Origin: an uncultured Acidimicrobiaceae bacterium
GTDB taxonomy: Bacteria; Actinomycetota; Acidimicrobiia; Acidimicrobiales; Ilumatobacteraceae
DNA length: 40,532 nucleotides
Reading direction: 5' to 3'
NCBI GenBank assembly: GCA_937890395.1
Contig: CALACK010000197.1
Location: forward strand, 1 to 40,532
Below are positions 1 to 40,532 of this stretch, in pieces. A program made the position numbers and the translations under genes. A model generated the notes under the pieces. It saw nothing but the letters and a program-made list of their open reading frames with translations. It was not told the origin of the DNA and did not search any database. Position 1 is the first letter of the stretch; every line of letters starts with the position of its first letter.

Positions 1-37
1 GGTCTATTTGGTCTAGCTCTACATCAAATAATTGCAT
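1..37 (-). CDS. Possible 5' end of a truncated gene at the left edge
   Basis: An ATG on the minus strand at 37-35 opens a frame, MQLFDVELDQID, that stays open to the window edge. A weak purine-rich stretch precedes it. Only about 12 codons are visible, so the product cannot be named. It would lie downstream of the inositol-type operon in the same direction and could be its next gene. Positions 38-103 between the two show nothing else. Chance is a real alternative. Confidence 0.2.
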   Translation of the reverse strand, partial: MQLFDVELDQID

Positions 38-103
38 TCCAAGACTCTAGAACGACATCACTCACTTAGCATCATGCAGGCGTTGAAGCTTACATTCCGT
101 ATT

Positions 104-1045
104 TTAATTATTGGGGATTTTTGAGAGAACTGTTAGCGCATAATGGGCGGCATCAATTGTTCCCTGTTCAAAGGTGTCATAGGGGTCTTCGTTTTCAATG
201 CTTAGTACGTCGTCATAACCAATATCTTTAAGCGCGTTGAAAAATGGAGTCCAAAACTCGTCACCGTGCCCTTTGCCAACTGTTCGAAAGTTCCATGAGC
301 GTTCTGCTGGATTTGCAAATGTTCGGCTATCCAGTGTGCCCGCGATACCAAGTTGCTGATGGTTGAATTCAAGATCCTTGAGGTGAACATGATGGACTGC
401 ATCACCAAGCGCACGAATCATTGCAATTGGGTCCATGTGTTGCCAAAACAGGTGGCTTGGGTCAACATTCGCGCCGATTATCTGACCAATATGCTGTCTG
501 ATTTTAAGCAGTGTTGGTGTGTTGTAGACAAGGTGCATTGGATGAAGTTCAAAGGCAATTTTTTCGATGCCGTGATCGCTACCGAAGGCGGCTAGCTCTG
601 TCCATAGATCAAGTGTTTGTGACCACTGGCGGTTGAGTAAGTCAACGCCGTCAGATGGCCATGGGAAAAATATCCAATTAATCGTTGACGAATTTGGGCC
701 GTCTCCGGGGCACCCCGACATCGTAACTATTTTCTTGACGTCTAAAAGTTGAGCAAGTTGCATTGCTCCCTTGATGATCTCGACGTGTTCGTTACCTTTG
801 ATTGGATGCATCGGCCACGCTGAGCAATTCAGCGCGCCAATCCGAAGACCGCGATTGTTTAGTTCGCTGATAAGAGTTTCACGAGCTTTTTTGTTGCTCA
901 ACAGTTCTGAAAGATTCATGTGCGGTGCGCTTGACTGACCGCCGACAGCAAGTTCGACGGCGGTGGCGCCTGCTTTAGCTATTACGTCAAGAGCATCTGT
1001 ACGAGTGAGGTTCTGAACCGAGTCTGTATATACGCATAATTCCAT
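104..1045 (-). CDS. Sugar phosphate isomerase/epimerase (xylose isomerase-like TIM barrel)
   Basis: This 313-residue cytoplasmic protein has the look of the AP-endonuclease-2/xylose-isomerase-like TIM-barrel family, which includes IolE, IolH and IolI of inositol catabolism. Visible landmarks are an N-terminal strand followed by GATAVELAVGG, a central FELHPMH with candidate metal ligands, NVDPSHLFW, and a late SIENEDP carrying the usual C-terminal Glu ligand. Length fits the family. It is the last complete gene of a minus-strand run iolD-iolB-Gfo/Idh-this gene, 27 bp after its neighbour, so it is probably co-transcribed. The company suggests an isomerase or dehydratase acting on inosose or a related keto-sugar. 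The exact reaction cannot be fixed from sequence. The ATG is preceded only by a loose purine stretch. Confidence 0.8.
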   Translation of the reverse strand: MELCVYTDSVQNLTRTDALDVIAKAGATAVELAVGGQSSAPHMNLSELLSNKKARETLISELNNRGLRIGALNCSAWPMHPIKGNEHVEIIKGAMQLAQLLDVKKIVTMSGCPGDGPNSSTINWIFFPWPSDGVDLLNRQWSQTLDLWTELAAFGSDHGIEKIAFELHPMHLVYNTPTLLKIRQHIGQIIGANVDPSHLFWQHMDPIAMIRALGDAVHHVHLKDLEFNHQQLGIAGTLDSRTFANPAERSWNFRTVGKGHGDEFWTPFFNALKDIGYDDVLSIENEDPYDTFEQGTIDAAHYALTVLSKIPNN

Positions 1046-1072
1046 GAGGTATTTTTCTCTTTCTGTTTTGCT

Positions 1073-2242
1073 CTAATTTAAACCGAAAAGATTATGTTTT
1101 CTAACTGGTGAATCTTTCGAACTACTTGTGAAGTCCAAATCTTTAATTCCACTGACGCCTTTAATGTGAAGCGGATTTGAATTATCAAGAGGCACAGATA
1201 TTGATTGACCAGTAGCGGCCGATGCGTAGCTAGCTAAAGTCATTTCAAGTACCTCTAATCCGATTTCGCCGGTAGCTGCAGAATTTCTTGTCTGTCCAAT
1301 AGCGTCTGCAATATCAGTTAAGGCGGCGGCGATCGACCAGCGGATTTTGTCGTGGATAGATTCGCTATTGGGTTCAAAATACACAGGTTCGATTCTTGTA
1401 TCGGAGCCAACTGTTATAACCATATTGTCAAAAGCAGACCATGGGCAAGTTCCTAAATTTTCGTAGTTGATGCGAAGTCGACCTTTGCTACCGACTATGT
1501 CGATACCGCCGTGCCCATATCCCCAGCCGATATTTACGAGTGCTGCGCTGTCGCCAGATTCAAGTCGACAAAGTGCAAGGCTTTCGACGCCGTCTCCTTG
1601 CGTATGGCTTGTTACGTGCGCTGAGACACGTTGGGTCGGTGATCCAAGAAAATGATTTGCAAGGTAGACGCCATGGATCATGTCCATCAACACGCCACCA
1701 CCAGAAGATGCGTAGTCGTGACGCCATTTCGGTTTAAAACCGCTCGCGCCCATTGAATCTACAACACCTAAAAAATTTACTGTGACGACGCGTACATCAC
1801 CGAGTTCGCCTGAATCAAGAATGCGCTTTGCCGCAACTACCTCAGGAAAAAACAAATAATTGTGAATTACGGCTAACTTCACACCCGCTTGTTTCGCTGC
1901 ATGAATTGCCGCCTTCGCATCAGCGGGTACGGCAGCGAGTGGTTTTTCGCAAACAATATGGTGCCCGGCTTTGGCCGCTGCCTCAATAAGTTCTCGGTGT
2001 AAGTGTTGCGGAGTGCAGATATCAATTAAGTCAACATCGGATCTTTGGATTAGCTCAAGCGGATCTGAATATCCATCTCGGGTGGTAAGTTTTGCTTTAG
2101 TTAATCCCAGTTCAAGTTGTGTTTCGAATGGGTCGGCAACTGCCACTATTTCAAATCGTTCAGGAGTTTCTAAATAAGCGGGAATATGCCCGTTCAATGC
2201 GATGTTTCCGCAACCAATCAATCCGACGCGAAGTTTATGCAT
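1073..2242 (-). CDS. Gfo/Idh/MocA family NAD(P)-dependent oxidoreductase
   Basis: An N-terminal Rossmann fold starts at once with LRVGLIGCGNIA (the GxGxxA/G nucleotide loop), followed by VAVADP and the family hallmark EKPLA in HHIVCEKPLA. The C-terminal half is the alpha/beta substrate domain. About 389 residues is usual. I chose the ATG at 2242 because AGGTGA sits 5 nt before it; a GTG three codons upstream at 2251 is also in frame. The gene overlaps the end of iolB by 8 bp. Gfo/Idh enzymes oxidise sugars and inositols, so in this operon a myo- or scyllo-inositol or inosose substrate is likely. It could be the IolG-type step, but I cannot separate inositol from other sugar specificities by eye. 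Confidence 0.85.
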   Translation of the reverse strand: MHKLRVGLIGCGNIALNGHIPAYLETPERFEIVAVADPFETQLELGLTKAKLTTRDGYSDPLELIQRSDVDLIDICTPQHLHRELIEAAAKAGHHIVCEKPLAAVPADAKAAIHAAKQAGVKLAVIHNYLFFPEVVAAKRILDSGELGDVRVVTVNFLGVVDSMGASGFKPKWRHDYASSGGGVLMDMIHGVYLANHFLGSPTQRVSAHVTSHTQGDGVESLALCRLESGDSAALVNIGWGYGHGGIDIVGSKGRLRINYENLGTCPWSAFDNMVITVGSDTRIEPVYFEPNSESIHDKIRWSIAAALTDIADAIGQTRNSAATGEIGLEVLEMTLASYASAATGQSISVPLDNSNPLHIKGVSGIKDLDFTSSSKDSPVRKHNLFGLN

Positions 2243-3092
2243 AAATGTCACCTATTTCTAACGGTAGATTCATTTGATTTTTTGACCAATCGTCTTCGAT
2301 CCAAGTATGTGCAACATCGAAGCACGGCTTGACAGCCCGATCATCATTTGTTGGGTGACCCGCCAAATAATTAAGTAGCCACATGTTGTGACCTGGTGAA
2401 GCAGTTGCCAGGTGGTACCCCCAAGGAATCACCACTAGATCGCCATCTTGTACCATAAAGTGCTCGTCTGAGTTTTCGCTTTCATGTGCATCTAACTTAT
2501 AGTTTCGGTGAAAACCAAAACCATCACTTCTGTCGAAGCGGAAATAATAAGTTTCCTCTAAATATGGGGATCCGTTAGTGCCATCGTGGCAATGGGGCGG
2601 CCATCCTGACCATGCACCTCGAGGCACGTATGCTTCGTAGAGAATTAAGCGTTCGGCTGGCAGTGGGTGGGCGAGTAGATGGTTTACTTGCCGTCTGGCG
2701 GCACCGCCTCCTCGTACTTCAACTCGCATTTCGTTTGGCTCAAAAACACGAATTGGATACCGACCTTCTGCCTGTGCTCCACCAATCGTGAATTCGAAAC
2801 TACTTTCAGCAGTAATAGAAATTAGATGACCTGGCGGAACATAAACTACCTGTGGTGATTGTTTGAAAACATCTGCACGTTGTAGGTGAATCTTTTTTTC
2901 AGCCACCTCAACGAAGCCAGAACCTGAAAGTGGAACAATCGCAACTTCGCGATCTCTTGAGTTGTGCTCAAAACTTTTAGATTTTTCGAGTTTTATGACA
3001 TTGAAGTCAAGATATGTCCATCCAATTGATTTAGGTGTTACATCAAATTGCGTACCGTCATCGTTTTTCTTTGGTCTGTGTAGATTGCTCAC
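2235..3092 (-). CDS. iolB: 5-deoxy-glucuronate isomerase
   Basis: IolB converts 5-deoxy-D-glucuronate to 2-deoxy-5-keto-D-gluconate, the step after ring opening by IolD in myo-inositol catabolism. The 285-residue double-cupin protein shows PPHCHDG (metal-binding His) around residue 168, EETYYFRF after it, and VVIPWGYH plus MWLLNYLAG in the second barrel, all typical of IolB. The start is GTG inside a 4-bp overlap (GTGA) with the stop of iolD, which implies translational coupling. Length is slightly above the roughly 265-275 residues of well-known members. Confidence 0.93.
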   Translation of the reverse strand: MSNLHRPKKNDDGTQFDVTPKSIGWTYLDFNVIKLEKSKSFEHNSRDREVAIVPLSGSGFVEVAEKKIHLQRADVFKQSPQVVYVPPGHLISITAESSFEFTIGGAQAEGRYPIRVFEPNEMRVEVRGGGAARRQVNHLLAHPLPAERLILYEAYVPRGAWSGWPPHCHDGTNGSPYLEETYYFRFDRSDGFGFHRNYKLDAHESENSDEHFMVQDGDLVVIPWGYHLATASPGHNMWLLNYLAGHPTNDDRAVKPCFDVAHTWIEDDWSKNQMNLPLEIGDIYA

Positions 3093-4975
3093 GACTGAAA
3101 TGGTGCACCAGGCACCATTAAATAACGTTGCGCTGATTTTTCTTTCTCGTAGATTTCGCGCGCGGCATTAACGTCTTGATTCTCTGATGTGTGTGCAGTT
3201 GCCATATCCCACCAACAACTCGCATAACCCGGAACTCTTTCATCCCAGTCAGTGTTTACGACGATGCAAGTGGTCTTTGTTGACGCGCGCGCCGCAACAA
3301 GTGCTTTTTTGAAATCAGAGAGACTGTCGGCTTTAATAGATGCCGCACCTAATCCTTCGCAGATTTTGACGAAGTCAACCGGCAATACGTCGCCGTCGTA
3401 CGCACCAGAATTGCTTCGATATCGATAATGGCAACCAAAACCTAGGCTTCCAACATTCTCAGACACTCTTCCGACACTTGAGAATCCATTGTTGTTGACG
3501 ACAACAATAATTAATTTTATGTTCTCTTGGATGGCAGTCGTAATCTCAGTATTCATCATCATGAACGAGCCATCTCCGACCATCACGTAGACCTCACGAT
3601 CTGGAGCGGCCATTTTTGCACCGAGGCCACCTGCAATTTCGTAGCCCATAACGCTGTACCCATATTCGACTTGGTAACTCAACGAATCTTTACAGCGCCA
3701 CAACTTCAATAAGTCTCCTGGCAAACTTCCGGCTGATGTCACAACAACATCTCTTGGTTCTGCCGATGCCTGAACTGCGCCGATGACCTCACCCTGGCTT
3801 ATGGGTGTCATCGCCGCACTGTAGACGCGCTCAACTTCGTCGTTCCATTTCTGGTTAAGTTGTTGGCAACGTTGACGATATGAATTATCAACTTGATAGT
3901 CGCCAACAGCAACCGCAAGTTCTTCAAGAGTTACTTTGGCATCACCCACTAGTGGAATTGCCGCGTGCTTATATGCATCCATTTCAAAAACATTGATATT
4001 TATAAAGCGGACATTCGGGTGTCTGAATGCAGTTTTCGACGATGTCGGAAAATCTGTAAAACGTGTGCCGATGCCGATTATTAAATCTGCTTCGGGCGCG
4101 ATGATGTTTGCCGCTTCTGTACCTGAAACACCTGCAGCGCCAAGACTTAAAGGGTGATCAAAAAGTAATGAACCTTTGCCTGCGTGAGTTTCTGCTACTG
4201 GAATTCCAGTTTGTTCAACGAACGCCATCAGTGCGTCTTCGGCTGCGCTATACCGAATACCACCACCGGCAATAATTAGTGGGGTCTTAGCGGCACGGAT
4301 CCATGCGACGGCACGCTCTATAGAAGTTGTGTCAGCACGGTTTCGCGGTATCGACCAGATTCGTTTGCGAAACATTTCTTCTGGGTAATCAAATGCATAA
4401 GTTTGAATATCTTGAGGTAATGCCAAAACTGCCGCACCAGTTTCAGCTGGTGATGTAAGAATTCGCATCACTTCGGGTAGTGATGTGATTGCTTGTTCCG
4501 GTCGTTGAATTCGATCCCAATATTTCGAGACAGGTTTGAAAGTATCATTTGATGACTGATCTTGAGTGAATGGAAACTCAAGTTGTTGCAAAACTGGACT
4601 CTGAACTCGCTCAGCAAAGTAATCTCCAGCCAAGCAAAGAACTGGAACACGATTTACGGTTGCTGTAGCTGCACCCGTAACCATATTCGTTGCCCCTGGC
4701 CCAATTGATGAAAGACAGGCCTGCGCTTTCATTCGACGATTCATCTTCGCGTAAGCCACAGCGCTATGGACCATTGCCTGTTCGTTACGAGAAAGGTAAT
4801 AGGGCATGTCAGAGCTGTACTGCTGCAATGCTTGGGCGACACCGCCAATGTTTCCGTGGCCAAAGATTCCCCAAGTTCCACCAAAAAATTCGTTTTGATG
4901 TCCATCGCGCTCGACATGCTGATTGATTAGGTACTTGATAATTGCTTGAGCAAGTGTCAGTCGTTGTGTTGCCAT
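3089..4975 (-). CDS. iolD: 3D-(3,5/4)-trihydroxycyclohexane-1,2-dione hydrolase
   Basis: IolD is a thiamine diphosphate (ThDP)-dependent enzyme that hydrolytically opens the inositol-derived cyclohexanedione ring to 5-deoxy-glucuronate. The 628-residue protein has the three-part acetolactate-synthase-like architecture: an N-terminal pyrimidine-binding domain, a central domain with ADLIIGIGTRF, and a C-terminal diphosphate domain whose motif runs from GDGS near residue 467 to VVVNNNG. The active-site Glu is probably the one before the NMVTGAA stretch region. It is the first gene of the operon and ends in a 4-bp overlap with iolB. The 163 bp between it and the divergent thiolase should hold both promoters; a GGGGG run lies 9 nt before the ATG as a weak ribosome site. 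Length and order are as expected for the family. Confidence 0.94.
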   Translation of the reverse strand: MATQRLTLAQAIIKYLINQHVERDGHQNEFFGGTWGIFGHGNIGGVAQALQQYSSDMPYYLSRNEQAMVHSAVAYAKMNRRMKAQACLSSIGPGATNMVTGAATATVNRVPVLCLAGDYFAERVQSPVLQQLEFPFTQDQSSNDTFKPVSKYWDRIQRPEQAITSLPEVMRILTSPAETGAAVLALPQDIQTYAFDYPEEMFRKRIWSIPRNRADTTSIERAVAWIRAAKTPLIIAGGGIRYSAAEDALMAFVEQTGIPVAETHAGKGSLLFDHPLSLGAAGVSGTEAANIIAPEADLIIGIGTRFTDFPTSSKTAFRHPNVRFININVFEMDAYKHAAIPLVGDAKVTLEELAVAVGDYQVDNSYRQRCQQLNQKWNDEVERVYSAAMTPISQGEVIGAVQASAEPRDVVVTSAGSLPGDLLKLWRCKDSLSYQVEYGYSVMGYEIAGGLGAKMAAPDREVYVMVGDGSFMMMNTEITTAIQENIKLIIVVVNNNGFSSVGRVSENVGSLGFGCHYRYRSNSGAYDGDVLPVDFVKICEGLGAASIKADSLSDFKKALVAARASTKTTCIVVNTDWDERVPGYASCWWDMATAHTSENQDVNAAREIYEKEKSAQRYLMVPGAPFQS

Positions 4976-5138
4976 GATTAGCTACCCCCATTGTTTCGCC
5001 TAGATGAGAATAGCGATTTGGAGCGGATTTCAGAAATTTCGGCTTCGTTTACAACCAGGAAAACCGCTAGGGTTTTGCAACGATAATTATCGCGAAAAGC
5101 CACGCTTAACGAATAGTCATACTCAACAAGGAGAAGCC

Positions 5139-6338
5139 ATGACCGAAGCAGTAATAGTTGCAACAGCACGAAGCCCTATCGGACGTGCCAACAAAGGCAC
5201 ATTGACCGAACTTCGACCTGACGATATGTCAGCGCAAATTATTCGCGCGTTAATGGCAAAAGTCCCTCAACTCAAAGCTGACGATGTTGAAGATTTGATG
5301 ATGGGTTGTGGCCAACCAGCGGGCGAGGCAGGTTTCAATATTGCGCGCGTTGTTGCAGTGCTGGCCGGTCTTGACAATGTTCCTGGTGTGACTGTCAATC
5401 GTTATTGCTCGTCAAGTTTGCAGACAATTCGCATGGCAGCCCATGCAATTAAGGCTGGCGAGGGTGATTGCTTTATTGCTGCCGGTGTTGAAACTGTGAG
5501 TCGATATGCATCGGGCGCAAGCGACATTGCACCTAATGCAATTTTCAAGCCATCAGGTGAGCGCACCAAGACACGCGCTGCCGGAGGCCAAGGCTTATGG
5601 TCGGCTGCAACAGGTCTTGCTGACATGTATATCGCAATGGGACAAACCGCAGAAAATGTCCGCGAGCTGGAAGGCGTGACACGTCTTGAAATGGATGCAT
5701 TCGGCGCACGTAGTCAGCAACGCGCTGTTGCCAACCAAGAAAACGGTTTCTTTGATCGCGAAATTTCGCCACTCACATTGCCGAACGGCACTGTTATCTC
5801 AAAGGATGACGGACCTCGTGCTGGTACAACTGCAGAAGGACTCGCCGGCTTGAAGCCAGTGTTTCGCCCAGACGGAGAAATCACTGCTGGTAATGCTTGC
5901 CCATTAAATGATGGTGCGGCAGCAGTTGTTGTTATGAGCGATACCAAAGCCAAGCAACTGGGCATCAAGCCGTTGGCGCGAATCGTTTCATCTGGAGTTT
6001 CTGGATTGAATCCTGAAATCATGGGACTTGGGCCAATCGAAGCCTGTCGTCAAGCGCTTAAGCGTGCAGGAATGACAATTGACCAAATTGATCTCGTTGA
6101 AATTAACGAAGCGTTCGCCGCACAGGTGATCCCATCAGCAAAACATTTGGGTATCCCAATGGAAAAATTAAACATTCATGGTGGAGCAATTGCACTCGGG
6201 CACCCATTCGGAATGACTGGTGCTCGAATTATGACAACTTTGATTAACGGCTTGCAACACACAGACAAACGATTCGGTCTCGAATCAATGTGCGTTGGCG
6301 GCGGTCAAGGTATGGCAATGATTATTGAGCGGCTTTAA
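5139..6338 (+). CDS. Thiolase family acetyl-CoA acyltransferase
   Basis: This 399-residue cytoplasmic enzyme joins or cleaves acyl-CoA and acetyl-CoA. The nucleophilic Cys is Cys90 in NRYCSSSLQTIRM. The second catalytic set is visible as EINEAFAAQV, His355 in GGAIALGHPFGMTGAR and Cys385 in MCVGGGQGMA, so it should be active. The frame is open 135 bp further upstream, but the ATG at 5139 has a strong AAGGAGA 4 nt away and matches the family N-terminus (MTEAVIVATARSPIG). The upstream region carries the divergent iolD promoter. The sequence resembles FadA/FadI-type beta-oxidation thiolases as much as biosynthetic ones, so the direction is not decided. Confidence 0.95.
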   Translation: MTEAVIVATARSPIGRANKGTLTELRPDDMSAQIIRALMAKVPQLKADDVEDLMMGCGQPAGEAGFNIARVVAVLAGLDNVPGVTVNRYCSSSLQTIRMAAHAIKAGEGDCFIAAGVETVSRYASGASDIAPNAIFKPSGERTKTRAAGGQGLWSAATGLADMYIAMGQTAENVRELEGVTRLEMDAFGARSQQRAVANQENGFFDREISPLTLPNGTVISKDDGPRAGTTAEGLAGLKPVFRPDGEITAGNACPLNDGAAAVVVMSDTKAKQLGIKPLARIVSSGVSGLNPEIMGLGPIEACRQALKRAGMTIDQIDLVEINEAFAAQVIPSAKHLGIPMEKLNIHGGAIALGHPFGMTGARIMTTLINGLQHTDKRFGLESMCVGGGQGMAMIIERL

Positions 6339-6366
6339 CTAGCAAGCATTAATTAATGCACTAGTT
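6338..6366. terminator. Candidate bidirectional terminator hairpin
   Basis: Between two convergent genes, the arms AACTAG (6338-6343) and CTAGTT (6361-6366) enclose a perfect 14-bp palindrome GCATTAATTAATGC (6346-6359). A second overlapping inverted repeat, TGCACTA-gt-TAGTGCA, spans 6357-6372. The structure sits exactly at the two stop codons, which suits a shared terminator. There is no T-tract on either strand, so a classic intrinsic terminator is not shown. Confidence 0.4.
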
Positions 6367-7528
6367 AGTGCACAAGATCGCGTAAGTTTTTTGCATGCAA
6401 CAGTGCGGCGATCGCTGCAATAGCGCCGATTCCAATACCGACCGACATGAAAGTCGTGAGTGCACCATATTTACCGTAGATACTTGGCGCGATGAAGGCT
6501 GCCAACATTTGTCCGAATACATTCACCGACCCAGAAAGTCCTTGGGCGGCTGATGCTCTACCGAGTGGTGCAGCCCTGGCGATTGCTGCCATTCCTGCCG
6601 GCGCAATTGCTGATTGAACAATTCCTTCAATTAATCCAAGACACAGTATTAACCAGGGTGACTTGAAGAAGCCATAACTCATGGTCATCAAACTCACTGG
6701 GATTACAAGCCATAGTGCGACTGCAACTGGTGAGCGTTTGTCAATTAGTTTTCCAGCGCGTGAAGACAGCAAGATAAACGGCAAGCCATAAACGGCAAAA
6801 GTTAAACCAGTCATCGCATTGTTGCCACCGAGGTCATCCAAGAATCGATCCCAAAGCGCGTCAAACATTCCGGTCGGAAACGTCACAGCCAGCGTCAGCA
6901 GTAATGCCACGCGAATTTCTGGCAGACGAAGTAAATCGAGACTTGACTTTTCTGATTCAGAAGTTTTTACTAATTCAGGAAACCTCCGTGGCACTATCAC
7001 AACTAATGCGAACACTGCCATTGCGCCAAATACGAGAAACGTCGTATCAAGCCCAAAAGGGTCGATTAACAATGATCCAATAAGCGGCCCCGTTACAAAG
7101 CCAGCAATTTCTGTGCCAGCGACCGCTCCAAGTCTTTCTGCGCTGCGGGTGCGGTCAAGGTTGGCGGCGAGTGCGCGCACTGCTGGAAACGTGCAACCTA
7201 GCGATGCGCCAACAATGGCACGACCAACGATAAACCAACTAAGTGAGTCACCAAATACAAATACGACAGACCCAATGCCCGCAAGTGCGAGACCTACTTG
7301 AATTAATTTTCGACCATGACCACGATCGGCGAGCGGAGCAACGAATAATTGAACGACTAAACCCAAAGCGAAACCAGTGCCGGCAATTAATCCGAGTGCC
7401 GAATCGGCGTAGCCATATTTTTCTTGCAACTCAGACATTGACGCGAATACCACACTGTTGGCTGCCGCTGTTGAAAATGTGCAAAACAACAGCAGAAAAA
7501 GATCGGCATTGATTTGTTTTTTATTCAT
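6365..7528 (-). CDS. MFS transporter, 12-TM
   Basis: A 387-residue integral membrane protein with about twelve hydrophobic segments, in two six-helix halves separated by the charged linker around RRFPELVKTSESEKSS. Loop 2-3 carries the MFS motif A-like APLADRGHGRK. MFS carriers are driven by proton or ion gradients; drug:H+ antiporters of this size are common, but the substrate cannot be inferred. The gene stands alone, with its 3' end facing the thiolase and a hydrolase 31 bp behind its start. No clear ribosome site or leaderless -10 is visible at the ATG. Confidence 0.88.
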   Translation of the reverse strand: MNKKQINADLFLLLFCTFSTAAANSVVFASMSELQEKYGYADSALGLIAGTGFALGLVVQLFVAPLADRGHGRKLIQVGLALAGIGSVVFVFGDSLSWFIVGRAIVGASLGCTFPAVRALAANLDRTRSAERLGAVAGTEIAGFVTGPLIGSLLIDPFGLDTTFLVFGAMAVFALVVIVPRRFPELVKTSESEKSSLDLLRLPEIRVALLLTLAVTFPTGMFDALWDRFLDDLGGNNAMTGLTFAVYGLPFILLSSRAGKLIDKRSPVAVALWLVIPVSLMTMSYGFFKSPWLILCLGLIEGIVQSAIAPAGMAAIARAAPLGRASAAQGLSGSVNVFGQMLAAFIAPSIYGKYGALTTFMSVGIGIGAIAAIAALLHAKNLRDLVH

Positions 7529-7559
7529 GTTGGTTGCTCGTCAAACTTGTTCTGGTCAA

Positions 7560-8372
7560 TTAGTTGCCTAACTCATCTAATAATGCATCAAAAAATTGTG
7601 GCCAATAATGCAGTGCCCAATTATCAAATTCAGTTCTACAAAGTGCGATGCACGAAATATTTGCCACAGGATCGTGCCAGATAAAACTTCCGGTGCCGCC
7701 AAAGTGCCCAAACGTTGAAGCACTATTTCGTGTGCCCATCCAATGAGGATGTTTCGCCCCATGTATTTCAGGACCATATCCCCAGTTGCACGGACTAAAC
7801 CGACCTACACCAGGCACAACTCCTTCTAGGTCGGCGAACTGAGTTGTTGTAGCTGCACGGGCAGTTGCCGATGAAACGAGTCGCGGATTGCGCAACTCGA
7901 GAGCAAACTCAACTAGATCATCAACACACGAAACAACATCTTTTGCGCCCGACCCATTTAGCGAACTTGAAGTCATGCCAAGTGGCGAGAACACGGCGTC
8001 ATTGAGGTATTCGCTGAAAGCGATTTGTGTGACATCTGTAAGATGCCCGGCGATCAAGTCATATCCAGAGTTCGAGTAAATACGTTTACGGGCAGGGCTT
8101 ACAATCGGTGCATCGCCGTCAAAACTGTATCCACCTGAGTGCGCCAGCAGGTGGGCAAGCGTGCAACCTTCTTGGCCGACTGCTGCATCAAGAGTCGTTG
8201 AACCCTCTTCGATTGCTATGTGTGCCGCCCATGCTGTTAGTAATTTTGATACTGAAGCAATACGAGATGTTTGCGATGTATCACCAAAGGTATGTGTTTG
8301 CCCTTGGCGGTCGATGATGCAAATCGAAGTGTTCGGCGCAGGCCACTCTTGCGCGAGTTCAAACGCCCGCAT
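7560..8372 (-). CDS. Serine hydrolase, class C beta-lactamase family
   Basis: This 270-residue protein has the penicillin-binding/beta-lactamase-like serine hydrolase signature: Ser40-V-S-Lys43 (SxxK, nucleophile and base), Tyr99-S-Asn101 (YxN) and a late HFGGTGSFIWHD that fits the third (HxG) motif. No signal peptide is visible, so it may be cytoplasmic, unlike true beta-lactamases. It is shorter than EstB/AmpC-type members (about 370-400). It starts 4 bp after the DAHP synthase stop and is probably translated from the same message. Members act as esterases, D-amino-acid peptidases or amidases, and I cannot pick one. Confidence 0.85.
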   Translation of the reverse strand: MRAFELAQEWPAPNTSICIIDRQGQTHTFGDTSQTSRIASVSKLLTAWAAHIAIEEGSTTLDAAVGQEGCTLAHLLAHSGGYSFDGDAPIVSPARKRIYSNSGYDLIAGHLTDVTQIAFSEYLNDAVFSPLGMTSSSLNGSGAKDVVSCVDDLVEFALELRNPRLVSSATARAATTTQFADLEGVVPGVGRFSPCNWGYGPEIHGAKHPHWMGTRNSASTFGHFGGTGSFIWHDPVANISCIALCRTEFDNWALHYWPQFFDALLDELGN

Positions 8373-8376
8373 TGGG

Positions 8377-9732
8377 CTATTTTGCCGTACGGATTAGTTC
8401 AGCAACGCGAAATGCGAGATCAAGTGATTGTCGCGCATTGAGTCGTGGATCACAAACCGATTCGTAGCGAGTGTCAAGATCTTCTTGGCTGACTGCCTCG
8501 GCACCACCAAGACACTCGGTGACGTTGTCGCCTGTGAGTTCGATGTGAATGCCACCCGGCCAACTATTTTCAGCACGATGGGCTAATACGAAACCAGTAA
8601 TTTCGCGAATGATGTCGTCAAAGTGTCGGGTCTTGCGGCCGTTGGCGGCGGTGAAAGTATTTGCATGCATTGGATCACATGCCCAAACAACTGGATGGCC
8701 AGCATCGCGCACTGCTCGAATAAGTGGACGCAAAACGCTTTCTATTTTGTCGGCGCCCATTCGCGTGATCAGCGTTAAGCGACCAGCAACTCGCGCAGGG
8801 TTGAGAATCTCGCACAAAGATAAAACAAAATCTGTTGTCGTTTCTGGGCCAATCTTGCATCCAACCGGGTTTCCGACGCCGCGTAAAAATTCAATGTGTG
8901 CGCCGTCAAGCTGGCGTGTCCGTTCACCAATCCATAACATGTGCGCTGAGCAGTCGTACCAAGTGCCCGTCAGCGAGTCTTGGCGAGTGAGCGCCTCTTC
9001 ATATCCAAGAATTAATGCTTCGTGACTTGTGTAGAAGTCAACTTCATGCAGCGGGCTATGGCTCTCTGTGTCAATGCCGCACGCACGCATAAATGCCAGT
9101 GCTCTTTCGATTTCTCCTGCAACTTGTTCGTAGCGCTGACCGGCTGCACTGGTTGTAACAAACTCTTGATTCCATGCATGAACACGATTCAGATCGGCGA
9201 AGCCACCTTTGGTGAACGCACGTAATAAGTTGAGAGTGCTTGCTGATTGGTGATACGCCTGCACCATGCGTTGCGGATCTGGTACCCGTGACTCGATGTG
9301 CGGTGCAGGGTCATTAACCATATGTCCACGAAAAGAAGCGATCTCTTTATTGCCGATCATCTCGGTGTCGCTTGAGCGTGGCTTGGCGAATTGTCCGGCG
9401 ATTCTGCCAACTTTCACAACTGGTACGCCCATCGAATAGGTGAGCATCACTGCCATCTGCAAAATCACGCGAAGCTTCTCGCGTATATTTACTGCTGTGA
9501 ACTCTTCGAAACTTTCTGCGCAGTCACCGGCCTGCAATAAAAATGCGTTTCCACTAGCAACTTGACCAAGTGCTGTGAGAAGCGATCGTGCCTCACCTGC
9601 AAAAACAAGTGGCGGGTAAGATGCGATTTGCTTTAGTGAATTATCAAGCGCAGTTTGATCAGGCCACTTTGGTTGTTGTGCGGCGACATTGTTTTGCCAT
9701 GAAGACGGTGTCCAGCGATTAGTTGAACTCAT
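8377..9732 (-). CDS. aroG: 3-deoxy-7-phosphoheptulonate synthase, class II
   Basis: This enzyme condenses phosphoenolpyruvate and erythrose-4-phosphate to DAHP, the first step of the shikimate pathway. The 451-residue sequence matches the plant/mycobacterial class II form: an N-terminal TPSSW...AQQPKWPD, FLLQAGDCAESF (metal-binding Cys), PVVKVGRIAGQFAKPRS, ESHSPLHEVDFYTSHEAL, KIGPETT, VVWACDPMHANTFT and GGIHIELTGDNVTECLGG. I chose the ATG at 9732 because the 26-codon longer frame would run into the upstream sigma gene. It lies 28 bp after that gene and 4 bp before a hydrolase gene. Mycobacterial homologues form a complex with an AroQ-type chorismate mutase, and a chorismate mutase domain occurs at 34.2-35.0 kb. 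Confidence 0.95.
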   Translation of the reverse strand: MSSTNRWTPSSWQNNVAAQQPKWPDQTALDNSLKQIASYPPLVFAGEARSLLTALGQVASGNAFLLQAGDCAESFEEFTAVNIREKLRVILQMAVMLTYSMGVPVVKVGRIAGQFAKPRSSDTEMIGNKEIASFRGHMVNDPAPHIESRVPDPQRMVQAYHQSASTLNLLRAFTKGGFADLNRVHAWNQEFVTTSAAGQRYEQVAGEIERALAFMRACGIDTESHSPLHEVDFYTSHEALILGYEEALTRQDSLTGTWYDCSAHMLWIGERTRQLDGAHIEFLRGVGNPVGCKIGPETTTDFVLSLCEILNPARVAGRLTLITRMGADKIESVLRPLIRAVRDAGHPVVWACDPMHANTFTAANGRKTRHFDDIIREITGFVLAHRAENSWPGGIHIELTGDNVTECLGGAEAVSQEDLDTRYESVCDPRLNARQSLDLAFRVAELIRTAK

Positions 9733-9760
9733 CCTGATAACACTATTGCCGAAAGTTGCC

Positions 9761-10588
9761 TCAGACGGTGAGGATTTCTCCGGCATCGTCGCGCAATGTG
9801 TCAACAGCACGACTTACTAGGCGGCGGGCAGCCTCGGCGGTTACGCCAAGCTCTTCGCCGACTTGACGGAAGCTTTTACGCTCTCCATCATGAAGACCAA
9901 AACGAGCCTCAACTGCATAACGAGCGCGCTCGTCAAGAGTACCGAGAAGGCGATCAAGTAAGTCTGTGTCGACCATTCCCATTACTGCATCTTCTGGGCT
10001 GATGTCTTCGTTTGGCACGAGGTCGCCCAAAGTTGCATCGCCGTCTTCACCGATTGTTTTGTCAAGTGAAACTGGTGTTGTAAGGCGATGAAGTTCGGCG
10101 TTCATCGCGCTTAAGCCTTCAGCATCTCCTGAGCCCTGTCGAAGTGCCGCGCGAAGTGTTGCCGAGCGGTCGCCGGGAATTCGAATAAGACTTGCTTTTT
10201 GATCTAGTGCACGTCCAATTGCTTGGCGAATCCAAAAAGTTGCATATGTCGAAAATTTGAAACCACGACGCCAGTCAAACTTGTCAACAGCATGTTCGAG
10301 ACCGAGGTTTCCTTCTTGGATTAAATCGAGCAAGTCCATTCCTTGTGGTAATGGATACCGACGAGCGATTGAAACGACCAATCGAAGGTTTGAACGAATG
10401 AATCGGTCTTTGGCGCGAGCGGCATTTCGCATATCGGCGCGAAGTGCGGCGCCGCGTTCACCTATTTCAATAGCTTTTTTGGCGTCACGACCAGCCTCGA
10501 TCGCTTTTGAGAGATCACGTTCATCTTCGGCGTTAAGCAAGGCAACCTTGCCGATTTCGTTGAGGTAGATACCGATTGAGTCAGACAT
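9761..10588 (-). CDS. RNA polymerase sigma factor, sigma-70 RpoD/SigA-like (group 1/2)
   Basis: This 275-residue promoter-recognition factor has region 1.2 (GIYLNEIGKVALLNAEDE), regions 2.1-2.4 (RFIRSNLRLVVSIARRYP, LLDLIQEGNLGLEHAVDKFD, FSTYATFWIRQAIGRAL), a region 3 with the TTPVSLDKTIGEDGDATLGDLV linker, and region 4.2 with a helix-turn-helix (KSFRQVGEELGVTAEAARRL). It lacks the long acidic region 1.1 of housekeeping SigA and is short, so an alternative SigB/HrdC-like role fits better. A loose AGGAAAG lies about 13 nt before the ATG, and the leader is C-rich because of the G-run tract on the other strand. It is probably the first gene of a unit with DAHP synthase and the serine hydrolase. 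Confidence 0.93.
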   Translation of the reverse strand: MSDSIGIYLNEIGKVALLNAEDERDLSKAIEAGRDAKKAIEIGERGAALRADMRNAARAKDRFIRSNLRLVVSIARRYPLPQGMDLLDLIQEGNLGLEHAVDKFDWRRGFKFSTYATFWIRQAIGRALDQKASLIRIPGDRSATLRAALRQGSGDAEGLSAMNAELHRLTTPVSLDKTIGEDGDATLGDLVPNEDISPEDAVMGMVDTDLLDRLLGTLDERARYAVEARFGLHDGERKSFRQVGEELGVTAEAARRLVSRAVDTLRDDAGEILTV

Positions 10589-10607
10589 GGGGGTGTTGGT
10601 CTTTCCT

Positions 10608-10640
10608 GGGGGATTAGGGGGTATTCGGGGGGATTCGGGG
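10608..10640 (+). repeat. G-run tract, candidate G-quadruplex, in the sigma-factor 5' region
   Basis: The plus strand carries four G-runs of 5, 5, 6 and 4 separated by ATTA, TATTC and ATTC, with a fifth run (5 G) at 10589-10593. Short loops and long runs fit a G-quadruplex on the template strand of the minus-strand sigma gene; the message would carry the complementary C-runs. The repeated GGGGG-ATT unit also looks like a small degenerate tandem repeat. Confidence 0.6.
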
Positions 10641-10761
10641 AGTAATGATGATAGGGCATCGAATCGATTTGGTCAAGTAATAAGTGAACTATTTCATAAG
10701 TATTTAAGACAGTGATGATAACGGCTTTCGGTAGGAAGTCGCATTTACCTGCTTATTCGGC

Positions 10762-10767
10762 TAATAC
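10762..10767 (+). promoter_or_regulatory. Leaderless -10 element of nadD
   Basis: TAATAC lies 9 nt before a GTG at 10777. No Shine-Dalgarno sequence precedes any of the possible starts (TTG 10771, GTG 10777, ATG 10783), so a leaderless start at the GTG is the simplest reading. Confidence 0.5.
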
Positions 10768-10776
10768 ACTTTGATA

Positions 10777-11397
10777 GTGCCAATGCGGGTCGGATTGTTC
10801 GGGGGGACATTTGATCCACCACACCTTGGGCATCTGGTGACCGCAGTCAATGTGCGCCACGTGCTGAAACTTGACATTGTGGTGTTGATGGTGGCCAATG
10901 ATCCATGGCAAAAACACGGGACTCGCGAAGTCGCTAGTGCTGTTGACCGACTGGCAATGGTTGAGGCGGCGGTCGAAGGCGTGGATGGGCTTGTCGCGGG
11001 CGATGACGAGATTTCACGAGGCGGGCCAAGTTTTACCGCGGATACTTTAACTGCGTTGAGTAACCGATATACCGGTGCTGAACTTTTCACGATTGTTGGC
11101 GACGATGCCGCTGCAAAGTTTGGGTCATGGCAACGTGCAAGTGAAATCGCCAAACTCTCAACATTGGTAGTTGTCGACCGACCTGGTTCACCCTTGGCGC
11201 CCCCAAGTGAATTCATATGGAACCGTGTTGAGGTTCCGAGGCTCGAAGTGAGTTCAACTGACTTGCGTCAGCGCTTTGTTGATGGTCGACCGCTTGATTA
11301 TTTGATTGCAAGCGAAGTACTAAATGTCATCGCCGAACGTGGTTTATACGGAGCGATGAAATCAAGAGCTATAAAATCCGGCGCTAAAAAATCATGA
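10777..11397 (+). CDS. nadD: Nicotinate-nucleotide adenylyltransferase
   Basis: NadD adenylates nicotinate mononucleotide to deamido-NAD in NAD synthesis. The roughly 206-residue protein opens with the nucleotidyltransferase loop GLFGGTFDPPHLGH (GxFxPxHxGH) and ends with the VSSTDLRQRF motif, equivalent to the ISSTxxR ATP-binding site. Other landmarks are DPWQKHG, FTADTL and FTIVGDDAAAKFGSW. The GTG start at 10777 is chosen for its spacing from TAATAC; ATG 10783 is the alternative. It overlaps the next gene by 4 bp and heads the nadD - LCP-like - rsfS unit common in actinobacteria. Confidence 0.95.
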   Translation: MPMRVGLFGGTFDPPHLGHLVTAVNVRHVLKLDIVVLMVANDPWQKHGTREVASAVDRLAMVEAAVEGVDGLVAGDDEISRGGPSFTADTLTALSNRYTGAELFTIVGDDAAAKFGSWQRASEIAKLSTLVVVDRPGSPLAPPSEFIWNRVEVPRLEVSSTDLRQRFVDGRPLDYLIASEVLNVIAERGLYGAMKSRAIKSGAKKS

Positions 11398-12614
11398 CGG
11401 CGATTCCGAAAAAACAAAAGCAACGTCTCCTCGTCGCATTGTGTTGCGGCATTGTGTCAGCATTGATGCTGCCCGCTGGTCTCGTGATCGGCTACAACTC
11501 GGTTCTCAATTCGAACAGCGGCACCAATGTCAACGACATTAAGACTTTAAAGATTCTTGACACGCCCGTTGCGCTTTTGGCAACTGTCAATGACTCAAAA
11601 GAGATCACCACGGTGAGTGTGATTGCTTTGGCAGGCGGAAGTTTCGGCGGAACAATTATTTCGATCCCAGCAAAAACTCAAGCAGAAGTTGCGCAAGGAG
11701 AAGCACCAAGAAGAATTTTTGATTCTTATGTCGATGGCGATTCATCTGCGTTTATCGCCGATGTCGAGGGGTTACTTAATGTCACAATCTCTGCAGTTGG
11801 TATTTTGAATCGTGATGACTTACTAAGGCTGCTTGGTCCGATTGGGCCAGTTGAAATACTTCTTGATTCTGATGTTCGCAACACGGGTGCAGACGGCGCA
11901 ACGTCTCTTGTCGCGAAGGTAGGTAAAACAACGATTGACACATTTTCGCTTGCTGGTATTTTGTTGGCGCGCGAAATTGATCAAAGTGAAGCGGCAAGAT
12001 TTAATCACCACAAATCCGCGTGGACAGCAATCGCTAACACGGTTGGCCTCGGGCTCAGACTTCAAAATTTGCAGACAGACCCACTTGAAACACCTGTAGA
12101 TTTTGCGAGTTTTATGCAACGGTTATTCAATGGCCCAATTCAAATCTGGCAGTTCGCTGCAACGGCTGTTCCGGCTGGTGCTGATAACCCAAATTCATTA
12201 GATATGTTCAGCCTTGACCCATCAGAAGTAACGATGATCATGGCTAGCGTTGCACCAACTTCGGTTACGGGCTCGGGTGTGGCTGGTGCTCTTGCTGTTC
12301 AGGTTGATAGTCCGTTCAATGATCCCGTAGTGAGTCGTGAGATAGTTCGTCGTCTTGTGGCGATCGGTTTCGATGTGGCACTTGTTCGCGAAGTGCCTGG
12401 CCCACCTCAAGAAATAACAGAAATTCGATATGTTGAATCGAATGTTTTTGCCAATATTGGCTTGCAGGATTTTATTGGCGACTTTGTGACTGCTCAAACC
12501 CGCGAACGCGCCCAAGGTATTGAGTTGCAGATTGTTTTAGGCAAGTCATTTGTCGCGTTTTCGAAAGACAATCCAGGACTTCCTGCCGCTACTGTTGTGC
12601 CCTCAGACGAATGA
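11394..12614 (+). CDS. LCP-like / LytR C-terminal domain envelope protein, degenerate LCP core
   Basis: This 406-residue protein has one N-terminal membrane segment (about residues 11-33), so most of it should face outside. The middle resembles a LytR-CpsA-Psr domain: VSVIALAGGSFGGTIISIPAKT sits where active LCP proteins have the SIPRD signature, and LAGILLAREIDQSEAARFN sits where they have the YaRsR...D-R cluster. The key Arg and Asp residues are therefore not conserved. The last 100 residues (DPVVSREIVRRLVAIGFDVALV...) look like a LytR_C domain. LCP enzymes ligate glycopolymers to the cell wall, but this one is probably not a standard ligase. It overlaps nadD and rsfS by 4 bp on each side. 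Confidence 0.65.
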   Translation: MTAIPKKQKQRLLVALCCGIVSALMLPAGLVIGYNSVLNSNSGTNVNDIKTLKILDTPVALLATVNDSKEITTVSVIALAGGSFGGTIISIPAKTQAEVAQGEAPRRIFDSYVDGDSSAFIADVEGLLNVTISAVGILNRDDLLRLLGPIGPVEILLDSDVRNTGADGATSLVAKVGKTTIDTFSLAGILLAREIDQSEAARFNHHKSAWTAIANTVGLGLRLQNLQTDPLETPVDFASFMQRLFNGPIQIWQFAATAVPAGADNPNSLDMFSLDPSEVTMIMASVAPTSVTGSGVAGALAVQVDSPFNDPVVSREIVRRLVAIGFDVALVREVPGPPQEITEIRYVESNVFANIGLQDFIGDFVTAQTRERAQGIELQIVLGKSFVAFSKDNPGLPAATVVPSDE

Positions 12615-12985
12615 GTACTTATACACCACAACCAGACGCCTTGCGCATTGCCAAAATTGCCGCGCAAGCCGCTGATGAAAAACAAGCAACCGATGTGACC
12701 GTTTTAGATGTCGGTGAGATTTTGGCGATTACTGACTTGTTCGTGGTTGCGAGTGCTGGCAACAAACGGCAGGTGCGCACGATCTGCGACGCAATCACCG
12801 ACGCGGTTCGTCGTGAAACAGGTCGCTCGCCATTATCTAGTGAGGGCGTAACCGAACAGCAGTGGATTTTGATTGATTACGGCAGTGTTGTAATTCATGT
12901 GTTTGATGACGAGACACGCAGATTTTACGAAATCGAACGTCTCTATCGTGACGTGCCTGCGGTCAGTTGGCGCCTAGTCAGTTAG
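12611..12985 (+). CDS. rsfS: Ribosome silencing factor RsfS
   Basis: RsfS binds ribosomal protein uL14 on the large subunit and blocks subunit joining when nutrients are low. The 124-residue sequence has the family pattern DVTVLDVGEILAITDLFVVASAGNKRQVRTICDAI, then GVTEQQWILIDYGSVVIHVFDDETRRFYEIERLY. The ATG is in a 4-bp overlap (ATGA) with the LCP-like gene, and its position after nadD is the usual one. The gene converges with a methyltransferase 8 bp further on. Confidence 0.96.
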   Translation: MSTYTPQPDALRIAKIAAQAADEKQATDVTVLDVGEILAITDLFVVASAGNKRQVRTICDAITDAVRRETGRSPLSSEGVTEQQWILIDYGSVVIHVFDDETRRFYEIERLYRDVPAVSWRLVS

Positions 12986-12993
12986 TAAATTAG

Positions 12994-13671
12994 CTATTCT
13001 GCTGGTTTTGTTGCAACGATAAAAAATTGCTTACCAAATAGTCGCCAAAAAATTGGCACCGCTAAATAAAGTTTTACCAGAAGTGGGTGCGAAAGTCTTT
13101 GCGAACGAAATGACAATGGTAAAAACCGTGAGATTGTTGATTTGTGATCAAGAGCAGCTGCCGCAAGATGTTCTTCGATGGTTCTATGTGTGAGTGGCAG
13201 TAGATGGTCGGCAAAATCGTAGTACCCTTTTGCGCAGTACCGAAAGTTTGGTCCCATGATCGCTAGTTTGCCACCGGGCTTGAGTGATTTGCGAAGTTGC
13301 ATCAAATATTTATAGACATCATTTGGCGTTGCCAAGTGTTCTAAAAAGTTTGAAACAAAAATTAAGTCAAAATAGTTCTCGGGTAAGTCAACTTTGTAAA
13401 TATCACCGAATCGCGTCGTGACGCCCGTCGGCCAACTAATTCTTTGGTCCGATAAATCACAGGCCCATCGCTCTTGAGCCTGAGATGAAATTATGAATTC
13501 TCCACGACCAGCGGCTGGGTCAAGCACGCTTTTTGGATTTTCAAGTCGCGACTCAATCCAGCGAGTAATGAGCGCCCAGGTTGCGTCTTTTTTTTCCTGG
13601 CTAATGCCTGCGAATCGAAATTGGTAGACCTTACTCAGATCTAATTTTTGGCTAGAGCCTTGTTCGGACAT
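12994..13671 (-). CDS. Class I SAM-dependent methyltransferase
   Basis: A protein of about 225 residues with a Rossmann-like methyltransferase core: VLDPAAGRGEFI (motif I, SAM binding), WACDLSD (motif II), DIYKVDLPENYFDLIFVSNFLEHL (motif IV region) and LKPGGKLAIMGPN (post motif). The C-terminal part has a hydrophobic stretch LYLAVPIFWRLFG, as seen in methyltransferases acting near membranes or on lipids and quinones. The substrate is unknown. I chose the ATG at 13671 over TTG 13677 because TAGCCT lies 8 nt before it, which suggests a leaderless start. It is a single gene between rsfS and tRNA-Ala. Confidence 0.85.
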   Translation of the reverse strand: MSEQGSSQKLDLSKVYQFRFAGISQEKKDATWALITRWIESRLENPKSVLDPAAGRGEFIISSQAQERWACDLSDQRISWPTGVTTRFGDIYKVDLPENYFDLIFVSNFLEHLATPNDVYKYLMQLRKSLKPGGKLAIMGPNFRYCAKGYYDFADHLLPLTHRTIEEHLAAAALDHKSTISRFLPLSFRSQRLSHPLLVKLYLAVPIFWRLFGKQFFIVATKPAE

Positions 13672-13679
13672 CGTCAAGC

Positions 13680-13685
13680 AGGCTA
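13680..13685 (-). promoter_or_regulatory. Leaderless -10 element of the methyltransferase gene
   Basis: TAGCCT on the minus strand lies 8 nt before the ATG at 13671. The same hexamer precedes the LLM oxidoreductase gene at 22919. No ribosome-binding site is visible. Confidence 0.45.
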
Positions 13686-13730
13686 GTGCTGTCTGGCTGA
13701 ATCTATCGGGTAACGTTATTAAGTCTTATT

Positions 13731-13803
13731 GGGGCTGTAGCTCAGTTGGTAGAGCGCTTCCATGGCATGGAAGAGGCCAGGGGTTCGATTCCCCTCAGCT
13801 CCA
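13731..13803 (+). tRNA. tRNA-Ala (anticodon GGC)
   Basis: A complete cloverleaf can be drawn. The acceptor stem GGGGCTG pairs with CAGCTCC (one G-T pair) with discriminator A at 13803. The D arm is GCTC...GAGC, the anticodon arm is CTTCC-ATGGCAT-GGAAG with GGC at 13764-13766, and the T arm is AGGGG-TTCGATT-CCCCT. The 3' CCA is not encoded, because the next bases are CAA. It reads GCC/GCT alanine codons. Confidence 0.97.
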
Positions 13804-14056
13804 CAATTGAGATCCAAAGTATAAATAGTCTTGACAAAAGTTAATTGCTTAATGCAAATCTTGACTCCGGGTTTCTAATATTATTTCTGATAATTCTCAT
13901 AATTTTTTGCGGTGGTGCTGCGACATTCGTGGGCATTAAATCAGGAAACCAATTTGATTTGTTTGCAAATCGTGTTTGTACCCCAAAGATTTGTATTTTG
14001 CCTTGGAATTAGCAAGGGGACGTGTTCGGCTGGGTGGTCTGCTCTAAGGTCTAAGG
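13804..14056. other. AT-rich spacer after tRNA-Ala with no supported gene
   Basis: This stretch is visibly richer in A and T than its surroundings. It has isolated TTGACA and TTGACT motifs near 13834 and 13861 but no well-spaced -10 partner. No credible protein frame was found. It presumably holds the tRNA 3' trailer and the upstream region of the pentapeptide gene. Confidence 0.5.
14045..14050 (+). promoter_or_regulatory. Possible leaderless -10 of the pentapeptide gene
   Basis: TAAGGT lies 6 nt before GTG 14057. The same bases include AAGGT, which could act as a weak ribosome site, so leaderless and leadered readings compete. Confidence 0.3.
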
Positions 14057-14551
14057 GTGCGGATTGTAAAAGTTTCGATTTTTTTGATCCCAATTTTTTT
14101 GATATTTGGCTATTGGGCATCAAGTACGCCAGTGTCGATCGCTCCTATAAATGGGTATGAGATTAAGCCATCAGCTTTTCTGCCCAAGGCAAATCTTGCA
14201 GGGGTTATATTAAAAGGCGCCGACCTTCATGGTGCGGTGCTTAGCGAAGCAAATCTCAAAAATTCGATGTTGGCAGACTCGAATCTGTCTTTTGCGAACT
14301 TGACTGGTGCTGACCTTTCTGGTGCTGATTTATCGGGTGCTGATCTTTCGGACGCTGATCTATTTACTGCCAATCTTGAGGGCGCAAATCTTAAGGGCGC
14401 AAACCTTAAGGGCGCAAACTTAAGGGGTGTTAACTTGCGCGGAGCACTGATGTCTGACAGCGACATGACAAATGCGAATCTGACTGGTGCTGATTTGTAT
14501 GGCGCAGTTATGACTGATGCAATATTGCCCGACGGAAAAATTCATGGCTAG
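14057..14551 (+). CDS. Pentapeptide-repeat protein with N-terminal membrane or signal segment
   Basis: The protein has 164 residues from a GTG start. Residues 4-20 are strongly hydrophobic, after MRIVK, and act as a signal peptide or anchor. From about residue 45 to 159 there are some 23 consecutive A(D/N)LxG-type pentapeptides without a break, which should form a right-handed quadrilateral beta-helix. Some cytoplasmic pentapeptide proteins mimic DNA and protect gyrase (Qnr, MfpA), but the export signal argues against that and for an envelope or extracellular role. No partner domain is present. It sits between tRNA-Ala and an SDR gene. Confidence 0.85.
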   Translation: MRIVKVSIFLIPIFLIFGYWASSTPVSIAPINGYEIKPSAFLPKANLAGVILKGADLHGAVLSEANLKNSMLADSNLSFANLTGADLSGADLSGADLSDADLFTANLEGANLKGANLKGANLRGVNLRGALMSDSDMTNANLTGADLYGAVMTDAILPDGKIHG

Positions 14552-14563
14552 CGCGATAGCGGC

Positions 14564-14569
14564 TAAGTT
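14564..14569 (+). promoter_or_regulatory. Leaderless -10 element of the SDR gene
   Basis: TAAGTT lies 7 nt before the ATG at 14577, only 13 bp after the pentapeptide stop. No ribosome-binding site is apparent. Confidence 0.45.
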
Positions 14570-14576
14570 CTAGCGG

Positions 14577-15344
14577 ATGGTTGTTTCGCCAAATACCCAA
14601 GATTTTTCGTTAACTGGTCTGCGGGCGCTTGTTACTGGCGGAGGCTCGGGAATCGGCAAGGCAATTGCCGACGCGATGAAGCATGCAGGTGCGCGAGTTG
14701 TCGTGTGCGATGTTAATGACAGTACAAAGCCCAATTATGTTTGTGACGTTTCAAAGACAAGCGACGTCAAGGCAATGTTTGACGCAATTCAGCGTGATCT
14801 AAGTGGTTTAGATATTTTGGTAAACAATGTCGGCGTGCCCGGGCCGACTGCGCGAGTTGACGAGATGGATGCAGACGCCTACGACGAATGCGTGCGAATA
14901 AATCTTGGTGGAACATTTCGATGTACAAGTGCCGCAGTACCAATGTTGCTGCAGACTCGAGGTTCAATTATAAATATCTCGACGAGTGCTGGAATATTCG
15001 GCTATCCGTTACGATCGCCGTATGTTGCTGCCAAATGGGGAATCATCGGCTTAACAAAATCGTGGGCAATGGAGCTTGGCGCAGATGGTGTGCGTGTTAA
15101 TGCGATTTGCCCAGGTTCGGTTAGTGGCCCACGGATGGATGGCGTGATTGAGCGTGAAGCTGCCGCAACTCGAGTGAGCGCGCAAAGTATTCGCACCGGT
15201 TATGAAAACCAGGTTTCAATGAAGACGTTTATTGACGCCAGTGATATTGCTGCATCTGCAGTATTTCTGAGTTCTCCAGCCGCGCGGTTCATCACTGGTC
15301 AAGTTTTGCCAGTTGATGGAAATATCGAAACAATGCGTGCTTAA
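14577..15344 (+). CDS. Short-chain dehydrogenase/reductase (SDR)
   Basis: A classical 255-residue SDR with the cofactor loop TGGGSGIG (about residues 20-27), VCDV (acidic residue after strand 2, favouring NAD), NNVG, catalytic Ser in INISTSAG, the YVAAK catalytic Tyr-Lys, and the CPGSVSGPRMDG substrate-lid entry. It is cytoplasmic. It probably shares a transcript with the potA-like gene 19 bp downstream. It may oxidise or reduce an alcohol or aldehyde intermediate derived from the transported compound, but its substrate is not visible. Confidence 0.93.
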   Translation: MVVSPNTQDFSLTGLRALVTGGGSGIGKAIADAMKHAGARVVVCDVNDSTKPNYVCDVSKTSDVKAMFDAIQRDLSGLDILVNNVGVPGPTARVDEMDADAYDECVRINLGGTFRCTSAAVPMLLQTRGSIINISTSAGIFGYPLRSPYVAAKWGIIGLTKSWAMELGADGVRVNAICPGSVSGPRMDGVIEREAAATRVSAQSIRTGYENQVSMKTFIDASDIAASAVFLSSPAARFITGQVLPVDGNIETMRA

Positions 15345-15363
15345 TTTTTTGGGGAGATAAATC

Positions 15364-16425
15364 ATGCCAGCAATTGAACTTGACGGAGCGGTAACGCTGA
15401 AAAATTTGTTTAAGTCGTACGGCGACCGAGTTGTGGTAAACGATGTTTCTCTCGAAGTACATGCTGGTGAATTTTTTTCGATGCTCGGCCCATCTGGCTG
15501 TGGCAAGACAACCACATTGCGAATGATCGGTGGTTTTGAGCAACCTGATAGTGGCGGTATTTTTATTGACAATCGCGAAGTAACAAATGATGAGCCTGAA
15601 GTTCGGCCGCTCAATACAGTTTTCCAGAACTACTCATTGTTTCCACATTTGAATGTTAAAGAAAATGTGAAGTTTGGCTTACGATTCGAAAATGCGTTTA
15701 TAAAAAGTTCTAAGTCTGACGCGCAGCGAGTCGGCGAGGCGCTTGAGCTCGTGCAACTTGGCAGTTTTGGTGATCGCCGTGTGCACCAACTTTCTGGTGG
15801 CGAGCAACAACGTGTAGCACTTGCGAGGGCGTTGATTCTTGAACCAAGTGTGTTGTTATTAGACGAGCCACTCGGCGCGCTTGACGCGCAACTGCGAGCA
15901 AGACTCCAAGTTGAGTTGGCAACATTGCAACGCCAAATTGGTATCACATTTATCTACGTAACTCATGATCAACATGAGGCGTTTACGATGAGCGATCGAA
16001 TTGGTGTAATGCGTGAGGGCAGATTAATGCAGGTGGGTGGCCCACGCGAGCTTTATGAGCAGCCAAATTCGGTGGCGGTGGCTCAATTTGTTGGTGCTGC
16101 CAATCTCATCCCGGGTCGTGTTTTGTCGCGGGGAGTAGTTGAAGTTGCAGGGGTAAAAATCGTTGCACCAGATTCTGCGCCAATTGGTGATGGGATGGTC
16201 ATGATTCGCCCCGAAAGAATTCGAATTGGTTCTGGTAGTCACAAAGCAATTATTGAAAGAGTGACTTTTGCTGGTTCAAGTTTACGTGTGGCAATAAAAC
16301 TTGGTTCAGTTGCCCTTACGGCTGAGGTATCAAATGATGAAAATTCGGCAAGTTTACGTGACGGTCAAGAAACAACGATTGAAGTGCTGCCGGATGCCGT
16401 GCGAATTTTGCCACTAGTTAATTAG
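15364..16425 (+). CDS. potA: ABC transporter ATP-binding protein, spermidine/putrescine (PotA) type
   Basis: The 353-residue ATPase energises an importer. It has Walker A GPSGCGKTT (residues 42-50), a Q-loop in FQNYSLFPHL, signature LSGGEQQRVALARAL, Walker B VLLLDEPLGALD and H-loop THDQHEAF. The C-terminal roughly 100 residues form a TOBE domain (NLIPGRVLSRG..., MIRPERIRIG). GGGGAG precedes the ATG by about 8 nt. It follows an SDR gene and converges with the two permease genes, from which it would have to be expressed separately. The PotA family also handles glycerol-3-phosphate, iron or thiamine in relatives; the permeases and binding protein here favour the polyamine-like group. Confidence 0.92.
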   Translation: MPAIELDGAVTLKNLFKSYGDRVVVNDVSLEVHAGEFFSMLGPSGCGKTTTLRMIGGFEQPDSGGIFIDNREVTNDEPEVRPLNTVFQNYSLFPHLNVKENVKFGLRFENAFIKSSKSDAQRVGEALELVQLGSFGDRRVHQLSGGEQQRVALARALILEPSVLLLDEPLGALDAQLRARLQVELATLQRQIGITFIYVTHDQHEAFTMSDRIGVMREGRLMQVGGPRELYEQPNSVAVAQFVGAANLIPGRVLSRGVVEVAGVKIVAPDSAPIGDGMVMIRPERIRIGSGSHKAIIERVTFAGSSLRVAIKLGSVALTAEVSNDENSASLRDGQETTIEVLPDAVRILPLVN

Positions 16426-16473
16426 CTCGCTCTAGTTGATTCGCCTAGTTAGCTCGCTCGCTATTTTGCTCGC
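16426..16473. repeat. Short repeats between convergent ABC genes
   Basis: The 48 bp between the two stop codons contains several copies of a GCTCGCT motif (from 16426, around 16452-16459 and near 16469). They are direct repeats and do not form a convincing hairpin, so termination here is not explained. Confidence 0.35.
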
Positions 16474-17361
16474 TTAACTTTCCATTTGAGTTACATCGGC
16501 AAGTGCCGCACGTAGCCCGCCACGTTCGCCGTGCCGCTTGCGCCAAGTTGACAATCCGAATAGCCCAATAACAAGCGCTGTGAAAGATGTGATCACCAAC
16601 AGCGTCGCAAGTGCGTTAAGCGCAGGTGTTGCGCCGCCACGCACAGATGAATAAATACGCAGCGGGACAGTTTCTGAATTAACTCCCGAAGATAGAAAGC
16701 TTGTGATCACGAAATCGTCAATCACAGTTGCAAACACAACCACAAGACTGGCCATAACTGATGGCCACAGCATCGGCAGGAGTACAAAACGCAATGCTTG
16801 CCAGCGACTAGCACCCAAGTCGCGCGCTGCTTCTTCAAACGATGAGCCGATCGAAACGAGGCGTGCGCGCACTATAACTACAACACTTGAAAGCGAAAAT
16901 GTAACGTTGCCGAGTAACTGCGCGGTGAAACCAAGAGGCACGGCAGTGAATAGTCGCGTAAAAGTTATTAGTAATGCAGCACCAACAACTATTTCTGGTG
17001 TGATCAGTGGGGCTGCAGTCAAACCTTGAACAACGTTGCTTCCCCTACCACGAATTCGTTGTGCACCGATTGCTAAAGTTATGCCGAGTGGGGTGACAAC
17101 CAGCATCGTGGCAATTGAAAGAACAAGTGAGTTGAATATTGCATTACGCATTGAGTCGTCATGCCAGAGCGAAGCATTTGGATCTGTGAACCACCAACGT
17201 AGTGAGAATCCTTGCCAAACTGTACGGCTGCGACCATTATTGAACGAATAAATTACTGCAATTATTACTGGTACGAGGCTCCAGATTATGTACGCCCAAA
17301 TTACGAATACAAGTGGTGAGGTTCTTGCACGTCTCTGAGACTGACTAGCCACGAGTGTCAT
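16474..17361 (-). CDS. potC: ABC transporter permease, PotC type
   Basis: A 295-residue inner-membrane permease with about six membrane helices. The cytoplasmic coupling loop that meets the ATPase is visible as EEAARDLGASRWQALRFVLLP (EAA motif). It begins in a 4-bp ATGA overlap with the potB-type gene and is the third gene of a potD-potB-potC unit. The partner ATPase is on the opposite strand just beyond its 3' end. The short C-terminal tail is charged. Confidence 0.92.
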   Translation of the reverse strand: MTLVASQSQRRARTSPLVFVIWAYIIWSLVPVIIAVIYSFNNGRSRTVWQGFSLRWWFTDPNASLWHDDSMRNAIFNSLVLSIATMLVVTPLGITLAIGAQRIRGRGSNVVQGLTAAPLITPEIVVGAALLITFTRLFTAVPLGFTAQLLGNVTFSLSSVVVIVRARLVSIGSSFEEAARDLGASRWQALRFVLLPMLWPSVMASLVVVFATVIDDFVITSFLSSGVNSETVPLRIYSSVRGGATPALNALATLLVITSFTALVIGLFGLSTWRKRHGERGGLRAALADVTQMES

Positions 17362-18239
17362 CGAGTTGTTTCGCGCGCATGTTGTCTAGTACTACGCAAA
17401 TAAAATGACATGAAGATTAGAAGAAAAATAGAAAGCGCAAGCACGAGAAGCGCTCCACGTTGCGGTTGCGTACTGGCGTTCAAAAAAAAGTCAATTTGGT
17501 TTCCAAGCATTTCGGTGCTTGGTGACCGAGAAAGTAAATCATTCGTGTAGTAGTCGCCGGACATTGGCAGCGCAATAAGCACACCAGCCGCGAAAAGCCC
17601 GGGTTTTGACATTGGCACAGTTACTAACCGAAATGCCTGACGTGAATTTGCGCCGAGGTCTCGCGCTGCATCAATTAGCCGCCAATCTAAACGTTCAAGA
17701 GTTGCGTAAAGCGGAAGGATTAGAAACGGAATATATCCATAAACCAAGCCAAGAGTTACTGTTATTGGAGAACCATCTAGCCAGTTGTAATGCACGCCAA
17801 GGATGTTCATAAACCGACTAAAAAGCCCACTCGGGCTCAGTAAGTTGACCCAAGCCAACATTCGCATTAAATAATTAACCCAAAATGGCAGAATAATTAA
17901 AACTAGATACATCAGTTTTCGTTTGCCTGCATGTCTTGCTAAAAAATATGCGACAGGAAATCCAATTAAAAAGCTCAGCAACATTGCACACACCACATAA
18001 ATAATTGTGCGAATTGCGACGCCTTGCAGGGGTCCGTTAATCAGACTTGAAAAAATAATTTTCGACTCCGAAAAATCCCAGGTAAGTGGGTTCCATCGGG
18101 GCACTGCATCTCGAAAGATTGGGTCGATTGAGCCAAAGGCAACACATGCGACTGCATAAAACGGCACAGCGAAAAGTGCGAGCAACCATGCAGTGCCGGG
18201 AAACGCGAAACCTGTCCAAAGTCGAGGCGACTTATCCAA
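17358..18239 (-). CDS. potB: ABC transporter permease, PotB type
   Basis: A 293-residue membrane protein with about six helices and the EAA loop IDAARDLGANSRQAFRLVTVP. N-terminal WLLALFAVPFYAVACVAFG and FPVAYFLARHAGKRK are typical of PotB/PotH. It starts 3 bp after the stop of the binding-protein gene and overlaps the next permease by 4 bp, so the order potD-potB-potC should be co-translated. It forms a heterodimeric channel with the PotC-type protein. Confidence 0.92.
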   Translation of the reverse strand: MDKSPRLWTGFAFPGTAWLLALFAVPFYAVACVAFGSIDPIFRDAVPRWNPLTWDFSESKIIFSSLINGPLQGVAIRTIIYVVCAMLLSFLIGFPVAYFLARHAGKRKLMYLVLIILPFWVNYLMRMLAWVNLLSPSGLFSRFMNILGVHYNWLDGSPITVTLGLVYGYIPFLILPLYATLERLDWRLIDAARDLGANSRQAFRLVTVPMSKPGLFAAGVLIALPMSGDYYTNDLLSRSPSTEMLGNQIDFFLNASTQPQRGALLVLALSIFLLIFMSFYLRSTRQHARETTR

Positions 18240-18242
18240 GGC

Positions 18243-19451
18243 TTAACCAGCAGTAAATGCAGTCCATTGATCAAGCCAAAGTGCATCTACCGCCGGATCA
18301 AGAGTCACTTGAGAAAGCGCGGCGTCATAACGCTCTGGCGTGACTAGCGCGTCAATCAGCGATTCAGGGATTGTGCCACTTGAAATTAAAAGATCAACTG
18401 TGATTGTCTCGAGCGCTGGCTGATAGCCGACATATGTTCGATTAAGTAAAGCGTTATCTGTGTCGCTTAAAAAATTAATAAGTTGATGCGCGAGCACTGG
18501 TGCTTTTGCTGTTTTTGTAATGCAAAAGAAATCATTCGTGGTGATGGTTTTTGGTGGATACCAAAAACCAAGAACTTCAGGTGAAACATTTTCTGGCAGA
18601 TATTGCAATGCTGTGAACAGGTCGCCAGACCATGTGAAGTTAACGTCACGGTTACCGGCAGGTATTTCGGTGTATGCCAAGATGTCAACTTTCGGGTTAG
18701 TTGCTTCGCGCATCGCAATTAGGTCATCTCCGGCTTGTTTAATTACTGCTGCGTCGCTGGTATTCGCGTCAAATTTGCCGGCGCGAAACATTGCCATAGC
18801 GAGTGTGTCGCGCGGTGAATCGAGTACTCCAACTTTGCCTTTGAACTGAGGGTCCCAAAATACGTCATAGCCGTTTTCATCAGTGAACGCATTTTTATCA
18901 AATCGATCGGTGCGGTAACCAACGCCGTTTCCATAAATCATGTACGGCACTGTGTACTGCGAGTCAAGGTCGTAATACGGATTTCGTAGTCCTGTAATTA
19001 CATTGCTGAAGTTCGGAATGTACGATTTGTTGAGAGGCTGCAAAATATCAGCAGCAATTAGTTTGGCTAGCCCTGTTGCCGACATCCCAAAAATTAGGTC
19101 GGGTTTGAACGTACCATTTCTGAGTTTTGCAATCGCCGCTGCTTCGTCATCATAAATGCTTGTCGTAACTTTCACACCAAACTGTTTTTCAAATATCGCA
19201 ATTGACTCTGGGTTGTGATAGTCAGCCCAATTAAGAATTTCAAGTGTGCCAGTTTCGCTGGCGAGACCATCTGCAATTGCATCAGTTGTGACCGGAAGTT
19301 TGATTGGCTTTTCAGGTGTGCCGATCGCTAAGCCATCAACTGTGGTGTTCGATGATGCGCCACCACAGGCCGCAAGCAAAGATCCACCAACTGTTATGCC
19401 GCCAGTTGTGATAACCAAATTTCGTAAGAAGTCTCTTCGTCGCATTGTCAT
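18243..19451 (-). CDS. potD: Tat-exported lipoprotein, spermidine/putrescine-type binding protein
   Basis: This 402-residue extracytoplasmic solute-binding protein resembles PotD: LEILNWADYHNPESIAIFEKQFGVKVTTSIYDDEAAAIAKL, DLIFGMSATGLAKLI, YTVPYMIYGNGVGYR and ITTNDFFCITKTAKAPVLAHQLINFL. The N-terminus has a twin-arginine signal (RRRDFLRNL) and a lipobox (LLAAC), so it should be exported folded and lipid-anchored. The frame continues 81 codons upstream, but AAGGTGGGG just before ATG 19451 and the signal peptide fix the start. It heads the potD-potB-potC unit and is divergent from the aminotransferase gene. Whether it binds polyamines or another cation is undecided. Confidence 0.92.
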   Translation of the reverse strand: MTMRRRDFLRNLVITTGGITVGGSLLAACGGASSNTTVDGLAIGTPEKPIKLPVTTDAIADGLASETGTLEILNWADYHNPESIAIFEKQFGVKVTTSIYDDEAAAIAKLRNGTFKPDLIFGMSATGLAKLIAADILQPLNKSYIPNFSNVITGLRNPYYDLDSQYTVPYMIYGNGVGYRTDRFDKNAFTDENGYDVFWDPQFKGKVGVLDSPRDTLAMAMFRAGKFDANTSDAAVIKQAGDDLIAMREATNPKVDILAYTEIPAGNRDVNFTWSGDLFTALQYLPENVSPEVLGFWYPPKTITTNDFFCITKTAKAPVLAHQLINFLSDTDNALLNRTYVGYQPALETITVDLLISSGTIPESLIDALVTPERYDAALSQVTLDPAVDALWLDQWTAFTAG

Positions 19452-19462
19452 CGTCCCCACCT

Positions 19463-19492
19463 TTGTGTATTGATTTTCCCTGTCGCTAAACT
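19463..19492 (+). promoter_or_regulatory. Promoter of the aminotransferase gene, leaderless
   Basis: TTGTGT (19463-19468), an 18-bp spacer and TAAACT (19487-19492) place a transcription start at about the GTG codon at 19501, 8 nt after the -10. The same TAAACT is used before the small gene at 35833. Confidence 0.5.
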
Positions 19493-19500
19493 TAGCCCCT

Positions 19501-20889
19501 GTGAGTTCGCTTGACGAAATTATTGAGGATGAAGAGCGAATATTTATGAGCAGAGTACCAAAATCGGTGCAGATGCATCTCCAGGCTTCAAAATCAATTC
19601 CTGGCGGAGTTCCATCAAGTTGGGCTAGTTCGCGTCCGACTCCAGTTTGGATCAGCCATGGCAATGGCGCGTATGTCTGGGATGTAGACGACAATCGCTA
19701 CATCGACTTTCACGCCGGCTATGGCGCCAATGTGGTTGGGCATGCCAATCCGAGTGTGGTTGCTGCGGTGCAAAAACGCGTCACTCAGGGCACGCACTTC
19801 GCCCAGCCAACTTCTGACTCAATAGTTGTCGCCGAAGAATTGTCGCGAAGATTTGGTTTGCCTCAGTGGCGATTTTGTAATTCGGGCACAGAAGCGACGA
19901 TGGATGCCGTGCACTTAATGCGTGTAATCACTGGGCGCGACTTGATTATAAAAGTTGAGGGTTCATATAACGGACACCACGATGCAGTAGCAATTTCGAT
20001 TTTTAGATCAGCCAAAGAACTTGGTCCGGCTGATAAACCGTGGCGCACTCCCGGTGCTGGAATACCGCAAGCAATTGCTGATTGTGTGCGCATTGTTCAG
20101 TTCAACGACATCAATGCATTGAGTCGACTACTCGACGAGCATGAGGGGCAAATTGCTGGAATGATTTTTGAACCGATCTTGATGGGGGCCGGCATTATCG
20201 TTCCGCAACCTGGTTATCTCGAGGCGGTAAAAAAGTTAGTTCATCAGCATGGTGCACTTTTGGCATTTGATGAAGTAAAAACGGGTTTGGTAATTCATCA
20301 GGGCGGCGCCACAGCAATGTATGGGGTGGTGCCAGACATAATTTGTCTTGCAAAAGCATTGGGCGGCGGTTTGCCTTGTGGTGCAATCGGTGGGACAAAC
20401 GAGGTGATGGGAGCAATCACCGATGGTCGTTACAACCAAGTAGGCACCTTTAACGGCAATCCTTTGACAATGGCCGCCTCTCGTGCGGTGCTGACCGAAG
20501 TTTTAACCGACGATGCGTATGCGAGAGCCAACGATGTCGGTGCGTACATTTTGAAGCACGCGATACCAACTTTGCAGAGACACCGACAAGGTGTGCATGG
20601 GTATCAGTTTGGTTTTAAAGTTTCGATCGTATTCAGCGACGAGCCAGCCACAAATTATCGAGACTTTCTAGAAGTAAGTACGGGCGCAATGCATTTAAAT
20701 TATCTGATGCAGTTCAATGGTGGCGTCTTTTTGGCTCCGTGGGGCAAGAGCGAGTCGCTGACACTTTCGGTCGCTCACACTCGTGAACATGGCGACGTGT
20801 TCTTGCAAAATCTTTCGCAACTCGGAAAAGTCGTCGAACAGATGAGCGAGCACACCTCAGAAGTATTCGCAGCGGGCAGTTTTAATTAA
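19501..20889 (+). CDS. Class III pyridoxal-phosphate aminotransferase
   Basis: This 462-residue fold-type I aminotransferase is close to the glutamate-1-semialdehyde-aminomutase-like branch: IPGGVPSSW near the start, GNGAYVWDVDDNRYIDFHAGYGANVVGHANP, CNSGTEATMDAVHLMR, EGSYNGHHDAV, LLAFDEVKTG (cofactor Asp) and CLAKALGGGLPCGAIGG with the Schiff-base Lys. True HemL is a less likely identity because of the neighbourhood. Beta-amino-acid and omega-amino-acid transaminases belong to the same branch. The start is GTG without a ribosome site; ATG 19546 is an alternative. Its 3' end overlaps the convergent Rieske gene by 8 bp. Confidence 0.92.
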   Translation: MSSLDEIIEDEERIFMSRVPKSVQMHLQASKSIPGGVPSSWASSRPTPVWISHGNGAYVWDVDDNRYIDFHAGYGANVVGHANPSVVAAVQKRVTQGTHFAQPTSDSIVVAEELSRRFGLPQWRFCNSGTEATMDAVHLMRVITGRDLIIKVEGSYNGHHDAVAISIFRSAKELGPADKPWRTPGAGIPQAIADCVRIVQFNDINALSRLLDEHEGQIAGMIFEPILMGAGIIVPQPGYLEAVKKLVHQHGALLAFDEVKTGLVIHQGGATAMYGVVPDIICLAKALGGGLPCGAIGGTNEVMGAITDGRYNQVGTFNGNPLTMAASRAVLTEVLTDDAYARANDVGAYILKHAIPTLQRHRQGVHGYQFGFKVSIVFSDEPATNYRDFLEVSTGAMHLNYLMQFNGGVFLAPWGKSESLTLSVAHTREHGDVFLQNLSQLGKVVEQMSEHTSEVFAAGSFN

Positions 20890-21985
20890 TTTCGCTACGA
20901 TATTGACGGATTAGTTGTTGGCAATATCGCTCCATTTTTGTGTGGTATGCACGAATGAATGATCGTGACGCAACACCGCGCTGAACACGTTCGCAAACCG
21001 CAATGTCTTGCTGATTGACCATGTCGCTAAATGAAATTGTTGGCTCAAGGTCGAGTGTCTTGTCATCGACCACACTCTTCGGAAATAAATAATCTGTAAA
21101 AATAGTTGTATGAGTAGGTGATCGTGGAACATATCTTGTTAGAACAGCAACCGTTGGTGAAATGTCAATCAACATGTTTGGATATACAAAAACACCAAAT
21201 ACTGAATATTCATCCAGATCTTCCATTGATGGCAATAACGCAAGACTTTCGTTTTGTTTGTGCGACAACGAAGTTTTACCATCCGCCAGGCTGACGCCCC
21301 AGTCGTTTCGGTTGTCTTGAATAGTTTTGCCAGTCTTATAGATCGGCACGAGATCAACCAGTTCGGGGTGCACAACAGCGCAGTGCAAACATTCGCTGTA
21401 GTTTTCGGCGAGCACCTTCCAATTTGCAGAAACTTCGTCAACCGTCGTGCGAGCATTTACAAGTGAATTCATTTCAAATTTTTCTAGTTCACGAGGGCGA
21501 GAAAAATGTGTATCAAGCCACTCAAGTAATGGTTTTGCATTTGGGTCAAGTGACACAAAAATACAACCCTGCCAATGGTCTACTCTCACTTGTTTTAACC
21601 CGAGTGTTGCTCTGTCTATTGAATCTTTCTCGTGCAGAGGTGTTGCAATAAGTTCACCCTCGACTGAGTAGCTCCACGAGTGGTAAGGGCAAGTTATGGC
21701 GGCCCCGAAACCCGAACCGCTTGCGTCGCATAAATTAGACCCACGGTGTTGGCAGACGTTGTAAAACGCTCGTAACTCATCAGAACGATTTCTCAGAATC
21801 AAAATACTCTCGCTACCGATATCAACAACTAGTCGATCGCCAATTTTGTTTAAGCTTTCGCAAAGACCAGCAAAACACCAATTGGTGCCGTATATTTTTT
21901 GCATCTCATCGTTAAATATTTCTTGAGAATTATATTCTTCGCGCGTGAAACTTTCGCTTAGACCATGAATTTGATTTTCGGTCAT
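20882..21985 (-). CDS. Rieske non-haem iron oxygenase, alpha subunit
   Basis: A protein of about 367 residues with a Rieske [2Fe-2S] site (Cys81-x-His83 ... Cys102-P-Y-His105, counted from the longer start at 21994) and a catalytic iron site ENYSECLHCAVVHP with His204 and His209. It resembles the choline/glycine-betaine/carnitine monooxygenase group that oxidatively cleaves or hydroxylates quaternary or methylated amines. The third iron ligand is probably the Asp in QQDIAVCERVQ. An electron-supplying reductase is required, and none is in the window. I prefer the ATG at 21985 because it gives a 4-bp ATGA overlap with the PhyH gene; the ATG at 21994 is in frame too. Confidence 0.92.
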   Translation of the reverse strand: MTENQIHGLSESFTREEYNSQEIFNDEMQKIYGTNWCFAGLCESLNKIGDRLVVDIGSESILILRNRSDELRAFYNVCQHRGSNLCDASGSGFGAAITCPYHSWSYSVEGELIATPLHEKDSIDRATLGLKQVRVDHWQGCIFVSLDPNAKPLLEWLDTHFSRPRELEKFEMNSLVNARTTVDEVSANWKVLAENYSECLHCAVVHPELVDLVPIYKTGKTIQDNRNDWGVSLADGKTSLSHKQNESLALLPSMEDLDEYSVFGVFVYPNMLIDISPTVAVLTRYVPRSPTHTTIFTDYLFPKSVVDDKTLDLEPTISFSDMVNQQDIAVCERVQRGVASRSFIRAYHTKMERYCQQLIRQYRSEIN

Positions 21986-22863
21986 TGTGGCCATCCAAGT
22001 CCGGTTGGGATGTCTTCGTAATCAACTGTCCACAGTCTGCCACCATTCAACTCAGATGCGTCATAACAGCGGTAGCCGAGAAGTTGCTGTTGTTGTTTCG
22101 TGAAAGTTTTTGCGCGTTCTTCGGTAACGCCGAGGCAACCAGCTTCTTCTGGTGTCAACCAGCCGTAAATATATGACATGTGCATGCCAAATCTTGGCTC
22201 TGACTTAGTTTGATTGGCGCCCGCGCTGTGCAGAGTTTTGCCGGTATAGATCATTCCGCTACCTGCCGGCATCACTGCCTGAGTTATCTCGCTGTCAATG
22301 GCCGCTCGCGAGAAGTCACTCCATCTATGGCTACCTGGGGCGACTCGTGTTGCGCCGTTTTCGGCAGTGAAATCAGAAAGCGCGAACATACAACTAATTT
22401 GGCACACCGGTTTAGTCGGCCCACTCATTGCTGGCCAATCATCTGAATCGCGGTGCATATATTGCGGTGCTCCACTGGGCATGACGATCATCATCTGGCC
22501 GGTATTCATCCAATAGCTTGCACAATGTGGTTTGAGTAATGCGTCAGCAATACCTATAAGTAATGGATGAATTAAAACTTGATCGGCAAATGTTTGCGAG
22601 CGTTGCGCCAATCGTGTAAATCGCTTGGTCTGTTCGCCCCAAAAGTAATTTACATTTGTGCTATCGACTTTTGGTCCGACTGAAGTTGAGTCGCTAGTCG
22701 GGTCAAGCTCTTCGCGCAGACTGGTCACTGTTTGTGGCGAGAGCATGTCATGCACAATCAAACCGCCGTCTCGTTCAAGAATATTCAGAATTTCTGCAAG
22801 TGATGAAGTCTTTGCACTTACGACGGTGAGGCTGACTTTTGCGTCAAGATCTGTACTGCTCAC
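21982..22863 (-). CDS. Phytanoyl-CoA dioxygenase (PhyH) family Fe(II)/2-oxoglutarate oxygenase
   Basis: A 293-residue double-stranded beta-helix enzyme. The iron triad is visible as His137-x-Asp139 (QYMHRDSDDW) and His212 (GKTLHSAGAN), with Arg224 in EPRFGMHMSY as the probable 2-oxoglutarate anchor. ENGATRVAPGSHRW is the usual family stretch. Members hydroxylate CoA esters, ectoine or small amino acids. It is the first gene of a two-gene unit with the Rieske oxygenase. The start is GTG with TAGGAT 6 nt before it, which again suggests a leaderless message. It is divergent from the LLM oxidoreductase. Confidence 0.92.
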   Translation of the reverse strand: MSSTDLDAKVSLTVVSAKTSSLAEILNILERDGGLIVHDMLSPQTVTSLREELDPTSDSTSVGPKVDSTNVNYFWGEQTKRFTRLAQRSQTFADQVLIHPLLIGIADALLKPHCASYWMNTGQMMIVMPSGAPQYMHRDSDDWPAMSGPTKPVCQISCMFALSDFTAENGATRVAPGSHRWSDFSRAAIDSEITQAVMPAGSGMIYTGKTLHSAGANQTKSEPRFGMHMSYIYGWLTPEEAGCLGVTEERAKTFTKQQQQLLGYRCYDASELNGGRLWTVDYEDIPTGLGWPQ

Positions 22864-22869
22864 GTCTTG

Positions 22870-22875
22870 ATCCTA
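22870..22875 (-). promoter_or_regulatory. Leaderless -10 element of the PhyH-Rieske unit
   Basis: TAGGAT on the minus strand lies 6 nt before GTG 22863. The 68-bp gap to the divergent LLM gene must hold both promoters. Confidence 0.4.
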
Positions 22876-22893
22876 CCTAATTACGTAATTACG

Positions 22894-22924
22894 TTGAATA
22901 GTAACAATTTCTATGAATTAGCCT
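22894..22924 (+). promoter_or_regulatory. Promoter of the LLM oxidoreductase gene, leaderless
   Basis: TTGAAT (22894-22899), a 19-bp spacer and TAGCCT (22919-22924) end 7 nt before the ATG at 22932. There is no Shine-Dalgarno sequence. Confidence 0.45.
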
Positions 22925-22931
22925 TCACGCA

Positions 22932-23729
22932 ATGCGTTTTGATCTGCAAATTAATCCTGGTAATTCGCTATGGCCGATCGCGCGCGAGGCTGCATTATCT
23001 GCTGAAGCGGCTGGTTTCAAGGGATTTTGGACAGCAGATCATCTTGCAGGCGATGTGATGAAAGCACCCGACATGCCTGAATGTTTTACGTTGCTCGGCG
23101 CATTAGCCAGTGCGACTAAAACTATTGAGCTTGGGCCGTTGGTTGTGAATGTCGGTAATCGACATCCGGCGATTCTTGCTAACAGCGTGGCAACGATGCA
23201 GCAGATTTCTGGCGGTCGATTTGTTTTGGGGCTTGGTGCTGGTGCTTCACCGAATAGTCCGTTCGCTGCAGAGCAGCGAGCGATTGGAGTTAGCCCGCCT
23301 TCGAAAATGAGCGAGCGCCATGCTGTGCTAATCAATGCACTTGATGTGATGAACAAAATGTGGGCGCCGAATCGCCGAGTAGAACTTGAAAAGTTTCCAC
23401 TTCCTAAACCGATACCTCAAATAATAATTGGGGTTAACAGTGTGGCGCTGGCGCGAATCGCAGGTGCTCGTGCAAACGGCGTAAATATTCGAGCGAGCCA
23501 CGAACGTGCTGGCGAAATACTTGCCGCTGCTCAGGATGCGCACACGAGTTCTGGAATTAATAAACCATTTATAGTTTCGGTCTGGGAGCATTACGACGAC
23601 GCATTGGTACGTGGCGACGACACTCGTCTTGATGTCTGGCGTAGTTGGGGTGTTGACCGCGCAATTTTATTGATGTTCAAGTCGGTTGACTTCGCGGCAA
23701 TAGACCGCGCCGCAAAGTACCTGCGTTAA
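22932..23729 (+). CDS. LLM class (luciferase-like) oxidoreductase, probably F420-dependent
   Basis: A 265-residue TIM-barrel protein of the bacterial luciferase-like family: AEAAGFKGFWTADHL, ELGPLVVNVGNRHPAILANSVATMQQISGGRFVLGLGAG (the strand 3-4 region contacting the deazaflavin or flavin), and PKPIPQIIIGVNS. FMN and F420 users share this fold. The actinobacterial setting and the fbiC gene in the same window favour F420. It is shorter than the usual 290-350 residues. It is divergent from the PhyH-Rieske pair and may act on the same substrate chain, but this is not shown. Confidence 0.85.
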   Translation: MRFDLQINPGNSLWPIAREAALSAEAAGFKGFWTADHLAGDVMKAPDMPECFTLLGALASATKTIELGPLVVNVGNRHPAILANSVATMQQISGGRFVLGLGAGASPNSPFAAEQRAIGVSPPSKMSERHAVLINALDVMNKMWAPNRRVELEKFPLPKPIPQIIIGVNSVALARIAGARANGVNIRASHERAGEILAAAQDAHTSSGINKPFIVSVWEHYDDALVRGDDTRLDVWRSWGVDRAILLMFKSVDFAAIDRAAKYLR

Positions 23730-23742
23730 TTAGCTTGAAGTT

Positions 23743-26616
23743 TTAAAGGACGAAGTTGATTAGTCGTTTTGGAACGATGACGATTTTGGCAGGGGTGGCG
23801 CCACTTAGAGCTGAGATAACTTTTGGGTCGGCGAGAGCAAGTGCGCGTAAATCATCGTCAGAAATATTTGCACTGGCTGAAAGTCGAGTGCGAAGTTTGC
23901 CGTTTACTTGAACCGGTATCTCGATCATCTCGCTAATCAAAAGCGTTGGGTCAGCAACGGGAAACGGTGTATAAGTAATCGCGGTAGAGACATTAAGCCG
24001 TTGCCAAAGTTCTTCTGCAATGTGTGGGCAAAGAGGCGACAGCATCTGCGTCAATGGCACGGCTATCTCGCGCGGGGTTGAACCGCTCGCGTTCACGTGC
24101 ACAGTTAATGCGTTATTGAGTTCAATTAGTTTTGAAATCGCAGTATTGAAACGCAGGTTCTCCATGTCTTGGTGTACACCTTGGATGCATCGATGTAAGG
24201 CACGACGCAGTTCAAGTGGCGCAGGCTCATCTGAAACATGCAATTGATTAGTCTCTTCATCAACCAAGTTGCGCCAGGTGCGTTGCAAGAAGCGCTGCAT
24301 GCCGACAACATCGCGAGTGTTCCACGGGCGACTCGCATCTAGTGGGCCAGTGCTCATTTCGTAGAGCCGAAATGTGTCGGCTCCAAATTCGTCATACATC
24401 TCGTCTGGTGTGACAATGTTTTTCAGACTCTTGCCCATCTTGCCGTATTCTCTTGCGACAGTTTCGCCTTCGTAAGAATATTCGCCGTTATCTTCTACGA
24501 CTTCACCGGCTGGTACTGTTTGTCCGCGCGCATCGCGATACGCGTAAGCCTGAATGTATCCCTGATTGAAAAGTTTGTGAAACGGTTCTTCGCTAGAAAC
24601 GTGTCCCAAGTCGTACAAAACTTTGTGCCAGAAACGCGAATACAGCAAGTGCAACACAGCATGCTCAACGCCACCGACATACAAGTCAACACCACCGGTG
24701 TGGCCTGCAGATTTTGGTCCCATCCAGTACCGCTCAACATCTGCGTCAACGAATCGTTCTGTATTTGTCGGGTCGAGGTAGCGCAACTCGTACCAACAAG
24801 AACCGGCCCACTGTGGCATCACATTGACTTCGCGTCGATAGGTTTTTAGCCCGTCACCAAGATCGAGTTCGACACTTAGCCAATCGGTGACCCTCGCCAA
24901 TGGTGGAAGTGGATCAGTGAGTTCGTCGTTCGGGTCAAGTGTTTGTGGTTTGAAATCCGTCAACTCTGGCAATTTGACTGGCAATAAATTATCTGGCAAA
25001 GAACAAGGCATGTCATGTTCGTCATAAACAATTGGAAACGGCTCGCCCCAATATCGCTGTCGCGAAAACAACCAGTTACGAAGTTTGTATGTAATCGCAG
25101 ATTCACCAAAATTATTTTTCTCAAGCCACGGGTTGATTATCGCAATTGTTTCACTTGTGGTTTGGTTGCCGTTTAGGGAGATATTTTTATTCTCTGAATT
25201 GATGTAGGTGCCCTCACCAACAAATGCTTCAGGCCAAGAAGCGCAATCAATTGTTGGCGCGATTTGGTGACCCCCGAACCATGCATCAGGTGGCATCTGT
25301 ATCGCAACGATTGGCAGGTTGTAGGCACGCGCAAATTCAAAGTCGCGCTGATCGCCAGATGGCACCGCCATAATTGCACCGGTGCCGTAACCCATTAAAA
25401 CATAATCGGCAATCCAAACTGGTATTTGTTCGCCAGTAACTGGGTTGGTTGAAGTTGCGCCAGTGTCGACACCAGTTTTTGTTCTCTCATCATTTTGACG
25501 CTCATTGTCGTTTAGTTTGCGTGCTGACTCACGATATTTTTGCACTGCAGCACGCTGCATGTCTGTTGTGAGCAAGTCGACTAGCGGGTGTTCTGGCGAC
25601 AGCACCATGAACGTTGCGCCAAATAAAGTGTCAGGTCGAGTTGTGAAAACTTCAATTTCGCCAGCACTTGAAGCAAATCGCACGCGAGCACCTGTGCTGC
25701 GACCGATCCAATTGCGTTGCATCAGTTTTATCGACTCTGGCCAATCAAGACGATCAAGGTCGTCAAGTAATCGATCGGCATAAGCCGTGATGCGCATAGT
25801 CCACTGACGCATGTTGCGTTTGAACACTGGATAGTTGCCGATGTCGCTGCGGCCTTCAGCGGTGACCTCTTCATTCGCCAAAATCGTGCCAAGCCCTGGA
25901 CACCAGTTGACTGGTGCATTGGCTAAGTACACGAGTCGGTATTCGTCAACAATTTTTCGCTGCTCAAGTTTTGAGAGCGAATTCCAATCTTTGGTTGTTT
26001 GAGAAGTTGTTGGTTTGCGTTTGCCGGAAGCAAATTCTTGTTCGAGTTCATTGATATTGCGAGCTTTTTTAAGTTTGTCGTCGTACCACGAATCAAAAAT
26101 CTGCAAGAAGATCCACTGTGTCCAGCGATAATAACTTTCATCTGTGGTGCTGATGCTGCGACGTTGATCATGTGCCAAACCAAGTCGGCGAAGTTGTCTG
26201 CGCATATTTGCGATATTCGACTCAGTATTTATCCGCGGATGAATGCCAGTGACAATTGCATGCTGTTCTGCAGGCAAGCCAAACGAGTCGTAGCCGATTG
26301 AATGCAAAACATTTTTTCCGGTCATTCGCTTAAAGCGACCGAAAACGTCTGTCGCGATGTAACCGAGTGGATGGCCAACATGAAGTCCAGCGCCTGATGG
26401 ATATGGAAACATGTCGAGGATAAATAATTTGTCGCGATCAGCAACGGCTGCTTTATCTGCGAGTGGGCCAGCCGTATTCGGCGCCTCAAAAGTTTTGTTG
26501 GCGTCCCAGCGATCTTGCCACTTCGCCTCAATTGCGGCGGCCAGCGAAGCGTTGTACCTATAAGCCGGTATTGAGCCCCCGCGACCTGCCTGTGGTGTGT
26601 CTGTTGTTGAGCCCAT
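23743..26616 (-). CDS. leuS: Leucyl-tRNA synthetase
   Basis: A full-length class I aminoacyl-tRNA synthetase (957 residues) that charges tRNA-Leu. It has the HIGH-type motif PYPSGAGLHVGHPLGY (residues 71-86), a CP1 editing domain with the conserved EVFTTRPDTLFGATFMVLSPEHPLV, the leucine-specific and catalytic stretch NWLFSRQRYWGEPFPI, the KMSKS-type loop KMGKSLKN near residue 727, and a C-terminal anticodon domain ending MIEIPVQVNGKLR. The first seven residues (MGSTTDT) and the DNA encoding them recur at the start of the neighbouring acyltransferase gene. TAGAAT ends 8 nt before the ATG, indicating a leaderless start with no room for a T-box leader. Confidence 0.97.
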   Translation of the reverse strand: MGSTTDTPQAGRGGSIPAYRYNASLAAAIEAKWQDRWDANKTFEAPNTAGPLADKAAVADRDKLFILDMFPYPSGAGLHVGHPLGYIATDVFGRFKRMTGKNVLHSIGYDSFGLPAEQHAIVTGIHPRINTESNIANMRRQLRRLGLAHDQRRSISTTDESYYRWTQWIFLQIFDSWYDDKLKKARNINELEQEFASGKRKPTTSQTTKDWNSLSKLEQRKIVDEYRLVYLANAPVNWCPGLGTILANEEVTAEGRSDIGNYPVFKRNMRQWTMRITAYADRLLDDLDRLDWPESIKLMQRNWIGRSTGARVRFASSAGEIEVFTTRPDTLFGATFMVLSPEHPLVDLLTTDMQRAAVQKYRESARKLNDNERQNDERTKTGVDTGATSTNPVTGEQIPVWIADYVLMGYGTGAIMAVPSGDQRDFEFARAYNLPIVAIQMPPDAWFGGHQIAPTIDCASWPEAFVGEGTYINSENKNISLNGNQTTSETIAIINPWLEKNNFGESAITYKLRNWLFSRQRYWGEPFPIVYDEHDMPCSLPDNLLPVKLPELTDFKPQTLDPNDELTDPLPPLARVTDWLSVELDLGDGLKTYRREVNVMPQWAGSCWYELRYLDPTNTERFVDADVERYWMGPKSAGHTGGVDLYVGGVEHAVLHLLYSRFWHKVLYDLGHVSSEEPFHKLFNQGYIQAYAYRDARGQTVPAGEVVEDNGEYSYEGETVAREYGKMGKSLKNIVTPDEMYDEFGADTFRLYEMSTGPLDASRPWNTRDVVGMQRFLQRTWRNLVDEETNQLHVSDEPAPLELRRALHRCIQGVHQDMENLRFNTAISKLIELNNALTVHVNASGSTPREIAVPLTQMLSPLCPHIAEELWQRLNVSTAITYTPFPVADPTLLISEMIEIPVQVNGKLRTRLSASANISDDDLRALALADPKVISALSGATPAKIVIVPKRLINFVL
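26595..26616 (-). repeat. Start-region direct repeat, copy 1 (leuS)
   Basis: The first 22 bases of leuS match the first 22 bases of the acyltransferase gene (28644-28665) with one silent mismatch in the fourth codon. Both copies are preceded by a TAGRAT hexamer at nearly equal distance. Confidence 0.85.
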
Positions 26617-26624
26617 CGTTCAGT

Positions 26625-26630
26625 ATTCTA
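26625..26630 (-). promoter_or_regulatory. Leaderless -10 element of leuS
   Basis: TAGAAT on the minus strand lies 8 nt before the leuS ATG. No ribosome-binding site precedes the start. Confidence 0.5.
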
Positions 26631-26673
26631 CTTAAGGTCTTGAAGTAGAGCGTCTATTTTTTGATGAGATTAA

Positions 26674-28665
26674 TCATGATGAGAATTGTTGAATCGCTAA
26701 CTTGATTTCTGGTGTGAGTTGCAGTGATCCGGCTTTTGACAGGTGCCCCGCATCTCTAAACCATCCGCGCTGATCTTTTGTTTCTGGTCTGCAGGAATTA
26801 TTGTTACAGATAGCGCGACTTGGGTAAATAATTTTTAAGTATTTTGAATTAAATGAAATTGTTTTCATTCGACTTTCGAAAATTTCTTGTTCAACCATCG
26901 TGTCTCGATGGCTTTGTTCGGATGAAGCTCCAGTTAGTTTGTCAATTAATGAGAGTCCACGCGAGTCATATCCCAAATACGGTGTCTGCATAATAAAGAT
27001 TGTTTTCTGTTTAATACTCTCTAAGTAATTAGCCAGTGAGTTAAATGCTTTAAACCAATCATCGATTCGATCTGTTCGACTATCTGCACATTCAAGATTT
27101 TCTCGCATCGGACAGTTGTCGTCTTCAAGATATGGAACCAGCGCATTGGACACGACAAGATAGGTTGGGCGACTCACAAAAATAAATTCCATAGTTTTTC
27201 TATTGCTCGGACATGCGACATCTCGGAATCTATTTTTGAGGTCCATCACCGGACACGAAGCAAATGTAAATAACGTTGCGTTTAGTTGTAGTTGTCGAGA
27301 TGCTTCTGCGACTCCGTCGCTAAATGACTCAGCCTGCGAATCTCCAATTAGTAGAACCGATTCTTTAGATTGAGGCACCAAGATAGTACAACGGTCAATT
27401 ACCCGTGCAGTTAACCAAGTATCCGCGCAACGAAGTTTTTGCGAAGCCAACTCTTTTCGGTTGTTGGTGTAGTTGTACGTGTCGTAAATTGATTTTTGGT
27501 ACGGGATCGAAGCTTGTTGTAACGTTGAGATAGAAAGCGGTAAGAGTATGGCAAGTGCTAATACTGATCGTGTGCTTTTCGCAATTGATGAAGTTCCTGA
27601 GCGAAACGGACTTTCAATAAATCGAAATGACCCGAACGCGAATAATACTGACACGATGCATGTCACACTGAACGCAATTAACCCAGCATCTGGAAAAAAT
27701 ATGAGTAAAAAAACAAACAATGGCCAGTGCCAAAGATAGAGGCTGTAAGAAATTTCACCGAACCATCTGATCGTTGCTGACGTTAGAAGTCTTGTGGCTA
27801 AACCGGCACCACTAACAAGTATTAATACTGTTCCGATGCATGGAAGTAAATTGTTAAGGCTGTTGTACGGGTCATTATCTGTAAAGAATACTGAGGAAAA
27901 AAGAATTATGACAAAACCTAATGTTCCAAAATGTTTAGTTTTAGGCGAACGAATATAGTACTTTTCTGCAATAAAATAGGCCGCAACCGCTCCAAGAAGA
28001 AACTGCCAAATTCGATGGGTTGGTAAATAAAACTCAAACTCAGATATCGATAGATTTCGTCGAAATGGACGTGAAAGCAATGTTTCTTGGCGTGCCCTCT
28101 TAAAATATCTGACCGAAATCGAGGTAAAAACGATTATGCCCCAGGTAATAGTTGAATAATATTTATTGAGGTTTTTTGTTAATTTGTAAACTAGTAGCAA
28201 AAAAAATGGGAAGATGAAATAAAATTGTTCTTCAATACTCAAAGACCACATTTGGCGAAATGGATTTGTGGTCAATTCTGTATATGTGTCAAGCAAAAGA
28301 AAATGAAAATTTGCAAAAAACATTGTCGTTGCTCTAGAAGCGTTGATCGCTTTTTGCTGATCGCCAAATGGTGAAAGGATGATTAGCGAGAGAAACAGGG
28401 TGAAGCAAGTAACAACGCAAAGGGCTGGAAGGATCCGTTTAATTCTTCGACTAAAGAACGCTCTTAGATTGATGGTGTTGCTGCTTTCAAGTTCTCGTAG
28501 AAGCATTTGCGTAATCACGAAGCCAGAAATTACAAAAAAGATATCGACACCGAGATAACCGCCGGGTAGAGCCAATTTCGTGTGGTAAATGACTACTAGT
28601 AGGACTGCAACTCCTCGTAGGCCTTGAATATCGGGGCGAAATTGTGTGTCTGTCGTTGAGCCCAT
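26674..28665 (-). CDS. Acyltransferase 3 (OafA-like) with C-terminal SGNH domain
   Basis: A 663-residue membrane protein. Residues about 10-370 form the acyltransferase-3 domain, with about ten helices, an Arg...His pair in LRGVAVLLVVIYH, GGYLGVDIFFVISGFVIT, FFSRRIKRILPAL and MWSLSIEEQFYFIFP. After an extra helix, the C-terminal part is an SGNH hydrolase-like domain with the nucleophile block LLIGDSQAES near residue 440 and the late RDAGHLSKAG carrying the Asp-His. Such proteins O-acetylate surface polysaccharides or wall polymers. The gene is markedly richer in A and T than leuS and rbfA on either side, suggesting transfer. Its first seven codons copy those of leuS. Confidence 0.93.
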   Translation of the reverse strand: MGSTTDTQFRPDIQGLRGVAVLLVVIYHTKLALPGGYLGVDIFFVISGFVITQMLLRELESSNTINLRAFFSRRIKRILPALCVVTCFTLFLSLIILSPFGDQQKAINASRATTMFFANFHFLLLDTYTELTTNPFRQMWSLSIEEQFYFIFPFFLLLVYKLTKNLNKYYSTITWGIIVFTSISVRYFKRARQETLLSRPFRRNLSISEFEFYLPTHRIWQFLLGAVAAYFIAEKYYIRSPKTKHFGTLGFVIILFSSVFFTDNDPYNSLNNLLPCIGTVLILVSGAGLATRLLTSATIRWFGEISYSLYLWHWPLFVFLLIFFPDAGLIAFSVTCIVSVLFAFGSFRFIESPFRSGTSSIAKSTRSVLALAILLPLSISTLQQASIPYQKSIYDTYNYTNNRKELASQKLRCADTWLTARVIDRCTILVPQSKESVLLIGDSQAESFSDGVAEASRQLQLNATLFTFASCPVMDLKNRFRDVACPSNRKTMEFIFVSRPTYLVVSNALVPYLEDDNCPMRENLECADSRTDRIDDWFKAFNSLANYLESIKQKTIFIMQTPYLGYDSRGLSLIDKLTGASSEQSHRDTMVEQEIFESRMKTISFNSKYLKIIYPSRAICNNNSCRPETKDQRGWFRDAGHLSKAGSLQLTPEIKLAIQQFSS
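28644..28665 (-). repeat. Start-region direct repeat, copy 2 (acyltransferase gene)
   Basis: This is the second copy of the leuS start region. Together with 26595-26616 it brackets the acyltransferase gene and the leuS promoter as direct repeats about 2,049 bp apart. Confidence 0.85.
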
Positions 28666-28673
28666 GACCTCCG

Positions 28674-28680
28674 TATCCTA
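28674..28680. promoter_or_regulatory. Overlapping divergent -10 elements (rbfA and acyltransferase)
   Basis: On the plus strand TATCCT (28674-28679) lies 9 nt before the rbfA ATG. On the minus strand TAGGAT (28680-28675) lies 9 nt before the acyltransferase ATG. The two hexamers share five base pairs, so one polymerase at a time could open this site. The intergenic gap is only 23 bp. Confidence 0.5.
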
Positions 28681-28688
28681 AACGGCAT

Positions 28689-29114
28689 ATGGCTAATCAA
28701 CGACGTCGCCCGAAAACAACACGAACCGATACGCGCCGCCGCTTTGCCAGAACCGCACGGCTAAGCGAAACATTGCGTGAAGTGATTGCTGATGAACTAA
28801 ACAAAATAGACGATGATCGTCTTGGTTTTGTGACGGTTACCTCAGTTGATGTTGACTCTGAAATGAATCGCGGCATCGTCTATTTCGACTCGATTCAAGG
28901 CGCGGATGGAGATGAGCAAATTCTTGAAGCGCTAAATGAGTATCGCAAGCGGTTACAAAGTGTGATCGCCGATCAAGTGCGTGCGCGACGAACGCCGATT
29001 TTACAGTTTCGCCCCGACGATGCGATTCGTGCTGCGCAACGCATCGACGAAGTTTTGCGCCAAGACGAAATTCGGCGCAAAGAACTTTTTGGCGACAAGA
29101 AATCTGAGGAATAA
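28689..29114 (+). CDS. rbfA: 30S ribosome-binding factor A
   Basis: RbfA binds the immature 30S subunit and helps mature the 5' end of 16S rRNA. The 141-residue protein has a basic N-terminus and a type-II KH-like core: RLSETLREVIADELNKIDDDRLGFVTVTSVDVDSEMNRGIVYFD, then RKRLQSVIADQVRARRTPILQFRPDDAI. It heads a run rbfA-truB-ribF, with 5 bp to truB. The usual upstream partners (nusA, infB) are not here. The start appears leaderless. Confidence 0.95.
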   Translation: MANQRRRPKTTRTDTRRRFARTARLSETLREVIADELNKIDDDRLGFVTVTSVDVDSEMNRGIVYFDSIQGADGDEQILEALNEYRKRLQSVIADQVRARRTPILQFRPDDAIRAAQRIDEVLRQDEIRRKELFGDKKSEE

Positions 29115-29119
29115 ATTTC

Positions 29120-29998
29120 GTGGCTCGGCGTAGGCCACCAACTCGACATGGGTTAGTGATAGTTGACAAGCCGTCTGGAATGACAAGTCATGATGTGATC
29201 AATGTTTTGCGCAAGCAACTTGGTGAACGCCGAATTGGCCATGCAGGAACGCTTGACCCAGATGCAACCGGAGTGTTACTAGTCGGCGTTGGTTATGTCA
29301 CACGGTTGCTAATTTTTTTATCTGGACTTGATAAAACATATACGGGTCAAATTGTCTTGGGCACTGCAACTTCAACGCTTGATGCGTCTGGCACTGTTAC
29401 TGCCACCCACGATATGTCTGGTGTCACGATTGACGAAATTAAGCGTGTAATTGCAGAAAAATTTGTTGGAGAAATTAAACAAACACCACCAATGGTTTCA
29501 GCGCTCAAAGTTGATGGCGTTCGTCTACACGAATTGGCTCGTCAAGGAATCGAAGTTGAGCGCGACGAACGAAATCTAACGATCTACGATTTTAAAGTTC
29601 TGGCAATGCCAGAACCTGGTGTCGTTGATATTGAAGTCCGTTGTTCGTCTGGCACTTATATAAGGTCTCTTGCCGATGACATTGGTCGCGCGCTTGGAGG
29701 CTCTGCGCATCTACGCAATTTGCGACGAACGGCAGTTGGCACATTTATGCAAAGCGAGGCTTCGCCGCTAGATGCAGTCGTCGTGCACGAACCAGTCACG
29801 GCGGTGCGAACGATGAGTCGGGTCGTTGCTAGCGATGAGATGAAAGCGATGATCAAAAATGGGCGAGAGTTAGAGAAGTTCGACTCTCCGGCCCCTTGGG
29901 TTTTGGTTGACGAGACGAACGCGGTTTTGGCGATCTACGTGCAAAGCGCAACGGGGCGAGCAAAGCCAAGTGTCGTAATGGCTACGGCAGTATCGTGA
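29120..29998 (+). CDS. truB: tRNA pseudouridine(55) synthase
   Basis: TruB converts U55 in the T-loop of tRNAs to pseudouridine. The 292-residue protein opens with HGLVIVDKPSGMTSHDVI and carries the catalytic Asp46 in GHAGTLDPDATGVLLVG. Further family stretches are TPPMVSALKVDGVRLHELAR and CSSGTYIRSLADDIGRALG. The start is GTG, 5 bp after the rbfA stop. The C-terminal extension is short compared with E. coli TruB, as in other actinobacteria. Confidence 0.96.
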   Translation: MARRRPPTRHGLVIVDKPSGMTSHDVINVLRKQLGERRIGHAGTLDPDATGVLLVGVGYVTRLLIFLSGLDKTYTGQIVLGTATSTLDASGTVTATHDMSGVTIDEIKRVIAEKFVGEIKQTPPMVSALKVDGVRLHELARQGIEVERDERNLTIYDFKVLAMPEPGVVDIEVRCSSGTYIRSLADDIGRALGGSAHLRNLRRTAVGTFMQSEASPLDAVVVHEPVTAVRTMSRVVASDEMKAMIKNGRELEKFDSPAPWVLVDETNAVLAIYVQSATGRAKPSVVMATAVS

Positions 29999-30004
29999 AA
30001 TTCG

Positions 30005-30958
30005 ATGATCATTGTTAACGACACGAGTTTTGATTTTGATCAAGGCGCAAATTCGCCTCGCAGTGTCGTAACAATTGGCGCCTATGACGGTGTGCATCGT
30101 GGACATCAAGCAGTAATCGAACAAGTTCGTTCGCAAGCGCAAACACTTGATGCGCGAAGCATCGTCGTAACTTTTGATCGTCATCCAGCCAGTGTCGTGC
30201 GGCCTGAATCGGCGCCACTTCTGTTGACAGATTTAGATCAAAAACTTGAGCGACTTGCAGCGACTGGCATTGATGCAACTTGCATTGTCAAATTTGATGT
30301 GACCTCAAGTCATGAAGCGCCAAGCGAATTCGTGAAGCGTGTTTTGGTAGACGGATTACTAGCCAAGCGAATAATCATCGGCGAAGATTTTCACTTTGGT
30401 CATAAGCGGGGTGGCAATGTCGCGATGTTGCGTGAACTCGGACCAAAGTTTGATTTCGATGTCATACCAATTGAGTTGATTAGCCGTGGTGACGGCGTCG
30501 ATGAGCCTGTTAGTAGTACGGCAATTCGTCGCGCACTTGCTGGTGGACAAGTTGAACTTGCGACACAGTTATTGGGCCATCATTTTGAAGTTCGCGGTGT
30601 AGTTGTGCACGGCGACCAACGTGGCAGAACGATTGGTTTTCCGACTGCGAATATTGAAGTCGCCAAAGCAATCTGTATACCGGCCGATGGGGTTTATGCA
30701 GGTGTTTTGACTCGCAATGACGGCACGAAAAATATTTGTGCGATCAATCTCGGCCGTCGACCTACTTTTTTTGAGCACGCCGATCATTCAATGCTTGAAG
30801 CACACTTGCTTGATTTCGATGGCGATTTATATGACGAAAAAGTCAAACTTTCATTCACGCATTTTCTTCGCGGTGAGCGTAAGTTCGAAAATATTGATGC
30901 GTTAAAGATGCAACTCAAACTTGATATTGAACAAACTCGCGCGGTCTCAGGCCTTTAA
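30005..30958 (+). CDS. ribF: Bifunctional riboflavin kinase / FAD synthetase
   Basis: RibF phosphorylates riboflavin to FMN and adenylates FMN to FAD. The N-terminal nucleotidyltransferase domain has TIGAYDGVHRGHQ (about residues 23-35), IGEDFHFGHKRGGN and STAIRRAL. The C-terminal kinase domain starts near residue 185 with HFEVRGVVVHGDQRGRTIGFPTANI, followed by GVYAGVL and LRGERKFENIDALKMQL. The length of 317 is typical. It follows truB by 6 bp. The usual next gene, rpsO, is 5.3 kb away because a minus-strand block lies between. It converges with fbiC after 9 bp. Confidence 0.96.
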   Translation: MIIVNDTSFDFDQGANSPRSVVTIGAYDGVHRGHQAVIEQVRSQAQTLDARSIVVTFDRHPASVVRPESAPLLLTDLDQKLERLAATGIDATCIVKFDVTSSHEAPSEFVKRVLVDGLLAKRIIIGEDFHFGHKRGGNVAMLRELGPKFDFDVIPIELISRGDGVDEPVSSTAIRRALAGGQVELATQLLGHHFEVRGVVVHGDQRGRTIGFPTANIEVAKAICIPADGVYAGVLTRNDGTKNICAINLGRRPTFFEHADHSMLEAHLLDFDGDLYDEKVKLSFTHFLRGERKFENIDALKMQLKLDIEQTRAVSGL

Positions 30959-30967
30959 ATTATTCTG

Positions 30968-33388
30968 CTAGTGATTCGCAAACTCGGCATTATTGTCGCA
31001 ATTTTTGTCGTAATTTTTGTCGTAATTTTTGTCATAGAGAGTTGAGCGTTGGCGCAAAGTGCGACCAAGTGGTTCAACTATTTCCCTGAACGACTGTTCG
31101 GTCATTTCTTGGCCGTGGCTTGCGCCGGCAGCGCGAGAAATATTCTCGTTCATCAAAGTTCCACCCATATCGTTGCAACCTGCCTGCAATAATTGTCTTG
31201 CACCAGCGTGACCGATCTTTGTCCATGACACTTGGATGTTGTCGATCAAACCGTGATATGCGATGCGTGCAATTGCATGCATCAACACCGTTTCTCTAAA
31301 AGTCGGTCCACGACGTGACTTGTGTTGCAAATAAATCGGTGAAGCCATATGTACGAACGGCAAACCAACGAACTCGGTGAATCCACCAGTTTCTTTTTGC
31401 AAGTCACGTGTGCGCACAATGTGCTTGGCCCAACTAATCGGGTGTTCAACCGAGCCGAACATAATTGTGATATTTGATCGCAACCCAGCTTTATGTGCAA
31501 CACGATGACACTCGAGCCATTCTTCGGTGTTGATTTTGTCAGAGCAGATAATCGCGCGGATGTCATCGTCTAATATTTCGGCTGCGGTGCCTGGTAGTGA
31601 AGCCAAACCAGCATCTTTGAGTCGCAAAATATATTCGCGCAATGGTTCGCCGAGTCTCTTTGCACCTTCGGTAACCTCGAGCGCGGTAAAACCGTGAATG
31701 TGCATTTGCGGCACAGCATCTTTAACTGCCCGCGCGACATCAATGTAATAGTCGCCATCGAAATCGGGATGAATGCCACCTTGCAGAGTTACTTCAGTGG
31801 CGCCCTTATCCCATGCCTCACTCGCTCGCAACGCAATATCATCAAGCGTCAGTAAATAAGGTGTGCCACGCAAGTTCAAACTCAGCGGACCTTTTGAGAA
31901 TCCACAAAATTTACATTTGAATGTGCAGACATTTGTGTAGTTGATATTTCTGTTGTGTACCCAGGTCACAACATCACCGACAACTTCTTTGCGCAGCTGG
32001 TCGGCGAGCGCAGCAACCGCGTTAACTTCAGGTCCGCGGGCACCAAACAGCGCGACTATTTGCTGTTGGTCAACTTGTTGGCCGAGTTCAACACCGCGCA
32101 ATACCTCGGCAATTGGGCCAGCCTTAATTTTGTTGCCATCAACCCGCGCACTAATTAAAACCGGTGGGGGATTATTTGCACCCGAATACCACTGCGTTGA
32201 GCGGTGACCGATCAAAATAACTTCGGCGCCATCTTGCACTACATCAGCAGCCGTAACTTTTTCTGGCCAGACCTGACCAGGGTCATCGCGACCCAAACCT
32301 TCAGCGTCGCTGCGATCAAGAACTTTGAAGTACAACGATTCGTCGAGCCACTTTGTCGGTGCAGTTGCAAACTCAGGATAGATAGTTAATCGCGGCGCAA
32401 GAACTTTGTCGCGCTTTTCTGTTGCGTCGCGCAACTTGTCAAGCGCAGGCCAAGGGCGTTCTGGGTTGACGTGGTCAGCCGTAACCGGTGAAACGCCACC
32501 CCAGTCGTCAATGCCAGCGTCGAGCAACAACCCGAAATCGTCGCTCAAATTTGGCGGCGCTTGCAGGTGAATTTCGGGCGGCAAGATGACTCTCGCTGCT
32601 GCAATTGTCCATAAGTATTCGTCTTGCGGGCATGGCTTTTCGTGTTGCATAATAGTTAGTGGCTTCGGTAAAAAGTTTTGCACGATCACTTCTTGAATAT
32701 GCCCGTATTTTGCATGCGATGCAGCAATTGCTTCAAGTGCGACTATTCGATCTTGTCGAGTCTCGCCGATGCCGACCAAGATGCCGGTTGTAAATGCGAT
32801 ATTTAGTTCGCCGGCGAAATTTAATGTGTCAAGTCGGCGTCGTGGCTCTTTGTCGGGCGCGCCGCGATGACAGTCGAGATCGTCGCGCAATGTTTCGATC
32901 ATCATGCCTTGTGATGGTGAGACGCGGCGCAACATTTCTAGCTCGTCGCGATATAACGCGCCAGCATTTGCGTGTGGCAACAAACCAGTTTCTTTTAGTA
33001 CGAGCGCTGCCATGTCGTGTAGATAGTGCACGGTGCTGTCGTAGTTATTTTGCTTCAACCAGTCGCGAGCAACTTCGTATCTCAATTCGGGTCGCTCGCC
33101 GAGTGTAAATAACGCTTCGTGGCAACCAGCTTTAGCGCCTTGCTTAGCAATTGCTAGAACCTGTTCGGCTAACAGATAAGGATTTTCTAATTTCGCTGGT
33201 GGCTGAGCGAAAGTGCAGTATCCGCATTTATCTCGACACAACATCGTTAAAGGAATAAATACTTTCGGTGAGTAAGTAACTCGACTACCAAAAGTCTCAT
33301 CTCGAATTGCACGCGCTTGACGCATTAACTCGGATGTTGAAATTTCAGATATTGACTTATCAAGTACGCGACGGCTCTCAGACAACAT
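30968..33388 (-). CDS. fbiC: 7,8-didemethyl-8-hydroxy-5-deazariboflavin (FO) synthase, fused CofG-CofH
   Basis: FbiC makes FO, the chromophore of cofactor F420, from 5-amino-6-ribitylaminouracil and L-tyrosine using two radical-SAM centres. The 806-residue protein has a CofG half with CRDKCGYC (about residues 51-58) and a CofH half with CTFKCKFCGF (about 489-498), each a Cx3Cx2C cluster site. Later CofH stretches include VTLQGGIHPDFDGDYY and GHAGARQLLQAGCNDMGGTLMNENISRAAGASHG. The ATG at 33388 is chosen because AGGAGGG precedes it; the frame opens 48 bp earlier only at a TTG. The last residues are a YDKN tandem repeat. It lies in a minus-strand block with ribE. Confidence 0.97.
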   Translation of the reverse strand: MLSESRRVLDKSISEISTSELMRQARAIRDETFGSRVTYSPKVFIPLTMLCRDKCGYCTFAQPPAKLENPYLLAEQVLAIAKQGAKAGCHEALFTLGERPELRYEVARDWLKQNNYDSTVHYLHDMAALVLKETGLLPHANAGALYRDELEMLRRVSPSQGMMIETLRDDLDCHRGAPDKEPRRRLDTLNFAGELNIAFTTGILVGIGETRQDRIVALEAIAASHAKYGHIQEVIVQNFLPKPLTIMQHEKPCPQDEYLWTIAAARVILPPEIHLQAPPNLSDDFGLLLDAGIDDWGGVSPVTADHVNPERPWPALDKLRDATEKRDKVLAPRLTIYPEFATAPTKWLDESLYFKVLDRSDAEGLGRDDPGQVWPEKVTAADVVQDGAEVILIGHRSTQWYSGANNPPPVLISARVDGNKIKAGPIAEVLRGVELGQQVDQQQIVALFGARGPEVNAVAALADQLRKEVVGDVVTWVHNRNINYTNVCTFKCKFCGFSKGPLSLNLRGTPYLLTLDDIALRASEAWDKGATEVTLQGGIHPDFDGDYYIDVARAVKDAVPQMHIHGFTALEVTEGAKRLGEPLREYILRLKDAGLASLPGTAAEILDDDIRAIICSDKINTEEWLECHRVAHKAGLRSNITIMFGSVEHPISWAKHIVRTRDLQKETGGFTEFVGLPFVHMASPIYLQHKSRRGPTFRETVLMHAIARIAYHGLIDNIQVSWTKIGHAGARQLLQAGCNDMGGTLMNENISRAAGASHGQEMTEQSFREIVEPLGRTLRQRSTLYDKNYDKNYDKNCDNNAEFANH
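30995..31034 (-). repeat. 12-bp in-frame tandem repeat at the 3' end of fbiC
   Basis: Three full copies of GTCGYAATTTTT (plus-strand reading) and a partial fourth encode the YDKN-type units near the C-terminus of FbiC. The unit length is a multiple of three, so copy changes would keep the frame. Confidence 0.9.
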
Positions 33389-33584
33389 GACCCTCCTAGG
33401 GTGATTGATGAAATTATGTTGAGAGCGCTCGACCAAGGTTCTTCACCGTGTTAGAAAGGTGACGAATCTTGTAACTGACGTGCCCTCTAACAGTAGCCCC
33501 ATTTTTCGCTATCGCGCAAGCGCCAATTTTCAAGACCGGCGGCTAATGGCTGGCGTCGGCCAGTTGATCTTGACTAGTTGGTTT
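33389..33584. other. Spacer between fbiC and the toxin gene, with an inverted repeat
   Basis: This gap should hold the fbiC promoter. CTGGC (33550-33554) and GCCAG (33559-33563) with a 4-nt loop form a small GC hairpin about 20 bp beyond the toxin stop, a possible terminator without a T-tract. GTTAGA (33450-33455) and TCTAAC (33486-33491) form a wider inverted repeat that could be an operator. No gene is supported. Confidence 0.35.
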
Positions 33585-33902
33585 TTAGTTGAGGCCCAGG
33601 AGCACTAGAAGCGCATCGTCGATAGTCCATTGTTCTTCGGCTTTTACATGTCCGACTCTTTTGCCTAGCCGGTCAATGGAAATAGCCTTCATATGTTCAA
33701 TCATTACTTTTGTCGTCTGTTTTTGAATCTCAATATTTGGGCGGATTGAAGCACTCAGCGCACTTTGCGAAGTTGGCGCAACCAACACAACAGAACGAGG
33801 TAACAAAGAATTTGATTGCAGTATTACCGCGTAACGTTTTCCATAAAGTTCATGACTAATCCCTTTGGGTAAATTAATTGCAAAAACATCACCTCTATTC
33901 AC
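33585..33902 (-). CDS. mazF: MazF/PemK-family toxin (endoribonuclease)
   Basis: A 105-residue protein with the MazF/PemK beta-barrel pattern: MNRGDVFAINLP, YGKRYAVILQSN (the conserved P-V-V/L-x-Q-x-x strand), VVLVAPTSQSA, IRPNIEIQ and VMIEHMKAISIDRLGKRVG. MazF toxins are sequence-specific RNases that cut mRNA, rRNA or tRNA when the antitoxin is degraded. The family's loop residues look intact, so it may be active. It overlaps the antitoxin gene upstream by 8 bp. Confidence 0.9.
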   Translation of the reverse strand: MNRGDVFAINLPKGISHELYGKRYAVILQSNSLLPRSVVLVAPTSQSALSASIRPNIEIQKQTTKVMIEHMKAISIDRLGKRVGHVKAEEQWTIDDALLVLLGLN

Positions 33903-34155
33903 CCAGCATCTCCATGTATTCGGCTAGTCGTTTCATCTCGGCGCGATCTTTTGGATCTGCATCAAGTGCGGCAATTTCGGCGGCAAGTCGAGTCGGTTCA
34001 TTTAATGCTTCTGCAGCGTCAAGAACTGCTTTTCGCACTGCTTCAGATTGGCTCATACCAGTTTGTTGAAGGCGTAACAATGCTCGACGAGTTCGGTCAT
34101 CAAGTCTTAGAGAAATTGCTTCCGCCACAAAATTTAATGTATCACGATTTGTCAT
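33895..34155 (-). CDS. Ribbon-helix-helix antitoxin partner of MazF
   Basis: An 86-residue protein with an N-terminal ribbon-helix-helix pattern (ISLRLDDRTRRALLRLQQTGMSQSEAVRKAVLDAAEAL) for DNA binding and an acidic, helical C-terminal tail (EIAALDADPKDRAEMKRLAEYMEMLGE) fit to wrap the toxin. It comes first in the pair, as is usual, and probably represses its own promoter in the roughly 48 bp before it. Only a weak GAGAAA precedes the ATG. Confidence 0.85.
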   Translation of the reverse strand: MTNRDTLNFVAEAISLRLDDRTRRALLRLQQTGMSQSEAVRKAVLDAAEALNEPTRLAAEIAALDADPKDRAEMKRLAEYMEMLGE

Positions 34156-34203
34156 ACAATTTTCTCGCAGTTCTGTGGTGTCCGTTATTTAGATGTGTGC
34201 AGA

Positions 34204-34974
34204 TTATTTAGCGAGGGCGCGAAATAGGGCGCGAACGTTTTGTCCAGAAATTGGTACGCGATGACCAGTGCGTGAGATGAAACCTAGTTGGACACCGGTT
34301 GACGAGTCGAGCACCGTGAAAACTTGTTCGTGTCCATCAGCATCGACGATCACATCTGTCAGTAGCGGCACTTTTGCCTCGGCCAGTGCTTGTTGCACAA
34401 AACCTGCATTGAGCACTTCGATCGCAATGTGTTGAACGCCAGAACCGTGATCTGCTAGGTGAGCGTCAACTGCTGGGTCGCCTGGGCCCACCAAAACCAC
34501 AGTGACGCCACCAGCATCTGCGGTAACGATCGCCGAATCTTGGGTGCGAGTGATTTTGAAACCCAGTGATGTGAGAAAGACCATTGCCGAATCTAAGTTC
34601 GCTACGGCGACAACAACATGATCAATGCGACAAGCAACTGTGTCAAGTGCGGATTGCGGGGTTGAACCTGAAGCATCTGCCGTTTTGCTCGGAGCAATCT
34701 CGTTGCGTTCTTCGGCGATTTCAATTCGATGCGTTTCAGAAAGCAAAATGCGAAAAAGCTGTTCTGTGAAGTCTGGATCTACTTGATTATCGATTGCCCA
34801 CTGACGACGCACAGTCAGAACTTCTCGCACTCGTTGTGGCTGAATAACTGCCGTGCCTGTACCGGCTTTGACTTCAGCAACTTGGCGACAAACATCCATG
34901 CGTTCGGCAAGCAACTTGACGATTGCTAGATCTATATCATCAATTTTCTGACGCAGTTGAGATAGATCGCTCAT
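34204..34974 (-). CDS. Chorismate mutase (AroQ type) fused to a VOC/HPPD-like domain
   Basis: A two-domain, 256-residue protein. Residues 1-88 are a type II chorismate mutase (chorismate to prephenate) with Arg8, Arg25, Lys36, Arg50 and Glu51 at the expected active-site places. After a linker rich in Ser, Thr and Ala (about 93-113) comes a vicinal-oxygen-chelate domain (115-238): RIDHVVVAVANLDSAMVFL and HLADHGSGVQHIAIEV resemble the N-terminal half of 4-hydroxyphenylpyruvate dioxygenase. His119 and His182 stand at metal-ligand places, but the Glu expected in the last strand is Gly231 (GVQLGFISR). The ATG at 34974 gives a 4-bp ATGA overlap with ribE; an ATG 4 codons upstream is the alternative. 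Confidence 0.88.
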   Translation of the reverse strand: MSDLSQLRQKIDDIDLAIVKLLAERMDVCRQVAEVKAGTGTAVIQPQRVREVLTVRRQWAIDNQVDPDFTEQLFRILLSETHRIEIAEERNEIAPSKTADASGSTPQSALDTVACRIDHVVVAVANLDSAMVFLTSLGFKITRTQDSAIVTADAGGVTVVLVGPGDPAVDAHLADHGSGVQHIAIEVLNAGFVQQALAEAKVPLLTDVIVDADGHEQVFTVLDSSTGVQLGFISRTGHRVPISGQNVRALFRALAK

Positions 34975-35576
34975 CGTCGCCACCATCTTTTTTGGGCCGC
35001 ACCGTTAGCGCTGATTGCAGATGAACTAACTCGTGCAATGTGCTTGGCGACCATATCCATTTCAATATTGACTTTGTCGCCAACTTTGCGCACACCCAAT
35101 GTCGTCACTTCTATCGTGTGGGGTATCACTGCCACAGTAAATGTGTCGACAGTTAAGTCGTAGGCAGTAAGGCTGATTCCGTCAACTGTTATTGAACCTT
35201 TTTCTACGATCAGGTGCATCAAGTCGCGCGGTATTCGCACCACCAAGTTCGGTACCTCTGAAACAATTTCGCCGACGGCATCAACATGACCCAAAACAAG
35301 ATGACCGCCGAGTCGATCACCAAGCGCCATCGGTCGCTCAAGGTTGACGACGTCACCGACTTTTAGTGAGCCAAGATTTGTGCGCGAGAATGTTTCGTCG
35401 CTGACGTCAGTCATCCATGAATTCTGATCAAGATCGACAACAGTCAGACAGCAACCGTTAACGGCGATCGACGAGCCAATCTTTGAGCCATCCAGCACAA
35501 TTTGGGATGAGAAACGCAGCCGCGAACCGCTTCGTTCGCCGACCTTGCCAAGCTCTTCAACGATTCCAGTGAACAC
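34971..35576 (-). CDS. ribE: Riboflavin synthase, alpha subunit
   Basis: This enzyme dismutates two 6,7-dimethyl-8-ribityllumazines to riboflavin plus 5-amino-6-ribitylaminouracil. The 201-residue protein starts with the diagnostic MFTGIVEELG and has the two lumazine-binding barrels: IGSSIAVNGCCLTVVDL...DRLGGHLVLGHVDAVG and GSITVDGISLTAYDL...VNIEMDMVAKHIAR. It overlaps the chorismate mutase-VOC gene by 4 bp, so the two are coupled. The other riboflavin genes (ribBA, ribH, ribD) are not in the window. Confidence 0.96.
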   Translation of the reverse strand: MFTGIVEELGKVGERSGSRLRFSSQIVLDGSKIGSSIAVNGCCLTVVDLDQNSWMTDVSDETFSRTNLGSLKVGDVVNLERPMALGDRLGGHLVLGHVDAVGEIVSEVPNLVVRIPRDLMHLIVEKGSITVDGISLTAYDLTVDTFTVAVIPHTIEVTTLGVRKVGDKVNIEMDMVAKHIARVSSSAISANGAAQKRWWRR

Positions 35577-35587
35577 GCTTTACGACA

Positions 35588-35833
35588 CTACTTGGAAGGT
35601 TGCGTGACTAAGTCAGACTTAACTTGTAAAAACACGATGCCATCAACGACTCGCACGACTTCGGCATTTGCTAAATCTGCGTCTTCGTTACCGACGATTA
35701 AGTCCATGCCAGGTTTGACCACAAGACCAACGCGGGCATGACTGAGATCGCCATGAGTCAGTCCATCATCATCGCAACTTTGGTAGTCGATCCACAGATC
35801 CCATGGAGTTTCGCTGGTTGAAGCAACATCCAT
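35588..35833 (-). CDS. Small conserved-looking protein of unknown function
   Basis: A protein of 81 residues: PWDLWIDYQSCDDDGLTHGDLSHARVGLVVKPGMDLIVGNEDADLANAEVV. It is acidic, probably a compact beta fold and soluble. From memory it resembles a small actinobacterial family often next to a gene like the broken one upstream, but I could not check this. I prefer the ATG at 35833 because TAAACT lies 7 nt before it; the ATG at 35854 adds seven residues. It ends 11 bp before ribE and may be co-transcribed with it. Confidence 0.65.
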   Translation of the reverse strand: MDVASTSETPWDLWIDYQSCDDDGLTHGDLSHARVGLVVKPGMDLIVGNEDADLANAEVVRVVDGIVFLQVKSDLVTQPSK

Positions 35834-35840
35834 GTCTTTA

Positions 35841-35846
35841 AGTTTA
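35841..35846 (-). promoter_or_regulatory. Leaderless -10 element of the small gene upstream of ribE
   Basis: TAAACT on the minus strand lies 7 nt before ATG 35833. It uses the same hexamer as the aminotransferase promoter and overlaps the stop codon of the broken gene. Confidence 0.4.
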
Positions 35847-36129
35847 CTGAGCATAGGCAGGGTTGCTAGTAGCTGGGCTAAAGCATTTAATAAGGTTGAT
35901 CAAAGTTTCGTCGAAAAGGTTGGGTAGCGCAATGTCGTAATGCGGATTTTGAAATGTGGCGAGCAACAAGAAACCTGTTCGTCTGAGTTCGCCAACATGC
36001 GATGTGCGAATTGATTTATATCTTCGCAGTTCTGGTCTTGCGCAAACTATTTAACATCATCAATCCGCCTCGAATCACAACAACGGCATCATCAGGAGGA
36101 CTTTCGTTACGTAGATGAAGTCGCTGCAC
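35844..36129 (-). pseudogene. Frameshifted or internally deleted remnant of an uncharacterised actinobacterial gene
   Basis: Two protein-like frames abut on the minus strand. The first runs from GTG 36129 to a stop at 36016 and reads MQRLHLRNESPPDDAVVVIRGG, then LMMLNSL. The second opens after a stop near 36054 and runs to 35844: PELRRYKSIRTSHVGELRRTGF, LLLATFQNPHYDIALPNLFDE. From memory these match the N- and C-terminal parts of one uncharacterised actinobacterial family of about 140-150 residues in which the two parts are joined by about 30-40 residues. A deletion with frame loss near 36050-36060 would explain both. Fragment sizes and composition are visible; the family match is unverified recall. 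Confidence 0.5.
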
Positions 36130-36309
36130 ACGCTAATGTGTGCTGAATTTTGGGTAACGGTGGGTGGTTTCGCCGAGAATGTGCCGTAGATTGAAGGGGT
36201 CGATTAGGGCTCATCCTCTGATTAGATGCCGCTGACCAAAAGGTTGGGGCGACCAGTTATCTCGCTGGCTAGCAAATCTGCTGGTGAGACTTCGAAAGGC
36301 AAATTCAAA
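36130..36309 (+). other. Leader or upstream region of rpsO
   Basis: This stretch holds no supported gene apart from an in-frame 28-codon extension of rpsO starting at ATG 36226. It should contain the rpsO promoter and 5' leader. No clear -35/-10 pair or known rpsO translational operator could be identified by eye. Confidence 0.4.
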
Positions 36310-36573
36310 GTGGCGATCACTCCAACTAAAGATGTCATCAGCAAGCATGGACAGCACGCGACAGACTCGGGCTCACCAGAAGTACAAATTGCACTTCTCA
36401 CTGAACGAATCAACAGTCTCACCGAGCATCTTAAGAGCCATGTCAAAGACCACCACTCACGTCGTGGATTGTTGATGATGGTTGGTCGTCGTCGACGAAT
36501 GCTTGATTACATCCGAGATCGAAACATTGAGAAGTATCGAAAACTTCTTGAAGATCTTGGCTTGCGTCGTTAA
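36310..36573 (+). CDS. rpsO: 30S ribosomal protein S15 (uS15)
   Basis: S15 binds the central domain of 16S rRNA early in 30S assembly. The core [76 protein letters not shown] is complete. I chose the GTG at 36310 (87 residues, close to the usual 88-89) with GAAAGG about 10 nt upstream. The frame continues to ATG 36226, giving a 115-residue form with an extra basic, low-complexity N-terminus that I regard as non-coding leader. It precedes pnp, the classic order. Confidence 0.93.
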
Positions 36574-36577
36574 ACGT

Positions 36578-36602
36578 TTGTCAACGATAAAAATATCGAC
36601 AA
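36578..36602 (+). terminator. Weak hairpin after rpsO
   Basis: CGATA (36585-36589) pairs with TATCG (36594-36598), and TTGT with ACAA outside it across a 3-nt bulge. It is AT-rich and followed by an A/T stretch, so it may be a processing site or a leaky terminator between rpsO and pnp. Confidence 0.3.
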
Positions 36603-36646
36603 CAATTAAATAATAGAAACAACATAAACCAATCGAGCAATCTGTA

Positions 36647-36728
36647 GTTGGTTGTCAGTTGAGGATTTCGCGAACTGTTCTAAAAAGTTCCGCGCGATAG
36701 TCCACGAAGTTCTCAACTGGGAACCGAC
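36647..36728 (+). promoter_or_regulatory. Long folded element in the pnp leader
   Basis: The arms GTTGGTT (36647-36653) and AACCGAC (36722-36728) pair, with one G-U. After a 2x2 internal loop, CAGTTGAG (36656-36663) pairs perfectly with CTCAACTG (36712-36719). Inside, CGCGAAC (36669-36675) pairs with GTT and CGCG (36687-36694) around a bulged C. The E. coli pnp message has a long stem cleaved by RNase III, after which PNPase represses its own translation; this element could serve the same end. Confidence 0.6.
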
Positions 36729-36747
36729 AATTTGTTCGGCACATAGA

Positions 36748-36775
36748 CCTGTAACTCCGTAAAAAACGGCACAGG
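36748..36775 (+). promoter_or_regulatory. Hairpin directly before the pnp ribosome-binding site
   Basis: CCTGT (36748-36752) pairs with ACAGG (36771-36775), and CCGT (36757-36760) with ACGG (36766-36769) around an A-rich loop. It ends 4 nt before AAAGGA (36780-36785), which serves ATG 36792, so it could tune translation. Confidence 0.5.
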
Positions 36776-36791
36776 TATGAAAGGAAGCATT

Positions 36792-39248
36792 ATGGCTGAG
36801 GCCATTTCAGTAAGCGGTCCAATTTCAGGGACCGATAAAACACTCACATTTGAGACAGGCAAACTCGCTTTGCAGTCACAAGGAGCAGTAGTAGCAAAAA
36901 TCGGTAAGACGACAGTTCTTGCAACAGCAAACGCCGCAAAGGGCGTGCGTGACGGCATCGACTTCTTTCCGTTGACAGTTGACGTTGAAGAGCGTGCGTA
37001 CGCAGCCGGAAAAATCCCTGGCTCATTCTTCCGTCGTGAAGGTCGTCCAAGTCAGCAAGCAATTCTCACATGCCGACTTACAGACCGTCCATTGCGTCCA
37101 GCTTTCCCAGATGGTTACCGCAACGAAACTCAAGTCGTAATCACCGTTATTGGTGCAGACCAAACTAACCCTCATGATGTGCTGGCAATTAACGCAGCCT
37201 CGGCATCGTTCATGATCTCGGGTATTCCGTTTGACGGCCCAATTGGTGCTGTGCGTTTGGCTTACAGCCAAGAAGGAAACTGGATTGCGCATCCAACATT
37301 CAAAGAAGGCGAAGAGTCGACATTTGAATTGGTTGTTGCTGGTCGCGAACTTGACAACGGCGATGTTGCCGTGATGATGGTTGAAGCAGGCGGAACCGAG
37401 AAGAGTTTCTCGTATTACGAAGCCGGCGCACCAAAAGTTAACGAAGAAGTTATTGCAAGCGGATTAGAAGCATGCAAGCCGTTCATCAAAGAGTCAATCA
37501 AACTTCAGCGTCAACTCGTTGCAAGCGTGATTGCAACTCGTGGCGCAATCGAGCCACTTAAGTACACACCAGTGCTTGACTACACCGAAGAATTGTTTGC
37601 AGCAGTTGAAGCTGCAGCAACGACAAAGTTGCAACCAGCAATTCGTATCGCGCTCAAGAGTGATCGCAACGAAGCAATTGACGCAGTAACAACTGCAACA
37701 CTTGCTGAACTTGCAGAGAAGTTTCCTGCTCAAGAGAAGCAAATCAAAGAAGCAGTTCGCTCACTGACCAAAAAATTAGTGCGCAAGCGCGTCGTTGACG
37801 AAGGTATTCGTATCGACGGTCGTGGACCTGCTGATCTTCGACCGGTTTCGGCTGAAGTTGGTTTGATCTCAACTGCTCATGGCACAGGATTGTTTCAGCG
37901 CGGCGAGACACAAGTTCTCAACGTTCTGACAATGGCAATGCCAAAGATGAACCAGATGATCGACTCGATTACTCCTGAGACATCGAAGCGTTACATGCAT
38001 GACTACAACATGGCGCCATGGGCAAACGGAGAAACTGGCCGTGTCGGTACACCAAAGCGTCGCGAAATCGGCCACGGTGCACTCGCCGAGCGCGCGTTGT
38101 TTCCAGTTGTGCCAAGTCAAGAAAAGTTTGCGTACACACTTCGTTTAGTAAGCGAAGTTTTGTCGTCAAACGGTTCAACATCAATGGCTTCTGTTTGCGC
38201 ATCAAGTCTTTCTTTGATGGATGCAGGCGTACCGATTATTGCACCAGTCGCGGGTATTGCGATGGGTTTGATTTTTGATCAAGGCAAGTACACAGCATTG
38301 ACTGACATTCTCGGTGCAGAAGATGCATTCGGCGACATGGACTTCAAAGTTGCCGGCACCGCAGATGCAGTTACTGCATTGCAGCTTGATACAAAAATCG
38401 AAGGTATCCCAAGCGATGTTTTGGCAAAAGCGTTGCAACAGGCAAAAGAAGCACGCTTGAAGATTCTTGATGTGATGAACGCAGCAATTAATGCGCCGCG
38501 TGCAACAGTTAATGAGAGTGCGCCAAAAATTGTCACGTTCACGATTCCGCTTGACAAAGTTGGTGAAGTTATTGGGCCAAAGGGCAAAGTAATTAACACG
38601 ATTCAACAAGAGACTGGTGCAGAAATCAATGTAAGTGATGATGGGGCAACAGGCATCATCACAATTGGCTCACCAGACAACTCAAAAGTTGAAGATGCCA
38701 AAGCGCGTATTTTGGCAATCGTTGATCCACCGACTGCAGAACTTGGCGCGGTTTACACCGGCCGAGTTGTTAACACAGCGGCGTTCGGTGCGTTCGTTAA
38801 TATTCTGCCTGGACGAGATGGGCTTGTGCACATTTCAAAACTTGGCAACGGTCAGCGCGTGGCTCGAGTCGAAGATGTTCTGAACATCGGCGACGAAGTG
38901 CAGGTGCGAGTCGATGACATCGACGATCGTGGCAAAGTCAGCCTCAGTCTTATTGGTCCTGATGGCGAAGTCATCAAGGGCTCTGCAGGGGGTTCGTCAG
39001 GTGATGGCGAGCGTGGCCCACGGCCAGAAAGAAGTGATCGTCCGCGTTCTAATGATCGTGGCGGGCGTAATGATCGCAATGATCGTCCGCGTTCTAATGA
39101 TCGTGGTCCGCGTTCCAATGATCGCAATGATCGTCCGCGCAATGACCGTAACGATCGTCCACGTTCAAATGATCGCAGCGCGCCGTCAGATGCTGTCAGC
39201 GTAAGTTTCGAAGAAGAGTTCGATCGCGATTTGCGAAACGATCAATAG
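36792..39248 (+). CDS. pnp: Polyribonucleotide nucleotidyltransferase (PNPase)
   Basis: PNPase degrades RNA 3' to 5' with phosphate. The 818-residue protein has two RNase PH-like domains (GKLALQSQGAVVAKIGKTTVLATA..., FFRREGRPS, and RGETQVLNVLTMAM...GEVLSSNGSTSMASVCASSLSLMDAGVP), a KH domain (VGEVIGPKGKVINTIQQETGAEINV) and an S1 domain (GAVYTGRVVNTAAFGAFVNILPGRDGLVHIS). A C-terminal tail of about 80 residues is a repetitive Arg/Asn/Asp-rich segment. The ATG at 36792 follows AAAGGA by 6 nt; ATG 36777 is in frame but has no such site. It is 12 bp from dapB. Confidence 0.97.
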   Translation: MAEAISVSGPISGTDKTLTFETGKLALQSQGAVVAKIGKTTVLATANAAKGVRDGIDFFPLTVDVEERAYAAGKIPGSFFRREGRPSQQAILTCRLTDRPLRPAFPDGYRNETQVVITVIGADQTNPHDVLAINAASASFMISGIPFDGPIGAVRLAYSQEGNWIAHPTFKEGEESTFELVVAGRELDNGDVAVMMVEAGGTEKSFSYYEAGAPKVNEEVIASGLEACKPFIKESIKLQRQLVASVIATRGAIEPLKYTPVLDYTEELFAAVEAAATTKLQPAIRIALKSDRNEAIDAVTTATLAELAEKFPAQEKQIKEAVRSLTKKLVRKRVVDEGIRIDGRGPADLRPVSAEVGLISTAHGTGLFQRGETQVLNVLTMAMPKMNQMIDSITPETSKRYMHDYNMAPWANGETGRVGTPKRREIGHGALAERALFPVVPSQEKFAYTLRLVSEVLSSNGSTSMASVCASSLSLMDAGVPIIAPVAGIAMGLIFDQGKYTALTDILGAEDAFGDMDFKVAGTADAVTALQLDTKIEGIPSDVLAKALQQAKEARLKILDVMNAAINAPRATVNESAPKIVTFTIPLDKVGEVIGPKGKVINTIQQETGAEINVSDDGATGIITIGSPDNSKVEDAKARILAIVDPPTAELGAVYTGRVVNTAAFGAFVNILPGRDGLVHISKLGNGQRVARVEDVLNIGDEVQVRVDDIDDRGKVSLSLIGPDGEVIKGSAGGSSGDGERGPRPERSDRPRSNDRGGRNDRNDRPRSNDRGPRSNDRNDRPRNDRNDRPRSNDRSAPSDAVSVSFEEEFDRDLRNDQ
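39035..39175 (+). repeat. Repetitive coding segment, PNPase tail (NDR/RPRSNDR units)
   Basis: The DNA repeats units built from CGTTCTAATGATCG and AATGATCG with small substitutions, encoding alternating NDRND, RPRSNDR and RGPRSNDR. It is in frame throughout and ends before an acidic terminus (FEEEFDRDL). Confidence 0.85.
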
Positions 39249-39260
39249 GCATCTACTGAC

Positions 39261-40028
39261 ATGACAATTCGTGTCGGTGTTATTGGTGCCGCGGGGCGGA
39301 TGGGACAAACAGTCTGTGCCGCAATTGCGGCCGACCAAAATCTAGAACTGGTTGCGGCAGTTGATTCTGCTGCTTCTGGTTCGAAGGTCGAAGGCTTAAC
39401 AATTGCTAAAGATCTGCGTGCGTTAGCAGATGCAAAAGTTGAAGTTGCAGTTGACTTTACGGTCGCCGCTGCTTCTCGAATCAACTTGCCTTGGTTAGCA
39501 ATGCACAATGTTCATGCCGTGGTTGGTACGACGGGTTTTACCGATGCTGATATTTCGGAGTTCACGAGGATGTTTACATCTAGCAACTGCATCGTTGCGC
39601 CGAACTTTGCAATCGGTGCAGTGCTGATGATGCGCTTCGCCGAAATCGCCGCACCATTTTTTGACACTGCCGAAATCATCGAGATTCACCATGACGGCAA
39701 AGCAGATTCGCCGTCAGGCACGGCAATTGCAACTGCGAATCGAATGGCTGCCGCCAGCAGTTCTTGGGCGAAAGACCCAACTACACACGAAGCGATTGCT
39801 GGTGCTCGCGGAGCCAAATCGGCAGCCGGTATACCGATTCATGCAGTTCGAATGCGTGGCGTTGTTGCGAATCAAGAAGTCGTGTTAGGTACGCAGGGTC
39901 AAACACTCACAATTCGCCACGACACTATCGATCGCGCAAGCTTTATGCCAGGTGTTGTGTTGGCATGCAAAAAAATTGCCGAGAACAAGGGATTCACCCT
40001 TGGACTCGACAAGTTCTTGGGTATCTAA
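39261..40028 (+). CDS. dapB: 4-hydroxy-tetrahydrodipicolinate reductase
   Basis: DapB reduces the DapA product with NAD(P)H on the way to diaminopimelate and lysine. The 255-residue protein has the cofactor loop VGVIGAAGRMGQ (residues 5-16), VDFTVAAASRINLPWLAMHNVHAVVGTTGF, and the catalytic His-His...Lys block EIIEIHHDGKADSPSGTA. It ends FTLGLDKFLGI as in actinobacteria. The gene is 12 bp after pnp and probably on the same message. It converges with tpx. Confidence 0.96.
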   Translation: MTIRVGVIGAAGRMGQTVCAAIAADQNLELVAAVDSAASGSKVEGLTIAKDLRALADAKVEVAVDFTVAAASRINLPWLAMHNVHAVVGTTGFTDADISEFTRMFTSSNCIVAPNFAIGAVLMMRFAEIAAPFFDTAEIIEIHHDGKADSPSGTAIATANRMAAASSSWAKDPTTHEAIAGARGAKSAAGIPIHAVRMRGVVANQEVVLGTQGQTLTIRHDTIDRASFMPGVVLACKKIAENKGFTLGLDKFLGI

Positions 40029-40060
40029 AGCGTATTTTTAAAGCTGTTTACTGGCGCTTT
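40027..40060. terminator. Possible terminator between dapB and tpx
   Basis: AAAGCG (40027-40032) and CGCTTT (40055-40060) are a perfect 6-bp inverted repeat around a 22-nt loop that contains a TATTTTTA stretch. A tighter alternative pairs AAAGC 40040-40044 with GCTTT 40056-40060. It lies between two convergent genes but is not a strong intrinsic terminator. Confidence 0.3.
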
Positions 40061-40063
40061 CTG

Positions 40064-40532
40064 TTAACGAAGTGAATTGATCGCTGCGTCGTAGTTCGGT
40101 TCGTTGGCGATTTCGCTTACGAGTTCGGTGTGCAGGATCTTGCCTTTTTCGTCGGCAACGACAACTGCGCGAGCCAAAACACCCTTAAGCACACTGCTAG
40201 TTAAAACGATGCCGAAAGTCACGCCAAAATTTGATCTGAAAGAAGATGCAGTTTTGACATTGGCTAAACCTTCAGCAGCACAGAAGCGTCCTTGGGCGAA
40301 CGGCAAGTCGGCTGACACGCAGTAAACCTCGGTGTTGCTGAGTGAAGACGCGATCTCATTGAACTTTCGGGTGCTCGTAGCGCAAGTTGGTGTGTCAATA
40401 CTTGGGAAAATATTGAAAATTACCCGCGTGCCCGCGATGTCTTTGTTGGTGATGTCTTGCAGAGCACTTGTCGTCAAAGAAAACTTTGGAAGCGACTTGC
40501 CTTTGGCTGGCAATTTGCCACTTACCGAAACC
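40064..40532 (-). CDS. tpx: Thiol peroxidase, 5' end cut by the window
   Basis: Tpx is an atypical 2-Cys peroxiredoxin that reduces hydroperoxides with thioredoxin. The peroxidatic Cys is in FNIFPSIDTPTCATSTRKFNE and the resolving Cys in SADLPFAQGRFCAAEG. VLKGVLARAVVVADEKGKILHTELVSEIANEPNYDAAI is the usual C-terminus. The frame stays open to the window edge, and the last codons read VSVSGKLPAKG, matching the family N-terminal region, so perhaps ten residues are missing. The TTG at 40513 that could be taken for a start is the Leu of KLPAKG. Confidence 0.95.
   Translation of the reverse strand, partial: VSVSGKLPAKGKSLPKFSLTTSALQDITNKDIAGTRVIFNIFPSIDTPTCATSTRKFNEIASSLSNTEVYCVSADLPFAQGRFCAAEGLANVKTASSFRSNFGVTFGIVLTSSVLKGVLARAVVVADEKGKILHTELVSEIANEPNYDAAINSLR

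Follow-up and report, generated by a model that had tools for sequence, protein, structure and literature searches.

On the minus strand of the window (the whole 40,532-nucleotide stretch of DNA that was analysed), a single uninterrupted open reading frame of 256 codons plus stop runs from position 34974 down to 34204; on the plus strand the interval 34204-34974 is not open and contains stops. An in-frame upstream ATG at 34986 offers an alternative start that would give a protein of 260 aa. Pfam models matched both parts of the product, CM_2 at residues 7-85 (E 4.1e-22; 78.6 bits against a gathering score of 27) and Glyoxalase at residues 116-209 (E 1.4e-7; 32.3 bits against 20.6). The reading frame and both matches thus bear out the fusion of a chorismate mutase (CM) to a VOC domain that an earlier sequence-only reading had claimed here. 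An AlphaFold model of the full fusion, built with a 25-sequence alignment, had a mean pLDDT of 82.7 and a pTM of 0.71, and the VOC part modelled alone reached a pLDDT of 86.1. The linker between the domains differs in length between homologues. The genes and sites discussed below are listed here; conservation was counted over 89 aligned sequences (88 distinct proteins from 114 loci and that of the window), a set biased to close relatives, and HPPD stands for 4-hydroxyphenylpyruvate dioxygenase.

8377 to 9810, minus strand: class II DAHP synthase (PF01474, 684.6 bits)
30968 to 33436, minus strand: fbiC, fused CofG-CofH F0 synthase (NCBIfam CofH 518.7 against 374.1 bits, CofG 446.9 against 213.35 bits)
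33585 to 34155, minus strand: MazF-like toxin gene and small upstream ORF, between the fusion and fbiC (PemK_toxin, Pfam, 1.9e-15)
34204 to 34974, minus strand: CM-VOC fusion gene (ORF; Pfam CM_2 and Glyoxalase; AlphaFold model as above)
34705 to 34974, minus strand: AroQ chorismate mutase domain, residues 1-90 (Pfam CM_2; fold match to 1ecm)
34636 to 34704, minus strand: linker, residues 91-113 (low confidence, pLDDT 55-58 at residues 91-110)
34207 to 34635, minus strand: VOC domain, residues 114-256 (Pfam Glyoxalase; profile and fold comparison)
34618 to 34620, minus strand: His119, where HPPD-type VOC domains have the first metal ligand (89 of 89)
34429 to 34431, minus strand: His182, where the second ligand stands (His in 84 of 89; Gln in 4, Arg in 1)
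34318 to 34326, minus strand: Gln217 and Phe219, matching Q and F in the HPPD 'QIF' on alignment (88 of 89 and 87 of 89)
34282 to 34284, minus strand: Gly231, position of the facial-triad Glu (Gly in 74, Ser in 15, Glu in 0 of 89)
34210 to 34245, minus strand: C-terminal helix, residues 244-255, aligned with the HPPD capping helix (Asn246 87 of 89, Phe251 89 of 89)
34971 to 35576, minus strand: riboflavin synthase, ribE (NCBIfam TIGR00187, 199.2 against 156.6 bits)

The stop of ribE overlaps the start of the fusion gene by four bases (ATGA), and fbiC scored 1015.2 bits on the full-length CofGH model, just under its cut-off of 1018. The gene order was followed across 80 named loci, the best-scoring ones out of 144 relatives on public contigs. 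There, ribE was directly upstream of the fusion in 74 of the 79 loci with sequence at that place, fbiC followed downstream in the same orientation in 72 of 78 (three of the six exceptions have fewer than 800 downstream bases), and a divergent rpsO was found upstream in 56 of 57. The loci that depart from the order ribE - CM-VOC - fbiC are L105-L107, L109 and L110. Around three single-domain CM genes of the family (L011, L020 and L026) neither ribE nor fbiC was detected within 1.5 kb on each side, L026 matching no reference gene. The CofH family model carries the name 5-amino-6-(D-ribitylamino)uracil--L-tyrosine 4-hydroxyphenyl transferase, and by that function the three genes share a riboflavin-pathway intermediate and tyrosine, which is suggestive of a functional link rather than proof of one. 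As fbiC uses tyrosine to make F0, there is a plausible reason for setting tyrosine supply at the fusion locus.

Between the fusion and fbiC, the MazF-like gene is an ORF of 105 aa and its small partner one of 86 aa, MazE-like by position and matching no Pfam or NCBIfam model. A mazF match downstream of the fusion, toward fbiC, was present in only 9 of the 80 loci, so this pair lies outside the core gene order and is either an insertion or readily lost. Scanning for promoters and terminators yielded nothing useful (1 promoter found, 2.7 expected). Elsewhere in the window, on the minus strand, genes for a Rieske ring-hydroxylating oxygenase and a PhyH-type dioxygenase stand side by side at 20882-22863, and Pfam matches in the stretch 104-4975 identify a MocA-type oxidoreductase at 1073-2251 and, at 3089-4975, a TPP enzyme of three domains; genes next to these resemble those of inositol catabolism.

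Eight full-length fusions, that of the window included, were found in 298 genomes of the order, seven of them within the window's family and the eighth in a different one (G004/L008). With the alignment of these eight, some match was obtained in 192 of 200 genomes sampled from the family and a full-length fusion in 125, full-length meaning a match that starts no later than model position 6 and reaches at least position 254; some of the other matches end at contig ends. In a sample of 150 of the 380 pairs at 80-95% identity, the median dN/dS of the CM part was 0.041 (111 usable pairs) and that of the VOC part 0.039 (134 usable pairs). Judged by these comparisons, the fusion is old and maintained. 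With 219 contigs, the draft assembly of the window genome would leave room for a recent accident or an assembly artefact devoid of function, but the same fusion recurs in the 125 family genomes and in 89 distinct sequences with dN/dS near 0.04 in both domains, and this conservation refutes such an origin, to which we give practically no weight.

Stand-alone relatives of the VOC domain were not seen in 397 genomes of the order (E ≤ 1e-14, up to nine candidates scored per genome), all 12 matches lying inside fusions. Outside the order, no match extended across both domains in 396 genomes of the phylum (E ≤ 1e-10, up to six candidates per genome). No viral copy was confirmed, the viral fold matches being weak (best TM 0.35). 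The records of the relatives bear titles such as Ilumatobacteraceae, Acidimicrobium/Acidimicrobiia and acIV, a freshwater actinobacterial group whose label stands on several records with the fusion gene, and many are titled Actinomycetota only; from these titles the family is taken to be Ilumatobacteraceae/acIV. The titles of several metagenome-assembled contigs with the locus (among L031-L110) name Bifidobacterium breve, Ferrithrix thermotolerans or Acidobacteria; these are probably mislabelled, since their gene order matches that of the other loci.

The CM domain matched the fold of 1ecm with a Z of 12.5 over 90 aligned residues (rmsd 1.9). On alignment with E. coli PheA, Arg8, Arg25, Lys36 and Arg48 correspond to Arg11, Arg28, Lys39 and Arg51 of the E. 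coli mutase (EcCM) and are each present in 89 of 89 sequences, so that the catalytic Arg/Arg/Lys/Arg set of AroQ enzymes is complete. Of the catalytic residues named from the sequence beforehand, Arg8, Arg25 and Lys36 hold, whereas Arg50 and Glu51 were placed two residues off: EcCM Arg51 and Glu52 align with Arg48 and Val49. At the EcCM Asp48 and Glu52 positions the fusion has Gln45 and Val49, the latter invariant (89 of 89), so the Glu that is the usual, if not universal, mark of an AroQ CM is absent. Thr81 (88 of 89) and Glu85 (89 of 89) occupy the positions of EcCM Ser84 and Gln88. According to PMC12329711, EcCM Glu52 touches the 4-OH of chorismate, and the isochorismate lyase PchB (Val55) and the secreted *MtCM have the same Val at that position.

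Among NCBIfam models the best for the CM domain was TIGR01803, CM-like. In a CM-domain tree of 62 rows, from which three loci repeating the same genomes had been left out, the fusions all fell on one side of a branch with support 77/86, where long branches meet. At EcCM positions 48/51/52/84/88 the fusions read Q/R/V/T/E (A/R/V/T/E in L008) and the single-domain CMs examined in the family (L011, L020 and L026) D/R/E/V/H. Gln45, Val or Ile at 49, Thr81 and Glu85 are common to the fusions and three single-domain CM-like proteins of the phylum (L141, L147 and L156). The CM domain most likely belongs to the TIGR01803 CM-like branch of AroQ and takes the place of an ordinary single-domain CM. Assignment to isochorismate pyruvate lyases finds a counterpart of PchB Val55 in Val49, but Thr81 stands at the place of Tyr87 and the lyase model PRK07075 gave 52.4 bits against a cut-off of 126.

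The class II DAHP synthase that had been noticed in the window is indeed encoded there, but the comparison drawn with actinobacterial mutases activated by that enzyme does not apply to the fusion. PMC4281200 describes the AroQ-delta MtCM as lacking equivalents of Ser84 and Gln88 and ending in a partner-binding tail, GRGRLGH. In the fusion Thr81 and Glu85 fill those positions and the C-terminus runs on into the linker and the VOC domain, so the AroQ-delta type was rejected; because these two residues are present where MtCM has none, the fusion CM should need no activator. A further type is represented by the three single-domain CMs examined from the family.

Only one CM_2 match, the fusion itself, was found in the window genome (91% complete). 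Across the family, 178 of 200 genomes had a CM_2 match and 174 exactly one. Four, all of them among the 125 with a full-length fusion, had two (G468, G388, G463 and G449); in the first three both matches are fusions or fusion fragments, so that a different second CM_2 may be present in G449 at most. Where a family genome lacked the fusion, its CM_2 match lay in a short frame, as examined in L011, L020 and L026. Within one family two AroQ types, the D/R/E/V/H singles and the Q/R/V/T/E fusions, thus appear to substitute for each other as the only CM_2 gene, and this speaks for a common function. PheA was detected in 79 of 91 family genomes, the window genome among them, and this genome also has a prephenate dehydrogenase of 353 aa (under the strict NCBIfam cut-offs); as both need prephenate, they support a chorismate mutase role. 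Val49 in place of the Glu that contacts the 4-OH is unusual for a housekeeping CM and counts against it. On balance the fusion is most likely the housekeeping chorismate mutase, with its activity predicted from sequence.

The fold and the Pfam Glyoxalase score place the second domain in the VOC superfamily, with its paired beta-alpha-beta-beta-beta modules. It had been likened to the N-terminal half of HPPD, a likeness that closer comparison bore out in part. The domain matched the N-terminal part of the HPPD model TIGR01263 with 36.4 bits, far from the cut-off of 277 for the two-domain enzyme, and since the genome's own methylmalonyl-CoA epimerase scored 39.7 bits on the same part of the model, this match is not specific. 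Assignment as such an epimerase also fails, with 34.4 bits against a cut-off of 114.95 on TIGR03081 and no closing Glu, although all 25 VOC-domain members match that model too. The best PDB sequence match of the VOC profile was 4-hydroxymandelate synthase (HmaS) 2r5v (E 2.5e-14), with one match in each half, that of the tail not significant alone.

Global profile alignment with 22 HPPDs of the phylum put the C-terminal half ahead (61.0 against 48.5; E 2.6e-11 against 5.1e-9), while the local score put the N-terminal half ahead (58.9 against 56.6). The tail, residues 214-256, was clearer: its mean similarity to the tail of the HPPD C-half lay at a z of 8.2, a value equalled by 0 of 300 shuffles, and that to the tail of the N-half at a z of 0.3, equalled or bettered by 91 of 300, using every third of the 25 tails and of the 22 HPPDs. 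In fold, the human HPPD N-half gave a Z of 14.8 (rmsd 2.8, 134 aligned) but ended at domain residue 135, and the HmaS C-half 13.6 (rmsd 3.0, 144 aligned), reaching the last residue; another fold comparison gave 15.0 for the HPPD N-half and 13.9 for the C-half, so that the N-half, which is metal-free in HPPD, leads by 1.1-1.2 Z overall. The N-half as sole parent was rejected for the tail, with fold and local profile score leaning to the N-half. In a tree of 13 of the 25 VOC domains, 8 of the 22 HPPDs and 5 epimerases, the VOC domains formed their own clade with neither HPPD half and grouped weakly with methylmalonyl-CoA epimerase (91/66), subject to a long-branch warning. By sequence comparison the C-terminal part matches the HPPD catalytic half, the fold leaning slightly to the N-half, and we read the domain as a separate single-domain lineage with the capping helix and pocket end of that catalytic half.

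Profile alignment placed His119, His182 and Gly231 as the sequence-only reading had them, with Gly231 opposite the facial-triad Glu of HPPD. The loss of this Glu is not peculiar to the window, position 231 never being Glu in the 89 sequences, and the His/His/Glu metal site of VOC metalloenzymes is incomplete in the fusion. As alignment columns 224-237 contain no Asp, Glu, His or Cys, there is no substitute ligand on the Glu strand. Nearby, His215 (88 of 89; Leu in L008, the most divergent member) and Glu216 (89 of 89), at 34327-34332 on the minus strand, are conserved close to the lost Glu and have no HPPD counterpart; His215 might join His119 and His182 in a metal site.

Other residues of HPPD are retained. 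Gln181 (84 of 89), Gln217, Phe219, Asn246, Leu250 (62 of 89, otherwise mostly Met) and Phe251 correspond to Gln307, Gln379, Phe381, Asn423, Leu427 and Phe428 of At HPPD, in the numbering of PMC6750108, put on our alignment by counting. Asn246, Phe251 and Gln217 are therefore the equivalents of the capping-helix pair Asn423/Phe428 and of Gln379. In HPPD, Asn423 bonds the phenol of 4-hydroxyphenylpyruvate (HPP) and Phe381 stacks on its ring; for catalysis Glu394 and the Gln293 network are required (PMC6750108). The Gln293 stretch falls in a gap of the VOC alignment, so binding could differ from that in HPPD. HPPD Phe424 is Val247 in the fusion; HmaS 2r5v has Ile there. Read from the alignment, the ring-holding end of the pocket is kept and the iron, or catalytic, end dismantled, as is expected of a receptor derived from an enzyme.

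The sensor role that had been suggested from the sequence is the best fit to this pattern, in which the HPP-contact residues are kept and the iron Glu is lost. In the mechanism we propose, a VOC domain related to HPPD and HmaS would have had its iron site disabled by replacement of the facial Glu with Gly or Ser, while the Asn on the capping helix, the Phe, the Gln and the Leu that hold the 4-hydroxyphenyl ring in HPPD were kept. It would then bind an aromatic keto acid, either HPP or its precursor prephenate, free of iron, and in its ligand-bound state would signal to the CM as feedback or feed-forward. CM activity, ligand binding, ligand identity and allostery are all properties that we infer. 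That the protein is a housekeeping CM whose HPPD-like pocket, free of iron, senses an aromatic keto acid strikes us as an even proposition. The fuller version is put forward tentatively, as one that may well be wrong: a dead-iron HPPD-type domain acting as allosteric receptor for HPP or prephenate, controlling the sole CM_2 enzyme of the family and tied through its gene neighbours to the making of flavin and F420 precursors. HPPD itself was rejected as metabolic partner. A true HPPD was found in 12 of 200 family genomes, in genera with the fusion (g4, g185) and without it (g2, g5, g176) alike, and no match over the family cut-off was found in the window genome; HPP breakdown is thus not the usual partner of the fusion, and the VOC domain does not require it.

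The VOC domain might instead be structural, stabilising or multimerising the CM or docking a partner (DAHP synthase, TyrA or FbiC) with no small-molecule ligand. VOC domains commonly pair, the iron site is lost, constraint is strong over the whole domain and a class II DAHP synthase is present, all of which would suit such a role, yet a pure scaffold needs none of the HPPD-pocket positions that are constrained here (His119, Gln217, Asn246 and Phe251). The domain would do within one chain what an activating partner does for other actinobacterial CMs, against which Thr81 and Glu85 fill the very positions that MtCM leaves unmatched; we hold this structural role to be unlikely. An enzyme of altered chemistry, with a two-His metal site, a site completed from elsewhere in the chain or metal-free chemistry on prephenate or HPP, is harder still to favour. 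The CM product resembles HPP, His119 is invariant and His182 nearly so, His215 and Glu216 are conserved where HPPDs have other residues, and water, a halide or substrate could fill the place of the Glu in a two-His site. Set against this, His182 varies to Gln or Arg, His215 is Leu in L008, the Gln293 position lies in a gap, and prephenate is already used by PheA and TyrA.

It is also conceivable, if improbable, that the AroQ domain acts on another chorismate-like substrate, in the manner of PchB, an isochorismate lyase, or PapB, a 4-amino-4-deoxychorismate mutase, with the VOC domain handling the matching keto acid. Such a substrate would agree with TIGR01803 as best model, with Val49 at the 4-OH-contact position as in PchB, and with the residues shared with L141, L147 and L156, of which L147 (in L216) adjoins a GATase/chorismate-binding gene. 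It is at odds with the fusion being the only CM_2 found in the genome, alongside PheA and TyrA, with the apparent interchange of fusion and short single-domain CMs among relatives, and with Thr81 and the low lyase score noted above. At L216:5741-8151 the single CM-like gene (Q/I/T/E) directly adjoins a gene of 690 aa for a GATase and chorismate-binding protein. A CM-like gene next to a GATase/chorismate-binding gene is what we take a PapA/PapB pairing to look like, and this one is possibly a PapA/PapB-type p-aminophenylalanine pair.

Our preferred reading remains that of a sensor domain on the family's CM. Known control of chorismate mutases and their fusions works by ACT domains, allosteric helices or complexes with DAHP synthase. 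The last of these is described in PMC4281200. If the sensor reading is true, the VOC domain would be a new kind of regulatory domain, doing at the aromatic branch point what ACT domains or the complex with DAHP synthase do elsewhere; a conserved CM with a dead-iron partner from a keto-acid enzyme would add an allosteric module and show the passage of a catalytic domain to a sensor. The fusion would also expose an odd AroQ site, with Val for Glu52, in a probably housekeeping enzyme. Among the titles listed by a literature search, mostly of open-access papers, none describes a CM-VOC fusion, and the search found nothing on fbiC together with chorismate mutase or on chorismate in Ilumatobacteraceae. 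The architecture is thus conserved, sits on what is probably a housekeeping chorismate mutase, and is undescribed in the literature found.

Compared with the AroQ domains of E. coli PheA and TyrA, the fusion has the same three-helix fold and keeps Arg11, Arg28, Lys39 and Arg51; at the Gln88 position it has Glu, as TyrA does, and at Ser84 a small polar residue. It differs in Val49 and Gln45, where the E. coli type has Glu52 and Asp48, and in its partner, the E. coli CM being joined to prephenate dehydratase or dehydrogenase and this one to a VOC domain. MtCM, of the AroQ-delta type, is likewise actinobacterial and from a genome with a class II DAHP synthase, but it ends in a partner-binding tail and leaves Ser84 and Gln88 unmatched, whereas in the fusion both positions are filled and the chain continues into a second domain.

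On the VOC side, HPPD and HmaS (2r5v, 3zgj) share with the fusion the VOC fold, the C-terminal helix with Asn and Phe, the QIF-type strand and the two His. They consist of two VOC domains and have the facial Glu, an insert of about 26 residues and the Gln293 stretch, whereas the fusion has one VOC domain and lacks the Glu, the insert and that stretch. The genome's own methylmalonyl-CoA epimerase (L166:1525-1959) is likewise a single two-module VOC protein of similar size, and such epimerases group weakly with the fusion domain in the tree and reach a fold Z of up to 13.4; the paralogue, however, passes its family cut-off (137 against 114.95 bits), keeps the closing Glu and stops before the C-terminal helix. 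A last parallel is the dehydroshikimate dehydratase of P. putida (5hmq), which carries an HPPD-like C-terminal domain (PMC8264583). It too is a shikimate-linked enzyme with an HPPD-like part, but as described there its partner is a TIM barrel and its HPPD-like part is larger than that of the CM-VOC fusion.
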